64,000 nt of DNA from Pseudomonas sp. PDM05 (GTDB taxonomy: Bacteria; Pseudomonadota; Gammaproteobacteria; Pseudomonadales; Pseudomonadaceae), in NCBI RefSeq assembly GCF_014851685.1, contig NZ_JACVAC010000008.1, positions 1 to 64,000 on the forward strand. The letters are read 5' to 3'. The translations under genes and the position numbers were made by a program. The notes below the pieces were generated by a model that saw only the letters and a program-made list of their open reading frames with translations, searched no databases and was not told the DNA's origin. Of this stretch, positions 1 through 64,000 are shown one piece after another (the stretch's first letter is position 1; each line of letters starts with the position of its first letter).

Positions 1-42
1 TTTGATTCGTTGATCCATGGGAGACTCTTGGTTCCAGGGCAT
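1..42 (-). CDS. IS481-family transposase, N-terminal fragment
   Basis: On the minus strand an AGGAGG ribosome binding site (52-57) lies 9 bases before an ATG at 42-40. The reading frame runs off the left edge after 14 codons (MPWNQESPMDQRIK). Starting with MPW is typical of the IS481 family of DDE transposases as I remember it. Only the very start is visible, so the catalytic residues and integrity of the gene cannot be judged. The tandem repeats just upstream support an IS end. Confidence 0.65.
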   Translation of the reverse strand, partial: MPWNQESPMDQRIK

Positions 43-74
43 GATCAGTTACCTCCTGATCATGCGTATTAACC

Positions 75-119
75 TGTAAACCATGTCCCCGGTTAGATAT
101 GTAAACGATGTCCCCGGTT
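75..119. repeat. Tandem 20-bp repeat at IS end
   Basis: Two nearly identical 20-bp units at 75-94 and 100-119 are separated by AGATA. They fall between the transposase start and the first chromosomal-type ORF, and probably form the subterminal binding repeats of the insertion sequence. Confidence 0.75.
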
Positions 120-159
120 TGTACCGGATACGACCCCTTAACCTATCGGAGAAATCATA

Positions 160-387
160 ATGACAATAAGCGCAGCCTCCGCAATCTCGCTGGGTGGCGA
201 TCTATTGAAAGCCGCAATTCCTGTCGTTGGCGAAGTGGTAAAAGCTATTGCACCACTGATCCAACCCTTAGCCGACGCAGTAGCAAAGAAAATCGGCGCA
301 GAGAGTCCAAAGAGCGAATCCACCGAACCGATACAGTTCGCCGCCCTGACCAACAAGGCTCAGCAGACGATCAGTTTCATTAAATAA
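160..387 (+). CDS. Small amphipathic protein, unknown function (75 aa)
   Basis: The ATG at 160 is preceded by CGGAGA (147-152), a usable ribosome binding site. The 75-residue product has a long apolar, alanine- and isoleucine-rich N-terminal half (about residues 3-45, with only scattered lysines and acids). A polar Ser/Glu/Lys segment (about 46-58) and a short tail follow. A strong terminator starts 15 bases after the stop. Third positions are less GC-rich than in neighbouring genes, and the ORF touches an IS end, so recent transfer is possible. I do not recognise the family. The amphipathic character would fit a membrane-active or pore-forming peptide, but that is only inference. An overlapping ORF at 108-383 in another frame looks like a shadow. 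Confidence 0.55.
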   Translation: MTISAASAISLGGDLLKAAIPVVGEVVKAIAPLIQPLADAVAKKIGAESPKSESTEPIQFAALTNKAQQTISFIK

Positions 388-401
388 ACGATAGCGCCAG
401 G

Positions 402-441
402 GCAGGAGCAGGACCAATCCGATCCTGCTCCTGCGGCTTTT
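402..441 (+). terminator. Rho-independent terminator of the 75-aa ORF
   Basis: A perfect 12-bp stem (402-413 pairing with 423-434) encloses a 9-base loop and is followed by GGCTTTT. It lies 15 bases after the stop codon of the small ORF. Confidence 0.8.
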
Positions 442-482
442 GACTCCGCTATCGCACGGGGCATGCCAGGGAATATGTGGGC

Positions 483-731
483 TTAACGCCTCGAGGAATT
501 CTCCACCATATGGCGGCCTATTAGCTCCATTATGTTTTGGTTATTGTTGCCGACCCCATAGTTGATTGTTGAATTTGACTGCCCTAGACCCGTGCCACCC
601 AAGACCGCGCTTAACGCGCCTTTTACGAACTGCCCGCCAACATCCCCTAACACTTTAAAACCCTGCCCAACCATAGGGGCCGCAGCCGCAGCCACTGCAG
701 GCAACGCTAATCCTGCCAATGCCATAACCAT
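483..731 (-). CDS. Small Gly/Ala-rich hydrophobic protein, unknown function (82 aa)
   Basis: The minus-strand ATG at 731 has GGAG 9 bases upstream; a second ATG at 725 is in frame but worse spaced. The product starts with an alanine-rich hydrophobic stretch (residues 1-20) that could be a signal or membrane segment. A Gly/Val/Phe-rich region (21-48) and an Asn-rich polar tail (50-82) follow. It converges on the 75-aa gene at 160-387, and both proteins are apolar in their N-terminal halves. I do not recognise a family. The ribosome binding site and protein-like composition argue for a real gene, but evidence is modest. The region 732-916 upstream holds no other gene I can support and presumably contains its promoter and that of the following gene. 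Confidence 0.45.
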   Translation of the reverse strand: MVMALAGLALPAVAAAAAPMVGQGFKVLGDVGGQFVKGALSAVLGGTGLGQSNSTINYGVGNNNQNIMELIGRHMVENSSRR

Positions 732-916
732 AAATAAGTACTCCAGTATTCAACGAGAGGCTCATTCCCCTCACCGCGTGGGTGGCAATTTCCGCGAGCT
801 GGGTTCCACTTTTCTCAACATTTCCCGCTTAACCGAATGTCCCTTTGACTGCCACCCTCAGATTGCCAATACTCATGGCATATTGAGGCTACCCGCATGG
901 AACAAGGAATCCCCCT

Positions 917-2968
917 TTGAAGCTGGAACTCAAAAACAGCTTGTCGGTGAAGTTGCTACGGGTCGTGCTGCTGTCGGCCCTGGTCGTGGGTGTAGCGCTG
1001 AGCGTGGCGCAGATCGTCTTTGATGCCTACAAAACGCGCCAGGCCGTGGCCAGCGATGCCCAGCGCATCCTCGACATGTTCCGCGACCCCTCGACCCAGG
1101 CCGTCTACAGCCTGGACCGCGAGATGGGAATGCAGGTCATTGAGGGCCTGTTTCAAGACGATGCGGTACGCATGGCGTCCATCGGCCATCCCAACGAAAC
1201 CATGCTCGCGGAAAAAAGCCGCGCCTTGCAGCAATCCCCCAGCCGTTGGCTGACCGACCTGATTCTTGGCCAGGAACGCACGTTCACCACGGCATTGGTG
1301 GGCAAAGGTCCCTACAGCGAGTACTACGGCGACCTGAGCATCACCCTCGACACCGCCACGTACGGCAAGGATTTTATTGTCAGCTCGGTGATTATCTTTA
1401 TCTCCGGAGTGCTTCGGGCCCTGGCGATGGGCCTGGTGTTGTACCTGGTCTACCACTGGCTGCTGACCAAGCCGTTGTCGCGGATCATCGAGCACCTGAC
1501 GTCGATCAACCCGGACCGGCCCAGCGAACACAAGATCCCCCAGCTCAAAGGCCATGAACGCAATGAACTGGGGCTGTGGATCAATACCGCCAACCAGTTG
1601 CTCGAATCCATCGAGCGCAACACCCACCTGCGTCACGAGGCCGAGAGCAGCCTGCGTCGCATGGCGCAGTACGACTTCCTGACCGGGTTGCCCAATCGCC
1701 AGAAGCTGCAGGAACAACTGGACAAGATCCTCATCGACGCCGGCCGCCGACAGCGCCGCGTGGCGGTGTTGTGCGTGGGCCTGGACGACTTCAAGAGCGT
1801 CAACGAGCAGTTCACCTACCAGGCCGGCGACCAATTGCTGCTGGCCCTCGCCGACCGTTTGCGCGCCCATAGCGGCCGCCTCGGCGCCCTCGCCCGCCTG
1901 GGGGGCGACCAGTTCGCCCTGGTGCAGGCCGACATCGACCAACCCTACGAAGCCGCGGAGTTGGCGCAAAGCATCCTCGATGACCTCGAAGCGGAATTCG
2001 CCCTCGACCACGAACAGATCCGCCTGCGCGCCACTATAGGCATCACCCTGTTTCCGGAAGATGGCGACAGCACCGAGAAGCTGCTGCAAAAAGCCGAACA
2101 GACCATGACCCTGGCCAAGAGCCGGTCACGCAACCGCTACCAGTTCTATATCGCCAGCGTCGACAGCGAAATGCGCCGCCGCCGCGAACTGGAAAAAGAC
2201 CTGCGCGACGCCTTGAGTCGCAACCAGTTCCACCTGGTGTACCAACCGCAAATCAGCTACCGCGACCACCGTGTGGTGGGCGTCGAAGCGTTGATCCGCT
2301 GGCAGCACCCGGAACATGGCCTGGTGCCGCCTGACTTGTTCATCCCATTGGCCGAACAGAACGGCACCATCATCGCAATTGGCGAATGGGTACTGGACCA
2401 GGCCTGCCGGCAGTTGCGCGAATGGCATGACCTGGGTTTCACCGAGTTGCGCATGGCGGTCAACCTGTCCACCGTGCAGTTGCACCACACCGAGTTGCCG
2501 CGAGTGGTCAACAACCTGATGCAGATCTACCGCCTGCCGCCGCGCAGCCTGGAGCTGGAAGTCACCGAAACCGGCCTGATGGAAGACATCAGCACCGCCG
2601 CCCAACACCTGCTGAGCCTGCGCCGCTCCGGAGCGTTGATCGCGATTGACGACTTCGGCACCGGCTATTCATCCCTCAGCTACCTGAAAAGCCTTCCCCT
2701 GGACAAGATCAAGATCGACAAGAGCTTCGTCCAGGACCTGCTGGATGACGACGACGATGCCACCATCGTGCGGGCGATTATCCAGCTGGGTAAAAGCCTG
2801 GGCATGCAGGTGATCGCCGAAGGCGTGGAAACCGCGGAACAAGAGGCCTACATCATCTCCGAGGGTTGCCATGAGGGGCAGGGCTATCACTACAGCAAAC
2901 CGCTGCCGGCGCGGGAATTGGCCGCGTATCTGAAACAGTCAGAGCGCAATAACGCCGCGATTCTTTGA
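917..2968 (+). CDS. Membrane GGDEF/EAL protein, probable c-di-GMP phosphodiesterase
   Basis: This 683-residue inner-membrane signalling protein has a TM helix at about 13-35, a periplasmic sensory stretch (36-150), a second TM helix (about 152-182) and a HAMP-like linker. A GGDEF domain (about 250-410) and an EAL domain (about 428-672) follow. The cyclase signature reads GGDQF (329-333) instead of GG[D/E]EF, and no RxxD inhibitory site precedes it, so cyclase activity is doubtful. The EAL domain keeps EAL (457-459), DDFGTGYSS, KIDKSF and EGVET, so hydrolysis of c-di-GMP is likely. The start is a TTG with AAGGAA 8 bases upstream; no ATG fits the conserved N-terminus. Target processes cannot be read from the sequence. 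Confidence 0.9.
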   Translation: MKLELKNSLSVKLLRVVLLSALVVGVALSVAQIVFDAYKTRQAVASDAQRILDMFRDPSTQAVYSLDREMGMQVIEGLFQDDAVRMASIGHPNETMLAEKSRALQQSPSRWLTDLILGQERTFTTALVGKGPYSEYYGDLSITLDTATYGKDFIVSSVIIFISGVLRALAMGLVLYLVYHWLLTKPLSRIIEHLTSINPDRPSEHKIPQLKGHERNELGLWINTANQLLESIERNTHLRHEAESSLRRMAQYDFLTGLPNRQKLQEQLDKILIDAGRRQRRVAVLCVGLDDFKSVNEQFTYQAGDQLLLALADRLRAHSGRLGALARLGGDQFALVQADIDQPYEAAELAQSILDDLEAEFALDHEQIRLRATIGITLFPEDGDSTEKLLQKAEQTMTLAKSRSRNRYQFYIASVDSEMRRRRELEKDLRDALSRNQFHLVYQPQISYRDHRVVGVEALIRWQHPEHGLVPPDLFIPLAEQNGTIIAIGEWVLDQACRQLREWHDLGFTELRMAVNLSTVQLHHTELPRVVNNLMQIYRLPPRSLELEVTETGLMEDISTAAQHLLSLRRSGALIAIDDFGTGYSSLSYLKSLPLDKIKIDKSFVQDLLDDDDDATIVRAIIQLGKSLGMQVIAEGVETAEQEAYIISEGCHEGQGYHYSKPLPARELAAYLKQSERNNAAIL

Positions 2969-3019
2969 ACCGAGAAAACGATACTGAATATTTCCCGCGT
3001 TTAAGCCTTTACACAAAAT

Positions 3020-3038
3020 GCAAATCTTTCGCATTATG
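3020..3038. promoter_or_regulatory. Possible Fur box upstream of imelysin gene
   Basis: The 19-mer at 3020-3038 matches 11 of 19 positions of the classical Fur consensus and contains an ATGC...GCAT inverted repeat. It lies about 60 bases before the imelysin start. Iron control would fit this family, but the match is weak. Confidence 0.35.
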
Positions 3039-3096
3039 TCGCAGTTTTGCGCTCCCCCCCGCGCGCCCTATCAACAACCGAAGCAGGATGTTCGCC

Positions 3097-4440
3097 ATGA
3101 TTCGTATGCCCCTGGCCACCGCCAGTCTGCTGGCCATTGCCATTTCTCTCGCCGGTTGCGGCGAAGGTAAAGACAAGGCCGCCGCGCCACAGGCGCCGAC
3201 CCCGGCTGCCAGCACTACCGCTCCAGCGGCTGCCACCCCTGCCGGCCAAGTCGACGAAGCGGCTGCCAAGGCCGTGGTCGCGCATTACGCTGACATGGTG
3301 TTCGCGGTCTACAGCGACGCCGAATCCACCGCCAAAACCCTGCAGACCGCCATCGACGCGTTCCTCGCCAAGCCGAACGACGAAACCCTGAAAGCCGCCC
3401 GCGCGGCCTGGGTTGCCGCACGCGTCCCGTACCTGCAGAGCGAAGTGTTCCGCTTCGGCAACACCATCATCGACGACTGGGAAGGCCAGGTGAACGCATG
3501 GCCGCTGGACGAAGGCCTGATCGACTACGTCGACAAGTCCTACGAACACGCCCTGGGTAACCCAGGCGCGACCGCCAACATCGTCGCCAACACTGAAGTC
3601 CAGGTCGGCGAAGACAAGGTCGACGTGAAGGAAATCACCCCGGAAAAACTTGCCAGCCTCAACGAGCTGGGCGGTTCCGAAGCCAACGTCGCCACCGGCT
3701 ACCACGCCATCGAATTCCTGCTCTGGGGCCAGGACCTGAACGGCACCGGCCCTGGCGCCGGCAACCGTCCAGCGTCGGACTACCTGACCGGCGACGGCGC
3801 CACGGGCGGCCACAACGAGCGTCGCCGCGCCTACCTGAGCGCCGTGACCCAACTGCTGGTGAGCGACCTGGAAGAAATGGTCGGCAACTGGAAGCCAAAC
3901 GTCGCCGACAACTACCGCGCCACCCTGGAGGCTGAACCGGCCACCGACGGCCTGCGCAAAATGCTGTTCGGCATGGGTAGCCTGTCCCTCGGCGAACTGG
4001 CTGGTGAGCGTATGAAAGTGTCCCTGGAAGCCAACTCGCCGGAAGACGAGCAGGACTGCTTCAGCGACAACACCCACAACTCGCACTTCTACGACGCCAA
4101 GGGCATCCGCAACGTCTACCTGGGCGAATACACCCGCACCGACGGCACCCAGCTGACCGGCGCCAGCCTGTCGTCCCTGGTGGCCAAGGTCGACCCGGCT
4201 GCCGACAGCGCGCTGAAGGCAGACCTGGCAGCGACCGAAGCGAAGATCCAGGTCATGGTTGACCACGCCAACAAGGGTGAGCACTACGACCAGTTGATCG
4301 CGGCCGGTAACGATGCGGGCAACCAGATCGTACGTGACGCCATCGCGGCGCTGGTCAAGCAGACCGGTTCGATCGAAGCGGCGGCGGGCAAGCTGGGCAT
4401 CAGCGACCTGAACCCGGACAACGCTGATCACGAGTTCTGA
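3097..4440 (+). CDS. Imelysin-family (IrpA-like, M75) lipoprotein
   Basis: A lipoprotein signal ends in the lipobox LAGC, followed by an Ala/Pro/Lys-rich linker and the imelysin domain. The hallmark GxHxxE appears as GYHAIE. Imelysins are periplasmic or outer-membrane proteins tied to iron uptake; most lack proven peptidase activity. I chose ATG 3097 because AGGA (3085-3088) is well spaced for it. An in-frame ATG at 3088 overlaps that site, and a longer reading frame back to 2965 would destroy the signal peptide. The product is 447 residues. It stands alone here, without the di-haem peroxidase-like and second imelysin genes that often accompany the family. A possible Fur box lies upstream and a terminator follows. 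Confidence 0.88.
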   Translation: MIRMPLATASLLAIAISLAGCGEGKDKAAAPQAPTPAASTTAPAAATPAGQVDEAAAKAVVAHYADMVFAVYSDAESTAKTLQTAIDAFLAKPNDETLKAARAAWVAARVPYLQSEVFRFGNTIIDDWEGQVNAWPLDEGLIDYVDKSYEHALGNPGATANIVANTEVQVGEDKVDVKEITPEKLASLNELGGSEANVATGYHAIEFLLWGQDLNGTGPGAGNRPASDYLTGDGATGGHNERRRAYLSAVTQLLVSDLEEMVGNWKPNVADNYRATLEAEPATDGLRKMLFGMGSLSLGELAGERMKVSLEANSPEDEQDCFSDNTHNSHFYDAKGIRNVYLGEYTRTDGTQLTGASLSSLVAKVDPAADSALKADLAATEAKIQVMVDHANKGEHYDQLIAAGNDAGNQIVRDAIAALVKQTGSIEAAAGKLGISDLNPDNADHEF

Positions 4441-4458
4441 TCAACGCCGAGTTGAATG

Positions 4459-4483
4459 AGGCGGCCTTCGGGTCGCCTTTTTT
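4459..4483 (+). terminator. Rho-independent terminator after imelysin gene
   Basis: An AGGCGGCC/GGTCGCCT stem with a TTCG loop is followed by TTTTT, 19 bases after the imelysin stop codon. Confidence 0.85.
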
Positions 4484-4511
4484 ATGCCTGCATCAAACAC
4501 CACAAACCCCA

Positions 4512-4600
4512 TGTGGGAGCGGGCTTGCTCGCGAATGCGCTGTATCAGTCACTGGATATTTGGCTGACCCACCGCATTCGCGAGCAAGCCCGCTCCCACA
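4512..4600. repeat. REP doublet (REPIN)
   Basis: Two inverted copies of TGTGGGAGCGGGCTTGCTCG (4512-4531 and the reverse complement ending at 4600) flank a short variable centre. The same doublet recurs at 14856, 31063, 36344, 40238 and 52980. Such elements are mobilised by RAYT transposases elsewhere in the genome. Confidence 0.9.
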
Positions 4601-4704
4601 CAAGCCCACTCCCCCATTTGCTCGGTACCGCCTGAAGGGGCCGGTTTACAAGACCTGCACCCCAGGTAGAATGGCGCCTCTGCCCAATCACCCGAGCTCA
4701 CTTC

Positions 4705-6159
4705 ATGGCGTTGCCGACCCTACGCATCATCGGTTTCATCATCGGCATCTTCCTGATCACCCTCGCAATCGCCATGGTGGTGCCCATGGCCACCCTGGTG
4801 ATCTTCGAACGCACCCGCGACCTGCCCTCGTTCCTGTGGGCCAGCATGATCACTTTTCTCGCCGGCCTGGCCCTGGTCATCCCCGGTCGCCCCGAACACG
4901 TGCACCTGCGCCCACGGGACATGTACCTGCTCACCGTCACAAGCTGGGTAGTGGTGTGCATCTTTGCCGCGCTGCCGTTCCTGCTGACCCAGCACATCAG
5001 CTACACCGACTCGTTTTTCGAAAGCATGTCCGGCATCACCGCCACCGGCTCCACCGTATTGAGCGGGCTGGACAGCATGTCGCCGGGCATCCTGATGTGG
5101 CGCTCGCTGCTGCACTGGCTCGGCGGTATCGGCTTTATCGGAATGGCAGTGGCGATCCTGCCGCTGCTGCGCATCGGTGGCATGCGTCTGTTCCAGACCG
5201 AATCCTCGGACCGCTCGGAAAAGGTCATGCCGCGCTCGCACATGGTGGCGCGCCTGATCGTGGCGGCGTACGTGGGCATCACCATCCTGGGCAGCCTGGC
5301 GTTCTGGTGGGCCGGCATGGGTTTGTTCGATGCGATCAACCACGCGATGTCGGCGATCTCCACCGGCGGTTTCTCCACCTCCGATGAGTCGCTGGCCCAC
5401 TGGAAACAACCGGCGGTGCACTGGGTCGCGGTGGTGGTGATGATCCTCGGCAGCCTGCCGTTTACCCTGTATGTCGCCACGTTGCGCGGCAACCGCAAGG
5501 CGCTGGTCAAGGATCAGCAGGTGCAGGGCTTGCTCGGCTTGCTGTTGGTAACCTGGCTGGTGCTCGGCACCTGGTACTGGTGGACCACCGACCTGCATTG
5601 GCTGGACGCCCTGCGCCACGTGGCGCTGAACGTTACCTCGGTGGTGACCACTACAGGTTTTGCACTGGGGGACTACAGCCTGTGGGGCAATTTCTCACTG
5701 ATGCTGTTTTTCTACCTGGGCTTTATCGGCGGCTGCTCCGGCTCCACGGCGGGCGGGATCAAGATCTTCCGCTTCCAGGTCGCCTACATCCTGCTCAAGG
5801 CCAACTTGAACCAGTTGATTCACCCTCGCGCGGTGATCAAGCAGAAGTACAACGGCCACCGTCTCGACGAAGAAATCGTACGCTCGATCCTGACTTTTTC
5901 GTTCTTCTTCGCCATCACCATCTGCGCCATCGCCCTTGCACTGTCGCTGCTCGGCCTGGACTGGATGACCGCGCTGACCGGCGCGGCCAGCACGGTGTCC
6001 GGCGTCGGCCCGGGCCTGGGGGAAACCATCGGCCCGGCCGGCAACTTCGCCAGCCTGCCGGATGCGGCCAAGTGGATCCTGTCGCTCGGCATGCTGCTCG
6101 GCCGACTGGAGATCATTACGGTCTTTGTTCTGTGTATTCCGGCGTTTTGGCGCCACTGA
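4705..6159 (+). CDS. trkH: TrkH-type potassium uptake channel subunit
   Basis: This 484-residue inner-membrane protein of the TrkH/KtrB family forms the K+-translocating pore with the cytosolic regulator TrkA, which is not in the window. The four pore-loop repeats are visible, each with its glycine: GITATGSTV, AISTGGFST, VTTTGFALG and TVSGVGPGLG. The C-terminus (MLLGRLEI...PAFWRH) is typical of the family. The ATG at 4705 has only a weak GAG-type ribosome binding site. The last 44 bases overlap the end of the convergent AraC-type gene. Confidence 0.95.
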   Translation: MALPTLRIIGFIIGIFLITLAIAMVVPMATLVIFERTRDLPSFLWASMITFLAGLALVIPGRPEHVHLRPRDMYLLTVTSWVVVCIFAALPFLLTQHISYTDSFFESMSGITATGSTVLSGLDSMSPGILMWRSLLHWLGGIGFIGMAVAILPLLRIGGMRLFQTESSDRSEKVMPRSHMVARLIVAAYVGITILGSLAFWWAGMGLFDAINHAMSAISTGGFSTSDESLAHWKQPAVHWVAVVVMILGSLPFTLYVATLRGNRKALVKDQQVQGLLGLLLVTWLVLGTWYWWTTDLHWLDALRHVALNVTSVVTTTGFALGDYSLWGNFSLMLFFYLGFIGGCSGSTAGGIKIFRFQVAYILLKANLNQLIHPRAVIKQKYNGHRLDEEIVRSILTFSFFFAITICAIALALSLLGLDWMTALTGAASTVSGVGPGLGETIGPAGNFASLPDAAKWILSLGMLLGRLEIITVFVLCIPAFWRH

Positions 6160-7174
6160 CCGTCGACGCTTCGAGCAACCGCGTCCGGTATTCACCGGGC
6201 GTGGCATCGAACCAGCGACGGAAGGCGCGGAAGAAATTGCTCGGGTCGGCAAACCCCAACAGGTAGGCAATTTCCAGCAGGGTCATGCTCGGTTGCGCCA
6301 GGTATTGCTCGGCCAGTTCGCGACGGGTGTCATCAAGCAGGGTCTGAAAACTGGTGCCCTCCTCCTGCAATCGCCGTTGCAGGGTGCGCTGGGACAGGTG
6401 CAGCGTCTGCGCCACCACTTCGCGCTTGGGCTCGCCCTGGGGCAACAGGCGGCACAGCACCTGCCGGGCCTTGTGGGTCACGCGGCTTTCCGAGAAGCGC
6501 GCCAGGTACTCACCGGCAAACCGATCATGCAGCAGCGCCATGGCCTCGTTGGCGGTGGGCAGCGGCGCCTCCATGTCGGCCTGCTCGAAAATCAGTGCAT
6601 CGTAGGCCGCGTTGAATTCCAGCGGGGCATGGAAGGCTTGTTTGTACGGCCCCAGGTCCACCGGGTGATCGCCTTGCAACAGCACTTTACGCGGCTGCAG
6701 GGTGCGGCCGCTGAGCCAGCCGCACAGCGCCAGAGCACTGGCCAGCGAGGCTTCGGCGCTTTGCCGGGTGGGCGGCAAGTGATCGCCATGCACCGTCAGA
6801 ATCAGCGCATAGCCTTCAGGTAGCAGGCGGAAACTCAGGTCGGCACTTTCGGCAATGATCCGCTGGTAACGCACCAGGCGCATAAAACCCTCGGCCAGCG
6901 TGTTGCTCGACATCAACGCATACCCGGCCACATGAAACGAGGCCGGGCGCACCACCTTGCCCATGTTCAGACCAATTGCCGGGTTGCCGGACAGTTCCAC
7001 CGCGCGCTGCCACAGGCGGGTCATGGAGTCTTGCGCAAACCGTGCATCGGGGTCATTCAGGGCGGCGTAATCCAGGCCCAGTTGCTTGAACAGCGTCCGG
7101 CAGTCCAGGCCATCCATTTCCAATGCCTTGACTATCCCCATCGCCCAGCTTGCAGAAGTTGTTCGTTCGCTCAT
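6116..7174 (-). CDS. AraC-family transcriptional regulator
   Basis: This 352-residue regulator has an N-terminal arabinose-binding-like domain of the OruR/ArgR/GadX type (about 20-210). A C-terminal AraC helix-turn-helix pair (about 240-335) follows, including LHLSQRTLQRRLQEEG and IAYLLGFADPSNFFRAFRRW. It probably binds a small effector and DNA in the cytosol. The target is unknown; the nearest divergent gene encodes the DUF962 protein. Its stop codon lies inside trkH, giving a 44-bp tail-to-tail overlap. Confidence 0.9.
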   Translation of the reverse strand: MSERTTSASWAMGIVKALEMDGLDCRTLFKQLGLDYAALNDPDARFAQDSMTRLWQRAVELSGNPAIGLNMGKVVRPASFHVAGYALMSSNTLAEGFMRLVRYQRIIAESADLSFRLLPEGYALILTVHGDHLPPTRQSAEASLASALALCGWLSGRTLQPRKVLLQGDHPVDLGPYKQAFHAPLEFNAAYDALIFEQADMEAPLPTANEAMALLHDRFAGEYLARFSESRVTHKARQVLCRLLPQGEPKREVVAQTLHLSQRTLQRRLQEEGTSFQTLLDDTRRELAEQYLAQPSMTLLEIAYLLGFADPSNFFRAFRRWFDATPGEYRTRLLEASTVSGAKTPEYTEQRP

Positions 7175-7335
7175 GGCGTCTTCTTAATAAAGCAGGCTTA
7201 AACGGCAGCCAGGAAAGCCAAGGATACTAAAGTGGCATCTATTGTCACTGGCCGTTACCACTGATCACTCTAGACTCAAATAAGCTCCCCGCCGAACATC
7301 TGTTGGGCGGCACAACAATCAAAGGGCCGGCAATC

Positions 7336-7647
7336 GTGGAAAATATCAAGCAATTCAATAGCTTTGCTGAGTTCTACCCGTATTACCTGGGCGAGCATGC
7401 CAACAGTACCTGCCGGCGCCTGCATTTCATCGGCACCACCCTGGTGATCGGCATCCTGGCCTATGCCATTGGTCGGGGCTCATTGGCGTTGCTGCTGGCC
7501 ATACCGATTGCCGGCTACAGCTTTGCCTGGATCGGCCACTTCTTCTTCGAAAGGAACCGCCCGGCGACCTTCAAGCACCCGTTCTACAGCTTATTGGGGG
7601 ATTTCGTGATGTATCGCGACATGATCCTCGGCAAAGTCCCGTTCTAG
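7336..7647 (+). CDS. DUF962/Mpo1-like membrane protein
   Basis: The 103-residue product shows the DUF962 pattern: N-terminal FAEFYPYYLGEH, HFIGTT, then a hydrophobic hairpin and HFFFERNRPATF...HPFYSLLGDF. In yeast, the relative Mpo1 is an Fe(II)-dependent dioxygenase acting on 2-hydroxy fatty acids; the conserved histidines here could bind metal in the same way. GTG 7336 is preferred, with AGGG about 9 bases upstream. A longer frame from TTG 7303 adds residues unlike the family. It is divergent from the AraC-type regulator, 161 bases apart. Confidence 0.8.
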   Translation: MENIKQFNSFAEFYPYYLGEHANSTCRRLHFIGTTLVIGILAYAIGRGSLALLLAIPIAGYSFAWIGHFFFERNRPATFKHPFYSLLGDFVMYRDMILGKVPF

Positions 7648-7806
7648 ACGTGTGACCCCATGTCACTTGCGTTAAATGATCAAAGTTCCGACATCCGCCG
7701 ACAGAAAAATCTTTTTGTCATTTGCAGTGCTGTATCCTGCCAAGGCTTTTTGAGAGCGCGGAATCACCTGCGATTGAAAAAACAGACCTTGCGAGGAGCG
7801 ACGACG

Positions 7807-7935
7807 ATGCACGAGATACCTAATCTCCCCTTCCCAAGCCTGCACGAAACTGAGCAGCCAACACCGCAGCAGGCCAGCCCAAAGCAGCCTGAGGCCAAAG
7901 AAGCAAAACCAGTCGACGGCAAAAGCCAGGGCTGA
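7807..7935 (+). CDS. Small Pro/Glu/Lys-rich protein (42 aa)
   Basis: A strong GAGGAG (7793-7798) sits 8 bases before ATG 7807. The 42-residue product begins MHEIPNLPFPSL and continues as a Pro/Gln/Glu/Lys-rich, probably unstructured chain. No signal or membrane segment is visible. A strong hairpin begins 15 bases after the stop. I do not recognise a family. The excellent ribosome binding site and tight downstream hairpin support a real small gene. Confidence 0.55.
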   Translation: MHEIPNLPFPSLHETEQPTPQQASPKQPEAKEAKPVDGKSQG

Positions 7936-7949
7936 CGCCGTAACAGACC

Positions 7950-7983
7950 GTGTGGAAAGCGCAGCTTTGCGCGCTTTCCACAC
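7950..7983 (+). terminator. Strong hairpin after 42-aa ORF
   Basis: A perfect 13-bp stem (7950-7962 with 7971-7983) encloses an 8-base loop between two small ORFs. There is no clear T-run after it, so it may be a weak terminator or an mRNA-stabilising or processing structure. Confidence 0.55.
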
Positions 7984-8009
7984 TGCCTGAATAGACCTGG
8001 ATAGACACC

Positions 8010-8180
8010 ATGACAGATAACCCGGATACCGCCGTCCTCGACGCTGCCTTGCAGATGGTCGACGTCTGGAACCGCCTCAGCGCGGACAAACAAGCCCTGC
8101 TGCTCAAGCGCTTTGGCACCCAGGAAAACGCCTTGGCCGCCCTGGTCACCACCCAATTGCTCGCCCCGTCCAAGTCCTGA
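8010..8180 (+). CDS. Small helical protein, unknown function (56 aa)
   Basis: ATG 8010 opens a 56-residue frame ending at TGA 8178-8180. The product starts MTDNPDTAVLDAALQMVDVW. Its two likely amphipathic helices (about 7-21 and 24-52, hydrophobics every 3-4 residues) suggest a small soluble helical-hairpin protein. Third positions are strongly GC-rich, as in core genes. The ribosome binding site is weak. It lies downstream of the 42-aa ORF, separated by a strong hairpin. I know no function for it. Confidence 0.5.
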   Translation: MTDNPDTAVLDAALQMVDVWNRLSADKQALLLKRFGTQENALAALVTTQLLAPSKS

Positions 8181-8284
8181 CGTCTTTCTGATCTGACGTT
8201 TTTGGAATTTACCGCCCTGCGTGGGCCAAACCATCGGTATCATTAGCAGCCTATCTTTACCTGCTGCGACTGTGGACCTCTCCC

Positions 8285-9481
8285 ATGCCAGATACCCAGC
8301 GCCCCATGGCGGTCACGCTGCAAGTTGTTTCCATCGTGTTGTTTACCTTTATCGGCTACCTGAATATCGGCATCCCCCTCGCCGTATTGCCCGGCTATGT
8401 CCACAGTGAACTGGGCTACGGCGCCGTTATCGCCGGCCTGGTGATCAGCTTGCAATACCTGGCCACCCTGCTGAGCCGCCCGTATGCCGGCAAAATCATC
8501 GACAACCTGGGCAGCAAGCGCGCGGTATTGATCGGGTTGGTCGGCTGTGGCCTGAGCGGTGTGTTCATGCTGCTGGCCGCGTGGTTTTCCAGCCTGCCGG
8601 CGATCAGCCTGGGCAGCCTGCTCATCGGGCGCCTAGTGCTGGGCAGCGCGGAAAGCCTGGTGGGCTCTGGCGCCATCGGCTGGGGCATCGGCCGTGTCGG
8701 CGCGGCCAATACGGCCAAGGTCATTTCGTGGAATGGTATCGCCAGTTATGGCGCCCTGGCCGTCGGCGCACCGTTGGGCGTGTTGCTGGTGAAAAGCCTG
8801 GGCCTGTGGAGCATGGGCGTCAGCATCATCCTGCTCGCCGTCATCGGCCTGCTGCTGGCCTGGAAGAAGGAAGCCGCGCCCATCGTCGCAGGCGTGCGGC
8901 TGCCGTTCATGAACGTGCTGGGCCGCGTGCTGCCCCACGGTTGCGCGCTGGCGCTGGGCTCGATCGGATTCGGCACCATCGCCACCTTTATCACCCTGTA
9001 TTACACCACCCAGCACTGGGACAACGCGGTGTGGGCCCTGAGCCTGTTCGGCGCGAGCTTTATCGGTGCGCGCCTGTTGTTTGGCAACTTGATCAACCGC
9101 ATCGGCGGCTTTCGCGTGGCGATTGCCTGCCTGTCGGTGGAGATCCTTGGCCTGCTGTTGTTATGGCTGGCGCCGGACGCCAACCTGGCCCTGGCGGGCG
9201 CGGCATTGAGCGGCTTCGGTTTTTCCCTGGTGTTTCCGGCGCTGGGCGTGGAGGCGGTCAACCTGGTACCCGCCTCCAGCCGTGGCTCGGCGGTGGGCGC
9301 CTACTCGTTGTTCATCGACTTGTCCCTGGGGATCACCGGACCGCTGGCTGGGGCGGTCGCGGCCGGCTTTGGCTTTGCATCGATCTTCCTGTTCGCCGCC
9401 CTCGCTGCCCTCTGTGGCTTGCTGCTCAGCGTTTACCTGTACCGCCAGGCGCCCAAGGCCCGCGAAACGCGCGGCGACTAA
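8285..9481 (+). CDS. MFS transporter, YhhS/YfcJ-like
   Basis: This 398-residue inner-membrane major facilitator has 12 predicted TM helices. The N-terminal signature [17 protein letters not shown] corresponds to the MFS A-like loop motif between helices 2 and 3. Overall it resembles the UPF0226 group (YhhS, YfcJ), proton-driven exporters of unclear natural substrates. The substrate cannot be deduced here. Its TAA stop (9479-9481) overlaps the stop of the convergent arfB gene. Confidence 0.85.
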
Positions 9482-9891
9482 AAGTCGACCTTGCCGCGCC
9501 CGGCCTTGATGTTGCCGCGCTTGGTCTTGGATTCGAGGCGACGCTTTTTCGAGCCCAGCGTCGGCTTGGTCGGGCGGCGCTTCTTCTCGACCTTGGTGGC
9601 ACTGAGGATCAACTCCACCAGACGCTCCAGCGCATCCGCGCGGTTCTGCTCCTGGGTCCGATACTGCTGGGCTTTCAACACCAGCACGCCGTCACTGGTG
9701 ATGCGGCTGTCACGCAGCGCCAGCAGCCGCTCCTTGTAGAACTCCGGCAACGACGACGCCGGGATGTCAAAACGCAGGTGCACCGCGCTCGACACCTTGT
9801 TGACGTTCTGCCCACCGGCGCCCTGGGCGCGAATGGCGGTCAGCTCGATCTCGGCATCGGGCAAGTGCACATTGTTGGAAATCACCAGCAT
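9478..9891 (-). CDS. arfB: Alternative ribosome-rescue factor, peptidyl-tRNA hydrolase
   Basis: This 137-residue release-factor-like protein has the catalytic GGQ in [15 protein letters not shown] near the N-terminus. Its lysine/arginine-rich C-terminal tail inserts into the empty mRNA channel of stalled ribosomes. The size and layout match ArfB (YaeJ). ATG 9891 is the natural start; one extra TTG codon precedes it in frame. The stop codon overlaps that of the convergent MFS gene. Confidence 0.93.
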
Positions 9892-9903
9892 CAATCAAAA
9901 ACC

Positions 9904-10053
9904 CTAAGCAACGGACAAGCCCCACTCGGACAACAACATCGACGCCTGGGCTTTGGAAATCACGGCGCCTTTGAACAGTTTGGCATCATTGAGGCGAAAA
10001 CCGCTCAAATCCAAGCCGATCAGGCGTAAAGGACCGCTGTGCCGGTCACGCAT
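9904..10053 (-). CDS. Short pentapeptide-repeat-like protein (49 aa)
   Basis: The 49-residue frame starts at ATG 10053 and ends 12 bases before arfB. The centre (LRLIGLDLSGFRLNDAKLFKG) shows two or three A/L-D/N-L-x-x pentapeptide-like repeats, far fewer than a full beta-helix needs. No good ribosome binding site is visible. It may be a genuine small protein or the remnant of a longer pentapeptide-repeat gene. Confidence 0.5.
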   Translation of the reverse strand: MRDRHSGPLRLIGLDLSGFRLNDAKLFKGAVISKAQASMLLSEWGLSVA

Positions 10054-10087
10054 TAAAACGAGGCGCGAGTCTAACCCGCCAGCGCCC

Positions 10088-10114
10088 ACAAAAAACCCGG
10101 CAAAGCGCCGGGTT
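10088..10114 (-). terminator. Rho-independent terminator of aroP-type gene
   Basis: Read on the minus strand, AACCCGGC and GCCGGGTT (10107-10114 with 10094-10101) form a stem followed by TTTT, 20 bases after the permease stop. Confidence 0.8.
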
Positions 10115-10134
10115 CCGTGTTTTCGGGCGTTGGC

Positions 10135-11556
10135 TTATTTCAACGCCGCATTCGCCGAGGCTTGCACCGCTTCGGCACTGCGCTTGTTCTTGATGCCATA
10201 ACACACCGCCATAAACGCCACCCACACCGGGATCGCGTACACCGACACCTGGATGCCCGGGATCATCAGCATCACCACCAGGATAAACGCCACGAACGCC
10301 AGGCAGATGTAGTTGCCGTACGGGTACCACAGCGCCTTGAACAACGGCACCTGGCCGGTGCGGTTCATGTGCTGGCGGAACTTGAAGTGCGAGAAGCTGA
10401 TCATCGCCCAGTTGATCACCAGCGTGGCCACGACCAACGACATCAGCAGTTCCAGCGCGTGCTGCGGGATCAGGTAGTTCATCAGCACCGCCACCAGCGT
10501 CACTGCCGCCGAGGCGAGGATCGAACGCACCGGCACGCCGCGCTTGTCGATCTTGGCCAGCGCTTTAGGCGCATCGCCCTGCTCGGCCATGCCCAGCAGC
10601 ATACGGCTGTTGCAGTACGTGCCGCTGTTGTACACCGACAGTGCCGCGGTCAGGACCACGAAGTTGAGGATGTGCGCAGCGGTGTTGCTGCCGAGCATCG
10701 AGAACACTTGCACGAACGGGCTGCCGCTATAGGCATCGCCGGACGCGTTGAGGGTGGTCAACAGGCTGTCCCACGGGGTCAGCGACAGCAGCACAACCAG
10801 CGCGCCGATGTAGAAAATCAGGATGCGGTAGATCACCTGGTTGATCGCTTTCGGGATCACGGTGCGTGGCTGGTCGGCTTCGGCAGCGGTGAAACCGAGC
10901 ATTTCCAGGCCGCCGAAGGAGAACATGATGATCGCCATGGCCATCACCAGGCCGCCAACGCCGTGGGGGAAGAAGCCGCCGTGTTCCCACAGGTTGCTCA
11001 CCGAAGCTTGCGGGCCGCCGCTGCCGCTGACCAGCAGGTAGCTGCCCAGGGCGATCATGCCGACAATGGCCACCACCTTGATGATCGCGAACCAGAACTC
11101 GGCCTCACCGAAGACTTTGACGTTGGCCAGGTTGATCAGGTTGATCAACACGAAGAACGCCGCCGCCGAGACCCAGGTCGGAATCTCCGGCCACCAGTAA
11201 TGCACGTATTTGCCGACGGCCGTCAGCTCCGACATGCCCACCAGGATGTACAGGATCCAGCAGTTCCAGCCCGACAGGAAGCCGGCGAAACCGCCCCAGT
11301 ACTTGTGGGCAAAGTGGCTGAAGGAACCGGCGACCGGCTCTTCGACGATCATTTCGCCAAGCTGGCGCATGATCATGAAGGCGATGAAGCCGCAGATGGC
11401 ATAGCCCAGGATCATCGACGGGCCGGCGGATTTGAGCACCCCGGCCGAGCCGAGGAACAGGCCGGTACCGATGGCGCCACCGAGGGCGATCAGCTGGATA
11501 TGACGATTTTTCAGGCCGCGTTTCAGCTCGCCTGAAGAGGAATGGGGTCCACTCAT
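10135..11556 (-). CDS. aroP: Aromatic amino acid permease (AroP/PheP type)
   Basis: This 473-residue APC-superfamily transporter has 12 TM helices. It is close to E. coli AroP along its whole length, including LKRGLKNRHIQLIALGGAIG at the start, GEMIVEEPVAGSFSHFA and NWAMISFSHFKFR. It should import Phe, Tyr and Trp by proton symport, though substrate range varies among paralogues. ATG 11556 is used, with a GTGAGA ribosome binding site. A frame beginning 18 bases earlier adds six non-conserved residues. A terminator follows, so it is probably transcribed alone. Confidence 0.88.
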   Translation of the reverse strand: MSGPHSSSGELKRGLKNRHIQLIALGGAIGTGLFLGSAGVLKSAGPSMILGYAICGFIAFMIMRQLGEMIVEEPVAGSFSHFAHKYWGGFAGFLSGWNCWILYILVGMSELTAVGKYVHYWWPEIPTWVSAAAFFVLINLINLANVKVFGEAEFWFAIIKVVAIVGMIALGSYLLVSGSGGPQASVSNLWEHGGFFPHGVGGLVMAMAIIMFSFGGLEMLGFTAAEADQPRTVIPKAINQVIYRILIFYIGALVVLLSLTPWDSLLTTLNASGDAYSGSPFVQVFSMLGSNTAAHILNFVVLTAALSVYNSGTYCNSRMLLGMAEQGDAPKALAKIDKRGVPVRSILASAAVTLVAVLMNYLIPQHALELLMSLVVATLVINWAMISFSHFKFRQHMNRTGQVPLFKALWYPYGNYICLAFVAFILVVMLMIPGIQVSVYAIPVWVAFMAVCYGIKNKRSAEAVQASANAALK

Positions 11557-12184
11557 GAAAAGGGTCTCACGCAAGGTTTGATGATGTTGAATACACGTAG
11601 CTGCCGTGAATCTCGACTCAAGCAGCCCCGCTCAAACCCCAGCGCAGGCACCAGGAGTACAGCGTCGTTCTAAGGGTCATGCGTCACCTGTTTGTTTTTA
11701 TCTGTGACGAAATCGAACCCGTCCGGCTCGTAGCCAAACGGAGTGATCAGGGTAGGCAAACCCTGAGGTCTTGGCCTTTCGCGTGGTTGCGCAAGGAGGG
11801 GTCACAGTAAAACGCGGCGCATTGTACACCGCTCGACTGCTTGGGGCCGCTCTCGAATGGTGCGTGCGACGAACTGTCAGGTATTCCTTACGGCAACCGC
11901 TACGCCAATGAACCCGCCACAGACTCGTAAATTTATCGTTACAGCGCGGAAAACCTACGTTACGGCTGTCAGTTTTAGAAAAATTGGCGGTCGCCGATTC
12001 GTTCAAAATCAGCCCCCCCAGCCTGCTGTATTTCCTCAGGAAAAAATCCCCTTGGAAAACCACAACAAAAATCGCCAATGGAACCGTGTCATTAAATTTT
12101 TTGCTTTCTGAAACACTCTCTCCTAGGTTCAAACCACTTGCCGGTCGGCAAGCCATTCTGAAAATGCCTTCAAGGAGAGACAGC
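11557..12184. other. Long intergenic region between aroP and the 44-aa peptide gene
   Basis: About 630 bases without a gene I can support. The left part should hold the aroP promoter (minus strand). The right part holds the leader of the 44-aa peptide gene, including a 16-bp palindrome at 12137-12152. A long minus-strand frame here (11698-12390) has non-protein-like composition and is not called. Confidence 0.6.
12137..12152. promoter_or_regulatory. Perfect palindrome CTTGCCG-GT-CGGCAAG, possible operator
   Basis: A perfect inverted repeat with 7-bp arms lies 33 bases before the start of the 44-aa peptide gene and before its ribosome binding site. Its size and symmetry resemble operators of TetR-type repressors. 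It could equally be a 5' leader hairpin. No regulator gene is next to it. Confidence 0.45.
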
Positions 12185-12319
12185 ATGCACACACTGGAAA
12201 ACGCTCTGGAAACCGAACTGCAACTCGACGATTGGTTTGAAGCCCCTACCCATGAGGCCGCCGTGGAAATGATGCAAGCCGACGCCGTGGTGCCGTTTGG
12301 CACCGCGATGTGGCCGTAA
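12185..12319 (+). CDS. Acidic 44-aa peptide, candidate precursor peptide
   Basis: ATG 12185 has a strong AAGGAGAG ribosome binding site 8 bases upstream. The 44-residue peptide (MHTLENALETELQLDDWFEA...) holds nine acidic residues and no Lys or Arg. Its apolar, Gly/Pro-containing end is VVPFGTAMWP. This layout, an acidic helical leader and a distinct short C-terminal segment, is what precursor peptides of ribosomally made, modified products often look like. A hairpin separates it from the downstream M29-like metalloprotein gene in the same orientation, so the two probably form an operon. I do not recognise a named family. An alternative is a regulatory leader peptide, but it lacks runs of a single amino acid. 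Confidence 0.6.
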   Translation: MHTLENALETELQLDDWFEAPTHEAAVEMMQADAVVPFGTAMWP

Positions 12320-12335
12320 CGCCCGACAGGCTCCC

Positions 12336-12361
12336 GGCAGGTGCTGTGCACGGCACCTGCC
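12336..12361 (+). terminator. Intergenic hairpin between peptide gene and M29-like gene
   Basis: GGCAGGTGC (12336-12344) pairs with GCACCTGCC (12353-12361) around an 8-base loop, 16 bases after the peptide stop. There is no T-run, so it more likely stabilises or partly attenuates the transcript than ends it. That would raise peptide expression over the enzyme. Confidence 0.6.
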
Positions 12362-12395
12362 CTCCCCTTACCCAAGGCACACAAGGACACCCGTC

Positions 12396-13355
12396 ATGGA
12401 CAAGGCCCGCGCTGTCGAACACTTTCTTTACTACCTCGCCCACCACCCGGCCCTCGCCGGCCTGAGCTGCCCCACCGTACTGCTGGGCCACACTGCGCGA
12501 TATGAGGCGATTGCCCTGGCCATCACCCACGCCAGCGCCGCGCGTTTCAACTTCCAGGTGCAGCGCCTGGATCTGGCCAGCAGCGAGACCCTGGCCCAGG
12601 CCATCGAAACCTGCGACCTGTACCTGTTCCTGTACGACTCGTCGACACTGCCCAACCCCAGCGCCCAAGGCCCGGCGTTTATCCGCGACCTGCAAGGGGT
12701 GATGGCGGAGCACTGGCAGAAGTCCCTGCTGTTCAAGGATTACGGCGACTACTTCTACGACACCTTCAGCGTCGAGCCCCAGCGCATCGCCGACCTCAAC
12801 GCCACGCTGATCCGGCGCCTGTCCCAGGCCCAGGTGCTGAGCTTTACCGACAAGCACGGTTCACGCCTTCAGGCGCCGCTGAGCAGCGTGCGCAAGTGGA
12901 CCAATATCAACGGCGTCGGCAACCACGACCTGGCGCCCGGCGAAATCGCCACCCACAGCGAAGCCATCAATGGCCAGGTACGGTTTGTCGGTACTTTCCT
13001 GAGCACCATCCCGTTTGCGCGCAAGTACGGCGTGCTGCAATCGCCACTGCAGTTGTGGATCGAAAATTCGACGGTGTGCAGCGTGGCCAGTGATGTGCCG
13101 GGGCTGGTGGAGGATTTCAACAAGTACCTGAACGCCAACCCGTCGAACCGGCGCGTGGAGGAATTGGGGATTGGCACCAATGAAGGGGTCAAGGATCTGT
13201 ATGCGCGCAATGCGGGCTTCGAGGAGCGCCACTGCGGCTTGCACTTGGGCTTGGGCGGCGGGCAGAAAGGCAGCCACCATCTGGACCTGATCTTCGCCAG
13301 CGGGGTGTTGGCACTGGATGACAAGCCGGTGTTTGATGGCAGCTTTGCCTTCTGA
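12396..13355 (+). CDS. M29-like (aminopeptidase T / NicX-type) metalloprotein
   Basis: This 319-residue soluble protein is related in its C-terminal half to M29 aminopeptidases and the 2,5-dihydroxypyridine dioxygenase NicX. The cues are PGEIATHSEAINGQVRFVG (181-199), EELGIGTN (255-262), EERHCGLHLGLG (276-287) and HHLDL (294-298). Probable metal ligands are E256, E277, H283, H294 or H295 and D297, so the site looks intact. AAGG about 9 bases before ATG 12396 is the ribosome binding site. The N-terminal 150 residues are less familiar. It could trim the upstream peptide, act as an Fe(II) oxygenase, or be an unrelated hydrolase; sequence alone does not decide. Confidence 0.65.
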   Translation: MDKARAVEHFLYYLAHHPALAGLSCPTVLLGHTARYEAIALAITHASAARFNFQVQRLDLASSETLAQAIETCDLYLFLYDSSTLPNPSAQGPAFIRDLQGVMAEHWQKSLLFKDYGDYFYDTFSVEPQRIADLNATLIRRLSQAQVLSFTDKHGSRLQAPLSSVRKWTNINGVGNHDLAPGEIATHSEAINGQVRFVGTFLSTIPFARKYGVLQSPLQLWIENSTVCSVASDVPGLVEDFNKYLNANPSNRRVEELGIGTNEGVKDLYARNAGFEERHCGLHLGLGGGQKGSHHLDLIFASGVLALDDKPVFDGSFAF

Positions 13356-13406
13356 ATCCCGCTATCAGCAGCGCTGGGGAGCCCCCACACACATTTTTTG
13401 AATGGC

Positions 13407-13439
13407 AAAAAAAAACGCCAACCCGAGGGTTGGCGTTTT
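13407..13439. terminator. Bidirectional terminator between M29-like gene and rluB
   Basis: A long AT-flanked stem (AAAACGCCAACCC with GGGTTGGCGTTTT) lies between the two convergent genes. It gives a T-run on the plus side and a longer one on the minus side, so it can serve both. Confidence 0.85.
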
Positions 13440-13457
13440 CAGGCCGCGCTTAAAACA

Positions 13458-14669
13458 TCACTGCGGCTTCTTGCGACCAAAACCAGGACGCTGGCCCGAA
13501 CCGGCCGGCGCGCCACGGCGCTTGCCCGACGGCTCGTCCGCGACCAGTTTCGGGCCAGGGCGCTTGTTCGCCGCCGGCTTGGCTGGACGCTTGGTGCTGG
13601 CGTTGTCGGCCGGGCGCTCGGCTTCACCACGGTTGCTGCGACCACCCGTCGGAGCCGGACGCGGTGCACGTGGAGCGCGCTCGCCTTCCTGACGCGATGG
13701 CGCGGTTGGGCGGCGCTCGCCTTCGATGTGCGGCTCACGGGAGATACGACCGCCGGTGGCCGGTGCATTCAACGCTGGGCGCAGCGTGCGCGCAACACGC
13801 TCGGTACGCGCCACAGGACGCGACGATTTACGCTGCATACGCTCAAGCTTGTCTTTGCTCTTGGCGTTCATCTGCGGCATGGCGACCGGCGTCAGGCCGA
13901 CTTCGGCGCTGAGGATGTCGACTTCGTACTGGCTCATTTCGCGCCAGCGGCCCATCGGCAGGTCGGAGTTCAGGAACACCGGGCCGAAACGCACGCGCTT
14001 CAGGCGGCTGACCACCAGGCCCTGGGATTCCCACAGGCGACGGACTTCACGGTTACGGCCTTCCATCACCACGCAGTGGTACCAGTGGTTGAAACCTTCG
14101 CCGCCTGGAGCCTGCTTGATGTCGGTGAACTTGGCCGGGCCGTCTTCGAGGACCACACCAGCTTTCAAGCGCTCGATCATCTCGTCATCGACTTCGCCAC
14201 GTACACGCACGGCGTATTCGCGGTCCATCTCATAGGACGGGTGCATCAGGCGGTTGGCCAGTTCACCGTCGGTGGTGAACATCAGCAAACCAGTGGTGTT
14301 GATGTCCAGGCGCCCGATGTTGATCCAACGGCCTTCTTTAGGCTTGGGCATCTTGTCGAACACGGTCGGACGGCCTTCCGGGTCGTCACGGGTGCAGATC
14401 TCGCCATCGGGCTTGTTGTACATGATCACGCGGCGCACCGATTCGGCGGCCTCTTCACGCTTGATGACCTTGCCATCAATGGTGATTGCATCGTGCAGGT
14501 CGACGCGCTGGCCGAGGGTGGCCTCGACGCCGTTGACCTTGATGCGCTTCTGGGTAATCCAGGCTTCGACGTCGCGGCGCGAGCCCACGCCGATACGCGC
14601 CAGCACCTTTTGCAGTTTTTCGCCTGCTGGGCCGATTTCCTGGCTGTCGTTCTGGTCTTTGTCGTTCAT
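13458..14669 (-). CDS. rluB: 23S rRNA pseudouridine-2605 synthase
   Basis: The 403-residue protein has an S4 RNA-binding domain (EKLQKVLARIGVGSRRDVEA...) and a RsuA-type catalytic domain with GRLDINTTGLL, whose Asp is the nucleophile. It modifies U2605 in 23S rRNA. A GGGAGG ribosome binding site fixes ATG 14669; the frame upstream to 14843 is not conserved. About 110 C-terminal residues form an unusually long Arg/Lys/Pro/Ala-rich, probably disordered tail (ending RPGFGRKKPQ). Such basic tails are common in pseudomonad RluB and likely add RNA affinity. Confidence 0.93.
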   Translation of the reverse strand: MNDKDQNDSQEIGPAGEKLQKVLARIGVGSRRDVEAWITQKRIKVNGVEATLGQRVDLHDAITIDGKVIKREEAAESVRRVIMYNKPDGEICTRDDPEGRPTVFDKMPKPKEGRWINIGRLDINTTGLLMFTTDGELANRLMHPSYEMDREYAVRVRGEVDDEMIERLKAGVVLEDGPAKFTDIKQAPGGEGFNHWYHCVVMEGRNREVRRLWESQGLVVSRLKRVRFGPVFLNSDLPMGRWREMSQYEVDILSAEVGLTPVAMPQMNAKSKDKLERMQRKSSRPVARTERVARTLRPALNAPATGGRISREPHIEGERRPTAPSRQEGERAPRAPRPAPTGGRSNRGEAERPADNASTKRPAKPAANKRPGPKLVADEPSGKRRGAPAGSGQRPGFGRKKPQ

Positions 14670-14855
14670 CTTAAGCACCTCCCGGTGGGTCGATTCAGGC
14701 GTGGCCTGAAGAGTGTTGAAAGCGGGGTCTTGGCCGAAGAGGTCGGCGAAGGGTCGCGAATCATACGCGTATGGCGCGGGTTGCGCATCAGAGACTAGTC
14801 GATAAAGGCAAAGTCGCCTGCCTTGCACCGACCAGTGGCCCACAGCAGATCAACA

Positions 14856-14945
14856 TGTGGGAGCGAGCTTGCTCGCGAATGCGGTGTGTCAGTTACCACA
14901 TAAGCCAACTGATAGAACGCTTTCGCGAGCAAGCCCGCTCCCACA
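14856..14945. repeat. REP doublet (REPIN) between scpB and rluB
   Basis: Inverted copies of the GGGAGCGAGCTTGCTCGCGA unit (14856 onwards) and its complement ending at 14945 surround a variable centre. The left arm has GAGCGAGC instead of GAGCGGGC. It fills most of the 305-base gap between scpB and rluB; I see nothing else there except room for the rluB promoter. Confidence 0.9.
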
Positions 14946-14974
14946 GGGGGTTCAGCAGTGTTTGTGAGATTGAA

Positions 14975-15901
14975 TCAGTCTTCGAGTTCGCGGCGTTCCG
15001 CTTCGATGGCTTCGGCCAGCGCGCGGGCTTCGGCTTCTTCGTCGCTCAAGGCCGGCTGTTCGAGGGCGGCGACGGCGGCCAGGAGTTTTTCACGGGCTTG
15101 GGCAACGCCCAGGATGTCTTCCTCGGGTTCGGGTTCGGTTTCGGGCTCAGGCTCAGTATTTTCCAGGGCCTCAGGCTCAACGGCACCATCACGCAGCAGG
15201 TCGTCAAAGTCAGTCTTGATGCCCTGCTCCATGTCATCCAGTTCCAGCAACAGCGTATGGAAGCTGGTTTCATCCTTCGGCTCTTCCGGCTCGGCGCTGG
15301 CATCGGCCAGCTCCTGCAAGCCAGCCGGCACCGGCGCGTCGTCGAAGTCGAGCACCGGCTCGGCTTCCATCTCGCGCAGTTCGGCCAACGGCGGCAAGTC
15401 ATCGAGGTTTTTCAGGTTGAAGTGGTCGAGAAACACCTTGGTGGTGGCAAACATCGCCGGTTTGCCGGGCACGTCGCGGTAGCCGACGATGCGAATCCAC
15501 TCGCGCTCCAGCAGGGTCTTGACGATATGGCTGTTGACCGCCACGCCCCGTACGTCCTCGATCTCGCCCCGGGTAATCGGTTGGCGATAGGCGATCAGCG
15601 CCATGGTCTCCAGCATCGCCCGCGAATAACGCTGCGGGCGCTCTTCCCAGAGTCGGCCGACCCACGGGGAAAACTTCTCACGGATCTGCAAGCGATAGCC
15701 TGACGCAACTTCGCGCAATTCAAAGGCTCGGCCATCGCAGGATTTGCGCAGAATCTCCAGCGCCTTCTTGAACACCGGCGGCTCAGGGCGCTCGGCTTCT
15801 TCAAACAGTTCGAACAGGCGCTCCAACGATTGGGGCTTACCCGAGGCCAGTAGAAAAGCCTCCAGGAGCGGGGCCAGTTCGCGGGGTTCAGTCAGATTCA
15901 T
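14975..15901 (-). CDS. scpB: Chromosome segregation/condensation protein ScpB
   Basis: This 308-residue kleisin-partner protein consists of two winged-helix domains (about 1-180; ALIAYRQPITRGEIEDVRGV is the characteristic stretch). A long Glu-rich acidic tail follows (about 185-308), longer than in short Gram-positive ScpB. It binds ScpA and the SMC complex in chromosome organisation. It is translated right after scpA (12 bases apart) in the yciO-scpA-scpB order. Confidence 0.93.
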   Translation of the reverse strand: MNLTEPRELAPLLEAFLLASGKPQSLERLFELFEEAERPEPPVFKKALEILRKSCDGRAFELREVASGYRLQIREKFSPWVGRLWEERPQRYSRAMLETMALIAYRQPITRGEIEDVRGVAVNSHIVKTLLEREWIRIVGYRDVPGKPAMFATTKVFLDHFNLKNLDDLPPLAELREMEAEPVLDFDDAPVPAGLQELADASAEPEEPKDETSFHTLLLELDDMEQGIKTDFDDLLRDGAVEPEALENTEPEPETEPEPEEDILGVAQAREKLLAAVAALEQPALSDEEAEARALAEAIEAERRELED

Positions 15902-15913
15902 CGATTCAGCTCT

Positions 15914-16732
15914 TTATTCGGCTCGCGCCCGCACGTGGATAGCCGCAAAAGGCTCATTCTGGACCAGCTCGACCAAGGATTCCTTGACCAATTCAAGGAC
16001 CGCCATGAAGGTCACCACTACCCCCAAACGCCCTTCTTCTTTCGTGAACAGCTCGACGAACGGCACAAACCCGCCGCCCTTGAGGCGCTCGAGCACATCA
16101 CTCATGCGTTCGCGGGTGGACAGCGCCTCGCGGCTGACCTGATGACTCTCGAACATATCGCCACGGCGCAGCACCTCGGCCATGGACATCAACAATTCTT
16201 CCAGGCTTACATCCGGCAACAGCTTTCGGGCGCGGGCCTCGGGCGCATCCAGTTTGGGCACCACCACGTCACGACCGACACGGCTCAGACCGTCGATACC
16301 TTCGGCAGCAGCCTTGAAACGCTCGTACTCTTGCAGGCGACGGATCAGTTCGGCACGCGGGTCGTCTTCTTCGGCTTCCACTGTCTCCGAACGCGGCAGC
16401 AGCATGCGCGACTTGATCTCGGCGAGCATCGCGGCCATCACCAGGTACTCGGCGGCCAACTCCAGGCGCACCGACTGCATCAGCTCGACATAGCCCATGT
16501 ACTGGCGGGTGATTTCCGCCACCGGGATGTCGAGGATGTTGATGTTCTGCTTGCGAATCAAGTACAGCAGCAGGTCCAGCGGGCCCTCGAAGGCTTCCAG
16601 GAAGACTTCCAGGGCGTCCGGCGGGATGTACAGGTCCAGGGGCATTTCCATGACCGCCTGGCCATAGACCATGGCAAATGGCAGTTCCTGCTGGGCGCCG
16701 GCCTGGGGATCAACGGTTTGCACAGCGGACAT
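15914..16732 (-). CDS. scpA: Segregation and condensation protein A (kleisin)
   Basis: The 272-residue protein carries the ScpA signature FEGPLDLLLYLIRKQNINIL and IPVAEITRQYMGYV, and a C-terminal winged-helix region. It bridges SMC heads together with ScpB. A non-conserved Gln/Ala-rich stretch of about 30 residues precedes the domain. Its ATG directly follows the TGA of yciO, which suggests translational coupling. Confidence 0.94.
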   Translation of the reverse strand: MSAVQTVDPQAGAQQELPFAMVYGQAVMEMPLDLYIPPDALEVFLEAFEGPLDLLLYLIRKQNINILDIPVAEITRQYMGYVELMQSVRLELAAEYLVMAAMLAEIKSRMLLPRSETVEAEEDDPRAELIRRLQEYERFKAAAEGIDGLSRVGRDVVVPKLDAPEARARKLLPDVSLEELLMSMAEVLRRGDMFESHQVSREALSTRERMSDVLERLKGGGFVPFVELFTKEEGRLGVVVTFMAVLELVKESLVELVQNEPFAAIHVRARAE

Positions 16733-17362
16733 TCAGGCCTCGACCATGAACGGCGCCGGATCGCCGCAACCGACGCGGATCACTTCCGGCTCGCCATCGG
16801 CCAGGTTGATCACGGTGGAGGCTTTGTTGCCGCCGAAGCCACCGTCGATGATCAGGTCGACCTGTTTTTCCAGGAGTTGGCGCATTTCGTACGGATCTTC
16901 CAGCGGCTCGGTTTCACCGGGCATGATCAGCGACACGCTCATCAACGGCTCACCCAGCTCGGCCAGCAGCGCCAGGGCGATGGGGTGCTCGGGTACGCGC
17001 AGGCCGATGGTGCGCTTCTTCGGGTGCAGCAACAGGCGCGGCACTTCGCGGGTGGCGTTGAGAATGAAGGTGTAGGGCCCCGGCGTGTGGGCCTTGAGCA
17101 GGCGGAACGTGCCGGTGTCGACCTTGGCGAACAGCCCGAGTTGGGACAAGTCGCTGCAGATCAGCGCGAAGTTGTGTTTGTCATCCAACTGGCGCAGGCG
17201 GCGTACACGTTCGACCGCGCCCTTGTCGCCGATCTGGCAACCGATGGCGTAGGACGAGTCCGTCGGATAGATCACCACGCCGCCGGCGCGAATGATCTCC
17301 ACGGCCTGTTTGATCAGGCGCGCCTGGGGGTTTTCCGGATGAATCTGGAAGAATTGACTCAC
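16733..17362 (-). CDS. yciO: YciO-type Sua5/YrdC family protein
   Basis: This 209-residue protein of the YrdC fold has IYPTDSSYAIGCQ and the basic nucleotide/RNA-binding pocket motifs (KHNFALICSD, TPGPYTFILNAT, KRTIGLRVP). The family includes L-threonylcarbamoyladenylate synthase; YciO itself is a weaker paralogue whose role is debated. The start is GTG 17362 with AGGTAG upstream; the much longer open frame covers the neighbouring gene. It follows rnm by 13 bases. Confidence 0.88.
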   Translation of the reverse strand: MSQFFQIHPENPQARLIKQAVEIIRAGGVVIYPTDSSYAIGCQIGDKGAVERVRRLRQLDDKHNFALICSDLSQLGLFAKVDTGTFRLLKAHTPGPYTFILNATREVPRLLLHPKKRTIGLRVPEHPIALALLAELGEPLMSVSLIMPGETEPLEDPYEMRQLLEKQVDLIIDGGFGGNKASTVINLADGEPEVIRVGCGDPAPFMVEA

Positions 17363-17375
17363 GTGTTCTACCTGT

Positions 17376-18239
17376 TCAGACGGTGGCAGTAATGGGGTCA
17401 TGCTTGAATCGCCCCGACAAGAGCGGCAGGTCATCAGGTACCTGGCGATACTCGCCGATTTCGGACCAACCACCTGGGCCATGAAAGTCACTGCCGGCGC
17501 TGACCAGCAGACCAAATTCGCGGGCAAGGATCGCCAGGCTGCCCACCTGTTCGGCGGGTTGGTGCCCGTTGACCACTTCGATTGCGTGGCCGCCTGCTCC
17601 AATATAGTCGCTGATCAGCTTGCGGCGCTTGCTGCGGGTGAAATCGTAATGCCATGGATGTGCCAGGCTGACCCAGGCGCCGGAGGCGCGCAGGGTCTCG
17701 ACCGTGTCTTCCAGGGTCGGCCAGTGTTGTTTGACGTCGCCCAGCTTGCCGGCGCCCAACCATTTGCGGAAAGCTTCGGCGCGGTCTTTGACAAACCCTT
17801 CGCGCACCATCCAGTCGGCGAAATGCGGCCGGGCCGGGGCGTTGCCACTGTCCCCCAGCTCCTGCTGGATGGCACGGGCGCCGTCGAGGGCGTTGGGCAT
17901 GCCTTTGAGGCCGAGTTTGCGACTGATTTCTTCGGAGCGCAGCCAGCGGCCATCATGCAACGCCGCAATGGCGGCCACCAGCGGCGCGGCTGTTTGATCG
18001 AAACCGTAGCCGAGCACGTGAATGGTGGCGCCGCCCCAGGTGCAGGACAATTCCACGCCGTTGACCAGTTGCATGCCCAGCGCCTGCGCCGCCGTGCGGG
18101 CTTCATCGAGGCCCTCGAGGGTGTCGTGGTCGGTCAACGCCAGGACTCGCACGCCTTTTTCAAACGCACGCGCAACCAGTACCGCGGGCGCCAGGGCGCC
18201 GTCGGAGGCCGTGCTGTGGCAGTGCAAATCAACATTCAC
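17376..18239 (-). CDS. rnm: PHP-domain 5'-3' exoribonuclease RNase AM
   Basis: The 287-residue PHP-superfamily phosphoesterase shows metal-binding motifs DLHCHSTASDG near the start, TDHDT, NGVELSC, SLAHPWHYD and SAGSDFHGPGG near the C-terminus. This matches YciV/TrpH, now RNase AM, which trims 5' ends of rRNA and small RNAs. GTG 18239 starts the conserved protein. It is divergent from yciB with 87 bases between them. Confidence 0.88.
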   Translation of the reverse strand: MNVDLHCHSTASDGALAPAVLVARAFEKGVRVLALTDHDTLEGLDEARTAAQALGMQLVNGVELSCTWGGATIHVLGYGFDQTAAPLVAAIAALHDGRWLRSEEISRKLGLKGMPNALDGARAIQQELGDSGNAPARPHFADWMVREGFVKDRAEAFRKWLGAGKLGDVKQHWPTLEDTVETLRASGAWVSLAHPWHYDFTRSKRRKLISDYIGAGGHAIEVVNGHQPAEQVGSLAILAREFGLLVSAGSDFHGPGGWSEIGEYRQVPDDLPLLSGRFKHDPITATV

Positions 18240-18326
18240 GGGAGTGTGTAACCTCAAGTCAGCTGGCGCTTTCGCTACCAAGGATGTTTGTTATTATGCC
18301 GCCACATCCAGCTTCTGGCTCTTACT

Positions 18327-18923
18327 GTGAAACAATTCATCGACTTCATCCCGCTGTTGCTGTTTTTCATCGTTACCAAGCTCGACCCCAGGGTCATCGA
18401 TATCGCCGGTCACCAGCTCTCGTTCGGAGGCATCTACAGCGCCACCGCCGTACTGATCATCAGCTCTATCGTCGTCTACGGCGCCATCTTCATCTCCCAG
18501 CGCAAGCTGGAAAAAAGCCAATGGCTGACCCTGGTCGCCTGCCTGGTATTCGGCGGCCTGACCCTGGCCTTCCACAGCGAAACCTTCCTCAAATGGAAAG
18601 CGCCGGTGGTCAACTGGCTGTTCGCCCTGGTGTTTATCGGCAGCCACTTCATCGGTGACCGCCTGCTGATCAAGCGGATCATGGGCCACGCGCTGACCCT
18701 GCCGGAGCCGGTGTGGACACGCCTGAACATCGCCTGGATCGTGTTCTTCATCTTCTGCGGCGCCGCCAACCTGTTCGTCGCGTTTACATTCCAGGACTAC
18801 TGGGTCGACTTCAAGGTCTTCGGCAGCCTGGGCATGACCGTGCTGTTCCTGGTCGGCCAGGGCATCTACCTGTCGCGCCACCTGCATGACGCCGCCCCCA
18901 CCACGCCAAAAACCGAGGACTGA
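18327..18923 (+). CDS. yciB: Inner-membrane septation protein YciB (IspZ)
   Basis: This 198-residue membrane protein has five or so TM helices. Typical IspZ segments are [41 protein letters not shown] and [20 protein letters not shown]. It is linked to cell-envelope synthesis and division. GTG 18327 matches the family start. Its stop is one base before the yciI start. Confidence 0.93.
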
Positions 18924-18924
18924 C

Positions 18925-19224
18925 ATGCTCTACGCCATCATTGCCACCGACGTTGCCAACTCGCTGGAAAAACGCCTGAGCGTCCGCCCGGCCCACGTCG
19001 AGCGCCTCAAGCAGCTGCAAGCCGAAGGCCGCATCGTACTGGCCGGCCCGCACCCGGCGGTAGACAGCAACGACCCGGGCGAAGCCGGTTTCACCGGCAG
19101 CCTGATCGTTGCCGAGTTCGCCTCCCTCGCCGATGCCCAAGCCTGGGCCAAGGCTGATCCGTATGTCGCGGCCGGCGTTTATGCCGACGTGGTGATCAAG
19201 CCGTTCAAGCAAGTCCTGCCTTGA
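18925..19224 (+). CDS. yciI: YciI family protein
   Basis: The 99-residue YciI fold ([36 protein letters not shown]) contains the conserved His and Asp (RPAHVER and ATD) proposed as catalytic. The physiological reaction is not established. It is co-transcribed with yciB (1-base gap). Confidence 0.92.
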
Positions 19225-19331
19225 CCGGGGTCCGTGCCGAACCTATTGCGTTCGGCACACTCCCAATGGCTCATTATTCTCGGTAACCTGCCGACAACGT
19301 TCTGAATATTCGTGTGGAATCAGGAGTTCCG

Positions 19332-19739
19332 ATGCGCTTACGTCAGTTGTGTCTGTTGGTAGTGTTAACGATCGGGGCTACGGCCCACGCTGAAGAAACC
19401 CCTAACACCGGCAATTCGACGCCTCTGTCGTTGAGTGCCGGCAGCCAGATCACCGAGTTGCAGCAACGCTTGAAAGAAAGCGAACGCCAGCGCGATGAAC
19501 TGAGCAAGCAACTGCAAAACGCGGACGCCGCCCGCGAAAGCGCGCAATTGAGTCGTCTTCGCCAAGAGAACCAACGCCTGGCCCAGCAACTCAAAGAGAC
19601 ACAGGGCGGCGCCTTGACCCGCTGGCTGACCGAGCAACAACAGTGGTTTGTCACCGGCGGGGCCGTCGCATTGATCGCCTTGCTGTGCGGGATCTTCGCC
19701 AGTGGTGGGCACCGTCGCCGTCGACAATGGCTAAATTGA
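19332..19739 (+). CDS. Signal-peptide, coiled-coil, single-TM protein
   Basis: The 135-residue product has a cleavable signal (ends ATAHAEE), a coiled coil (about 40-90, Gln/Arg/Glu-rich heptads) and a C-terminal TM helix. A basic tail (GGHRRRRQWLN) follows. This is the coiled-coil and anchor half of the YgiM-type SH3-and-anchor proteins, with the SH3 part missing. AGGAG upstream supports ATG 19332. It ends 7 bases before cpxR, so it may belong to the envelope-stress operon. Confidence 0.7.
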   Translation: MRLRQLCLLVVLTIGATAHAEETPNTGNSTPLSLSAGSQITELQQRLKESERQRDELSKQLQNADAARESAQLSRLRQENQRLAQQLKETQGGALTRWLTEQQQWFVTGGAVALIALLCGIFASGGHRRRRQWLN

Positions 19740-19746
19740 GTGAGTC

Positions 19747-20424
19747 ATGAGCGAGCTGTTACTGATAGATGATGACCAGGAGCTCTGTGAGCTGCTGAGC
19801 AGTTGGTTGAGCCAGGAAGGTTTCCAGGTGCGCGCCTGCCATGACGGCTCTAGTGCGCGCAAAGCCCTGGCCGACAGTGCGCCCGCCGCCGTGGTGCTCG
19901 ACGTAATGCTGCCCGACGGCAGCGGCCTCGAGCTGCTCAAGCAATTGCGCACCGACCACCCCGAGCTGCCAGTGCTGATGCTGTCGGCCCGTGGCGAACC
20001 GCTGGACCGCATCCTCGGCCTGGAACTCGGCGCCGACGATTACCTGGCCAAGCCCTGCGACCCCCGCGAACTCACCGCCCGCCTGCGCGCCGTGCTGCGC
20101 CGCAGCCACCCGGCCGCGGTCTCCACGCAGATGGAACTGGGCGACCTGTGCTTCAGCCCGGTGCGCGGTGTAGTCAGCATCGACGAACAGGAATTCACCC
20201 TCACCGTCTCCGAAAGCCGCCTGCTCGAAGCCTTGCTGCGTCAGCCCGGCGAACCGCTGGATAAACAGGAACTGGCGCAGATTGCCCTGGGCCGCAAGCT
20301 GACCCTTTACGATCGCAGCCTGGACATGCACGTCAGCAACCTGCGCAAGAAGATCGGCCCGCACCCCGATGGCCGGCCACGGATCATGGCGCTGCGTAGC
20401 CGCGGCTACTACTACAGCCTTTAA
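19747..20424 (+). CDS. cpxR: CpxR-like OmpR-family response regulator
   Basis: The 225-residue regulator has a receiver domain (acidic pocket LLIDDDQE, phospho-acceptor in VVLDVMLPDGSG, conserved Lys in LAKP). A winged-helix output domain follows (SLDMHVSNLRKKIG...RSRGYYYSL). The downstream CpxP-like gene and CpxA-like kinase identify it as the Cpx-type envelope stress regulator. In P. aeruginosa I recall the same order (PA3204-PA3206). Confidence 0.87.
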   Translation: MSELLLIDDDQELCELLSSWLSQEGFQVRACHDGSSARKALADSAPAAVVLDVMLPDGSGLELLKQLRTDHPELPVLMLSARGEPLDRILGLELGADDYLAKPCDPRELTARLRAVLRRSHPAAVSTQMELGDLCFSPVRGVVSIDEQEFTLTVSESRLLEALLRQPGEPLDKQELAQIALGRKLTLYDRSLDMHVSNLRKKIGPHPDGRPRIMALRSRGYYYSL

Positions 20425-20439
20425 GCCATCCGCTGTCCC

Positions 20440-20463
20440 TGTGGGAGCAGGCCCGCTCCCACA
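20440..20463 (+). repeat. Short REP palindrome after cpxR
   Basis: TGTGGGAGC and GCTCCCACA close around a 6-base loop, giving a compact single-REP hairpin 15 bases after the cpxR stop. There is no T-run. It may stabilise the cpxR mRNA end. Confidence 0.75.
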
Positions 20464-20511
20464 CGCGGTGTTCTGACGCGCTAGTTTTTGTCAGACCCGA
20501 CCAAAACCCTC

Positions 20512-20527
20512 TTTACCCAAGCTTTAC
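20512..20527 (-). promoter_or_regulatory. Candidate CpxR box upstream of cpxP
   Basis: On the minus strand the sequence reads GTAAA-N6-GTAAA, close to the CpxR consensus GTAAA-N5-GTAAA. It lies about 80 bases before the cpxP-like start, as expected for autoactivation of cpxP-cpxA by CpxR. Confidence 0.6.
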
Positions 20528-20607
20528 GCTCCCCTGACCGCCGCTGACCTTGATCTCCGTAATCTACTCACATCCGGACTCACCGGAATAGAGACAGGAG
20601 AATCACC

Positions 20608-21072
20608 ATGCGCAAGACCCTTATCGCTTTGATGTTCGCCGCAGCCCTGCCAACCGTCGCCATGGCAGCAATGCCTGAAGGCCCAGGCCCGATGGGCGGT
20701 CCGGAAGGCCACATGATGGGCGGCCCGGGCCACGGCGGTGAACACGGTCCGCGTGGCAAAGGCGGCCCCTTCAGCCAACTGGACCTGAGCAAGGAACAGC
20801 GCCAGCAGATCGGCAAGTTGATGGGCGACCAATGGCACGCTCGCAAAGACCTGACCAAGAAGTACCTGGACAAACTGCCAGCCGCTGACCAGAAAGCCAT
20901 GCAGGACGAAATTGCCGCCAGCAAGCAGAAAACCCAGGCGGACATCCGCGCGGTACTCAAGCCTGACCAGCAGAAGAAGTTCGACGAGATCGTCAAGAAA
21001 CAAGCCGAGCGTCGTGCCGAGTGGAAGGAATTCCAGGCCTGGAAAGCGCAACAGCCGCAAAAAGCGCAATAA
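20608..21072 (+). CDS. CpxP/Spy-like periplasmic protein
   Basis: The 154-residue protein has a signal peptide (MRKTLIALMFAAALPTVAMA), a Gly/Met/His-rich stretch (about 22-55) that may bind metal, and a helical LTxxQ-type domain. In that domain the pattern recurs as LDLSKEQRQQIGKLMG and AVLKPDQQKKFDEIV. Spy/CpxP family members are periplasmic chaperones or inhibitors of CpxA. The start has GACAGGAGAA upstream. A terminator-like hairpin separates it from the kinase gene. Confidence 0.85.
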   Translation: MRKTLIALMFAAALPTVAMAAMPEGPGPMGGPEGHMMGGPGHGGEHGPRGKGGPFSQLDLSKEQRQQIGKLMGDQWHARKDLTKKYLDKLPAADQKAMQDEIAASKQKTQADIRAVLKPDQQKKFDEIVKKQAERRAEWKEFQAWKAQQPQKAQ

Positions 21073-21093
21073 TGCCCACGCGTTAACGCTCCC

Positions 21094-21123
21094 AGCCCAG
21101 TGGCCACCGCCACTGGGCTTTTC
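21094..21123 (+). terminator. Terminator/attenuator between cpxP and cpxA
   Basis: A perfect 11-bp stem (AGCCCAGTGGC 21094-21104 with 21109-21119) and CACC loop are followed by TTTTCC. It sits between two genes of the same operon, so it should let only part of transcription continue into the kinase. Confidence 0.75.
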
Positions 21124-21140
21124 CTGTTTGAGGGTTTCCT

Positions 21141-22484
21141 GTGCGTTCATTGTTCTGGCGGATCCTGGCCAGTTTCTGGCTGGCCATCGCCCTGGTTGCC
21201 GGGTTGTCGATCCTGCTTGGGCATATGCTCAATCAAGATGCCTGGATTCTCAGCCGCCACCCTGGCCTCAACAACCTGGCGCAAGAGTGGACCGAGCTCT
21301 ACGAATCCCAAGGCGAAGACGCCGCCCAGGACTTGCTGCAACAGCGCAAGCGCCAGTACCACATCGACGTGCAAGTGCTGAACGAAAGCGGCGACCCGGT
21401 GGTACGCGGCACCTTCCCGCGCCGCGCCGCCGCCTTCGAGGCCCGCCAGAACGACAGCCAGGACGGCCACCTGCCCTGGCGCCGCCTGACGGCCGAATAC
21501 ACCAGCGAAAAAACCGGCGACACCTACCTGCTGATCTACCGCATTCCCCACCCGGAACTGGATGCCTGGCACCGCAACAGCCTGCTGTGGCCGCTCAGCG
21601 CGCTGGCGATTGCGCTGGTGGTACTGACGCTGTTCAGCCTGCTGGTGACGCTGTCCATCACTCGCCCCCTCAGCCGCCTGCGCGGTGCGGTGCACGACCT
21701 CGGCCAAGCCACCTACCAGCAGAACAGCCTGGCGCAACTGGCCAACCGCCGCGATGAGTTCGGTGTACTCGCCACCGACTTCAACCGCATGGGCGCGCGC
21801 CTGCAAAGCCTGATCGGCAGTCAGCGCCAATTGCTGCGCGACGTATCCCACGAACTGCGCTCGCCCCTGGCCCGTCTGCGTATCGCCCTGGCCCTGGCCG
21901 AACGCGCCAGCCCCGAAGAACGAGAAAAGCTCTGGCCTCGCCTGACCCGCGAATGTGATCGCCTCGAAGCCTTGATCAGCGAAATCCTGGTGCTGGCGCG
22001 CGTCGATGCCGACAACGCCAGCGCCGAAGACATCGACCTCAGTGCATTGCTCAAGACCCTGCAAAAGGACGCCCAACTCGGCGCGCCGGATCAGCTCGTA
22101 CAACTGAGTGCAGCGCCCGACCTGCAGCTCAAAGGCTGGCCGACCATGATCGAACGCGCCGTGGACAACCTGCTGCGCAATGCCCAGCGCTTCAATCCGC
22201 AGGGACAGCCCATCGAGCTGGCTGCGCAACGCCAGGGCGAACGCATCCTGATCAGCGTGCGCGACCACGGTCCCGGCGTCGATGCCGAACACCTCAGCCA
22301 GTTGGGCGAACCGTTCTACCGCGCCCCCGGCCAGACCGCCCAAGGCCATGGCCTGGGCCTGGCGATTGCGCGCCGCGCCGCCGAGCGCCATGGTGGCAGC
22401 CTGACCCTGGCCAATCACCCTGACGGCGGCTTTATCGCCAGCATCGACCTGCCGTTGGAACCTGGAGTTGTCACACCGGCCTGA
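21141..22484 (+). CDS. cpxA: CpxA-like sensor histidine kinase
   Basis: The 447-residue kinase has TM helix 1 (about 8-28), a periplasmic sensor (30-150), TM helix 2 (about 152-175) and HAMP. The phospho-accepting His lies in RDVSHELRSPLARLR, and the ATPase boxes read NLLRNAQRFNP, VRDHGPGV and GHGLGLAIARR. The start is GTG 21141 with GAGGG upstream. It should phosphorylate the CpxR-like regulator and be restrained by the CpxP-like protein. Confidence 0.87.
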   Translation: MRSLFWRILASFWLAIALVAGLSILLGHMLNQDAWILSRHPGLNNLAQEWTELYESQGEDAAQDLLQQRKRQYHIDVQVLNESGDPVVRGTFPRRAAAFEARQNDSQDGHLPWRRLTAEYTSEKTGDTYLLIYRIPHPELDAWHRNSLLWPLSALAIALVVLTLFSLLVTLSITRPLSRLRGAVHDLGQATYQQNSLAQLANRRDEFGVLATDFNRMGARLQSLIGSQRQLLRDVSHELRSPLARLRIALALAERASPEEREKLWPRLTRECDRLEALISEILVLARVDADNASAEDIDLSALLKTLQKDAQLGAPDQLVQLSAAPDLQLKGWPTMIERAVDNLLRNAQRFNPQGQPIELAAQRQGERILISVRDHGPGVDAEHLSQLGEPFYRAPGQTAQGHGLGLAIARRAAERHGGSLTLANHPDGGFIASIDLPLEPGVVTPA

Positions 22485-22524
22485 TCATCTCTTATAGTGG
22501 CCCTTCTCTTACGGAGGGCCTTTG

Positions 22525-23874
22525 ATGACTGACTTGCTGACACCCATCCAAGCCGCACTCGATCTGCCGCACACCCCACTGACCTTGACCGAGGCCGGTG
22601 CCCTGCCCTCGACCTTCGCTGTCACCGAACTGGCTGCCGCCAGCCTCGGCGCCGCTGGCCAGGCCGTGGCCCAGTTGATCCAGCAACAGACCGGGCGCCT
22701 GCCCAACGTCAGTGTGGACCGACGCCTCGCCTCCTTCTGGTTCGCGTCCTCGCTCCGCCCGCTGGGCTGGCAAGTGCCGCCGCTGTGGGACCCGGTGGCC
22801 GGCGACTACCCCAGCGCCGATGGCTGGATACGCTTGCACACCAACGCCCCCCATCACCGTGCCGCCGCCGAACGCGTGTTGGGCCAGGTTGCCGAGCGCA
22901 AGGCGATGGCCGCCAAAGTCGCCGCGTGGAACGCCGCAGAATTGGAGCAGGCGATTGTCGATGAGGGCGGGTGCGCCGCGCAGATGCGCACTTGGCAGGC
23001 CTGGCAGGCACATCCCCAGGGGCTGGCCGTCAACGCCGAAGCGCTGGTGCAGCGCCAGACCTTCGACACCACCACCGACCAGCCCTGGCTCGGTTCGGTG
23101 GCGCGCCCGCTGGCGGGCATCAGGGTGCTGGACCTGACCCGCGTGCTGGCCGGTCCCGTGGCCAGTCGTTTTCTTGCCGGCCTGGGTGCCGATGTGTTGC
23201 GCATCGACGCGCCCACCTGGAACGAACCCGGTGTCGTCCCGGAGATGACCTTGGGCAAACGCTGCGCCCGCCTGGACCTGAAAACCGCGCAAGGCCGACA
23301 GGTTTTCGAAGCCTTGCTCAAGGACGCCGACATCCTGTTTCACGGCTACCGCGCCGATGCCCTTGAACACCTGGGCTACACCGCCAGCGAGTGGCAGACC
23401 CTCGCCCCCGGCCTGATCGACGTGAGCCTCAACGCCTACGGCTGGAGCGGCCCATGGCGCAACCGCCGGGGCTTCGACAGCCTGGTACAGATGAGCAGCG
23501 GCATCGCAGACGCCGGCATGGCCTGGAAACACACGGACAAACCGGTGCCACTGCCGGTGCAGGCGCTGGATCACGCCACGGGGTATTTGATGGCGGCCGC
23601 GGCCATCCAAGCCTTGAGTGAACGATTGAAGACCCGACGCGGTGGCTCGGCGCGGTTGTCACTGGCACGCACGGCGAGGTTATTGATGGAAGCTGGACAG
23701 GTGCCGGAACAACCGGCGTTGCGTGCCGAAACGCCGGGCGATCAGGGTTTGCTGGTGGAGCAGACGGCGTGGGGCCAGGCCCATCGGTTGCTGGCGCCGC
23801 TGAGTATCAGCGGCTCACCGTTGCAGTGGGATTTGCCGGCGGGGGAACTGGGTTCACATCGGGCGCAGTGGTGA
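22525..23874 (+). CDS. CaiB/BaiF class III CoA-transferase family protein
   Basis: The 449-residue protein has the CaiB fold signature IRVLDLTRVLAGPVASRFLA, GADVLRIDAP, LFHGYRADALEHLG and NAYGWSGPW. The first 190 residues are a family-typical extra N-terminal part. These enzymes move CoA between acyl chains; the substrate cannot be told here. GGAGGG supports ATG 22525. It follows the kinase by 40 bases and may be read through from the cpx operon, but no functional link is evident. Confidence 0.85.
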   Translation: MTDLLTPIQAALDLPHTPLTLTEAGALPSTFAVTELAAASLGAAGQAVAQLIQQQTGRLPNVSVDRRLASFWFASSLRPLGWQVPPLWDPVAGDYPSADGWIRLHTNAPHHRAAAERVLGQVAERKAMAAKVAAWNAAELEQAIVDEGGCAAQMRTWQAWQAHPQGLAVNAEALVQRQTFDTTTDQPWLGSVARPLAGIRVLDLTRVLAGPVASRFLAGLGADVLRIDAPTWNEPGVVPEMTLGKRCARLDLKTAQGRQVFEALLKDADILFHGYRADALEHLGYTASEWQTLAPGLIDVSLNAYGWSGPWRNRRGFDSLVQMSSGIADAGMAWKHTDKPVPLPVQALDHATGYLMAAAAIQALSERLKTRRGGSARLSLARTARLLMEAGQVPEQPALRAETPGDQGLLVEQTAWGQAHRLLAPLSISGSPLQWDLPAGELGSHRAQW

Positions 23875-23883
23875 CCTGAAGGT

Positions 23884-23962
23884 CGCCTTCGCAGGCAAGC
23901 CTGCTCTCACATTGGATAGGCGGCGCAGTCAACATGTGAGAGCGGGCTTGCCCGCGAAGAGG
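23884..23962. repeat. REP doublet, variant orientation
   Basis: The arms are reversed compared with the other doublets: the left arm reads CGCCTTCGCAGGCAAGCCTG and the right arm GTGAGAGCGGGCTTGCCCGC. They face each other between two convergent genes. The left arm has diverged (CTCTCACA). Confidence 0.8.
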
Positions 23963-23979
23963 CCATTACCGTCACCCCC

Positions 23980-25407
23980 TCACAAACTCAACACTCCGCT
24001 GTACAACCCATACGCCGCCAACCCCGCCCCCGCAATCACGCAGCTGAAAATGCCTTTCTCCATGTGGGTGAACAACGGCTGCCCCTGCTCGCGCTTGGCC
24101 AGGGCAAACAGAATCACCCCCGGCGCATACAACAGCGCCGACAGCAGCAGGTATTTCAACCCGCCGGCATAGAGCAGCCACACCGCATACCCCAGCGCGA
24201 TCAAGCCCACCAGCAGATCCTTCATGCGTCGGCCCTGTTCACCTTCATAGGTTTCCCCGCGCCCACTCAACAGCACCGCATACGCCGCCGACCACAAATA
24301 CGGCACCAGGATCATCGACGAAGCCAGATAGATCAACGTGGTGTAGGTGCTGTGGGAAAACAGCGTGATCACCAGGAAGAGTTGGATCATCACGTTGGTC
24401 AGCCACAGCGCGTTGACCGGCACCTGATTGGTGTTTTCCTTCTTCAAAAACGCCGGCATCGTCTTGTCATGGGCCGTGGCATAGAGGATTTCGGCACACA
24501 GCAGCGCCCACGACAGCAATGCGCCGAGCAACGACACGGCCAGGCCGATGCTGATCGCCATTGCCCCCCAAGGCCCGACGATATGTTCCAGCACGCCCGC
24601 CAGGGAGGGGTTTTGCAGTTGCGAGAGCTGCGACTGGCTCATGATCCCCAATGACAACACATTCACCAGCACCAACAGCGCCAGCACACCGAGAAAACCG
24701 ATCAAGGTGGCGCGGCCCACGTCCGAGCGTTTTTCGGCGCGCGCCGAGTACACGCTGGCACCTTCGATGCCGATGAACACAAACACGGTGACCAGCATCA
24801 TGTTGCGCACCTGATCCACCACCGTGCCAAGTTTCGGATTGCCCAGGCCCCAGACGTCACGGGTGAAAATGTCGGCCTCGAACGCCACCACGGCGATCAC
24901 GATAAACATCACCAACGGTACGATCTTCGCCACGGTGGTGATCTGATTGATGAACGCCGCCTCCTTGATCCCGCGCATCACCAGGAAATGCACGGCCCAC
25001 AGCAGCAGCGACGCACAGCCGATGGCCACCGGCGTATTGCCCTGGCCAAACACCGGAAAAAAGTAACCGAGGGTGCTGAACAGCAACACGAAGTAACCGA
25101 CGTTGCCCATCCATGCGCTGATCCAGTAGCCCCAGGCCGACGAAAACCCCATGTAGTCGCCAAACCCCGCCTTGGCATAGGCATACACGCCTGAATCCAG
25201 TTCAGGCTTGCGATTGGCCAGGGTCTGGAACACAAACGCCAGGGTCAACATACCGATGGCGGTAATTCCCCAGCCGATCAACACCGCACCCACCTCGGCA
25301 CGGGCGGCCATATTTTGTGGCAGGGAAAAAATTCCGCCGCCGATCATTGACCCCACCACCAGGGCGATGAGGGCACTGAGTCGAAGCTTCTGGGCCGGTT
25401 GGGACAT
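23980..25407 (-). CDS. ArcD-type arginine/ornithine antiporter, paralogue
   Basis: The 475-residue APC transporter has about 12-13 TM helices and starts MSQPAQKLRLSALIALVVGS, with GGGIFSLPQNMA in TM1. It is clearly paralogous to the arcD product encoded divergently at 25856. The two proteins align along their full length with most residues shared. It probably exchanges arginine for ornithine or a related basic amino acid. It lies outside the arcDABC transcription unit and so can be regulated separately. Confidence 0.87.
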   Translation of the reverse strand: MSQPAQKLRLSALIALVVGSMIGGGIFSLPQNMAARAEVGAVLIGWGITAIGMLTLAFVFQTLANRKPELDSGVYAYAKAGFGDYMGFSSAWGYWISAWMGNVGYFVLLFSTLGYFFPVFGQGNTPVAIGCASLLLWAVHFLVMRGIKEAAFINQITTVAKIVPLVMFIVIAVVAFEADIFTRDVWGLGNPKLGTVVDQVRNMMLVTVFVFIGIEGASVYSARAEKRSDVGRATLIGFLGVLALLVLVNVLSLGIMSQSQLSQLQNPSLAGVLEHIVGPWGAMAISIGLAVSLLGALLSWALLCAEILYATAHDKTMPAFLKKENTNQVPVNALWLTNVMIQLFLVITLFSHSTYTTLIYLASSMILVPYLWSAAYAVLLSGRGETYEGEQGRRMKDLLVGLIALGYAVWLLYAGGLKYLLLSALLYAPGVILFALAKREQGQPLFTHMEKGIFSCVIAGAGLAAYGLYSGVLSL

Positions 25408-25855
25408 GCAGACTCCTAGCTAAAACAAAAATCAGCTGACAACTGTGCACTCAACTACGGGCGCAAATGAGTGTAGCGCTTAATAGCGATAGCAAATAAA
25501 ACTCGGCTGTTCATAACGCAATGGCATGTCAAAAAAAGACACATTTAGTCTTATTTTAATTTTAAATACACCATCAACTTTTACAATTCTGAAAGATTTG
25601 CAAAACATCGTACAAAAATTTTGCACATCCGTGAAAACGGTCTAGCTTCAAACGTCCAACCCCCTGACTTATTAATTAACAATAACGGAGGAGCCGCTCT
25701 GGAAAGCACCTTTCGGAGCTTTTCATTGCCAATGGGATTCCATCCTAAGTCATTAATTCACAATGGAATGTGCCAATGAAGTGATCTGAGTCAGCTGTTT
25801 GAATAGCTCACGGATTTATTCTGTGGTCTCTCTTCTCCTGCATTGGAGTCACGCA
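25408..25855. other. AT-rich divergent regulatory region between arcD paralogues
   Basis: A 448-base gene-free, AT-rich region should hold both arcD promoters. I searched it by eye for TTGAT-N4-ATCAA (Anr) and found no good match. It contains TGTC-A7-GACA (25528-25542), a leader hairpin at 25696-25719 and the inverted repeat ATTCCAT/ATGGAAT (25737-25743 and 25763-25769). Confidence 0.55.
25696..25719 (+). terminator. Possible attenuator hairpin in arcD leader
   Basis: GCTCT(G)GAAAG pairs with CTTTCGGAGC through a CAC loop and is followed by TTTTC. It lies about 140 bases before arcD and right after a GGAGGAG that has no start codon at proper distance. Confidence 0.45.
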
Positions 25856-27283
25856 ATGTCTGAAACTCCTGGAAAACTTAGGCTTGGCGCACTGGTTGCA
25901 CTTGTCGTGGGTTCGATGATTGGTGGCGGGATCTTCTCACTGCCGCAAAACATGGCCGCCAGTGCTGATGTGGGCGCGGTGTTGATCGGTTGGGTCATTA
26001 CCGCCATTGGCATGTTGACCCTCGCGTTCGTCTTTCAAACCCTTGCCAATCGCAAGCCCGACCTCGACGGCGGCGTGTACGCCTACGCCAAGGCCGGTTT
26101 CGGCGACTACATGGGCTTCTCGTCGGCCTGGGGCTACTGGATCAGTGCCTGGCTAGGCAACGTGGGGTACTTCGTACTCTTGTTCAGCACCCTCGGTTAC
26201 TTCTTTCCGATCTTCGGCGAAGGCAACACCCCCGCAGCCGTGATCGGCGCATCGGTGCTGCTATGGGCCGTGCACTTCCTGGTGCTGCGCGGGATCAAGG
26301 AAGCAGCGTTCATCAACCTGGTGACCACCGTCGCCAAGGTCGTGCCGCTGGTGCTGTTCGTGTTGATCGCACTGTTCGCGTTCAAGCTGGACATCTTCAC
26401 CGCCGACATCTGGGGCGTGAAAAACCCGAGCCTGGGCAGCGTGATGAACCAGGTGCGCAACATGATGCTGGTCACCGTGTGGGTGTTCATCGGTATCGAG
26501 GGCGCGAGCATCTTCTCGTCCCGCGCGGAGAAACGCTCGGACGTGGGTAAGGCCACTGTCATCGGCTTTATCACCGTGCTGCTGTTCCTGATGCTGGTGA
26601 ACGTGCTGTCCCTGGGGATCATGACCCAACCGGAACTGGCCAAGCTGCAGAACCCGTCGATGGCCGCCGTGCTGGAACACGTGGTGGGCCACTGGGGCGC
26701 GGTGCTGATCAGCGTCGGCTTGATCATCTCGCTGTTGGGTGCGCTGCTGTCGTGGGTGCTGTTGTGTGCGGAGATCATGTTCGCCGCCGCCAAGGACCAC
26801 ACCATGCCGGAGTTCCTGCGCAAGGAAAACGCCAATCACGTGCCGGTCAACTCCCTGTGGCTGACCAACGCGATGGTGCAGGTGTTCCTGGTGATCACGC
26901 TGTTCTCCGCCAGCACCTACTTGTCGCTGATCTACCTCGCCACCTCGATGATCCTGGTGCCGTACCTGTGGTCGGCGGCCTACGCCCTGCTGCTGGCGGT
27001 GCGCGGCGAGACCTACGAAAACGCCCTGAAGGAGCGCCAGAAAGACCTGTTCATCGGCGCCGTCGCCCTGATCTATGCGATCTGGCTGCTTTACGCCGGC
27101 GGTACCAAATACCTGCTGCTCTCCGCCCTGCTCTACGCCCCCGGCGCAATCCTGTTCGCCAAGGCCAAGCGTGAACTGGGCAAACCGATTTTCACCAACG
27201 TCGAGAAGCTGATCTTCGCCGCAGTAGTCATTGGCGCCCTGGTGGCGGCCTATGGGCTCTACGACGGTTTCCTGACCTTGTAA
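25856..27283 (+). CDS. arcD: Arginine/ornithine antiporter
   Basis: The 475-residue inner-membrane APC antiporter exchanges external arginine for internal ornithine, feeding the arginine deiminase pathway. The N-terminus MSETPGKLRLGALVALVVGS and GGGIFSLPQNMA match ArcD. GGAG (25845-25848) sits 7 bases before ATG 25856; the longer frame from 25799 lacks support. It heads the arcDABC operon, 24 bases before arcA. Confidence 0.94.
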   Translation: MSETPGKLRLGALVALVVGSMIGGGIFSLPQNMAASADVGAVLIGWVITAIGMLTLAFVFQTLANRKPDLDGGVYAYAKAGFGDYMGFSSAWGYWISAWLGNVGYFVLLFSTLGYFFPIFGEGNTPAAVIGASVLLWAVHFLVLRGIKEAAFINLVTTVAKVVPLVLFVLIALFAFKLDIFTADIWGVKNPSLGSVMNQVRNMMLVTVWVFIGIEGASIFSSRAEKRSDVGKATVIGFITVLLFLMLVNVLSLGIMTQPELAKLQNPSMAAVLEHVVGHWGAVLISVGLIISLLGALLSWVLLCAEIMFAAAKDHTMPEFLRKENANHVPVNSLWLTNAMVQVFLVITLFSASTYLSLIYLATSMILVPYLWSAAYALLLAVRGETYENALKERQKDLFIGAVALIYAIWLLYAGGTKYLLLSALLYAPGAILFAKAKRELGKPIFTNVEKLIFAAVVIGALVAAYGLYDGFLTL

Positions 27284-27307
27284 TTGTTGATAACTGGAGG
27301 ATCTGTA

Positions 27308-28564
27308 ATGACCACGGAAAAAGTGAAGTACGGCGTACATTCCGAAGCCGGCAAACTGCGCAAAGTCATGGTGTGCTCCCCAGGCCTGGCCCACCAGCGG
27401 CTGACGCCCAACAACTGCGATGAACTGCTGTTCGATGATGTGCTGTGGGTGGCCCAGGCCAAGCGCGACCATTTCGACTTCGTGACCAAGATGCGCGAGC
27501 GGGATATTGATGTGCTGGAAATGCACAACCTGCTCACCGACATCGTTGCCATCCCTGAAGCGCTGGACTGGATCCTGGAACGCAAGATCACTGCCGATAC
27601 GGTCGGCCTGGGCCTGGTCAATGAAGTCGGCTCCTGGCTGCGCAGCCTGGAACCACGCAAGGTCGCCGAGTTCCTCATCGGTGGCGTCTCGGCCGATGAC
27701 CTGCCGAGCCAGTTCGGCGGCAAGACCATCGAAATGTTCCGCGACTTCCTCGGCCACGCCAGCTTCATCCTGCCGCCACTGCCCAACACCCAGTTCACCC
27801 GTGACACCACTTGCTGGATCTATGGCGGCGTGACGCTGAACCCGATGTACTGGCCGGCGCGACGTCAGGAGACCCTGCTGGCTTCGGCCATCTACAAATT
27901 CCACCCCGAGTTCACCAACGCCGACTTCCAGGTCTGGTATGGCGACCCCGACAAGGATCATGGCGCGTCCACCCTGGAAGGCGGCGACGTGATGCCGATC
28001 GGCAACGGGGTGGTGTTGATCGGCATGGGCGAGCGCTCGTCCCACCAGGCGATCGGCCAGCTGGCGCGCAACCTGTTCAAGAACAAGGCGGTGGAGAAGG
28101 TGATCGTTGCCGGTCTGCCGAAATCCCGCGCCGCGATGCACCTGGACACCGTGTTCAGCTTCTGCGACCGCGACCTCGTGACCATCTTCCCCGAAGTGGT
28201 CAACCAGATCGTCGCCTTCACCCTGCGCCCTGACGAAAGCAAGCCGCACGGTATCGACATCCAACGCGAAAAAACCAACTTCCTCGACACCGTTGCCGCT
28301 GCCCTTGGCCTCAAGGCCCTGCGGGTAGTGGAAACCGGCGGCAACGCCTTCGCCGCCGAGCGCGAGCAGTGGGACGACGGCAACAACGTGGTCGCCGTGG
28401 AGCCCGGCGTGGTCATCGGCTACGACCGCAACACCTACACCAACACCCTGCTGCGCAAGGCCGGCGTGGAAGTCATCACCATCAGCGCCGGTGAACTCGG
28501 CCGGGGCCGTGGCGGCGGCCACTGCATGACCTGCCCGATCATCCGCGACCCTATCGACTACTAA
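27308..28564 (+). CDS. arcA: Arginine deiminase
   Basis: The 418-residue enzyme converts arginine to citrulline and ammonia in the cytosol. The catalytic Cys406 is in [17 protein letters not shown] at the C-terminus. The substrate-binding motifs [26 protein letters not shown] and EGGDVMPIG are intact. ACTGGAGGATCT precedes ATG 27308. It is the first enzyme of the fermentation pathway in the arcDABC unit. Confidence 0.97.
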
Positions 28565-28633
28565 ACGACCATCCACCCGGCGGCGCATATCCCGCGCCGA
28601 CCGGGCCGATTACCGAATCCAAGGAGAATCATC

Positions 28634-29644
28634 ATGGCGTTCAACATCCACAACCGCAGCCTGCTCAGCCTGGAACACCACACCCCGCGCGAGCTGCGCT
28701 ACCTGCTGGACCTGTCCCGCGACCTCAAGCGCGCCAAGTACACCGGCACCGAACAGCAGCACCTCAAGGGCAACAACATTGCGCTGATCTTCGAAAAAAC
28801 CTCGACCCGCACCCGATGCGCCTTCGAAGTGGCGGCCTATGACCAGGGCGCCAACGTCACCTACATCGACCCGGGCTCGTCGCAGATCGGCCACAAAGAA
28901 AGCATGAAAGACACCGCCCGCGTGCTCGGGCGCATGTATGACGCCATCGAATACCGTGGCTTCAAGCAGGAAATCGTCGAGGAACTGGCCAAGTTCGCCG
29001 GGGTGCCCGTATTCAACGGCCTGACCGACGAATACCACCCGACCCAGATGATCGCCGACGTGCTGACCATGCGTGAACACGCCGACAAGCCGATTCACGA
29101 GATCAGCTACGCCTACCTGGGTGACGCACGCAACAACATGGGCAACTCGCTGCTGCTGGTAGGTTCCAAACTCGGCATGGACGTACGCATCTGCGCACCG
29201 AAAGCGCTGTGGCCCCACGATGACCTGGTCAGCCGCTGCAAAAAATACGCGGAAGAAAGCGGCGCACGCCTCACCCTCACCGACGACCCGAAAGCTGCGG
29301 TCAAAGGCGTGGACTTCATCCACACCGACGTCTGGGTGTCCATGGGCGAGCCAGTGGAAGCCTGGGCTGAACGCATCGAGCAACTGCTGCCGTACCAGGT
29401 GAACGCCCAGTTGATGAAAGCCACCGGCAACCCACGCACCAAGTTCATGCACTGCCTGCCGGCGTTCCACAACAGCGATACCAAGATCGGCAAGCAGATT
29501 GCCGAACAGTATCCGCACCTGGCCAATGGCATTGAAGTGACGGATGACGTGTTCGAGTCGCCGGCGTGCATTGCCTTCGAGCAGGCGGAAAACCGCATGC
29601 ACACCATCAAGGCGATCCTGGTCTCCACCCTCGCCGACCTGTAA
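28634..29644 (+). CDS. arcB: Catabolic ornithine carbamoyltransferase
   Basis: The 336-residue enzyme phosphorolyses citrulline to ornithine and carbamoyl phosphate in this pathway. The carbamoyl-phosphate site STRTR, HPTQ and the ornithine-side HCLPA are all present. The size and the arc context identify the catabolic rather than the biosynthetic form. AAGGAG lies upstream of ATG 28634. Confidence 0.96.
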
Positions 29645-29663
29645 CTGAAGGAATGCGGTCAAC

Positions 29664-29693
29664 TGTGGGAGCGGGCTTGCTCCCACATTTTTT
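29664..29693 (+). terminator. REP-derived terminator between arcB and arcC
   Basis: A single REP arm pair (TGTGGGAGC/GCTCCCACA, 9-bp stem) is followed directly by TTTTTT, forming a canonical rho-independent terminator. It lies 20 bases after arcB, inside the arc operon. Confidence 0.8.
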
Positions 29694-29734
29694 GCACCGT
29701 GTTCACAACGATGAATTTCAGAAGGACACTCTGT

Positions 29735-30664
29735 ATGCGTATCGTCGTTGCACTGGGCGGCAACGCCCTGCTCCGCCGTGGTGAACCCATGACCGCGGAC
29801 AACCAACGCGCCAATATCCGGATCGCCACCGAACAGATCGCCAAGATCCATTCTGGCAACGAACTGGTGATCGCCCACGGCAATGGTCCGCAAGTCGGCC
29901 TGCTGTCGTTGCAGGCGGCGGCCTACACCCAGGTTTCGCCTTACCCGCTGGATGTGCTGGGCGCCGAGACCGAAGGCATGATCGGCTACATCATCGAACA
30001 GGAACTGGGCAACCTGCTGGACTTCGAGGTGCCGTTCGCCACCCTGCTCACCCAGGTCGAAGTCGACGCCAAGGACCCGGCCTTCCAGAACCCGACCAAA
30101 CCGATTGGCCCGGTGTATTCCAAGGCCGAAGCGCAGAAGCTCGCCGCCGAAAAAGGCTGGGCCATTGCGCCGGATGGCGACAAGTACCGCCGTGTGGTCG
30201 CCAGCCCGCGGCCCAAACGCATCTTTGAAATCCGCCCGATCAAGTGGCTGCTGGAAAAAAGCGCCATCGTGATCTGCGCTGGCGGCGGCGGCATCCCGAC
30301 CATGTATGGCGAAGACGGCAAACTGCGTGGCATTGAGGCGGTGATCGACAAAGACCTGTGTTCGTCGCTGTTGGCCTCGCAACTGGACGCCGATCTGCTG
30401 GTGATCGCCACCGACGTCAACGCGGCCTTTATCGACTACGGCAAGCCGACCCAGAAAGCCATCGGCCATGCCCACCCCGACGAAATCGAGAAACTCGGCT
30501 TCGCCGCCGGCTCCATGGGGCCCAAGGTGCAAGCGGCCTGCGAGTTCGCCCGCAAGACTGGCAAAACCGCAGTCATCGGTTCACTCTCGGACATCGAAGC
30601 GATCGTCCAGGGCAGCGCCGGTACACGCATCAGCACGGCAAAGCCTGGCATTACCTACCTGTGA
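29735..30664 (+). CDS. arcC: Carbamate kinase
   Basis: The 309-residue kinase makes ATP from carbamoyl phosphate and ADP, the energy-yielding step of arginine fermentation. [32 protein letters not shown] and ATDVNAAF are family motifs. AAGGACACTCTGT precedes ATG 29735, and the frame from 29699 adds only non-conserved residues. A REP-derived terminator lies before it. Confidence 0.96.
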
Positions 30665-30682
30665 AGTTGAGGAGAAACGCCG

Positions 30683-31045
30683 ATGGCCACCTTTGAACCG
30701 GGTCACTTGCACGTTGAACGTCATGCACTCAATGCCAATGACTACAGCTACAACCTGTGCATCGACTATGAAGTCAGCCAGGACCCCAAGGAAGGCAAGG
30801 GCATGCTCTTCAAGCTGCATGGCTCGGTGCAGGGCAAGGACATCAAAGAGGAGTTTTTCCTGCCCAAGGACCAGGCATTCGACTTTGCCCGGCATGCGAT
30901 GAACATTGCGCAGAAGTACGGCATGCCAAAGGTGGCGGTGCTCAACGGCTCGATGCACAAGCAGTACGACTTGATGTTCGAGGATGTGCGCCGTCAACTG
31001 GATGTGAAGCCAGGTGATCCGGTCAAACCTGAGCACTTAGAGTAA
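30683..31045 (+). CDS. DUF5064-type small protein
   Basis: The 120-residue soluble protein starts MATFEPGHLHVERHALNAND and resembles the Pseudomonas DUF5064 family as I recall it. Its function is unknown. TTGAGGAG is upstream and it follows arcC by 18 bases, so it should be expressed as the last gene of the arc unit. A REP doublet follows. Confidence 0.75.
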   Translation: MATFEPGHLHVERHALNANDYSYNLCIDYEVSQDPKEGKGMLFKLHGSVQGKDIKEEFFLPKDQAFDFARHAMNIAQKYGMPKVAVLNGSMHKQYDLMFEDVRRQLDVKPGDPVKPEHLE

Positions 31046-31062
31046 GCACAGCGTAAATCCCC

Positions 31063-31151
31063 TGTGGGAGCGGGCTTGCTCGCGAATGCGGTCGATCAGT
31101 TAGCACATCAGTGACTGATACACCGCATTCGCGAGCAAGCCCGCTCCCACA
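31063..31151. repeat. REP doublet (REPIN) before gcsR
   Basis: Inverted copies of TGTGGGAGCGGGCTTGCTCG and its complement span 31063-31151, between the arc unit and gcsR. They probably separate the two units. Confidence 0.9.
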
Positions 31152-31242
31152 TTTGGATCTTCATCCCATGTGAGATTTCACCTCTACCCTCGCTCCAAGG
31201 CATACTTGGCACCCTTCGCATCCCAGAACCAAGCGCCATCCC

Positions 31243-32751
31243 ATGCGTATCCACGTCAGCTTCATCGACCGCGTCGGCATCACCCAGGAAGTCCTGGCCC
31301 TGCTCGGTGGGCGCAATCTCAACCTGGATGCGGTGGAGATGGTGCCGCCCAACGTCTATATCGACGCGCCGACCCTCAGCGCTGATGTGCTCGAAGAACT
31401 GCGTGATGCGTTGTTCAGCGTGCATGGCGTGCAAGCCGTCACCGTGGTAGACATCCTTCCCGGCCAACGTCGCCATCTGCAACTCGACGCCCTGCTGGCC
31501 GCCATGACCGACCCGGTGCTGGCGCTGGACAGCGCGGGCACGATCCTGCTGGCCAACCCGGCACTGATCGCCCTGTACGGCCGCGAACCGGCCGGGGAAA
31601 GCATCAGCGCACTGTTCAACGACCCCAAGCTGCTGGAGACCTTGCTGGAGCAGGGCTTTCGTTTGCCCTTGCGCGAAATCAGCGTCAACGGCCAGACCCT
31701 GCTGCTGGACGCCACGCCGATCACAGACGCCGGCGCCCTGCTGACGTTGTACCAACCCAACCGCATCGGCGAACAACTGTCGGCACTGCACCACGACCAC
31801 GCCGAAGGCTTTGATGCGCTGCTCGGCGAGTCCCCGGTGATCCGCACCCTCAAGGCCCGCGCACAGCGGGTGGCGGCGCTGGATGCGCCGCTGTTGATCC
31901 AGGGCGAAACCGGCACGGGCAAGGAACTGGTGGCGCGGGCCTGCCACGCCATCAGTGCGCGGCACAGTGCACCGTTCCTGGCACTGAACTGCGCGGCGTT
32001 GCCGGAAAACCTCGCCGAGAGCGAGTTGTTCGGCTACGCACCGGGCGCGTTTACCGGCGCCCAGCGCGGTGGCAAGCCGGGGCTGATGGAGCTGGCCAAC
32101 CAGGGCACGGTGTTTCTCGATGAAATCGGCGAGATGTCGCCGTATCTGCAGGCCAAGCTTCTGCGTTTTCTCAATGACGGCAGTTTCCGTCGCGTGGGGG
32201 GTGACCGTGAGGTGAAGGTCAACGTGCGCATCCTCAGCGCCACCCACCGCGACCTGGAAAAGATGGTCAGCGAAGGCACCTTCCGCGAAGACCTGTTCTA
32301 CCGCCTCAACGTGCTCAACGTCGAAGTGCCGCCGCTGCGCCAACGGGGCCAGGACATCCTGCTGCTGGCGCGCTACTTCATGCAGCAGGCCTGCGCGCAG
32401 ATCCAGCGCCCGGTCTGCCGCCTGGCCCCCGGCACCTATCCGGCGCTGCTGGGCAACCGCTGGCCGGGCAATGTGCGCCAGTTGCAAAACGTGATCTTCC
32501 GCGCCGCCGCCATCTGCGAAAGCAGCCTGGTGGACATCGGCGACCTCGACATCGCCGGCACCTCGGTGGCCCGCCAGAATGACAACGAAGTCGACAGCCT
32601 GGAGCAGGCGATGGAAGACTTCGAACGCAACCTGCTGGAAACGCTCTACACCAGCTACCCCTCGACCCGCCAACTGGCCAGCCGTTTGCAGACCTCCCAT
32701 ACGGCGATTGCCCATCGCTTGCGCAAGTACGGCATTCCCAACAAGCCCTGA
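31243..32751 (+). CDS. gcsR: Sigma-54 enhancer-binding regulator of glycine cleavage (TyrR-like)
   Basis: The 502-residue activator has an ACT domain (1-75), a PAS-like segment (about 80-165) and an AAA+ domain with Walker A GETGTGKE and the sigma-54 contact loop GAFTGA. A TyrR-type C-terminal helix-turn-helix (TRQLASRLQTSHTAIAHRL) follows. The gcv operon next door, its operators and its sigma-54 promoter all point to GcsR, the glycine-responsive activator known from P. aeruginosa, rather than PhhR. The ACT domain is the likely glycine sensor. Confidence 0.88.
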   Translation: MRIHVSFIDRVGITQEVLALLGGRNLNLDAVEMVPPNVYIDAPTLSADVLEELRDALFSVHGVQAVTVVDILPGQRRHLQLDALLAAMTDPVLALDSAGTILLANPALIALYGREPAGESISALFNDPKLLETLLEQGFRLPLREISVNGQTLLLDATPITDAGALLTLYQPNRIGEQLSALHHDHAEGFDALLGESPVIRTLKARAQRVAALDAPLLIQGETGTGKELVARACHAISARHSAPFLALNCAALPENLAESELFGYAPGAFTGAQRGGKPGLMELANQGTVFLDEIGEMSPYLQAKLLRFLNDGSFRRVGGDREVKVNVRILSATHRDLEKMVSEGTFREDLFYRLNVLNVEVPPLRQRGQDILLLARYFMQQACAQIQRPVCRLAPGTYPALLGNRWPGNVRQLQNVIFRAAAICESSLVDIGDLDIAGTSVARQNDNEVDSLEQAMEDFERNLLETLYTSYPSTRQLASRLQTSHTAIAHRLRKYGIPNKP

Positions 32752-32762
32752 ACCCACAAAAT

Positions 32763-32789
32763 CCAAATGTGGAATGCTCCCACATTTGG
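32763..32789 (+). terminator. Hairpin after gcsR
   Basis: CCAAATGTGG and CCACATTTGG form a perfect 10-bp stem with a 7-base loop, 11 bases after the gcsR stop. It resembles a decayed REP. There is no T-run, so termination is uncertain. Confidence 0.55.
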
Positions 32790-32826
32790 AATGCCTGCCC
32801 ATTTTTGGTCCAGGAACGACATTCCG

Positions 32827-32844
32827 TGTACTGAAAGCGCTACA
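32827..32844. promoter_or_regulatory. GcsR operator 1 (candidate)
   Basis: TGTACTG-AAAG-CGCTACA fits the 18-bp imperfect palindrome described for GcsR (TGTAACG-N4-CGTTCCG). It is one of three such sites upstream of gcvH. Confidence 0.7.
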
Positions 32845-32845
32845 G

Positions 32846-32863
32846 CGTAACGATTTCGCTACA
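32846..32863. promoter_or_regulatory. GcsR operator 2 (candidate)
   Basis: On the minus strand this reads TGTAGCG-AAAT-CGTTACG, the closest of the three sites to the GcsR consensus. It abuts operator 1 with one base between. Confidence 0.75.
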
Positions 32864-32926
32864 ACCCTGTTTTTTGCGTGCCATGCAAGGCTTTGATCCA
32901 CATAGGCTTTTTTTAACGGGTCCAGC

Positions 32927-32944
32927 TGTATCGAAATCGCTACA
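32927..32944. promoter_or_regulatory. GcsR operator 3 (candidate)
   Basis: TGTATCG-AAAT-CGCTACA lies exactly 100 bases after operator 1. A fourth, weaker site ending in CGCTATA is at about 32948-32965. Confidence 0.7.
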
Positions 32945-33008
32945 GGCGAAATGCATAACGCTATAACCAAATTCACTAAGTCGTTGTTTTATAACAATTT
33001 AATAACTT

Positions 33009-33024
33009 TGGCCGCGTTCTTGCT
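33009..33024 (+). promoter_or_regulatory. Sigma-54 promoter of the gcv operon
   Basis: TGGCCGCGTTCTTGCT fits TGGCACG-N4-TTGCW with correct GG to GC spacing and the invariant GG and GC present. The expected start of transcription is near 33035, 50 bases before gcvH. Confidence 0.85.
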
Positions 33025-33084
33025 AAGCAACTCCTCATTATTCCAATCCCGTCCACCAGACGATTCTGGCCCTGAGGAGTTTTC

Positions 33085-33468
33085 ATGAGCGAGTTGCGTT
33101 TCACCGAAGATCACGAATGGCTGCGCGCCGAAGCTGACGGCAGCGTCACCGTGGGTATCACGGCTTTTGCGCAGAACGCGCTGGGTGACGTGGTTTTCGT
33201 GCAACTGCCGGAGTTGCAGGCCTACGAGCAAGGCGCCGAAGCGTCCACCGTGGAATCGGTCAAGGCCGCCAGCGGCGTGTACATGCCCCTGACCGGCGAA
33301 GTGCTGGAAGTGAACGACAAACTGAGCGACAGCCCGGAACTGGTCAACGAAGACCCGCTGGGCGAAGGCTGGTTCTTCCGCTTTAAACCGGCCGATGCCG
33401 ACGCGGTAGCTAAACTGTTGGATCAGGACGCGTACGACCGCCTGATCAAAGCCAACGCCGAAGCTTGA
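33085..33468 (+). CDS. gcvH: Glycine cleavage system H protein
   Basis: The 127-residue lipoyl carrier shuttles the aminomethyl group between GcvP and GcvT. The lipoylated lysine is K60 in ESVKAASG, and [10 protein letters not shown] is the family hallmark. CTGAGGAG precedes ATG 33085. It is the first gene after the sigma-54 promoter. Confidence 0.97.
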
Positions 33469-33478
33469 GGAGCGCGCA

Positions 33479-36319
33479 ATGACCGTTAACATCAGCACCG
33501 CCAACGAATTCATCGCCCGCCACATCGGCCCGCGCGCGCAAGACGAGCAACACATGCTCGCCAGCCTCGGTTTCGACTCCCTCGAAGCCCTGAGCGCCAG
33601 CGTGATCCCGGAAAGCATCAAGGGCACCAGCGTACTCGGCCTGGAAGACGGCCTGAGCGAAGCCGCGGCCCTGGCCAAGATCAAGGCCATCGCCGGCAAG
33701 AACCAACTGTTCAAGACCTACATCGGCCAGGGCTACTACAACTGCCACACGCCGGCGCCGATCCTGCGCAACCTCCTGGAAAACCCGGCCTGGTACACCG
33801 CCTACACGCCGTACCAGCCGGAAATCTCCCAAGGCCGCCTGGAAGCGCTGCTGAACTTCCAGACCCTGATCAGCGACCTTACCGGCCTGCCGATCGCCAA
33901 CGCCTCCCTGCTGGACGAAGCCACCGCCGCTGCAGAAGCCATGACCTTCTGCAAGCGCCTGAGCAAGAACAAGGGCAGCAACGCCTTCTTCGCCTCGATC
34001 CACAGCCACCCGCAAACCCTCGACGTGCTGCGCACCCGTGCCGAGCCACTGGGCATCGACGTGGTGGTGGGCGACGAACGCGAACTGACCGATGTCAGCC
34101 CGTTCTTCGGCGCCCTGCTGCAATACCCGGCCAGCAATGGCGACGTGTTCGACTACCGCGCACTGACCGAGCGCTTCCACGCCGCCAACGCCCTGGTGGC
34201 CGTGGCCGCCGACCTGCTGGCCCTGACCCTGCTGGCCCCGCCGGGCGAGTTCGGCGCCGACGTGGCCATCGGCAGCGCACAACGCTTCGGCGTGCCGCTG
34301 GGCTTTGGTGGCCCGCACGCGGCGTACTTCTCCACCAAGGATGCGTTCAAGCGCGACATGCCCGGCCGCCTGGTCGGTGTGTCCGTCGACCGTTTCGGCA
34401 AGCCGGCCCTGCGCCTGGCCATGCAGACCCGCGAGCAACATATCCGCCGCGAGAAAGCCACATCGAACATCTGCACCGCCCAGGTGCTGCTGGCCAACAT
34501 CGCCAGCATGTACGCCGTGTACCACGGCCCCAAAGGCCTGACCCAGATTGCCCAGCGTGTGCACCAGCTGGCCGCGATCCTGGCCAACGGCCTGGCTACC
34601 CTGGGTTTCAAGGCCGAGCAGCAAAACTTCTTCGACACCCTCACCCTCAACACCGGCGCCCACACCGCGGCCCTGCATGACAAGGCCCGCGCCCAGCGCA
34701 TCAACCTGCGTGTGGTAGACGCTGAGCGTCTTGGCGTTTCCGTGGATGAAACCACCACCCAGGCCGACATCGAAACGCTGTGGGCGATCTTCGCCGACGG
34801 CAAGGCCCTGCCGGACTTCAACGCCAGCGTCGACAGCACCCTGCCCGCCGCGCTGCTGCGCCAATCGCCGGTGCTCAGCCACCCGGTGTTCAACCGCTAT
34901 CACTCGGAAACCGAGCTGATGCGCTACCTGCGCAAACTGGCCGACAAGGACCTGGCGCTGGACCGCACCATGATCCCGCTGGGCTCGTGCACCATGAAGC
35001 TCAACGCCGCCAGCGAAATGATCCCGGTGACCTGGGCCGAGTTCGGCGCCCTGCACCCGTTCGCCCCGGCCGAGCAGAGCGCCGGCTACCTGGAGCTGAC
35101 CTCCGACCTGGAAGCCATGCTCTGCGCGGCCACAGGTTACGACGCGATCTCCCTGCAACCGAACGCCGGTTCCCAGGGTGAGTACGCCGGCCTCCTGGCG
35201 ATCCGCGCCTATCACCAGAGCCGTGGCGATGCGCGCCGCGACATCTGCCTGATCCCGTCGTCGGCCCACGGCACCAACCCGGCCACCGCCAACATGGCCG
35301 GCATGCGTGTGGTGGTGACCGCCTGCGATGCCCGCGGCAACGTCGACATCGAAGACCTGCGCGCCAAGGCCATCGAGCACCGCGATCAGCTCGCCGCAAT
35401 GATGATCACCTACCCGTCCACCCACGGCGTGTTCGAAGAAGGTATCCGCGAAATCTGCGGGATCATCCACGACAACGGCGGCCAGGTGTACATCGACGGC
35501 GCCAACATGAACGCCATGGTCGGCCTGTGCGCACCGGGCAAGTTCGGCGGCGACGTGTCCCACCTGAACCTGCACAAGACCTTTTGCATTCCCCACGGCG
35601 GTGGCGGCCCGGGCGTCGGCCCGATTGGCGTCAAAGCGCACCTCACGCCGTTCCTGCCGGGCCACGCGGCCATGGAACGCAAGGAAGGCGCGGTGTGCGC
35701 GGCGCCGTTCGGCAGCGCGAGCATTTTGCCGATCACCTGGATGTACATCAGCATGATGGGCGGTGCGGGCCTCAAGCGCGCTTCGCAGCTGGCAATCCTG
35801 AATGCCAACTACATTTCCCGTCGCCTGGAAGAGCACTACCCGGTCCTCTACACCGGCAGCAACGGCCTGGTCGCCCACGAATGCATCCTGGATCTGCGCC
35901 CATTGAAAGACAGCAGCGGCATCAGCGTGGATGACGTGGCCAAGCGCCTGATCGACTTCGGTTTCCATGCGCCAACCATGTCGTTCCCGGTGGCCGGCAC
36001 CTTGATGATCGAGCCGACCGAGAGCGAATCCAAGGAAGAACTGGACCGCTTCTGCAACGCCATGATCGCCATCCGCGAAGAAATCCGCGCAGTGGAAAAC
36101 GGCACCCTGGACAAGGACGACAACCCACTGAAAAACGCCCCGCACACCGCCGCTGAACTGGTCGGTGAATGGACGCACCCGTACACCCGCGAGCAAGCGG
36201 TGTACCCGGTGCCGTCGTTGATCGAAGGCAAGTACTGGCCGCCGGTTGGGCGCGTGGACAACGTGTTTGGTGATCGCAATCTGGTGTGCGCCTGCCCTTC
36301 CATCGAGAGCTACGCGTAA
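33479..36319 (+). CDS. gcvP: Glycine dehydrogenase (decarboxylating), P protein
   Basis: The 946-residue PLP enzyme decarboxylates glycine and passes the methylamine to lipoylated GcvH. The PLP lysine is in [20 protein letters not shown], and the N-terminal half carries RHIGP and the GYYNCHTP motif. It is full length for the fused single-chain form. It starts 11 bases after gcvH. Confidence 0.97.
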
Positions 36320-36343
36320 CCTGAGGCTGTACTCGGTCAAAAA

Positions 36344-36432
36344 TGTGGGAGCGGGCTTGCTCGCGAATGCGGTCTATCAGTTGATACAACTGTGATTGAC
36401 CCACCGCTTTCGCGAGCAAGCCCGCTCCCACA
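36344..36432. repeat. REP doublet (REPIN) between gcvP and sdaA
   Basis: Inverted copies of TGTGGGAGCGGGCTTGCTCG and the complement, ending at 36432, lie inside the operon. P. aeruginosa carries glyA2 at this place, as I recall. Confidence 0.9.
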
Positions 36433-36480
36433 TTTAACCGAGTGGGCCTTCAGAAAATAATAAGAAACCGGAGAACAACC

Positions 36481-37857
<1,377 letters not shown>

Positions 37858-37896
37858 CGCCTCAAGGCGCGCCAGCACGTTTTTCAGGAGCTGAAC

Positions 37897-39021
37897 ATGT
37901 CCACCGAAACCCTGTTGAAAACCCCACTGCATGCCCTGCACATCGAACTCGGCGCGCGCATGGTGCCCTTTGCCGGCTACGACATGCCGGTGCAATACCC
38001 ACTGGGCGTGATGAAGGAACACCTGCACACCCGTGAACAGGCCGGGTTGTTCGACGTGTCCCACATGGGCCAGATCCGCCTCACCGGCGCGAATGCCGCC
38101 AAGGCCCTGGAAACCCTGGTACCGGTCGACATCATCGACCTGCCGGTCGGCATGCAGCGCTACGCGATGTTCACCAACGAGCAGGGCGGCATCCTCGACG
38201 ACCTGATGGTGGCCAACCTGGGTAACGACGAACTGTTCCTGGTGGTCAACGCGGCCTGCAAGGACCAGGACCTGGCGCACCTGCGCAAACACATTGGCGA
38301 ACAATGCAGCATCGAACCGCTGTTCGAAGAACGCGCCCTGCTCGCCCTGCAAGGTCCGGCGGCGGTAAAGGTGCTGGCGCGCCTGGCGCCGGAAGTCACC
38401 AAGATGACCTTCATGCAGTTCGCCTCCCTGCGCCTGCTGGGGGTGGACTGCTATGTCAGCCGTTCGGGCTACACCGGTGAAGACGGTTTTGAAATCTCCG
38501 TACCCGCTGCCAGCGCCGAAAGCCTGGCCCGCAGCCTGCTGGCCGAGACCGAAGTCCAGCCCATCGGCCTGGGCGCCCGCGACTCCCTGCGCCTGGAAGC
38601 CGGCCTGTGCCTGTACGGCCATGACATGAACGCCGACACCACGCCGATCGAAGCCAGCCTGCTGTGGGCGATCTCCAAGGTCCGCCGCGCCGACGGCGCG
38701 CGTGCCGGTGGCTTCCCGGGTGCCGACCGCATCTTCACCCAACAGCAAGCCGGTGTGAGCCGCAAGCGTGTGGGCCTGCTGCCGCAAGAACGCACGCCGG
38801 TACGTGAAGGCGCAGAGATCGTCGACGAACACGGCACCGTGATCGGCAGCGTGTGCAGCGGCGGTTTTGGTCCGACCCTCGGCGGCCCGCTCGCCATGGG
38901 TTACCTGGACAGCGCATTCATCGCGCTGGACACTGAAGTCTCTGCGTTGGTACGTGGGAAAAAGGTGCCTCTTCGTGTAAGTAAAACGCCATTCGTCCCA
39001 CAGCGTTACTATCGTGGCTGA
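37897..39021 (+). CDS. gcvT: Aminomethyltransferase, T protein
   Basis: The 374-residue folate-binding enzyme releases ammonia from the aminomethyl-lipoyl group and makes 5,10-methylene-THF. The motifs [32 protein letters not shown] and [10 protein letters not shown] are present, the last with the catalytic Asp. AGGAGCTGAAC precedes ATG 37897. It is the last gene of the operon. Confidence 0.96.
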
Positions 39022-39042
39022 GTAACTGTTCCTATAAGTAAC

Positions 39043-39081
39043 GCGGTTGCGTTAATGCGCACTAATTTGTAACGCAACCGC
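39043..39081 (+). terminator. Hairpin after gcvT
   Basis: GCGGTTGCGTTA (39043-39054) pairs perfectly with TAACGCAACCGC (39070-39081) and is followed by CATAAAA. It is 21 bases after gcvT and probably ends or protects the operon transcript. Confidence 0.6.
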
Positions 39082-39412
39082 CATAAAACAGTGCATTGAC
39101 GATAGTCAATACATTAAGGAATATCCTATAACAAGTGATCAACTCTATCGAATAAGGCCAGTCCCGAACAGCCACCAAAGTGTCATAAAACCGAGCAAAC
39201 GCTGGGGTTTTGTCAGGGCTTGTATTTTACTTATTAGTTGGCGTAGAGTTTGCCCACTGTGTTTGCATGGGTCGCTTTGAACCTGGACCTGGGCAGTAGC
39301 TGAAGTAGTTGCGCTACAACCCGTTCGACGTCTTACTTTCCTGCAATCCAGTCCAGTACTCTTTCATGCGAAAGAGGCTGTCATTAATTTTTAGCGTCAA
39401 GGAAATAAGAAA
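39082..39412 (+). other. Long leader region of the cold-shock gene
   Basis: About 330 bases without a gene lie before the cold-shock ORF. Long structured 5' UTRs are typical of csp genes. A small hairpin CTTTCATGCGAAAG lies near 39361-39375. The promoter position cannot be fixed by eye. Confidence 0.5.
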
Positions 39413-39631
39413 ATGTCGGATAGCAAACGTCAGAGCGGCACCGTCAAGTGGTTTAACGACGAAAAAGGGTTTGGTTTTATCACTCCAGAAAGCGGCCCGG
39501 ATCTGTTCGTGCATTTCCGCGCTATTCAGGGCAACGGCTTCAAGAGCCTGAAAGAAGGCCAGAAAGTGACCTTCGTCTCGATCCAGGGCCAAAAAGGCCT
39601 GCAAGCAGACGAAGTACAAGCAGAAGGCTGA
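39413..39631 (+). CDS. Cold-shock protein (CspA family)
   Basis: The 72-residue cold-shock domain has RNP1 KGFGFITP and RNP2 LFVHFRAI, and starts [19 protein letters not shown]. It is a single-stranded nucleic acid chaperone. The similar domain at the end of the protein encoded at 57673 shares VHFRAI and KGLQA. It is followed by a strong terminator. Confidence 0.96.
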
Positions 39632-39645
39632 TCCTTCCTGCGACA

Positions 39646-39678
39646 AAAAGCCCCTGATATGACATCAGGGGCTTTTTT
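39646..39678 (+). terminator. Terminator of the cold-shock gene
   Basis: AAAAGCCCCTGAT/ATCAGGGGCTTTT forms a 13-bp stem with a 5-base loop and is followed by a T-run, 15 bases after the stop. Confidence 0.92.
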
Positions 39679-39725
39679 ATGGGCGTTATTCCGTACTATG
39701 GCTTTTTTCTCCAGAGAGCCCTGCC

Positions 39726-40214
39726 ATGTCCAAATCCCTGCTGAGCCCCCAGGGCGAATTTCCCGCCGTTGGCCTGGGCCGTCGTCTGGCAGCGATGTTC
39801 TATGACTTCCTGTTGTGCACCGCGCTGCTGATCGTCACCGCGTTTATCTACAAGCTGGTGTGGATGGCGTTTATCGGCGAAGCCAAGATGCGCACCCTGA
39901 CCGAATCCGGTGCGCTGGACGGCGATCCGTTGCTGTCGACGATTCTGTTTTTTGTGCTGTTTGGCTTCTTCGCCAAGTTCTGGACCCATTCCGGGCAGAC
40001 CCTGGGCATGCAGGTGTGGGGCGTGCGCGTGCAGAACGCCGACGGCTCGCGGATCAGCCTGTGGCAGGCGCTGCTGCGGTTTGTGGTGTCGATTGCGTCG
40101 TGGCTGTGCGTGGGGCTGGGGTTTGTCTGGTCGCTGTTTGATAAGCAAAAGCGCAGCTGGCATGACATCTATTCGGACACGCAGTTGGTGCGGATACCGA
40201 AGCAGAAGAAATAA
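39726..40214 (+). CDS. RDD-domain membrane protein
   Basis: The 162-residue inner-membrane protein belongs to the RDD family. R and D residues occur in the first helix (GLGRRLAAMFYDFLL), four or so TM segments follow, and RSWHDIYSDT closes the domain. RDD proteins are membrane modules proposed to act in transport. No specific role can be inferred from the context. Confidence 0.85.
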   Translation: MSKSLLSPQGEFPAVGLGRRLAAMFYDFLLCTALLIVTAFIYKLVWMAFIGEAKMRTLTESGALDGDPLLSTILFFVLFGFFAKFWTHSGQTLGMQVWGVRVQNADGSRISLWQALLRFVVSIASWLCVGLGFVWSLFDKQKRSWHDIYSDTQLVRIPKQKK

Positions 40215-40237
40215 CCCCGACCAAATGAAGATCCAAA

Positions 40238-40327
40238 TGTGGGAGCGGGCTTGCTCGCGAAGGCGGTGTATCAGTCAATCAATATATCGACTGACACTCC
40301 GCCTTCGCGAGCAAGCCCGCTCCCACA
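40238..40327. repeat. REP doublet (REPIN) between RDD gene and nadA
   Basis: Inverted copies of TGTGGGAGCGGGCTTGCTCG and the complement, ending at 40327, sit between two convergent genes. Confidence 0.9.
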
Positions 40328-40350
40328 TTTTTGGCCGAGTTCGCCTCAGG

Positions 40351-41409
40351 TCAGGCGTTACCGGCAAGCTTCAACCGCGCCGCCTGGGTGAAATCCAGCA
40401 TGCGCTTGAGCGGCCTTACCGCATGCGGAATCACCGACGGCTCAACGAAGATCTCGTTGCTGCCCTCACGCAGGCACTGCAATGTGCGCTCCAGCGTGTT
40501 CATCGCCATCCACGGGCAATGCGCGCAACTGCGGCATGCCGCGCCGTTACCGGCGGTGGGCGCTTCGACAAACACCTTGTCCGGGCACAGCTGCTGCATC
40601 TTGTAGAAGATGCCGCGGTCGGTCGCCACGATAAATGTCTTGTTCGGCAAACGCTGGGCGGCGGCAATCAGTTGGCTGGTGGAACCCACCGCGTCGGCCA
40701 GTTCGATCACCGCCGTCGGCGATTCCGGGTGCACCAGGATCGCGGCGTCCGGGTACAGCGCCTTCATGTCCTCCAGCTGCTTGGACTTGAACTCCTCATG
40801 GACGATGCATGCACCGTCCCACAGCAGCATGTCGGCACCGGTCTGGCGCTGGATGTAGGTGCCCAGGTGCTTGTCCGGGCCCCAGATGATGGTCTCGCCG
40901 TTGTCCATCAGGCTCTCGACGATTTCCAGCGCGCAGCTGGACGTCACCACCCAATCGGCGCGGGCTTTGACCGCCGCCGAGGTGTTGGCGTAGACCACCA
41001 CCGTGCGCTCGGGATGCTGGTCGCAAAACGCGGAAAACTCGTCCACCGGGCAGCCCAGATCCAGGGAGCACGTGGCTTCCAGGGTCGGCATGAGGATACG
41101 TTTTTCGGGGGTGAGGATCTTGGCGGTCTCGCCCATGAACCGCACGCCGGCGACCAGTACGGTCTTGGCCGGGTGGGCGGCGCCGAAGCGGGCCATTTCC
41201 AGGGAGTCGGAGACACAGCCGCCGGTTTCTTCGGCCAGGGCCTGAATCACCGGGTCGCAATAGAAGTGGGCAACCAGCACCGCGTCCTGGGCTTTGAGCT
41301 CGGCGGCAATGGCGGCGCGCAGGCTCGCCTCTTCATCGGCGCTGAGGGCCTTGGGCTGCTTGGCGTCGAGGTGGGCTTGAACCAGTAGGCGTTCGGAAAT
41401 TTGCGTCAT
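40351..41409 (-). CDS. nadA: Quinolinate synthase
   Basis: The 352-residue [4Fe-4S] enzyme condenses iminoaspartate with dihydroxyacetone phosphate in NAD synthesis. The motifs [39 protein letters not shown] and [13 protein letters not shown] hold the cluster cysteines. ATG 41409 is chosen because the family starts near [11 protein letters not shown]; the frame back to 41511 is not conserved. Confidence 0.96.
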
Positions 41410-41596
41410 GTTCGCAAGACCTGCAGGCGCAGTAGCGCGAAAGTCGAGTGTACCACCGGCTCTGGAGCCCATCGGGCGCCGCCGGACGAAGTGTTTTTGC
41501 TCATCAAGCACGGTTGAAACAGAAGCCGCGCAAGGCTACAGAATATCCAATCGATTCAAAAGCCCAATCTGGCGTTTGCACGTGCGTCTGTCGGGC

Positions 41597-41636
41597 AAAA
41601 AAAGGGAAGCCCCAGCAGCGGAGCTTCCCTTTTTTT
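41597..41636. terminator. Strong symmetrical terminator
   Basis: AAAAAAAGGGAAGC pairs with GCTTCCCTTTTTTT and gives T-runs on both strands. On the minus strand it lies 34 bases after the 54-aa ORF and so probably ends that unit before nadA. Confidence 0.88.
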
Positions 41637-41669
41637 GTCCCATGACGCGGCCCTCAGACCACCCGTGGA

Positions 41670-41834
41670 TCAATCTCCGCCGCCCATCAAGGCGCGCCCG
41701 TACCCGCCGGAAAAGCCCGGGCCGGTGCGCGGCAGCGGTTGCAAACCGGCCTGCAAGTGCTCGATGACAAACGTCACGTCCTCAATCAACGGCTGCGCCA
41801 GGGTAATCAAGCAAATGCCTAACGTTGCCTTCAT
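41670..41834 (-). CDS. Small 54-aa protein, unknown function
   Basis: A minus-strand ATG at 41834 is preceded by AGGGAGA, a good ribosome binding site. The frame runs 54 codons to TGA at 41672-41670 and is followed by a strong terminator. The product has a hydrophobic start (MKATLGICLITLAQPLIEDV), a short helix (FVIEHLQAGLQ) and a Gly/Pro/Arg-rich end (TGPGFSGGYGRALMGGGD). The first 15 residues could be a membrane anchor. It is divergent from an AraC-type gene that starts 36-74 bases away, a usual arrangement for a regulator and its target. I do not recognise the family. Confidence 0.55.
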   Translation of the reverse strand: MKATLGICLITLAQPLIEDVTFVIEHLQAGLQPLPRTGPGFSGGYGRALMGGGD

Positions 41835-41907
41835 GAACGTCTCCCTATTTCAATCAAACTGAGGATCAAATGAGCGGCCGCTGCGGATTGCCGGTCAACT
41901 GCGCCTG

Positions 41908-42486
41908 TTGATTGGCGAGAGCATGCTCAACAAATACATCGGCGAGCAGCGCACCCAGCAAATCCTCGGCAACGGCAACGTGCGCCAACTGGCATTCCAG
42001 AAAACCTCGGCCGCCAGCGCCAGCCATGCCAGCGCCCTGACCCGCTACCTCAACCACGGCGTGACCGGCACCCTGGACATGCACATTCACACCCTGAGCC
42101 TGCTCTGCGAACAGCTCAAGCTACTGAGCCCCGACGCGCTCTCGCAAAGCCTGCAATTCAGCGCGACCGACATCGAGAAACTCGAGCGCGCGCGCGACAT
42201 CATGATCGAGCAGATGGACCAGCCGCTGACCATCCCCTATCTCTGCGCGGCGGTCGGGCTCAACGAGTTCAAGCTCAAGGAAGGTTTGCACTACCGCTTC
42301 AACTCCACTGCGCACCGCATGCTCAACGAGATCCGCATGCGCAAGGCCTACACCTTGCTGGAAAGTGGCTGTCAGGTGGCCCAGGCGGCTTATCAGGTGG
42401 GGTACAAATTTCCGAATAACTTCAGCGCAGCGTTTACGCGGTTTTTTGGCAAACCGCCCAAGTCGGTGTTTGGCAAACGGCGCTGA
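41908..42486 (+). CDS. AraC-family DNA-binding protein, truncated or frameshifted at the 5' end
   Basis: The C-terminal AraC helix-turn-helix is intact (about residues 95-190 of the 192-codon frame; PYLCAAVGLNEFKLKEGL and AAYQVGYKFPNNFSAAFTRFFG). The N-terminal part has only about 90 residues, while PchR-type relatives have about 200. A well-placed GAGGA and ATG at 41870 lead into a frame that stops after 13 codons. The good frame is open from 41863 (SNERPLRIAGQLRLLIGES), so a one-base deletion near 41876 would explain the damage. Translation may begin at TTG 41908 or the gene may be dead. Confidence 0.6.
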   Translation: MIGESMLNKYIGEQRTQQILGNGNVRQLAFQKTSAASASHASALTRYLNHGVTGTLDMHIHTLSLLCEQLKLLSPDALSQSLQFSATDIEKLERARDIMIEQMDQPLTIPYLCAAVGLNEFKLKEGLHYRFNSTAHRMLNEIRMRKAYTLLESGCQVAQAAYQVGYKFPNNFSAAFTRFFGKPPKSVFGKRR

Positions 42487-42491
42487 GCCCG

Positions 42492-43361
42492 TCAAGGGTG
42501 CGTGGCGGGAGTCCGTTTGAAGGCTGCCTGGGCCTTGGGGTTGGTCAGGATGCTGTAGCGCGTGGTGCGCGAGACTTTCCGGGTAAGGAAGCGTTCGAAT
42601 ACGGGGTCGAAGATGGACCGTTGCAGATTCGGCTGCTCGTCCACCAGGTAACGCTCACAGAGCGCACGATAGGCTTCGAGGCTGACGAAGCGCTTGATCC
42701 AGAAGTGATAGAAGTAACCCATGGAGAAACCCAGGCTGAAGTCATGATCGATAACCGAATGCGCGCAGCACTCAAAATCGATTAGGCGCAGCTGACCGTC
42801 CGGCGCGATCAAGATGTTCTTGGGGTGGGGGTCCATGTGCACAAACCCTTCGGCGAGCATCTGCGCAAACAGTCGGAACACCTGTGGCAGTAGTGCAGCG
42901 GCCTGTTCAGGTTGCGCGACAAGACGATCATCCACACTGCAATGATCATCAAAAAAGCCCACCAGCAGGTACTCCTCTTTCAGGAACGGAAAGCGCGCTT
43001 TATAGCCGAACCCGGCGACGCGCGGCACGCTGGCTGACTTGGTGGACACCACGGACAGGTTGATGAACTCGTTGGTCAGGTCATGCAGGCCAAATGCACG
43101 TTTTAGCCCCAGGTAGTTCTGCAGCTGTTTTTTCCAGTGCTCAAGCTTGTTGTGCTTCAACACCCACCGGCGCTCGCCCTCCAGCAGGAACACCCCGCGC
43201 GTGGCCTCGGGTATGTCGAGGGTGGTGTGTTGTTCCGGTGCGGCGAGGAAGCGCTGGACCAGCGTGGAGAGTTCAGGCTGATAGCGGGGGTCGAAATAGA
43301 AGATTAGGTCGCCGAGGGGCGTGGTTTGGAATGCGCGGGTCATGCGGTTTAGGTGACGCAT
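42492..43361 (-). CDS. WaaP/Kdo-kinase-like protein kinase-fold protein
   Basis: The 289-residue protein has a kinase-like fold: lysine in RRWVLKHNKLE, the catalytic loop HMDPHPKNIL (HxDxxxxN) and metal-binding LIDFECC. This resembles lipopolysaccharide core heptose or Kdo kinases. AGGAAGG precedes ATG 43361. It is likely cytosolic and acts on an envelope sugar, but no LPS genes are nearby, so the substrate is open. Confidence 0.75.
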   Translation of the reverse strand: MRHLNRMTRAFQTTPLGDLIFYFDPRYQPELSTLVQRFLAAPEQHTTLDIPEATRGVFLLEGERRWVLKHNKLEHWKKQLQNYLGLKRAFGLHDLTNEFINLSVVSTKSASVPRVAGFGYKARFPFLKEEYLLVGFFDDHCSVDDRLVAQPEQAAALLPQVFRLFAQMLAEGFVHMDPHPKNILIAPDGQLRLIDFECCAHSVIDHDFSLGFSMGYFYHFWIKRFVSLEAYRALCERYLVDEQPNLQRSIFDPVFERFLTRKVSRTTRYSILTNPKAQAAFKRTPATHP

Positions 43362-43433
43362 TGGGCCTTCCTCACATGGGCTATCGGCTTTGGCTAAATC
43401 GTCCAGCTACGCAGGCTTACCTAAATCGCAAGC

Positions 43434-43482
43434 AAAAAAAAACCCGGAAATCCTCACTTGCGTGGGCCTTCCGGATTTTCTA
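43434..43482 (-). terminator. Terminator of tRNA-Lys
   Basis: Read on the minus strand, CCGGAA and TTCCGG arms (with flanking AT pairs) bracket a 20-base loop and are followed by a run of about ten T residues. Confidence 0.65.
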
Positions 43483-43494
43483 AACCGCCAAAAA

Positions 43495-43570
43495 TGGTGG
43501 GTCGTGTGGGATTCGAACCTACGACCAATTGGTTAAAAGCCAACTGCTCTACCAACTGAGCTAACGACCC
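43495..43570 (-). tRNA. tRNA-Lys (TTT)
   Basis: The minus-strand 76-mer starts GGGTCGTTAGCTCAGTTGG and ends with an encoded CCA. It has paired acceptor arms (GGGTCGT/ACGACCC), the anticodon loop CTTTTAA with anticodon TTT, and the T-loop GGTTCGAATCC. All cloverleaf features fit tRNA-Lys. Confidence 0.97.
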
Positions 43571-43633
43571 GCTGTGTGGTGGCGCGTATAATACTGATTT
43601 CTAAGGATTATTCAACACCTTATTTTAAAAAAA

Positions 43634-44323
43634 TCAGAAATAACGCGTTGGGTCAGTAATTCCGGCCGCTTGGAAGCCTTCTGCACGCAGTCGGCAGCTG
43701 TCGCATTTCCCACAAGCACGGCCGTCATCGTCTGCCTGGTAGCAGGAAACTGTCAGCGAATAGTCGACGCCAAGTCCTACGCCAGCCTTGACGATATCGG
43801 CTTTGCTGAGATTTTGCAGCGGCGCCAGGATGCGGAAGCCCTGCCCTTCTACACCGGCTTTGGTCGCCAGGTTGGCCATGCGTTCAAACGATTCGACGAA
43901 CTCTGGGCGGCAGTCCGGGTAACCGGAGTAGTCCACCGCGTTGACGCCGATAAAGATGTCGCGGGCGTTGAGCACTTCAGCCCAGCCCAGGGCCAGGGAC
44001 AGGAAGACGGTGTTGCGGGCCGGTACGTAAGTGACCGGGATGCCTTCGCCGGGTGTTTCCGGTACGTCGATGCTGCTGTCAGTGAGCGCCGAGCCGCCGA
44101 TGCCATTGAGGTTCAAGCCGATCACCTTGTGCTCGACCACGCCCATGTCGCGGGCGACGCGGGCGGCAGCGTTCAGTTCGGCGCGATGACGCTGGCCGTA
44201 GTCGAAGCTCATGGTGTAGCAGCTGTAGCCTTGCGCCTGCGCCATCGCGACCACGGTAGCGGAGTCGAGGCCGCCGGACAGGAGAATCACGGCGCGTTTT
44301 TGATCGTTGGTGTGCTCAGTCAT
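43634..44323 (-). CDS. queC: 7-cyano-7-deazaguanine synthase
   Basis: The 229-residue ATP-dependent amidoligase makes preQ0 for queuosine. The P-loop is [10 protein letters not shown], the zinc site is [20 protein letters not shown], and [13 protein letters not shown] is conserved. Its ATG follows the stop of queE at a one-base distance, so the two are co-translated. Confidence 0.97.
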
Positions 44324-44324
44324 G

Positions 44325-44972
44325 TCAGCGTCCTGGCTCGTCGTTCCAAAGGTATTTGTGCAACTGCAATTGCAGGCGCACCGGTAGATTGTCCGCCACC
44401 ACCCAATCGGCGAGGTCGCGTGCGTTCAGGTCGTGGTGGCTTGGAGAGAACAGCACCTCGCCCGCGCGACGGTCCAGGCCATACTGGATCAGCTTGGAGT
44501 TCGCCCAATCGTAATCATCACGGGAACAGATAACGAACTTGACCTGATCGTTGGCCGTCAGCAAGTCGATGTTCTCGTAGCGGTTGCGGTGCGATTCCTT
44601 GGAGTCCGGGGTCTTGAGGTCGACTACCCGGCTTACCCGCGGGTCGACCGCGGAAATATCCAGGGCGCCGCTGGTTTCCAGGGACACCTCGTAACCGGCA
44701 TCGCACAGCTGCTTGAGCAAAGGGATGGCATTGGGTTGCGCCAACGGCTCGCCGCCCGTCACGCAGACGTAGCGCGGCCGGTAACCGGCAACCTGTTCGA
44801 GGATGTCGTCGAGGGTACGCACGGTGCCACCACTGAAAGCGTAGGCGCTGTCGCAGTATTGGCAGCGCAACGGGCAACCGGTCAGGCGCACAAATACTGT
44901 GGGCAGGCCAGCGGTGCGCGTTTCACCCTGCAAAGAGTAAAAAACTTCGGTGATACGTAATGTGTCTTGCAT
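44325..44972 (-). CDS. queE: 7-carboxy-7-deazaguanine synthase
   Basis: The 215-residue radical-SAM enzyme has CPLRCQYCD (CxxxCxxC cluster motif), VCVTGGEPL for SAM binding, and YSLQGET at the start. It forms the deazaguanine ring of queuosine. ATG 44972 matches the conserved start [11 protein letters not shown]; a GTG three codons upstream is possible. Confidence 0.96.
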
Positions 44973-45088
44973 AGTCGCCACGGGCGTAACAGCTAAACAG
45001 GCTGTCCGCCTCCGTCAGGCACTTCATGAGACCCCGCCAACGCGTAGACCCCAAGAAGCGTGTTTCATAAAAGGGCGTGGATTCTAAC

Positions 45089-45115
45089 GAAAAAACCCGC
45101 GCCAGGCGCGGGTTT
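45089..45115 (-). terminator. Terminator after cpoB
   Basis: On the minus strand AAACCCGCGCC and GGCGCGGGTTT form an 11-bp stem followed by a T-run, 22 bases past the cpoB stop. Confidence 0.88.
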
Positions 45116-45136
45116 CTTCTGAACGGGCTGCTTTGC

Positions 45137-45970
45137 CTACAAGCGTTGCAGATCCCGTTGGGCCAACTGGGCAGCGGAAGTCCCCGGATACTGGGCAACC
45201 ACTTGCTGCAGAATGCCTTTGACCTTGTCGGTATGACCCAGGCGGCGTTCTACGTCAGCGAGTTTGTACAGCGAATCCGGCACCTTGGCATGCTTGGGAT
45301 AGAGCTGGCTGACCTTGGCAAATGCCTGGCCTGCGCCCTGCAAGTCACCCTTGGCCAGGTTGACCTCGCCCAACCAGTATTGGGCGTTGCCCGCGTACTG
45401 GCTGTTTGGGTATTTGCGCAGGAAAGCGCTGAATGCCTGGCTGGCCTTATCGAAATCCTTGGCTTTGATCAGGTCGAACGCCGCATCGTAATACAGCTTT
45501 TCCTTCGCCGGATCACCCGGTTCGCTGCTCGCGGCAGGGGCTTGGCTGGCAGCCGCCCCCGCTGCTGCACCACCGATGGCAGCACTAGGTGCACCACCGG
45601 CGGAAGAATTATCAGGAGTTGCGGCAGGTGTAACACCGGCTCCAATGCGTCGATCAAGATCCTGGTAACGTTCCAGGCCTTCTTGCTTCAGCTGGCGCAC
45701 TTCGTTCTGCAGAATTTCAATGGTGCCTTGTTGCTGCGCCAATTGATCCTGCATGCGTTGCAGCTGGTTGAACAGTTCGCCCTGTGCCGAGGGAGCGGAC
45801 GTAGCCGCTCCCCCCGCATAGGCGCCGTTCGTGCCATAACCTGCTGGCGGATAACTGCTCCCGCTATTGTTATAGCCAGAGTTGCTATCTTCCACAGGAA
45901 CCGCAGCCCACACCGCAAGCGGTGCGAGGCTGAGAGCCAATACAGTCAGAGCACGACGGCACGTTCGCAT
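45137..45970 (-). CDS. cpoB: Cell division coordinator CpoB (YbgF)
   Basis: The 277-residue periplasmic protein has a signal peptide (ends AVWAAVP) and a Gly/Ser/Asn-rich linker. A trimerising coiled coil follows (LFNQLQRMQDQLAQQQGTIE), then an Ala/Pro linker and TPR repeats (YYDAAFDLIKAKDFDKASQA, NAQYWLGEVNLAKGD). It links Tol-Pal with peptidoglycan synthesis during constriction. It is the last gene of the tol-pal cluster, just after pal. Confidence 0.94.
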   Translation of the reverse strand: MRTCRRALTVLALSLAPLAVWAAVPVEDSNSGYNNSGSSYPPAGYGTNGAYAGGAATSAPSAQGELFNQLQRMQDQLAQQQGTIEILQNEVRQLKQEGLERYQDLDRRIGAGVTPAATPDNSSAGGAPSAAIGGAAAGAAASQAPAASSEPGDPAKEKLYYDAAFDLIKAKDFDKASQAFSAFLRKYPNSQYAGNAQYWLGEVNLAKGDLQGAGQAFAKVSQLYPKHAKVPDSLYKLADVERRLGHTDKVKGILQQVVAQYPGTSAAQLAQRDLQRL

Positions 45971-45976
45971 GACGAA

Positions 45977-46477
45977 TTACTTACGCAGTTCGACGCGACG
46001 GTTTTGAGCCCAGGACTGCTCGTCGTGGCCAGTAGCAACTGGACGCTCTTTACCGTAGGAAACCAGTTCCAGTTGGCCTGGAGCAACACCTTGCAGTACC
46101 AGGTAGCGCTGAACGGCTTTCGCACGACGCTCGCCCAGTGCCATGTTGTACTCACGAGTACCACGTTCGTCGGTGTTACCTTCCAGAACAACGCGAGCGC
46201 CGTTAGCTTTCAGGTCCTTCGCGTGAACGTCCAGAGCGCGCATGGCTTCTGGTTTCAGGTCCGAACTGTCGTATTCGAAGTAGAAAGTGGTGATAGCGCG
46301 CAGAGCAGCTTCTTCGCTCAGGGAGCCGTCAACTGCACCAGTGTTAGCGCCGTAACCAGCGTTTGGATCAACAGCTGCGCCTTCACCGGCATTGTCGCCG
46401 CCTTTAGACGAGCAACCAACGGCTACGGACAGAGCCAGAGCCAGAGCAGCAAACTTACCAAACTTCAGCATTTCCAT
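45977..46477 (-). CDS. pal: Peptidoglycan-associated lipoprotein
   Basis: The 166-residue outer-membrane lipoprotein has a lipobox at SVAVGC. The OmpA-like peptidoglycan-binding domain includes [20 protein letters not shown] and [11 protein letters not shown]-like residues. GGAGTTTCACG precedes ATG 46477; the frame from 46513 would break the signal. It binds TolB and TolA across the envelope. Confidence 0.97.
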
Positions 46478-46529
46478 CGTGAAACTCCTAATGAACCCCA
46501 GTGTGTTAAGCAAATCTTGTAGCGCCGCG

Positions 46530-47831
46530 TCAGTTCAGGTAAGGGGACCAGGATGGTTCTCTGACTTCGCCTTGAGCGGTAGGAAGTGGGAGCCTTACGC
46601 GTCCATTAATGGACACGAGCATCAAGACTCCCCGGCCCTGCTGGCGGGTGGCGTAGATTACCATGGTGCCGTTGGGCGCAACAGTGGCTGACTCATCAAG
46701 GTTGGTATCTGTGAGGATTTTTACGGTTCCGCGCTGCAAATCCTGGGCCGCAACCCGGAAATTAGTGAAACCATCCTGACGGTGAATCATCACCAACGTC
46801 TTTTCATCAGCCGAAAGTTTAGGGTTGGCGTTGTAGTTGCCGATAAAAGTCACGCGTTCCGCGCCACCGCCACCAACACTCGCCTTGTAGATTTGTGGTT
46901 TGCCGCCACGGTCGGAGGTGAAGAAGATGGTCGAGCCATCCTTACCCCAGAACGGTTCGGTGTTGATACCCGGGCCGCTGGTCACGCGAGTAATCGCACG
47001 CGAAGCCATGTTCATCACGTAGATGTCCGGGTTGCCGTCCTTGGACAGCACGAACGCCAGGCGCGAACCATCCGGCGACCAGGCTGGCGCACCGTTGAGG
47101 CCTTCGAAGTTGGTGATCTGCTCACGACGGCCAGTATCGATGTGCTGGACGAAGATACGCGGACGCTTCTGTTCAAAGGACACGTAGGCAATACGCTTGC
47201 CGTCCGGCGCAAAACGCGGCGACAGGATGGGCTCACGCGATTGCAGCAAGGTCACTGCACGAGCACCGTCGTAGTCCGAACGCTGCAAGGTGTAGCGGGT
47301 GTTGTCTACCGAGAAACGCTCAGCCGTTACATAAAGCAGACGCGTCGAGAAAGCACCTTTGATGCCGGTGAGCTTTTCAAACGACTGGTCCGAGATGTAG
47401 TGGGCCATGTCGCGGATTTGCTCGGCTGTGCCCGACACGCTGCCGGTCAGGACCTGCTGCTCGGTGGCCACGTTGAACAAGGTGTAGGTGATTTGCAGGC
47501 GACCGCCGGCCGGCGTGATATTACCGACCATCAGGTACTGCGCGCCCACGGCTTTCCAGTCACGGAACACGACTTCGCTGGCCTGGTTCGGCTGGCTGAT
47601 CATGTTGCCTTTCGGAATCGGCGCGTAGTAGCCGGAGTTGCGCAGGTCGTCGCTGACGATCTGGGCCATGTCGTCCGGCAGCACGCTGCCGCCCTGCCAG
47701 CCGAACGGTACTACCGCAATCGGGGTGGCCCGATCGCTACCGCTGGTGACCAGGATGTTCTTTTCATCCGCCGCCGCTATCCCTGCCATACAGCAAATAA
47801 CGACAAGCATTCCTCGAAGAAGGTTTCTCAC
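46530..47831 (-). CDS. tolB: Tol-Pal system beta-propeller protein TolB
   Basis: The 433-residue periplasmic protein has a signal (ends GIAAADEK), an N-terminal alpha/beta domain and a six-bladed WD-like propeller ([11 protein letters not shown]-type blades such as [15 protein letters not shown]). It starts with GTG; the G-TGA overlap with the tolA stop indicates translational coupling. Confidence 0.97.
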
Positions 47832-48901
47832 AAGGCTAGATCCTCAGGTGTGAATGTCATCTTGAATGAACGATAGGGAGCGAAGTCGCTTGGTTTCATT
47901 CCCTGCATCTCGGTCAACCGGCCAATGTTCTTGACCGCTGCAACCGCCGAACTGTCGAACGAACCATCGCCACTGGACTTGGCCACGCTGACCGAAGTCA
48001 CCGTGCCGTCCGGCAACATGCCGATCTGCAGCACTACTGTCATGCCTTTGCGTGCCGAAGGTGGACGTGTCCAGCCTTCCGCTGCCCGTGCCCGAATCAG
48101 GTCGTCGAAACTGCCCGCGACTTCGTCACCACGTTCATCGGCCAAGGCTTGCTGACGCTGCGGCGTGTCGGAAAGCAAATCTGCCAGGGCCTGGGCCTTT
48201 TTCTCTTCGGCGGATTTACGTGCTGCTTCCTGGGCCTTTTTCTTGGAGGCATCGGCGGCAGCTTTCTTCTTCGCGTCGTCGGCGACTTTTTTCTTCGCCT
48301 CGTCTGCTTCAGCTTTTTTCTTGGCGTCTTCGGCGGCTTTCTTCTTCGCGTCTTCGACTATTTTCTTCTTGGCTTCTTCAGCGGCCTTTTTCTTGGCCTC
48401 TTCTTCGGCAGCTTTCTTGGCTTCTTCTTCAGATTTCTTCTTGGCTATATCAGCCAATTGTTTCTCTTCGGCTTTTTTAGCTTCGGCAGCTTTCTCGGCT
48501 TTTTTGGCTTCATCAGCCTTTTTCGCCTCGTCGGCCTTCTTCGCTTCGTCAGCCTTTTTCGATTCCTCGGCCTTTTGAGCCGCCTCTTCTTTCTTTTGTT
48601 CCGCAGCAGCCTTCACCGCTTCCTGCTCGACCTTCTTCTGTTCCATCTGTTCGACTTCAGTCTGGCGCGCAGCCGACTTCTGGGCCTCACCTGCAATCTT
48701 CTGATTGGTCTGGGTGGTGGCCTGGCTTTTCGATTTCAGCTGATACAGGGTCGCCTGCACGATCGGCTTGGCTGGCGGCAAGTCCGGGGTCATGGCAAAG
48801 CTTACGAACAGCATGCCAAACACCAGGACGTGCAGGGCAATTGCCCAGACGCTAGGCCAGAAGTAGCTTTCCGAGGCGGACGGCTCTCGCTGTTGCTGCA
48901 T
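47828..48901 (-). CDS. tolA: Cell envelope integrity protein TolA
   Basis: The 357-residue protein has a short cytosolic start, a TM helix ([19 protein letters not shown]) and a very long helical domain made of Ala/Lys/Glu repeats ([15 protein letters not shown]-type, about 60-260). The C-terminal globular domain binds Pal and TolB. Its ATG overlaps the tolR stop by one base (TGATG) and its stop overlaps tolB. Confidence 0.96.
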
Positions 48902-49362
48902 CAGGGCGCCTCGGTAATCAAGCCAACGTTACCGACGCCGGCCTTCTGCAGCCCGCCCATGGCACCCATGACGGATCCGTAGTCGACTGCCTTGTCACCC
49001 CGGATAAACACCTGGGTGTGCTTGCCGCCTTCGTTGCCGGCGCGAATGATCTTGGTCACCGCATCGGTCATCGCCGGCAAGGTCATGGCCTTGTCCTGTT
49101 GCTTCTGAGTGTCGACTTCGCTGCCAAGGTTCCAGTAATAGGTCTTGTCGGACTTGATCGAAATGGTCAGCACCTGGGTGTTGTTGTCCTGGGGCAAGGC
49201 TTCGCTGGAAACCTTGGGCAGGTCAACCTTCACACCCTGGTTGAGCATCGGCGCGGTCACCATGAAGATCACCAGCAGCACCAGCATCACGTCGATGTAA
49301 GGCACTACGTTCATCTCGGCGACCGGCTTGCGCTTGGTTCGAGCTCGAGTGATTAAAGCCAT
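48901..49362 (-). CDS. tolR: Tol-Pal system protein TolR
   Basis: This 153-residue ExbD-family protein has a single N-terminal TM helix with the proton-channel Asp in VVPYIDVMLVLLVIFMV and a periplasmic dimer domain. It works with TolQ as the proton-driven motor that powers TolA. Confidence 0.97.
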   Translation of the reverse strand: MALITRARTKRKPVAEMNVVPYIDVMLVLLVIFMVTAPMLNQGVKVDLPKVSSEALPQDNNTQVLTISIKSDKTYYWNLGSEVDTQKQQDKAMTLPAMTDAVTKIIRAGNEGGKHTQVFIRGDKAVDYGSVMGAMGGLQKAGVGNVGLITEAP

Positions 49363-49376
49363 CGGGAGGTACCTGC

Positions 49377-50072
49377 TTATTCTTCGCTGGTGTGCACTTT
49401 ACGGTGCAGGATCGCCTGGAATTCATCGGCGAAGGTGTAGTAACGGCCAATCAGGTTTTCGCCGCGGGCGGCAAAACGGTTGTAGGCGATGACTGCCGGG
49501 ATCGCAGCGAACAGGCCGATCGCAGTGGCGATCAAGGCTTCGGCGATACCCGGGGCCACGGTGGCCAGGGTCGCTTGCTGAGCCTGGGCCAGGCCACGGA
49601 AGGAGTTCATGATGCCCCACACGGTACCGAACAGACCGATGTACGGGCTCACGGAACCCACGGTGGCGAGGAACGGCAGGCTCTGCTCCAGTTTCTCTTC
49701 TTCGCGGGAGATGGCGACGCGCATGGCACGGGCCACGCCTTCCATCACCGCTTCCGGGTCGACGCCTGGCTGCTGGCGCAGACGGGAGAATTCCTTGAAG
49801 CCAGCGCGGAAGATCTGCTCGACACCCGAATCCGGGTCCGGGTTGCTGCCCGCCTGGCGGTACAGCTTGGACAGGTCGATACCCGACCAGAAGCGCTCTT
49901 CAAAGCTCTCCAGGGCACGTCGACCGGCACGCAGCAGGTTGCTGCGCTGAAAAATCATGACCCAAGAGGTAACCGATGCGGCTACCAGGATCAGCATCAC
50001 CAGTTGAACCACGACACTGGCATTGCTGACCAGGCTCCACATGGAGGAATGGTCGACGACGGTAGGTTCCAC
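49377..50072 (-). CDS. tolQ: Tol-Pal system protein TolQ
   Basis: This 231-residue ExbB-family protein has three TM helices (about 15-38, 135-157, 168-190) and the channel motif FLATVGSVSPYIGLFGTVWG. It forms the motor pentamer around TolR. It directly follows ybgC (one base between). Confidence 0.97.
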   Translation of the reverse strand: MEPTVVDHSSMWSLVSNASVVVQLVMLILVAASVTSWVMIFQRSNLLRAGRRALESFEERFWSGIDLSKLYRQAGSNPDPDSGVEQIFRAGFKEFSRLRQQPGVDPEAVMEGVARAMRVAISREEEKLEQSLPFLATVGSVSPYIGLFGTVWGIMNSFRGLAQAQQATLATVAPGIAEALIATAIGLFAAIPAVIAYNRFAARGENLIGRYYTFADEFQAILHRKVHTSEE

Positions 50073-50073
50073 G

Positions 50074-50529
50074 CTAAATCTCCTGCTTTGATTGTTTACC
50101 CGCGCCGCTTACGTCGGCAAAGGCCGCACGTAGAGCTTCGGGAATGGCCCGGGGTTTCAAACTATTGGTGCGCACACAGGCCACCAGGAACTGCCCCTCA
50201 CAGAGCAGCGTTGCATCCGTTGCCCGCCTGACCTGCTGTTTGAAGCGCAGGCTGACACGGTTCAATTCGATTACTTCAGCGCTGACCAGCAGTTCGTCGT
50301 CGAGCCGCGCCGGCGCGTAATAGCGCGCCTCGCTGGAATGCACGACAAACAACAGGTCCTCCCCTGCCAGCTGGGATTGGGCAAAGCCCAGCTCCCGCAG
50401 CCGCTCGGTGCGAGCCCGCTCCATGAACTTGAGATAGTTGACGTAATACACGATGCCGCCCGCATCGGTGTCCTCGTAATAAACGCGACAGCGATGTGCG
50501 AACGACTGATCCCCGTTTTGCGCGCGCAT
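50074..50529 (-). CDS. ybgC: Acyl-CoA thioesterase YbgC
   Basis: The 151-residue hot-dog thioesterase has the catalytic Asp in [26 protein letters not shown]. It acts on short acyl-CoA or acyl-ACP and is the usual first gene of tol-pal operons. The short intergenic 50530-50667 shows no gene and should contain the promoter of this operon. Confidence 0.96.
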
Positions 50530-50667
50530 ACTCTAGTGCTTACTCCTCAGGTTGCCAATTGGCTGGGCAACTGTTTTTTCATTCTATGAAACATTTCTAA
50601 CGACTGAATGACGACACCAGCCACTAGGACAGCACAAACCTCAGATAAATCGACTGGTGTGACCTTT

Positions 50668-51726
50668 TTAATCGTCCACTGCATCAAGGAATTCGTCTAC
50701 CACGGGCATCTCACCCAATCGTGACGGAATGTTTAGCCCGAAGTGCAGATAGGCGTGGCGCGTCACCACGCGCCCCCGCGGCGTGCGCATGATATAGCCC
50801 TGCTGGATCAGGTAAGGCTCCAACACATCCTCGATGGTATGACGCTCTTCACTGATGGCAGCCGCCAGGCTGTCAACGCCCACCGGGCCGCCGTCGAACT
50901 TCTCGATCATGGTCAAGAGTAGACGTCGGTCCTGGTGATCGAAGCCGTGCTCGTCCACATCCAGCAGGTTCAAGGCCAGGTCGGCGACGGCCTTGGTGAT
51001 ATGCCCCTTGGCCCGCACTTCGGCGAAGTCACGCACGCGACGCAGCAGACGGTTGGCGATTCGTGGCGTACCGCGGGCACGACGGGCGATTTCAAACGCA
51101 CCTTCCGGGTCCAGGGGCAAACCGAGAATGCCCGCCGAACGGCTGACGATGGTCGCCAGGTCTGCGGTGCTATAGAACTCTAGACGTTGAACAATGCCGA
51201 AACGGTCTCGCAACGGGTTGGTCAGCATGCCCGCGCGAGTGGTGGCGCCGACCAGGGTGAAGGGTGGCAGGTCGAGCTTGATCGAGCGGGCCGCCGGGCC
51301 TTCGCCGATCATGATGTCGAGCTGGAAATCCTCCATCGCCGGGTACAGCACTTCCTCGACGATGGGTGACAGACGATGAATCTCGTCGATAAACAGCACG
51401 TCGTGGGGCTCAAGATTGGTCAACAACGCCGCCAGATCACCCGGACGCTCCAGCACGGGGCCGGACGTGGACTTGATCGACACGCCCATTTCCTGGGCAA
51501 TGATGTTGGCCAGCGTGGTTTTACCCAAGCCCGGCGGGCCGAAGATCAGCGTGTGGTCCAAGGACTCACTGCGCCCGCGCGCCGCCTGGATAAACAGCTC
51601 CATCTGCTCGCGCACGGTGGGCTGGCCAATGTAGTCGGCCAGGCTCAACGGGCGGATGGCGCGGTCCTGGACTTCTTCACGGTCACGCGGACCGGTGGCC
51701 GCAATCAGACGATCAGCTTCAATCAC
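50668..51726 (-). CDS. ruvB: Holliday junction branch migration helicase RuvB
   Basis: The 352-residue AAA+ motor has Walker [15 protein letters not shown], Walker B FIDEIHRL, sensor GATTRAG and a C-terminal winged helix. It drives branch migration with RuvA. Its ATG directly follows the ruvA stop. Confidence 0.98.
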
Positions 51727-52338
51727 TTAAATCATTCCCTTCAGGGCGCGGCGGATCATATCTTCGGCACTCAGGTTCTTGTCCTTGATGGCCGACACGG
51801 CCTTGCTGGCTTCCTGGGGCTTGTAGCCCAGGGAAATCAGCGCGTTGACAGCGTCGCTCTCGGCGCTGGCGACCTGGGCCGCCGGCATATCCGGCTGGTT
51901 CGGCACCAGGGCGAACATGCTCGGTACGACTTCCCAGGCCTTGAAGCGGTCCTTGAGTTCGACCAGCAAGCGCTCGGCGGTCTTCTTGCCAACCCCCGGC
52001 ACCTTGGTCAGCGCCGACGTGTCCTGGGCCGAGACGGCGCGCACCAGCTCATCCACTTCCAGGCTCGACATCAACGCCAGCGCCAGCTTCGGCCCGACAC
52101 CATTGAGGCGAATCAGCTCGCGGAAGAAATCACGGTCGCGCTTGCCAATGAAACCATAGAGCAATTGCGCATCTTCGCGCACCACCAAGTGGGTGTGCAG
52201 CGTAATCGGCTCGCCGACCGACGGCAGGCGATACAGGGTGGTCATGGGCACTTCCAGCTCATACCCCAACCCGTTTACATCCAGAATCAGGTGCGGCGGC
52301 TGTTTTTCAGCCAGGGTGCCGCGCAAGCGTCCAATCAC
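51727..52338 (-). CDS. ruvA: Holliday junction binding protein RuvA
   Basis: The 203-residue protein starts [20 protein letters not shown] with an OB domain, followed by two helix-hairpin-helix motifs ([30 protein letters not shown]) and a RuvB-binding tail. Confidence 0.97.
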
Positions 52339-52406
52339 GGTTCAAATCCTTAAAGCTTGAGGTCAGATAAAAGGCCTGACCGGGAAAAACGATTGCGCTG
52401 ATGCTA

Positions 52407-52931
52407 TCAGAGACGCAGCCGCCCGCCACGACTGCGTGCAGTACCCAGGCCGTGAGGCAATAGGCTGGAACGGGTGTGCGCGTGGCAAATGGCGATGGCC
52501 AGTGCGTCGGAGGCGTCGATTTGTGGCTTTGCGGTGAGCTTGAGCATGTGCATGACCATCATCTGCACTTGTTCCTTGTTCGCCGCGCCGGTGCCGACCA
52601 CGGCCTGCTTGACCTGGGTCGCGGTGTATTCGGCGATCTCCATGCCCTCTTCGGCACCCGCGACGATGGCAGCACCACGGGCCTGGCCGAGCTTCAGTGC
52701 CGAATCGGCGTTTTTGGCCATGAACACCTTTTCGATGCCCATGGTCACCGGACCATAGGTCTGGATCACTTCACGCACGCCGCGATAAACAATCTGCAGG
52801 CGCTCGGCCAGCTCGCCCGCCCCGGTGCGGATACAGCCCGAGGCGACATAGATGCAGCCACGCGGGGTCTGTTGCACCACGCCAAAACCGGTGATGCGCG
52901 AACCGGGGTCGATACCTAGGATTAAAGTCAT
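52407..52931 (-). CDS. ruvC: Holliday junction resolvase RuvC
   Basis: The 174-residue RNase-H-fold endonuclease has acidic active-site residues in [15 protein letters not shown] (D8), [10 protein letters not shown], and the [12 protein letters not shown] motif near the end. ATG 52931 starts the conserved protein. ruvA follows after 68 bases. Confidence 0.97.
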
Positions 52932-52979
52932 AACGCCTGCGGTTTGGGTAAAACAATTTTTGATACTAAGGAGATCCAA

Positions 52980-53069
52980 TGTGGGAGCGGGCTTGCCCGC
53001 GAAGACGGTGGATCAGTCAACATTTTCAGCGACTGGTACACCGCATTCGCGGGCAAGCCCGCTCCCACA
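52980..53069. repeat. REP doublet (REPIN) between yebC and ruvC
   Basis: The arms carry the variant GGGCTTGCCCGCGA in place of GGGCTTGCTCGCGA on both sides (compensating change), which shows selection or gene conversion for the hairpin. Confidence 0.9.
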
Positions 53070-53088
53070 TTTTGATCGACGTCATACC

Positions 53089-53835
<747 letters not shown>

Positions 53836-53904
53836 AACACAACTCCGAAATTCTGTAGAAACCTTGTCAACCCTGCCCCAGGCAGGATGCAACCCTTGTA
53901 ACGC

Positions 53905-53933
53905 AAAGGCGCATCCGAAGATGCGCCTTTTTT
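53905..53933. terminator. Terminator between aspS and yebC
   Basis: AAAGGCGCATC/GATGCGCCTTT with a CGAA loop and a TTT run on the plus strand (weaker on the minus strand) lies 39 bases past the aspS stop. Confidence 0.75.
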
Positions 53934-53971
53934 AGACTGCGTAGAACTCAATGCGCTTTCACGCCGCAGCC

Positions 53972-55747
53972 TTACTCAGCCTTCGGTGTCTCACGCAGGC
54001 GGATGTGCAGTTCGCGCAGTGCCTTGGCATCCACCACACCCGGAGCCTGGGTCATGACGTCCGCAGCGCTCTGGGTTTTCGGGAAGGCGATCACTTCACG
54101 GATCGACTGGGCGCCGGTCATCAGCATCACCAGACGGTCCAGGCCGAACGCCAGGCCACCGTGGGGCGGCGCACCGTATTTCAGGGCGTCGAGCAGGAAG
54201 CCGAACTTCTCTTCCTGTTCCGCTTCGTTGATGCCCAACAGGCGGAACACCGCTTGCTGCATTTCCTTGCGGTGGATACGGATCGAACCGCCACCCAGCT
54301 CAGTACCGTTCAGAACCATGTCGTAGGCGCGGGACAGCGCGCCAGCCGGGTTGGCTTCCAGCTCGGCCGGCGAGCACTTCGGCGCGGTGAACGGGTGGTG
54401 CAAGGCGCTGAAGCTGCCGTCGTCGTTCTCTTCGAACATCGGGAAGTCAACGACCCACATCGGGGCCCACTCGCAAGTCAGCAGGTTCAGGTCGTGACCC
54501 AGCTTGATCCGCAGCGCGCCCAGGGCTTCGCTGACGATCTTGGCCTTGTCGGCGCCGAAGAACACGATGTCGCCATCGACTGCACCAACGCGATCGAGGA
54601 TCGCGTTCAGGTTGTCCAACGGGATGTTTTTCACGATCGGCGATTGCAGACCGTCAACACCGTTAGCACGCTCGTTGACCTTGATGTAAGCCAGGCCCTT
54701 GGCACCGTAGATGCCGACAAACTTGGTGTAGTCGTCGATCTGCTTGCGCGGCATGCTTGCGCCGCCAGGTACGCGCAGGGCGGCGATACGGCATTTAGGG
54801 TCATTGGCCGGGCCGCTGAACACCTTGAAGTCGACTTCCTTCAGCTGGTCGGCCACGTCTACCAGTTCCAGCGGGTTGCGCAGGTCTGGCTTGTCGGAAC
54901 CGTAGCGGCGCATGGCTTCTTCGAAGGTCATGTGCGGGAAATCGCCGAATTCCAGATCCAGCACTTCCTTGAACAGGTTGCGGATCATTTTTTCGGTCAG
55001 GCCCATGATCTCGTTTTCATCGAGGAAGCTGGTCTCGATGTCGATCTGGGTGAATTCGGGCTGGCGGTCGGCGCGCAGGTCTTCGTCGCGGAAGCACTTG
55101 GCGATCTGGTAGTAACGGTCGAAGCCAGCGACCATCAGCAGTTGCTTGAACAGCTGTGGCGATTGCGGCAGGGCGAAGAACGAACCGGCATGGGTACGGC
55201 TCGGCACCAGGTAGTCGCGCGCGCCTTCCGGGGTGGCCCGGGTCAGGATCGGCGTTTCCACGTCCAGGAAGCCGTTCTCGTCGAGGAAACGGCGGATGCT
55301 GGTGGTCATGCGCGAACGCAGGCGCAGCTTCTCGGCCATTTCCGGACGACGCAGGTCCAGGAAGCGGTAGCGCAGGCGGGTTTCTTCGCCCACGTCGGAG
55401 TATTCGTTGAGTGGGAACGGCGGGGTTTCCGACTCGTTCAGCACTTCCAGTTCATAGCCCAGCACTTCAATCGCACCGGAGGCCATGTTCGCGTTCACGG
55501 CACCGGCCGGACGCAGGCGAACCTTGCCGGTGATCTTCACGACGTATTCGCTGCGCACGCGGTCGGCGGCGGCGAAGCTTTCGGCGCGGTCCGGGTCGAA
55601 CACCACCTGGGCCAGACCATCACGATCACGGATATCGAGGAAGATCACCCCGCCGTGGTCGCGGCGACGGTGAACCCATCCGCAAAGGGTGATTTCCTGA
55701 CCATCCAGGGTCTCGTTCAGTTGGCCGCAATAGTGGCTGCGCATCAT
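53972..55747 (-). CDS. aspS: Aspartyl-tRNA synthetase
   Basis: The 591-residue class II synthetase has an N-terminal OB anticodon domain ([21 protein letters not shown]), motif 2 ([21 protein letters not shown]), a bacterial GAD insertion and motif 3 ([14 protein letters not shown]). It could be the non-discriminating type; the sequence does not settle this by eye. Two ATGs (55747, 55744) are possible. Confidence 0.97.
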
Positions 55748-55854
55748 GGTAGTGGTTTCACTTCTCGTAATTCGAAATTCGGTGGAGGCCTGCCTCGTCA
55801 CCGTACATTAAAGCAGGGGACGGATAATGCAGGAGCCTGCGCGTAGAGTTCAAC

Positions 55855-56076
55855 TCAGTCTGCTTTGTCGCCGCCCGCCAGATTCTTCTTCGAGCCGGTC
55901 TTGAAATCGGTCTCGTACCAGCCGCTGCCACTCAGGCGGAAGCCCGGCATGGACAACATCTTCTTGAGTTCCGGCGCCTGGCAGGCTGGGCAATCGACCA
56001 ACGGTGCTGCGCTGATCTTCTGAATGGCTTCCAACTGATGACCACAGGAAGCACATTGATAGTCGTACATGGGCAT
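55855..56076 (-). CDS. FmdB-family zinc-ribbon protein
   Basis: The 73-residue protein has two CxxC knuckles (CASCG and CPACQ) of the FmdB/CxxC_CXXC_SSSS family, followed by GSGWYETDFKTG. Its function is unknown. It lies upstream of aspS on the same strand (107 bases). Confidence 0.9.
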   Translation of the reverse strand: MPMYDYQCASCGHQLEAIQKISAAPLVDCPACQAPELKKMLSMPGFRLSGSGWYETDFKTGSKKNLAGGDKAD

Positions 56077-56247
56077 GGCGATGTCTCGGCGATCAGATCA
56101 TTACTGCGCCACGCCTGGCCCTTGGAGAACAGCCCCGGCCTGCGCAGCAAAGCGCGGGATTATATATGGTAAATCAAGGCAGCGCAGCCGGCTTTCTGCC
56201 CTAAGCACGGCCCGCCAGGGCAGCGGGTCGTCCTCGGGGCCGCCGTG

Positions 56248-56589
56248 CTACTCGGGGTTCGGCGGCACAACATGGCCCTTCAATGCGTGAACCACACACA
56301 CCACACGGACCAGACCACTGAAGTTCTTCACCCCCCCGTAACGCAAATGCACTTCCCGATCGACATACGACAGCAACGCACTGACCGAACAGGCATTGAT
56401 CCTGGCAATTTCCGTGAGGATATTCCAATAGATCTGCTCAAGCCGCAGGCACGTGGAAAACCCATTGAGCCTGACCGATCGGGACAAGGGCTTGGACAGC
56501 CCCATGTCGAATCCCTTTGCAAAGGGATCGACCTTTATCTTATGGAAACCACAGGCCTCCATCACTCCATTACCCACTCCGCGTGACAT
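56248..56589 (-). CDS. Ribbon-helix-helix domain protein
   Basis: The 113-residue protein has a domain RSVRLNGFSTCLRLEQIYWN (about 52-71) followed by two helices and VKNFSGLVRVVCVVH, typical of the RHH_4 group. It may bind DNA or a protein partner. CAGGTGT lies before ATG 56589; the frame further upstream is not conserved-looking. Confidence 0.75.
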   Translation of the reverse strand: MSRGVGNGVMEACGFHKIKVDPFAKGFDMGLSKPLSRSVRLNGFSTCLRLEQIYWNILTEIARINACSVSALLSYVDREVHLRYGGVKNFSGLVRVVCVVHALKGHVVPPNPE

Positions 56590-56733
56590 ACACCTGACAC
56601 TCCATTGCCAAACAACAGCCCACGGGGTACTCCCGTTGGACAGTGGGCCTATAAAACAGCAGGACGAGCAGAGCGGCCAGAAGACGCGGAGTTGATAGTC
56701 GTAGGACAACGCCAGGAAGCGCAGGGAAACAAG

Positions 56734-56760
56734 CGAGCGGCGCCAGGGTGGCGCCGCTCG
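56734..56760 (-). terminator. Terminator after dps
   Basis: CGAGCGGCGCC and GGCGCCGCTCG form an 11-bp stem with a 5-base loop, 10 bases beyond the dps stop. The following T-run is short. Confidence 0.7.
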
Positions 56761-56770
56761 AAGCAGGTAT

Positions 56771-57244
56771 CTACTGGTTTTCGAGCAGGGAACGCAACAT
56801 CCACGCGGTCTTCTCGTGGACCTGCATGCGCTGGGTCAGCAGGTCGGCAGTCGGCTCATCGCTGACCTTGTCGAGCAATGGAAAAATGCCACGCGCGGTA
56901 CGAGTGACCGCCTCCTGGCCCGCCACCAGCTGCTTGATCATCTCTTCAGCGCTGGGCACGCCTTCCTCCTCCTTGATGGAAGACAGGCGAGCATAGATCG
57001 AATAGGCACCCGGCGCCGGGAAACCCAGGGCACGGATACGTTCGGCAATGGAATCCACCGCCAGCGCCAGTTCGTTGTACTGCTCCTCAAACATCAAGTG
57101 CAGCGTACGAAACATGGGGCCCGTGACGTTCCAGTGGAAGTTGTGGGTCTTCAGATACAGTACGTAGGTATCGGACAGCAGACGCGAAAGCCCATCGACG
57201 ATGGATTTACGGTCTGCTTCACTGATACCAATATCGATTGCCAT
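56771..57244 (-). CDS. dps: Dps-family ferritin-like protein
   Basis: The 157-residue ferritin-fold protein has the ferroxidase motif [24 protein letters not shown] at the dimer interface. It stores iron and protects DNA under starvation and peroxide stress. AAGGGG precedes ATG 57244. The N-terminal tail has few lysines, so DNA binding may be weak. Confidence 0.92.
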
Positions 57245-57672
57245 GTTTTTCCCCTTCAATTGACGAGCGTTCATTGATCAGGTGCAGGACCACTCTAGCA
57301 AGAGACCCGGTGTTGTGCAGCCCGACACACCCCGGTGACCTGCGGCAAATCGCCCCTCTGCCGCTCGCCAGGCGGCGTGGGGCAAGCGCTACAGCGCGCA
57401 GGCAGACTCTTGAAATACCCCTCAAAACACCCAAACCTGTCTAGGACAAGCGTTTGCCGCATAAACGCCGCGCCTCCTGCAACACCCGCAAATGCTTGAT
57501 TTGAGTAGGCACAGCCTTTGCTGTTAAATAGGCGGCGTGTGGCTGCCGTTAATGTTTGCGGCACGTTACATAGGCTGATACCCGCGCACGTGCTCAACGC
57601 CTCCCATTGTTCAGAAGCGAACCGTGCCAGTCAGCTCTTCCTTGTGATCCGTCTTAACGTGAGTTAATCAAA
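57245..57672. other. Intergenic region between dps and membrane cold-shock gene
   Basis: About 430 bases with divergent promoters and the leader of the cold-shock gene. I see no convincing ORF, and no recognisable OxyR site by eye. Confidence 0.5.
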
Positions 57673-58275
57673 ATGTTGAAAATCGTCCACCTGCTAACGG
57701 GCGTTGCAGCTTTGCTGCTGTCCTTTATCCCGAGCCTGCAGCCTGAAAGCCTGCCCTACCTGCAACAATATGACGCTCTGTACCTGGCCTTGTTCGGCCT
57801 TCTTAACCTGACGCTGGCACCGGTGATCCCTTACTGGAACAAAGGCACACGTCATCAACTGCAAAACCTGGTCAGCGCACTGCTGGTACTGACCGTTGTC
57901 GTACAAACCCTCACCCTCCTGGCACCCATGCCTGAAGTCGGTGGCCACCCGGCCATCCTGCTCAGCCTGGTAATTGCCGTGGTTGCCATCGTTCTGCACC
58001 TGGCAATCAGTTTCTACCGTTCGTCGCCTGCAGCCGCTTCGCAAAACTACGACATGACCAACCGCGATACCGGGACGGTCAAGTGGTTCAACACGTCCAA
58101 GGGCTTCGGCTTTATTTCTCGTGATTCGGGCGACGACATCTTCGTCCACTTCCGGGCCATTCGCGGCGAAGGCCATCGTGTCCTGGTGGAAGGCCAGCGC
58201 GTGGAGTTCTCCGTGATGAACCGCGACAAAGGCCTGCAAGCCGAAGACGTGATTGCGGCCCTGCCGCGTCGCTGA
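57673..58275 (+). CDS. Membrane-anchored cold-shock domain protein
   Basis: The 200-residue protein has three or four TM helices (about 3-20, 33-52, 67-90, 97-115). A cold-shock domain follows (about 132-198, with KGFGFISR and IFVHFRAI) and should face the cytosol. Homologues next to dps are known in Pseudomonas (PA0961, as I recall). It would tether an RNA chaperone to the membrane. The ribosome binding site is weak, which fits cold-induced translation. Confidence 0.88.
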
Positions 58276-58291
58276 TCCACGCCTTCGCAGC

Positions 58292-58334
58292 AAAAAAAAA
58301 CCGCGATCCAGTGCACACTGGATCGCGGTTTTTT
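58292..58334. terminator. Bidirectional terminator
   Basis: A very long perfect stem (AAAAAACCGCGATCCAGTG with its complement) separates the convergent membrane cold-shock and slyX genes and gives T-runs both ways. Confidence 0.92.
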
Positions 58335-58347
58335 ATTGCGCGCCTGT

Positions 58348-58554
58348 TTAGTAATGAGGCGGCGGCGCTTCTTCTTCGGAGGTCTCGAACTGGCCGCCCA
58401 TTTCTTCCTGGCGCTTGAGCAGTGCCGTCATCTGCAATTGCAAACGCTCGACCGCCCGTTGCTGGGTGACAAGGATGTCATTGAGGGTTTCGATAGTATC
58501 GTCCTGAAACGCCAGGCGGCTTTCCAGGTCGTTGACGCGGTCTTGCAGATCCAT
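58348..58554 (-). CDS. slyX: SlyX-like coiled-coil protein
   Basis: The 68-residue protein is mainly coiled coil ([20 protein letters not shown]...) with a proline-rich end APPPHY, matching SlyX. Its function is unknown. It starts 4 bases after the HIT gene. Confidence 0.92.
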
Positions 58555-58557
58555 GGT

Positions 58558-58983
58558 TCAGCCCTGGGTAAAGATGAAGTCGGCCGGCAACAGCGTGCGC
58601 AACCTGGCGCGAATGGCCGCAACCTGCTCCGCGGTGTATGGCACGGCGGGGTGTTTGCCCCACACCGGCGCAGGCCAGGCAGCGTCATCGCGCTTGCGCA
58701 CGATCACATGCACGTGCAACTGACTGACCACGTTACCAAGGGCGCCGATATTCATCTTGTCCGCCGCCAGACCTTCATTGAGAAGTTGTGCCAGGGCTGT
58801 GGTCTCTTGCCACAGCGTCTGCTGATCGGCGACACCCAGTTGAAACACTTCACTGATACCGTTGATACGCGGCACAAGAATGAACCACGGGTAATTCGAA
58901 TCATTGGACAGCAGCAGGCGGCACAAGGGGAAATCCCCGAGGGTCAGCGTATCTTGTTGCAGGCGTTGGTCTAAGGCGAACAC
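58558..58983 (-). CDS. HIT-domain protein
   Basis: The 141-residue histidine-triad hydrolase has SQLHVHVIVRKRDD (His triad) and WFILVPRINGISE. The family cleaves nucleoside phosphoramidates or dinucleotides. GTG 58983 with GGAG 8 bases upstream is preferred over the long upstream frame. It is co-transcribed with slyX. Confidence 0.88.
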   Translation of the reverse strand: MFALDQRLQQDTLTLGDFPLCRLLLSNDSNYPWFILVPRINGISEVFQLGVADQQTLWQETTALAQLLNEGLAADKMNIGALGNVVSQLHVHVIVRKRDDAAWPAPVWGKHPAVPYTAEQVAAIRARLRTLLPADFIFTQG

Positions 58984-59716
58984 CGCGGGCACTCCGTATT
59001 GGCAGGTCAGTTTCAGGCGCCCAGCATACCTTCGAATGGCCCGCCATGCAGAAGAGGCGATGCAACCCGAGAAAAACAACTGCACCTTTTCGATGCAGGC
59101 GGATATTTCAACTACGCTAGGTCGGGCCTCAGCGGGACGCACCAAAATGACCCACCTGTGCCTCAAAGCGATCCGCCGATTACCCACTCTCGGGGTGAAC
59201 CGGTAACGTTTTGCTCTGGAGCAAGTTTTGCGCGGCCCCGTTCAGGTGTAATGGCCCGGCGTCAAGCCCAAACCAAACGGCGTAAAAACCCCGTGCTTAT
59301 GCGGTTTTTACATTGAGATAACGGCTTTCACGAAAAAATGACATTCGGTTACCGGTTTGTGCACGCTTGTTGCATTCAACCTCACATCGTCGACAACGAC
59401 ACCCGCCTGGAAGCAGGTGTTACGCGATAAGAACAGCAGCGTTTCAATGTATAACCAGGAAGAATCCAAACTTTTAAAAAGCTTGGAAACAGCATTGAAG
59501 TTGTCAGTCCCGCTACATTCAGGACTGTGAATTTGCGACATGGATCTAGCAATTTGCGACAGCCTCGTAAAGAAGCTGAAAGGAAAGATAGGCAAGTATC
59601 GCCAAGTATTGTCAGCGTGATATAACTTTGCGCCGACACAAAAAGAAAGAGCCGCCCAGACAAAAATACAGGTGGGACGGCAGTACTCTTCCTAAAAACC
59701 AAAGGAGCAAATCACG
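58984..59716. other. Long gene-free region upstream of oprD
   Basis: About 730 bases without an ORF I can support. It has two inverted repeats: GTAAAAACC/GGTTTTTAC (59282-59311) and the near-palindrome CCAAACTTTTAAAAAGCTTGG (59466-59486). A long regulatory region is usual for oprD-type porins. Confidence 0.6.
59282..59311. promoter_or_regulatory. Inverted repeat in the oprD upstream region
   Basis: Perfect 9-bp arms GTAAAAACC (59282-59290) and GGTTTTTAC (59303-59311) lie 12 bases apart. This could be an operator or a hairpin. The role is unknown. Confidence 0.45.
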
Positions 59717-61006
59717 ATGCGCGTGATGAAGTGGAGCATGATCGCCCTGGCTGTTTCAGCAGGCACCTCGCAGTTCGCAATGGCGTCCGCCCAGGACGAC
59801 TCCAAGGGCTTTATCGAAGACAGCACGGCCAGCATTCTGACCCGGGCCCTGTACTTCAGCCGTGACCGCCGTAACCACGATGCAACTCAAAGCCGTATCG
59901 AAGAAACCGGTCTTGGTTTCCACGGTCTGTTCAGCTCGGGTTACACCCAAGGCACCATCGGTGTCGGTGTAGACGTGATCGGCCTGCTGGGCGTCAAACT
60001 CGACAGCGGCAAGGGTCGCGCCGGTACCGGCCTGTTCCCTCAAGGCTCCGACGGCCGTTCGGAAGACGACTATTCCAAAGGCGGCGCTGCCGTTAAGTTC
60101 CGTATCTCCAACACGGTCCTGAAGGTCGGCGATCAGTACACCACCGCTCCAGTATTCGCCTCCGATGACAGCCGCTTGCTGCCGGAACTGCCGCAAGGCG
60201 TTTCCATCACCAGCACCGACATCAAAGATCTGAAACTGGAAGCCGGTCACTTCACCTCGATCGTTGCCCAGGACCAGACCTACAAGGACAGTATCAGCAG
60301 CTCCGAGCCTGGCTCCAAGCGTGGCCTGCGTGATGCCAACTTCGTCGGCGGCGTTTACTCCTGGACCCCAGAGTTCACCACCAGCCTCTACTACTCGAAA
60401 GTGGAAGATTACTGGAAGAAGATCTACGCCAACGTGAACTGGACCCACGCCCTGAGCGATGACCAATCCGTAGCCGTAGACTTCAACATCTACGACACCA
60501 AGAGCGAAGGTGCTGGCCTGGTACGTTCCGACAAGGACGGCAGCAAGCTCGACAACCGTGCGTTCAGCTTGCAGGGTGCTTACACCCTCGGCGCTCACAC
60601 CTTCACCCTGGCAGCCCAGAAAGTCACCGGCGACGGCCAATACGCCTACGGCGTAGACGGCGGCGGCACGATCTTCCTGGCCAACTCCATCGCCCGTTCC
60701 GACTTCAACGCCGAAGGCGAGAAGTCCTACCAGGCTCGTTATGACCTCAACATGGCTACCTTCGGTATTCCTGGCCTGAGCTTCATGACCCGTTACGTGA
60801 AAGGTACCGGCGCCAACATCGCCAGCACCAGCAACGGTAAAGAGTGGGAACGCGACATCGAAGCCAAATACGTGATCCAGAGCGGTCCAGCCAAAGACCT
60901 GAGCCTGCGCGTACGTCAAGCGACCTATCGCTCGTCTGATCAGGTTTACTCGGGTTCGCTCGACGAACTGCGTCTGATCGCGCAATACCCGCTGAACATC
61001 CTGTAA
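59717..61006 (+). CDS. oprD: OprD-family outer-membrane porin
   Basis: The 429-residue 18-strand porin starts with a signal peptide (MRVMKWSMIALAVSAGTSQF...). It has the OprD family pattern (DSTASILTRALYFSRDRRN, LGFHGLFSSGYTQGTIGVGVD, closing strand LDELRLIAQYPLNIL). These channels take up basic amino acids, peptides or small carboxylates. The neighbours dps, membrane csp, slyX and HIT match the oprD locus of P. aeruginosa, so the OprD branch is likely. AAGGAGC supports ATG 59717. Confidence 0.9.
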   Translation: MRVMKWSMIALAVSAGTSQFAMASAQDDSKGFIEDSTASILTRALYFSRDRRNHDATQSRIEETGLGFHGLFSSGYTQGTIGVGVDVIGLLGVKLDSGKGRAGTGLFPQGSDGRSEDDYSKGGAAVKFRISNTVLKVGDQYTTAPVFASDDSRLLPELPQGVSITSTDIKDLKLEAGHFTSIVAQDQTYKDSISSSEPGSKRGLRDANFVGGVYSWTPEFTTSLYYSKVEDYWKKIYANVNWTHALSDDQSVAVDFNIYDTKSEGAGLVRSDKDGSKLDNRAFSLQGAYTLGAHTFTLAAQKVTGDGQYAYGVDGGGTIFLANSIARSDFNAEGEKSYQARYDLNMATFGIPGLSFMTRYVKGTGANIASTSNGKEWERDIEAKYVIQSGPAKDLSLRVRQATYRSSDQVYSGSLDELRLIAQYPLNIL

Positions 61007-61032
61007 TTGATTGCTTGATTACAACGATGACG

Positions 61033-61090
61033 TAAGGCTTCGGCCTTAAATAAAAAGCCGCTCCCCTGCAAACAAGGGAGCGGCTTTTTT
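61033..61090 (+). terminator. Twin hairpin terminator after oprD
   Basis: TAAGGC-TTCG-GCCTTA (61033-61048) is followed by AAAAAGCCGCTCCC/GGGAGCGGCTTTTTT (about 61052-61090) with a T-run. Confidence 0.9.
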
Positions 61091-61198
61091 ATTGCAGTAT
61101 TGTTTCAGCGAATAAATAACTAGCAAGCTAACTAACGAGATTAAACTCGCTGCTTCGAACCTGACCTGTCAGCCAAGTTCGGCGCAATTGACCTGGTA

Positions 61199-62041
61199 TT
61201 ATTTAGCTGCAGTTTCCTGCATCACACGAATAACCCGCTGTGGAAACGGAATATCAATCCCCGCCGCTTTCAAGCGGTCACGGGCAAGTTCATTGAACAT
61301 GAACATCACATCCCAATAGTCCGCTGTCTTGGTCCAGCAACGCAGGGACACAGTGATAGAGCTGTCGCCCAAGGTCGAAACCACCGCTACCGCGGCCGGG
61401 TCTGCCAGCACGCGCGGGTCTTTCGCCAGATCCAGCAGTACCTCACGGGCCTTCTGCAGGTCGGCGTCATAATCCACACCCACATCAAACACCACCTTGC
61501 GGGTCGGCTGACGGTTGGTGTTGGTGATGATGCCGTTGGACAGGCTGCCGTTCGGGATGATCACCGTCTTGTTGTCGCCGGTGCGCAGCACGGTGTGGAA
61601 GATCTGGATGCTGTCGACCGTACCCGAAGTACCCTGGGCTTCAATCCAGTCACCAATGCGGAACGGGCGGAACAGCAGAATCAGCACGCCGCCGGCGAAG
61701 TTCGCCAGGCTGCCCTGCAGTGCCAGGCCGATGGCCAGGGTCGCGGCACCAATCGCGGCGACGAACGAGGTGGTTGCCACGCCGATCATCGACGCCACGT
61801 TGACCATCAGCATGACTTTCAGCGCGATGTTGGCCAGGTTGGTGATGAAGTGTTGCAGGGCCAGGTCCGCATTGCGCAGGGCCAGCAGGCGCCCCACACG
61901 GTGGGTCAATATGTTGATCAGCCACCAGCCGATGGCCAGGGTGAGGACGGCCAGCAGCACCCGGCTGCCGTATTCCATGATCATCGGGACCCACGACTGC
62001 GAGGTCTTGATCAAGTGATCCATTTCAGCGTTCAAATCCAT
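61199..62041 (-). CDS. mscS: Small-conductance mechanosensitive channel
   Basis: The 280-residue channel has three TM helices. TM3 has the Gly/Ala-packed pore stretch AIGAATLAIGLALQGSLANF, then FRPFRIGDWIEAQGTSGTV and the cytosolic beta domain (VIIPNGSLSNGIITN). It relieves turgor on osmotic downshift. Confidence 0.95.
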   Translation of the reverse strand: MDLNAEMDHLIKTSQSWVPMIMEYGSRVLLAVLTLAIGWWLINILTHRVGRLLALRNADLALQHFITNLANIALKVMLMVNVASMIGVATTSFVAAIGAATLAIGLALQGSLANFAGGVLILLFRPFRIGDWIEAQGTSGTVDSIQIFHTVLRTGDNKTVIIPNGSLSNGIITNTNRQPTRKVVFDVGVDYDADLQKAREVLLDLAKDPRVLADPAAVAVVSTLGDSSITVSLRCWTKTADYWDVMFMFNELARDRLKAAGIDIPFPQRVIRVMQETAAK

Positions 62042-62097
62042 GTAGCTTCTCCTGTGTGGCGGATGTGCGGCTTTATTGACTGCCTAAAAACGCAAAT

Positions 62098-62113
62098 GAG
62101 CCCCGTAGGGCTC
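62098..62113 (-). terminator. Hairpin between yajQ and mscS
   Basis: GAGCCC and GGGCTC close over four bases, 65-80 bases after the yajQ stop on the minus strand, followed at a distance by TTTTTA. Confidence 0.5.
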
Positions 62114-62177
62114 AAGTGTAGGCACGGATTCTGGGGCGTGGGACGTCAAAAACGCCCCCAGGTTCCGCGAGGTGCCA

Positions 62178-62663
62178 TCAGTCGCGGAAGTTATTGAACT
62201 GCAGCGGCATGTCGAAGGTCTTGGCGCGCAGGGCCGCGATGGCCTCTTGCAGGTCGTCACGCTTCTTGCCGGTAACACGCACCTGCTCGCCCTGGATGGC
62301 AGCCTGGACCTTGAGCTTGGCATCCTTGATATGAGCAACGATCTTCTTCGCCAGCTCCTTGTCGATGCCTTCCTTGAGCACGGCTTCCTGTTTCATCAGC
62401 TTGCCGGAGGCGTAGGCATCCTTGATTTCAAGGCACTGCGCATCGATCTTGCGCTTGACCAGCGACAGCTTGAGGATCTCGATCATCGCTTCCAGCTGGA
62501 AATCGGCTTCAGCGGTCAGGTTGACGGTCAGTTCCTTTTCCTTGAATTCGAAGCTGCCCTTGCCTTTCAAGTCATAGCGACGGTCCAGTTCCTTGACGGC
62601 GTTCTCGACGGCGTTGGTGACTTCGTGTTTGTCCAGTTCGGATACCACGTCGAACGAAGGCAT
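62178..62663 (-). CDS. yajQ: YajQ family nucleotide-binding protein
   Basis: The 161-residue protein starts [20 protein letters not shown] and is full length for the YajQ family. Members bind c-di-GMP in Pseudomonas and Xanthomonas and act as effectors. It precedes mscS on the same strand, with 136 bases between. Confidence 0.96.
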
Positions 62664-62681
62664 GTCATTTCTCCAATATAA

Positions 62682-63704
<1,023 letters not shown>

Positions 63705-63750
63705 ACCACGCGCTACCCTGCCCGCCTGTCTATCACCTGGGAAAACCCTG

Positions 63751-64000
63751 ATGCCGCTGCGCCAGCGTCTTGAAAATCTACCGGTCGGGCAGAAACTGCT
63801 CGCCGCCCTGCTGGTGCTGCTGACCACTGTATTGCTGGTGGCCAACCTCACGTTTATCAGCGCCGCCTACTGGATCTCCCAGGAGAGCATGGCCCCCCAG
63901 GCACTCCAAGCCATCGGTCGGTTGGTCTCCAACCCGGCCCTGGCCGCCGAAGCCCTGGAATCCCCGGCCAAAGCCGACGCCCTGCTCAACGAGCTGACCA
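63751..64000 (+). CDS. Membrane signalling protein, N-terminal fragment
   Basis: The frame starts at ATG 63751 and runs off the right edge after 83 codons. After MPLRQRLENLPVGQKL there is one TM helix (about 17-42) and the start of a periplasmic domain. This start is typical of Pseudomonas sensor kinases or GGDEF proteins. The output domain lies outside the window, so the type cannot be told. Confidence 0.6.
   Translation, partial: MPLRQRLENLPVGQKLLAALLVLLTTVLLVANLTFISAAYWISQESMAPQALQAIGRLVSNPALAAEALESPAKADALLNELT

Follow-up and report, generated by a model that had tools for sequence, protein, structure and literature searches.

The question raised by this locus is whether a 44-codon open reading frame and the metalloprotein gene that follows it, in a window of 64,000 nucleotides from Pseudomonas sp. 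PDM05 (the whole stretch of DNA that was analysed), encode the precursor and the tailoring enzyme of a peptide product. The initial annotation had proposed such an operon, and what it listed in support is present in the window: a 44-residue peptide with a strong ribosome binding site, no Lys or Arg, nine acidic residues and the C-terminal sequence VVPFGTAMWP, and a 9-bp hairpin that begins 16 nt past the peptide stop. Only the palindrome that it called perfect, at 12137-12152, turns out to be imperfect, with 7-bp arms around a 2-nt centre. The features on which the argument depends are the following.

10135-11574, minus strand: amino-acid permease gene, divergent neighbour of the pair.
12101-12129, plus strand: promoter-like element, TTGCTT (12101-12106) and TAGGTT (12124-12129) separated by 17 nt; found by eye.
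12137-12152, no strand assigned: inverted repeat with arms CTTGCCG and CGGCAAG, which coincides with the presumed transcription start or closely follows it; read from the sequence.
12172-12177, plus strand: Shine-Dalgarno sequence AAGGAG of the peptide gene; its GGAG block is conserved in aligned upstream regions.
12185-12319, plus strand: gene for an acidic, precursor-like peptide of 44 aa; open reading frame, alignment, selection and genome profile search.
12336-12361, plus strand: intergenic hairpin with 9-bp arms at 12336-12344 and 12353-12361.
12396-13355, plus strand: gene for a metalloprotein of 319 aa with the predicted M29/NicX/CgnB fold; open reading frame, AlphaFold2 model and ligand alignment.
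13412-13439, no strand assigned: inverted repeat set between runs of A and T, a likely two-way terminator between the enzyme and pseudouridine synthase genes; found by eye and missing from the scan output.
13458-14843, minus strand: pseudouridine synthase gene (Pfam), convergent neighbour of the enzyme gene.

The peptide and enzyme genes thus lie together on the plus strand between a divergent and a convergent neighbour, and a Pfam scan of five window neighbours showed that the next genes encode a protein with an RF-1 domain, an MFS transporter and ScpB. The permease and MFS transporter genes keep their positions in Pseudomonas, on the opposite strand or more than 2.5 kb off and outside the operon, and, judged by eye, they do not accompany the pair into other lineages. 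No oxygenase, exporter or protease gene is found in the peptide-enzyme operon. At gathering scores, Rfam returned only a cspA thermoregulator and tRNA across the whole window, with zero matches at the peptide-enzyme locus; the cspA element (39248-39678) barely exceeds its gathering score, at 80 vs 78 bits.

The peptide open reading frame is a genuine gene, and purifying selection acts strongly on its protein sequence. Across 81 Pseudomonas sequences (the window and 80 contigs) pN/pS is 0.45 in codons 1-12 and 0.02 in codons 13-44 (non-synonymous 0.0073 vs synonymous 0.368), and for the 56 of these 81 sequences that are 957 nt long it is 0.15 for the enzyme and 0.044 for the whole peptide, ratios that describe rather than test because the sequence pairs are non-independent. 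The C-terminal part of the peptide is therefore under tighter constraint than the enzyme (0.02 vs 0.15). Antisense open reading frames over the region were set aside, given this selection on the plus frame. The absence of Lys and Arg is an unconserved trait, since many Pseudomonas relatives carry Lys at position 6.

The pattern of conservation divides the peptide into a putative leader or recognition part, residues ~1-33, and a near-invariant tail, residues 34-44 (AVVPFGTAMWP). In an alignment of ten chosen peptides, from which L110 was omitted as identical to L108, the residues invariant apart from M1 are L14, W17, V27, M30, A34, V35, P37, T40, A41 and W43. Outside Pseudomonas, identity to the window peptide amounts to 1-4/13 over residues 1-13, 9-11/20 over residues 14-33 and 7-10/11 over the tail, with 10/11 in loci L108, L109, L111 and L131 and 7/11 in L130. 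When lineages are compared, conservation rises most steeply at the very C-terminus; within Pseudomonas, most of the peptide is kept. W43 is followed by P or A and often by one more hydrophobic residue, which is present in all 80 of the other Pseudomonas contigs (F in 54, L in 24, M in 2), is V in Burkholderia and I in genome G968, and is missing from the window and from genomes G376 and G1019. The window peptide, ending WP and stop at 12305-12319, is a naturally occurring tail variant, one residue shorter. An AlphaFold2 model of the peptide is weak (pLDDT 67.8, pTM 0.34) and only suggests two helices, at 14-19 and 21-33, followed by a short helix at 38-41.

It is informative to examine how strictly the two genes are associated. 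Within the genus, the peptide profile matches 105 of 298 genomes and the enzyme 107, and all 105 are among the 107, a patchy distribution covering roughly one in three of the genomes sampled. The two enzyme-only genomes hold relics adjoining the same pseudouridine synthase gene, of 30 aa in G034 and of 121 aa with a stop in G639, and no peptide relic was found beside either; hence, in this genus, the enzyme is essentially never without the peptide. In one of the 105 (G605) the peptide is intact and the enzyme is split over two frames. The peptide gene stands immediately upstream of the enzyme gene in 80/80 fetched contigs, with 59-77 nt from stop to start, a count that covers the fetched loci and is biased to close relatives in that these contigs are the closest 80 of 166. 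The chromosomal neighbourhood is the same in the 80 contigs wherever the contig extends far enough. The peptide-product cassette first proposed for the locus is supported, as are constant pairing and purifying selection. Among the Pseudomonas genomes with the pair, G426 and G497 also encode elsewhere an extra, more distant M29-like protein of 377-402 aa (L163:1853-3058; L164:1498-2628), and there is no peptide within the 5 kb read around these.

Because Pseudomonas genomes share ancestry, the independent evidence for pairing is its recurrence in other lineages. Enzymes 45-46% identical to that of the window occur with the peptide on three Burkholderia replicons, an enzyme 52% identical occurs with it in G376, and enzymes 42-43% identical are found in G968 and G1019, from two genera of enterobacterial type, both with the peptide. 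By eye, the neighbours of the pair in B. arboris and B. cenocepacia differ from those in B. stagnalis, which indicates that only the two genes keep company. Flavin-oxygenase-like genes lie some kb from the pair in B. arboris and B. cenocepacia and are absent in B. stagnalis (by eye). Genes for GNAT-type acetyltransferases also occur near the pair in three loci outside Pseudomonas, at L109:6725-7303 (by eye) and at L130:75-578 and L131:3012-3566 (Pfam), perhaps by coincidence. A peptide hidden Markov model found no other convincing member in 266 genomes of the class. In G955, of the same genus as G968, the enzyme is truncated by the end of its contig and a search of the genome gave no peptide; in G083 (L112/L114) the enzyme is badly broken, in more than one frame, and no peptide was found.

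The arrangement in G968 (L131) is the most telling single fact, and would suit a product or partner that acts in trans. There the intact peptide gene, with the tail AVVPVGTAMWPI, lies ~275 nt downstream of the enzyme gene (L131:2751-2867) and is followed by a strong terminator-like hairpin. Upstream of the enzyme remains a 61-nt relic (L131:1297-1357) that is 82% identical to 2709-2768, around the start of the peptide gene, the likeness being lost beyond. In all other peptide-bearing loci read, the peptide is upstream of the enzyme.

Ahead of the peptide gene, blocks resembling TTTTGCA and CTAGGTT, ~17 nt apart, are visible by eye in most of 21 aligned Pseudomonas upstream regions, and therefore a single promoter may serve both genes; a consensus promoter scan listed none at 12101-12129. 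The arms of the inverted repeat at 12137-12152 are wider apart in many relatives and weaker in others. The intergenic hairpin is supported by covariation: in relatives its helix reaches 11 pairs, and in an alignment of 18 rows, which were picked by eye and scored against a structure taken from one of them (a choice that favours the fit), 93.9% of cells pair and 9/11 pairs have two-sided changes, vs 31-51% of cells pairing when the alignment is slid by 1-3 columns. Hairpins are also predicted at the equivalent place in the four distant upstream-peptide loci that were folded (L108, L109, L111 and L130). In the simplest case the hairpin would act in partial termination or in protection of the mRNA end, making peptide output higher than enzyme output.

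What, then, is the enzyme? Neither protein has a match in NCBIfam, Pfam, PHROGs or PADLOC; in Pfam the window enzyme has none even at E 10, and eight relatives have no M29 match. Sub-cut-off family matches of relatives (for example MRP_L53, E 0.0059, in L130) were ignored as partial, inconsistent between proteins and below the curated cut-off. PDB sequences gave no convincing match to the enzyme, and profiles A3 and A5 searched against them gave none to CgnB or CgnE at E 10; similarity to CgnB, M29 or NicX is undetectable by HMMER. An AlphaFold2 model (pLDDT 85.9, pTM 0.85, weak at 84-88 and 290-293) strongly matches one fold group only, that of NicX, the M29 aminopeptidases and CgnE/CgnB, the next unrelated chain having Z 7.3. 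NicX, a 2,5-dihydroxypyridine dioxygenase, is the best structural match (PDB 7cn3, 7cup; VIA Z 21.3, rmsd 6.5, 290 aligned); the aminopeptidases AmpT, PepS and AmpS give VIA Z 16.4-18.2 (PDB 2ayi, 4icr, 1zjc), CgnE gives Foldseek E 3.0e-9 and VIA Z 15.8 (rmsd 5.2, 263 aligned), and CgnB gives Foldseek E 2.5e-9 and VIA Z 15.6 (rmsd 6.1, 259 aligned). The high rmsd (4.8-6.6 Å) indicates a shared fold rather than close similarity. According to the model, then, the enzyme carries the M29/NicX/CgnB fold, in keeping with the M29/NicX-like character first ascribed to this same-strand gene.

Six putative ligands, E183, E256, E277, H283, H295 and D297, are invariant in 23 diverse sequences and in 80/80 of the Pseudomonas contigs. 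Of the metal ligands named by the initial annotation, E256, E277, H283 and D297 stand, its H294/295 is settled as H295 by the invariant histidine of the H-x-D pair in the 23 sequences, and E183 was missing from its list. The first and second Glu are 73 residues apart, and the spacing of the last five ligands is E-21-E-6-H-12-H-2-D. The 23 sequences include, besides the paired enzymes, a second set, family B, of longer and distant relatives that are 21-26% identical and share the same six positions. A profile covering both kinds (A1) matches 110 of 195 genomes of one family, with scores all below those of the paired enzymes. Family-B proteins have ~11 more residues before H-x-D, and the short stretch there sets the paired family and CgnB apart from them. 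No convincing match was found for the family-B members scanned against Pfam (four) or NCBIfam (three), and a search for the peptide in the flanks of 33 family-B loci (L113, L120-L122, L132-L160; ~1.5 kb each side) gave nothing better than E 3.3. At one of these loci a gene for a PhyH phytanoyl-CoA-type Fe/2-oxoglutarate dioxygenase (L121:571-1422) adjoins the family-B gene, recalling CgnB and CgnC.

The closest mechanistic relatives of the enzyme are CgnB and CgnE of crocagin biosynthesis, and for this reason the earlier statement that no described family is involved, which agrees with the lack of library matches for both proteins, is too strong for the enzyme fold. As described in PMC10070186, CgnB and CgnE bind the crocagin precursor, whose Ile-Tyr-Trp end they turn into a tetracycle together with the oxygenase CgnC; CgnB has a two-zinc site formed by E161, E252, E274, H280, H291 and D293, and is proposed to use its metals for elimination. 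That same text reports no aminopeptidase activity for CgnB, which when alone left its peptide unchanged in vitro, CgnC being needed. A lone CgnB-like protein may accordingly do nothing visible. The resemblance to our enzyme extends from the fold to chain length, 304-310 residues (PDB 6zsv, 6zsu) vs 319 here, neither with a Pfam match, and to the ligands, which, judged by order and spacing rather than by superposition, follow the same order E, E, E, H, H, D, with the last five spaced 22, 6, 11, 2 in CgnB vs 21, 6, 12, 2 here, whereas the first and second Glu are 91 residues apart in CgnB vs 73 here. Since all six zinc-binding positions of CgnB have likely counterparts, a dinuclear-metal site seems a stronger reading than an Fe(II) dioxygenase, yet it is NicX that matches best in structure.

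The crocagin system also resembles the pair in that its operon includes the gene for a short precursor and in that Trp stands at or near the precursor C-terminus. It differs in that the CgnA leader is basic and the precursor here is acidic, and in that the crocagin core ends in IYW and the tail here in (M/L)W(P/A), often with one more residue. Moreover, no CgnC-like dioxygenase, second homologue or CgnD was seen beside the pair, in a scan of the five window neighbours and by eye in the other lineages. We therefore do not file the cassette as a crocagin pathway, because sequence homology to CgnB/CgnE, a CgnC and the Tyr-Trp features are lacking, and we do not assign the pair to M29 or NicX. Although NicX is the best fold match, the enzyme has a peptide partner and six ligand positions of CgnB/M29 type (NicX's own ligand set lying outside this comparison), and none of the five neighbours scanned is a pyridine-degradation gene. 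The M29 enzymes share with it the fold and a putative dinuclear metal set; in contrast, they are some 80-95 residues longer in the chains matched (397-413 aa), and it is tied to one peptide gene and lacks a Pfam match.

It is also worth considering the RiPP precursors with an invariant core, PqqA and MftA, each a short peptide with a core that changes little across lineages, encoded beside an enzyme gene. The cassette described here differs from these in its single tailoring gene, and neither a radical SAM gene nor an RRE gene was seen next to it. In PMC10070186, single-copy CgnB homologues were used to mine genomes, and the putative precursors are given in its supplementary data; those lists fall outside the scope of our literature comparison, in which no description of the peptide-enzyme pair appeared among the matches listed from the open-access literature. 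PMC12636437 concerns a different Pseudomonas RiPP cluster. No known substrate of the enzyme turned up either, which is weak evidence.

Several other explanations have to be weighed against that of a precursor and its maturation enzyme. The peptide might be the permanent small partner of a metalloenzyme whose substrate is a different metabolite, serving it as a regulator, a pseudosubstrate inhibitor or a chaperone of the metal site; this would fit a single enzyme with no other tailoring gene beside it, the conservation within Pseudomonas of most of the peptide beyond the tail alone, and a nearest fold, NicX, that acts on a small molecule. We regard this as a serious but unlikely alternative: the steepest conservation between lineages is at the extreme C-terminus, as for a core or a tail bound in an active site, CgnB and CgnE, which belong to the fold group, are RiPP proteins that bind peptides, and the hairpin would suit two products made in unequal amounts better than a 1:1 output. 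It seems to us quite improbable that the protein is a dedicated metallopeptidase whose only role is to cut the peptide, either to set free a short unmodified signal or to remove it. Such an enzyme would account for the close structural matches to M29 aminopeptidases and for the six putative metal positions that are kept, but the protein is well short of the matched M29 chains and without a Pfam match, and CgnB, with its similar metal set, showed no aminopeptidase activity in PMC10070186.

Far less probable is that the open reading frame is a cis-acting leader or ribosome-arrest peptide that controls the downstream gene through the hairpin. Such a device would show what is found at the peptide-bearing loci read, one genus excepted, namely a peptide upstream of the enzyme and a hairpin, and a Trp-Pro near the stop is reminiscent of the known arrest peptides TnaC and SecM. 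This explanation is, however, largely refuted by the gene order of G968, where the intact peptide is downstream with its own terminator-like hairpin and the upstream copy has decayed, and arrest close to the stop is ill-suited to a C-terminal end that varies among WP, WPF, WPL, WPM, WPV, WPI and WA. We give equally little credence to a toxin-antitoxin or defence module, as might be suspected from two small adjacent genes with a patchy distribution in the genus, and have dropped it: PADLOC and PHROGs gave no match, the enzyme matches none of 50,697 phage records and only three of 72,556 plasmid records (each a Burkholderia replicon of 3.2-3.5 Mb), and the pair occupies a single chromosomal site in the 80 Pseudomonas contigs as far as these extend. 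Among viral contigs, 31 pattern stretches included no relative.

We consider it somewhat probable, arguing largely by analogy with CgnB, that the pair is a minimal RiPP-like cassette, consisting of a precursor and a CgnB-like dinuclear metalloprotein that would bind it and mature the tail AVVPFGTA(M/L)WP. One can imagine the following course. The ribosome would make the acidic peptide, whose helical middle (~L14-M30, with LxxWf...VEMM) may be recognised by the partner protein, and the part acted on would be the tail AVVPFGTA(M/L)W(P/A). The partner, like CgnB, would bind its cognate peptide, and its putative metal pair (E183, E256, E277, H283, H295 and D297) might run one reaction near the invariant Trp of the tail, either elimination and cyclisation or a dedicated cleavage. 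Either the enzyme alone would suffice or helpers would be encoded elsewhere, and any later trimming or partner oxidase would come from elsewhere in the genome. The intergenic hairpin, for its part, may keep peptide output above that of the enzyme. Since distant lineages have almost the same tail, such a RiPP-like cassette would probably yield a single fixed small molecule, comparable to a cofactor, metallophore or signal, and not a diversifying bacteriocin.

There is a fair chance that the pair represents a new class. Only tentatively, as something rather short of an even prospect, do we suggest in full a class of ribosomal-peptide product in which a dinuclear metalloprotein of M29/CgnB fold is the sole dedicated tailoring enzyme and turns the nearly unvarying tail AVVPFGTA(M/L)WP into one conserved small molecule, made across Pseudomonas, Burkholderia and enterobacterial-type bacteria. 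If this is true, the cassette, which has no name in the family libraries searched, would be among the smallest kinds of modified-peptide pathway, with a single precursor and a single metalloprotein, and the CgnB fold would gain a self-contained system for its unsettled chemistry. Even if the peptide should be a partner and not a precursor, a near-obligate partner of 44 residues would be unusual for the M29/CgnB fold. As a ribosomal-peptide product, it would suggest that common soil bacteria share a conserved metabolite.
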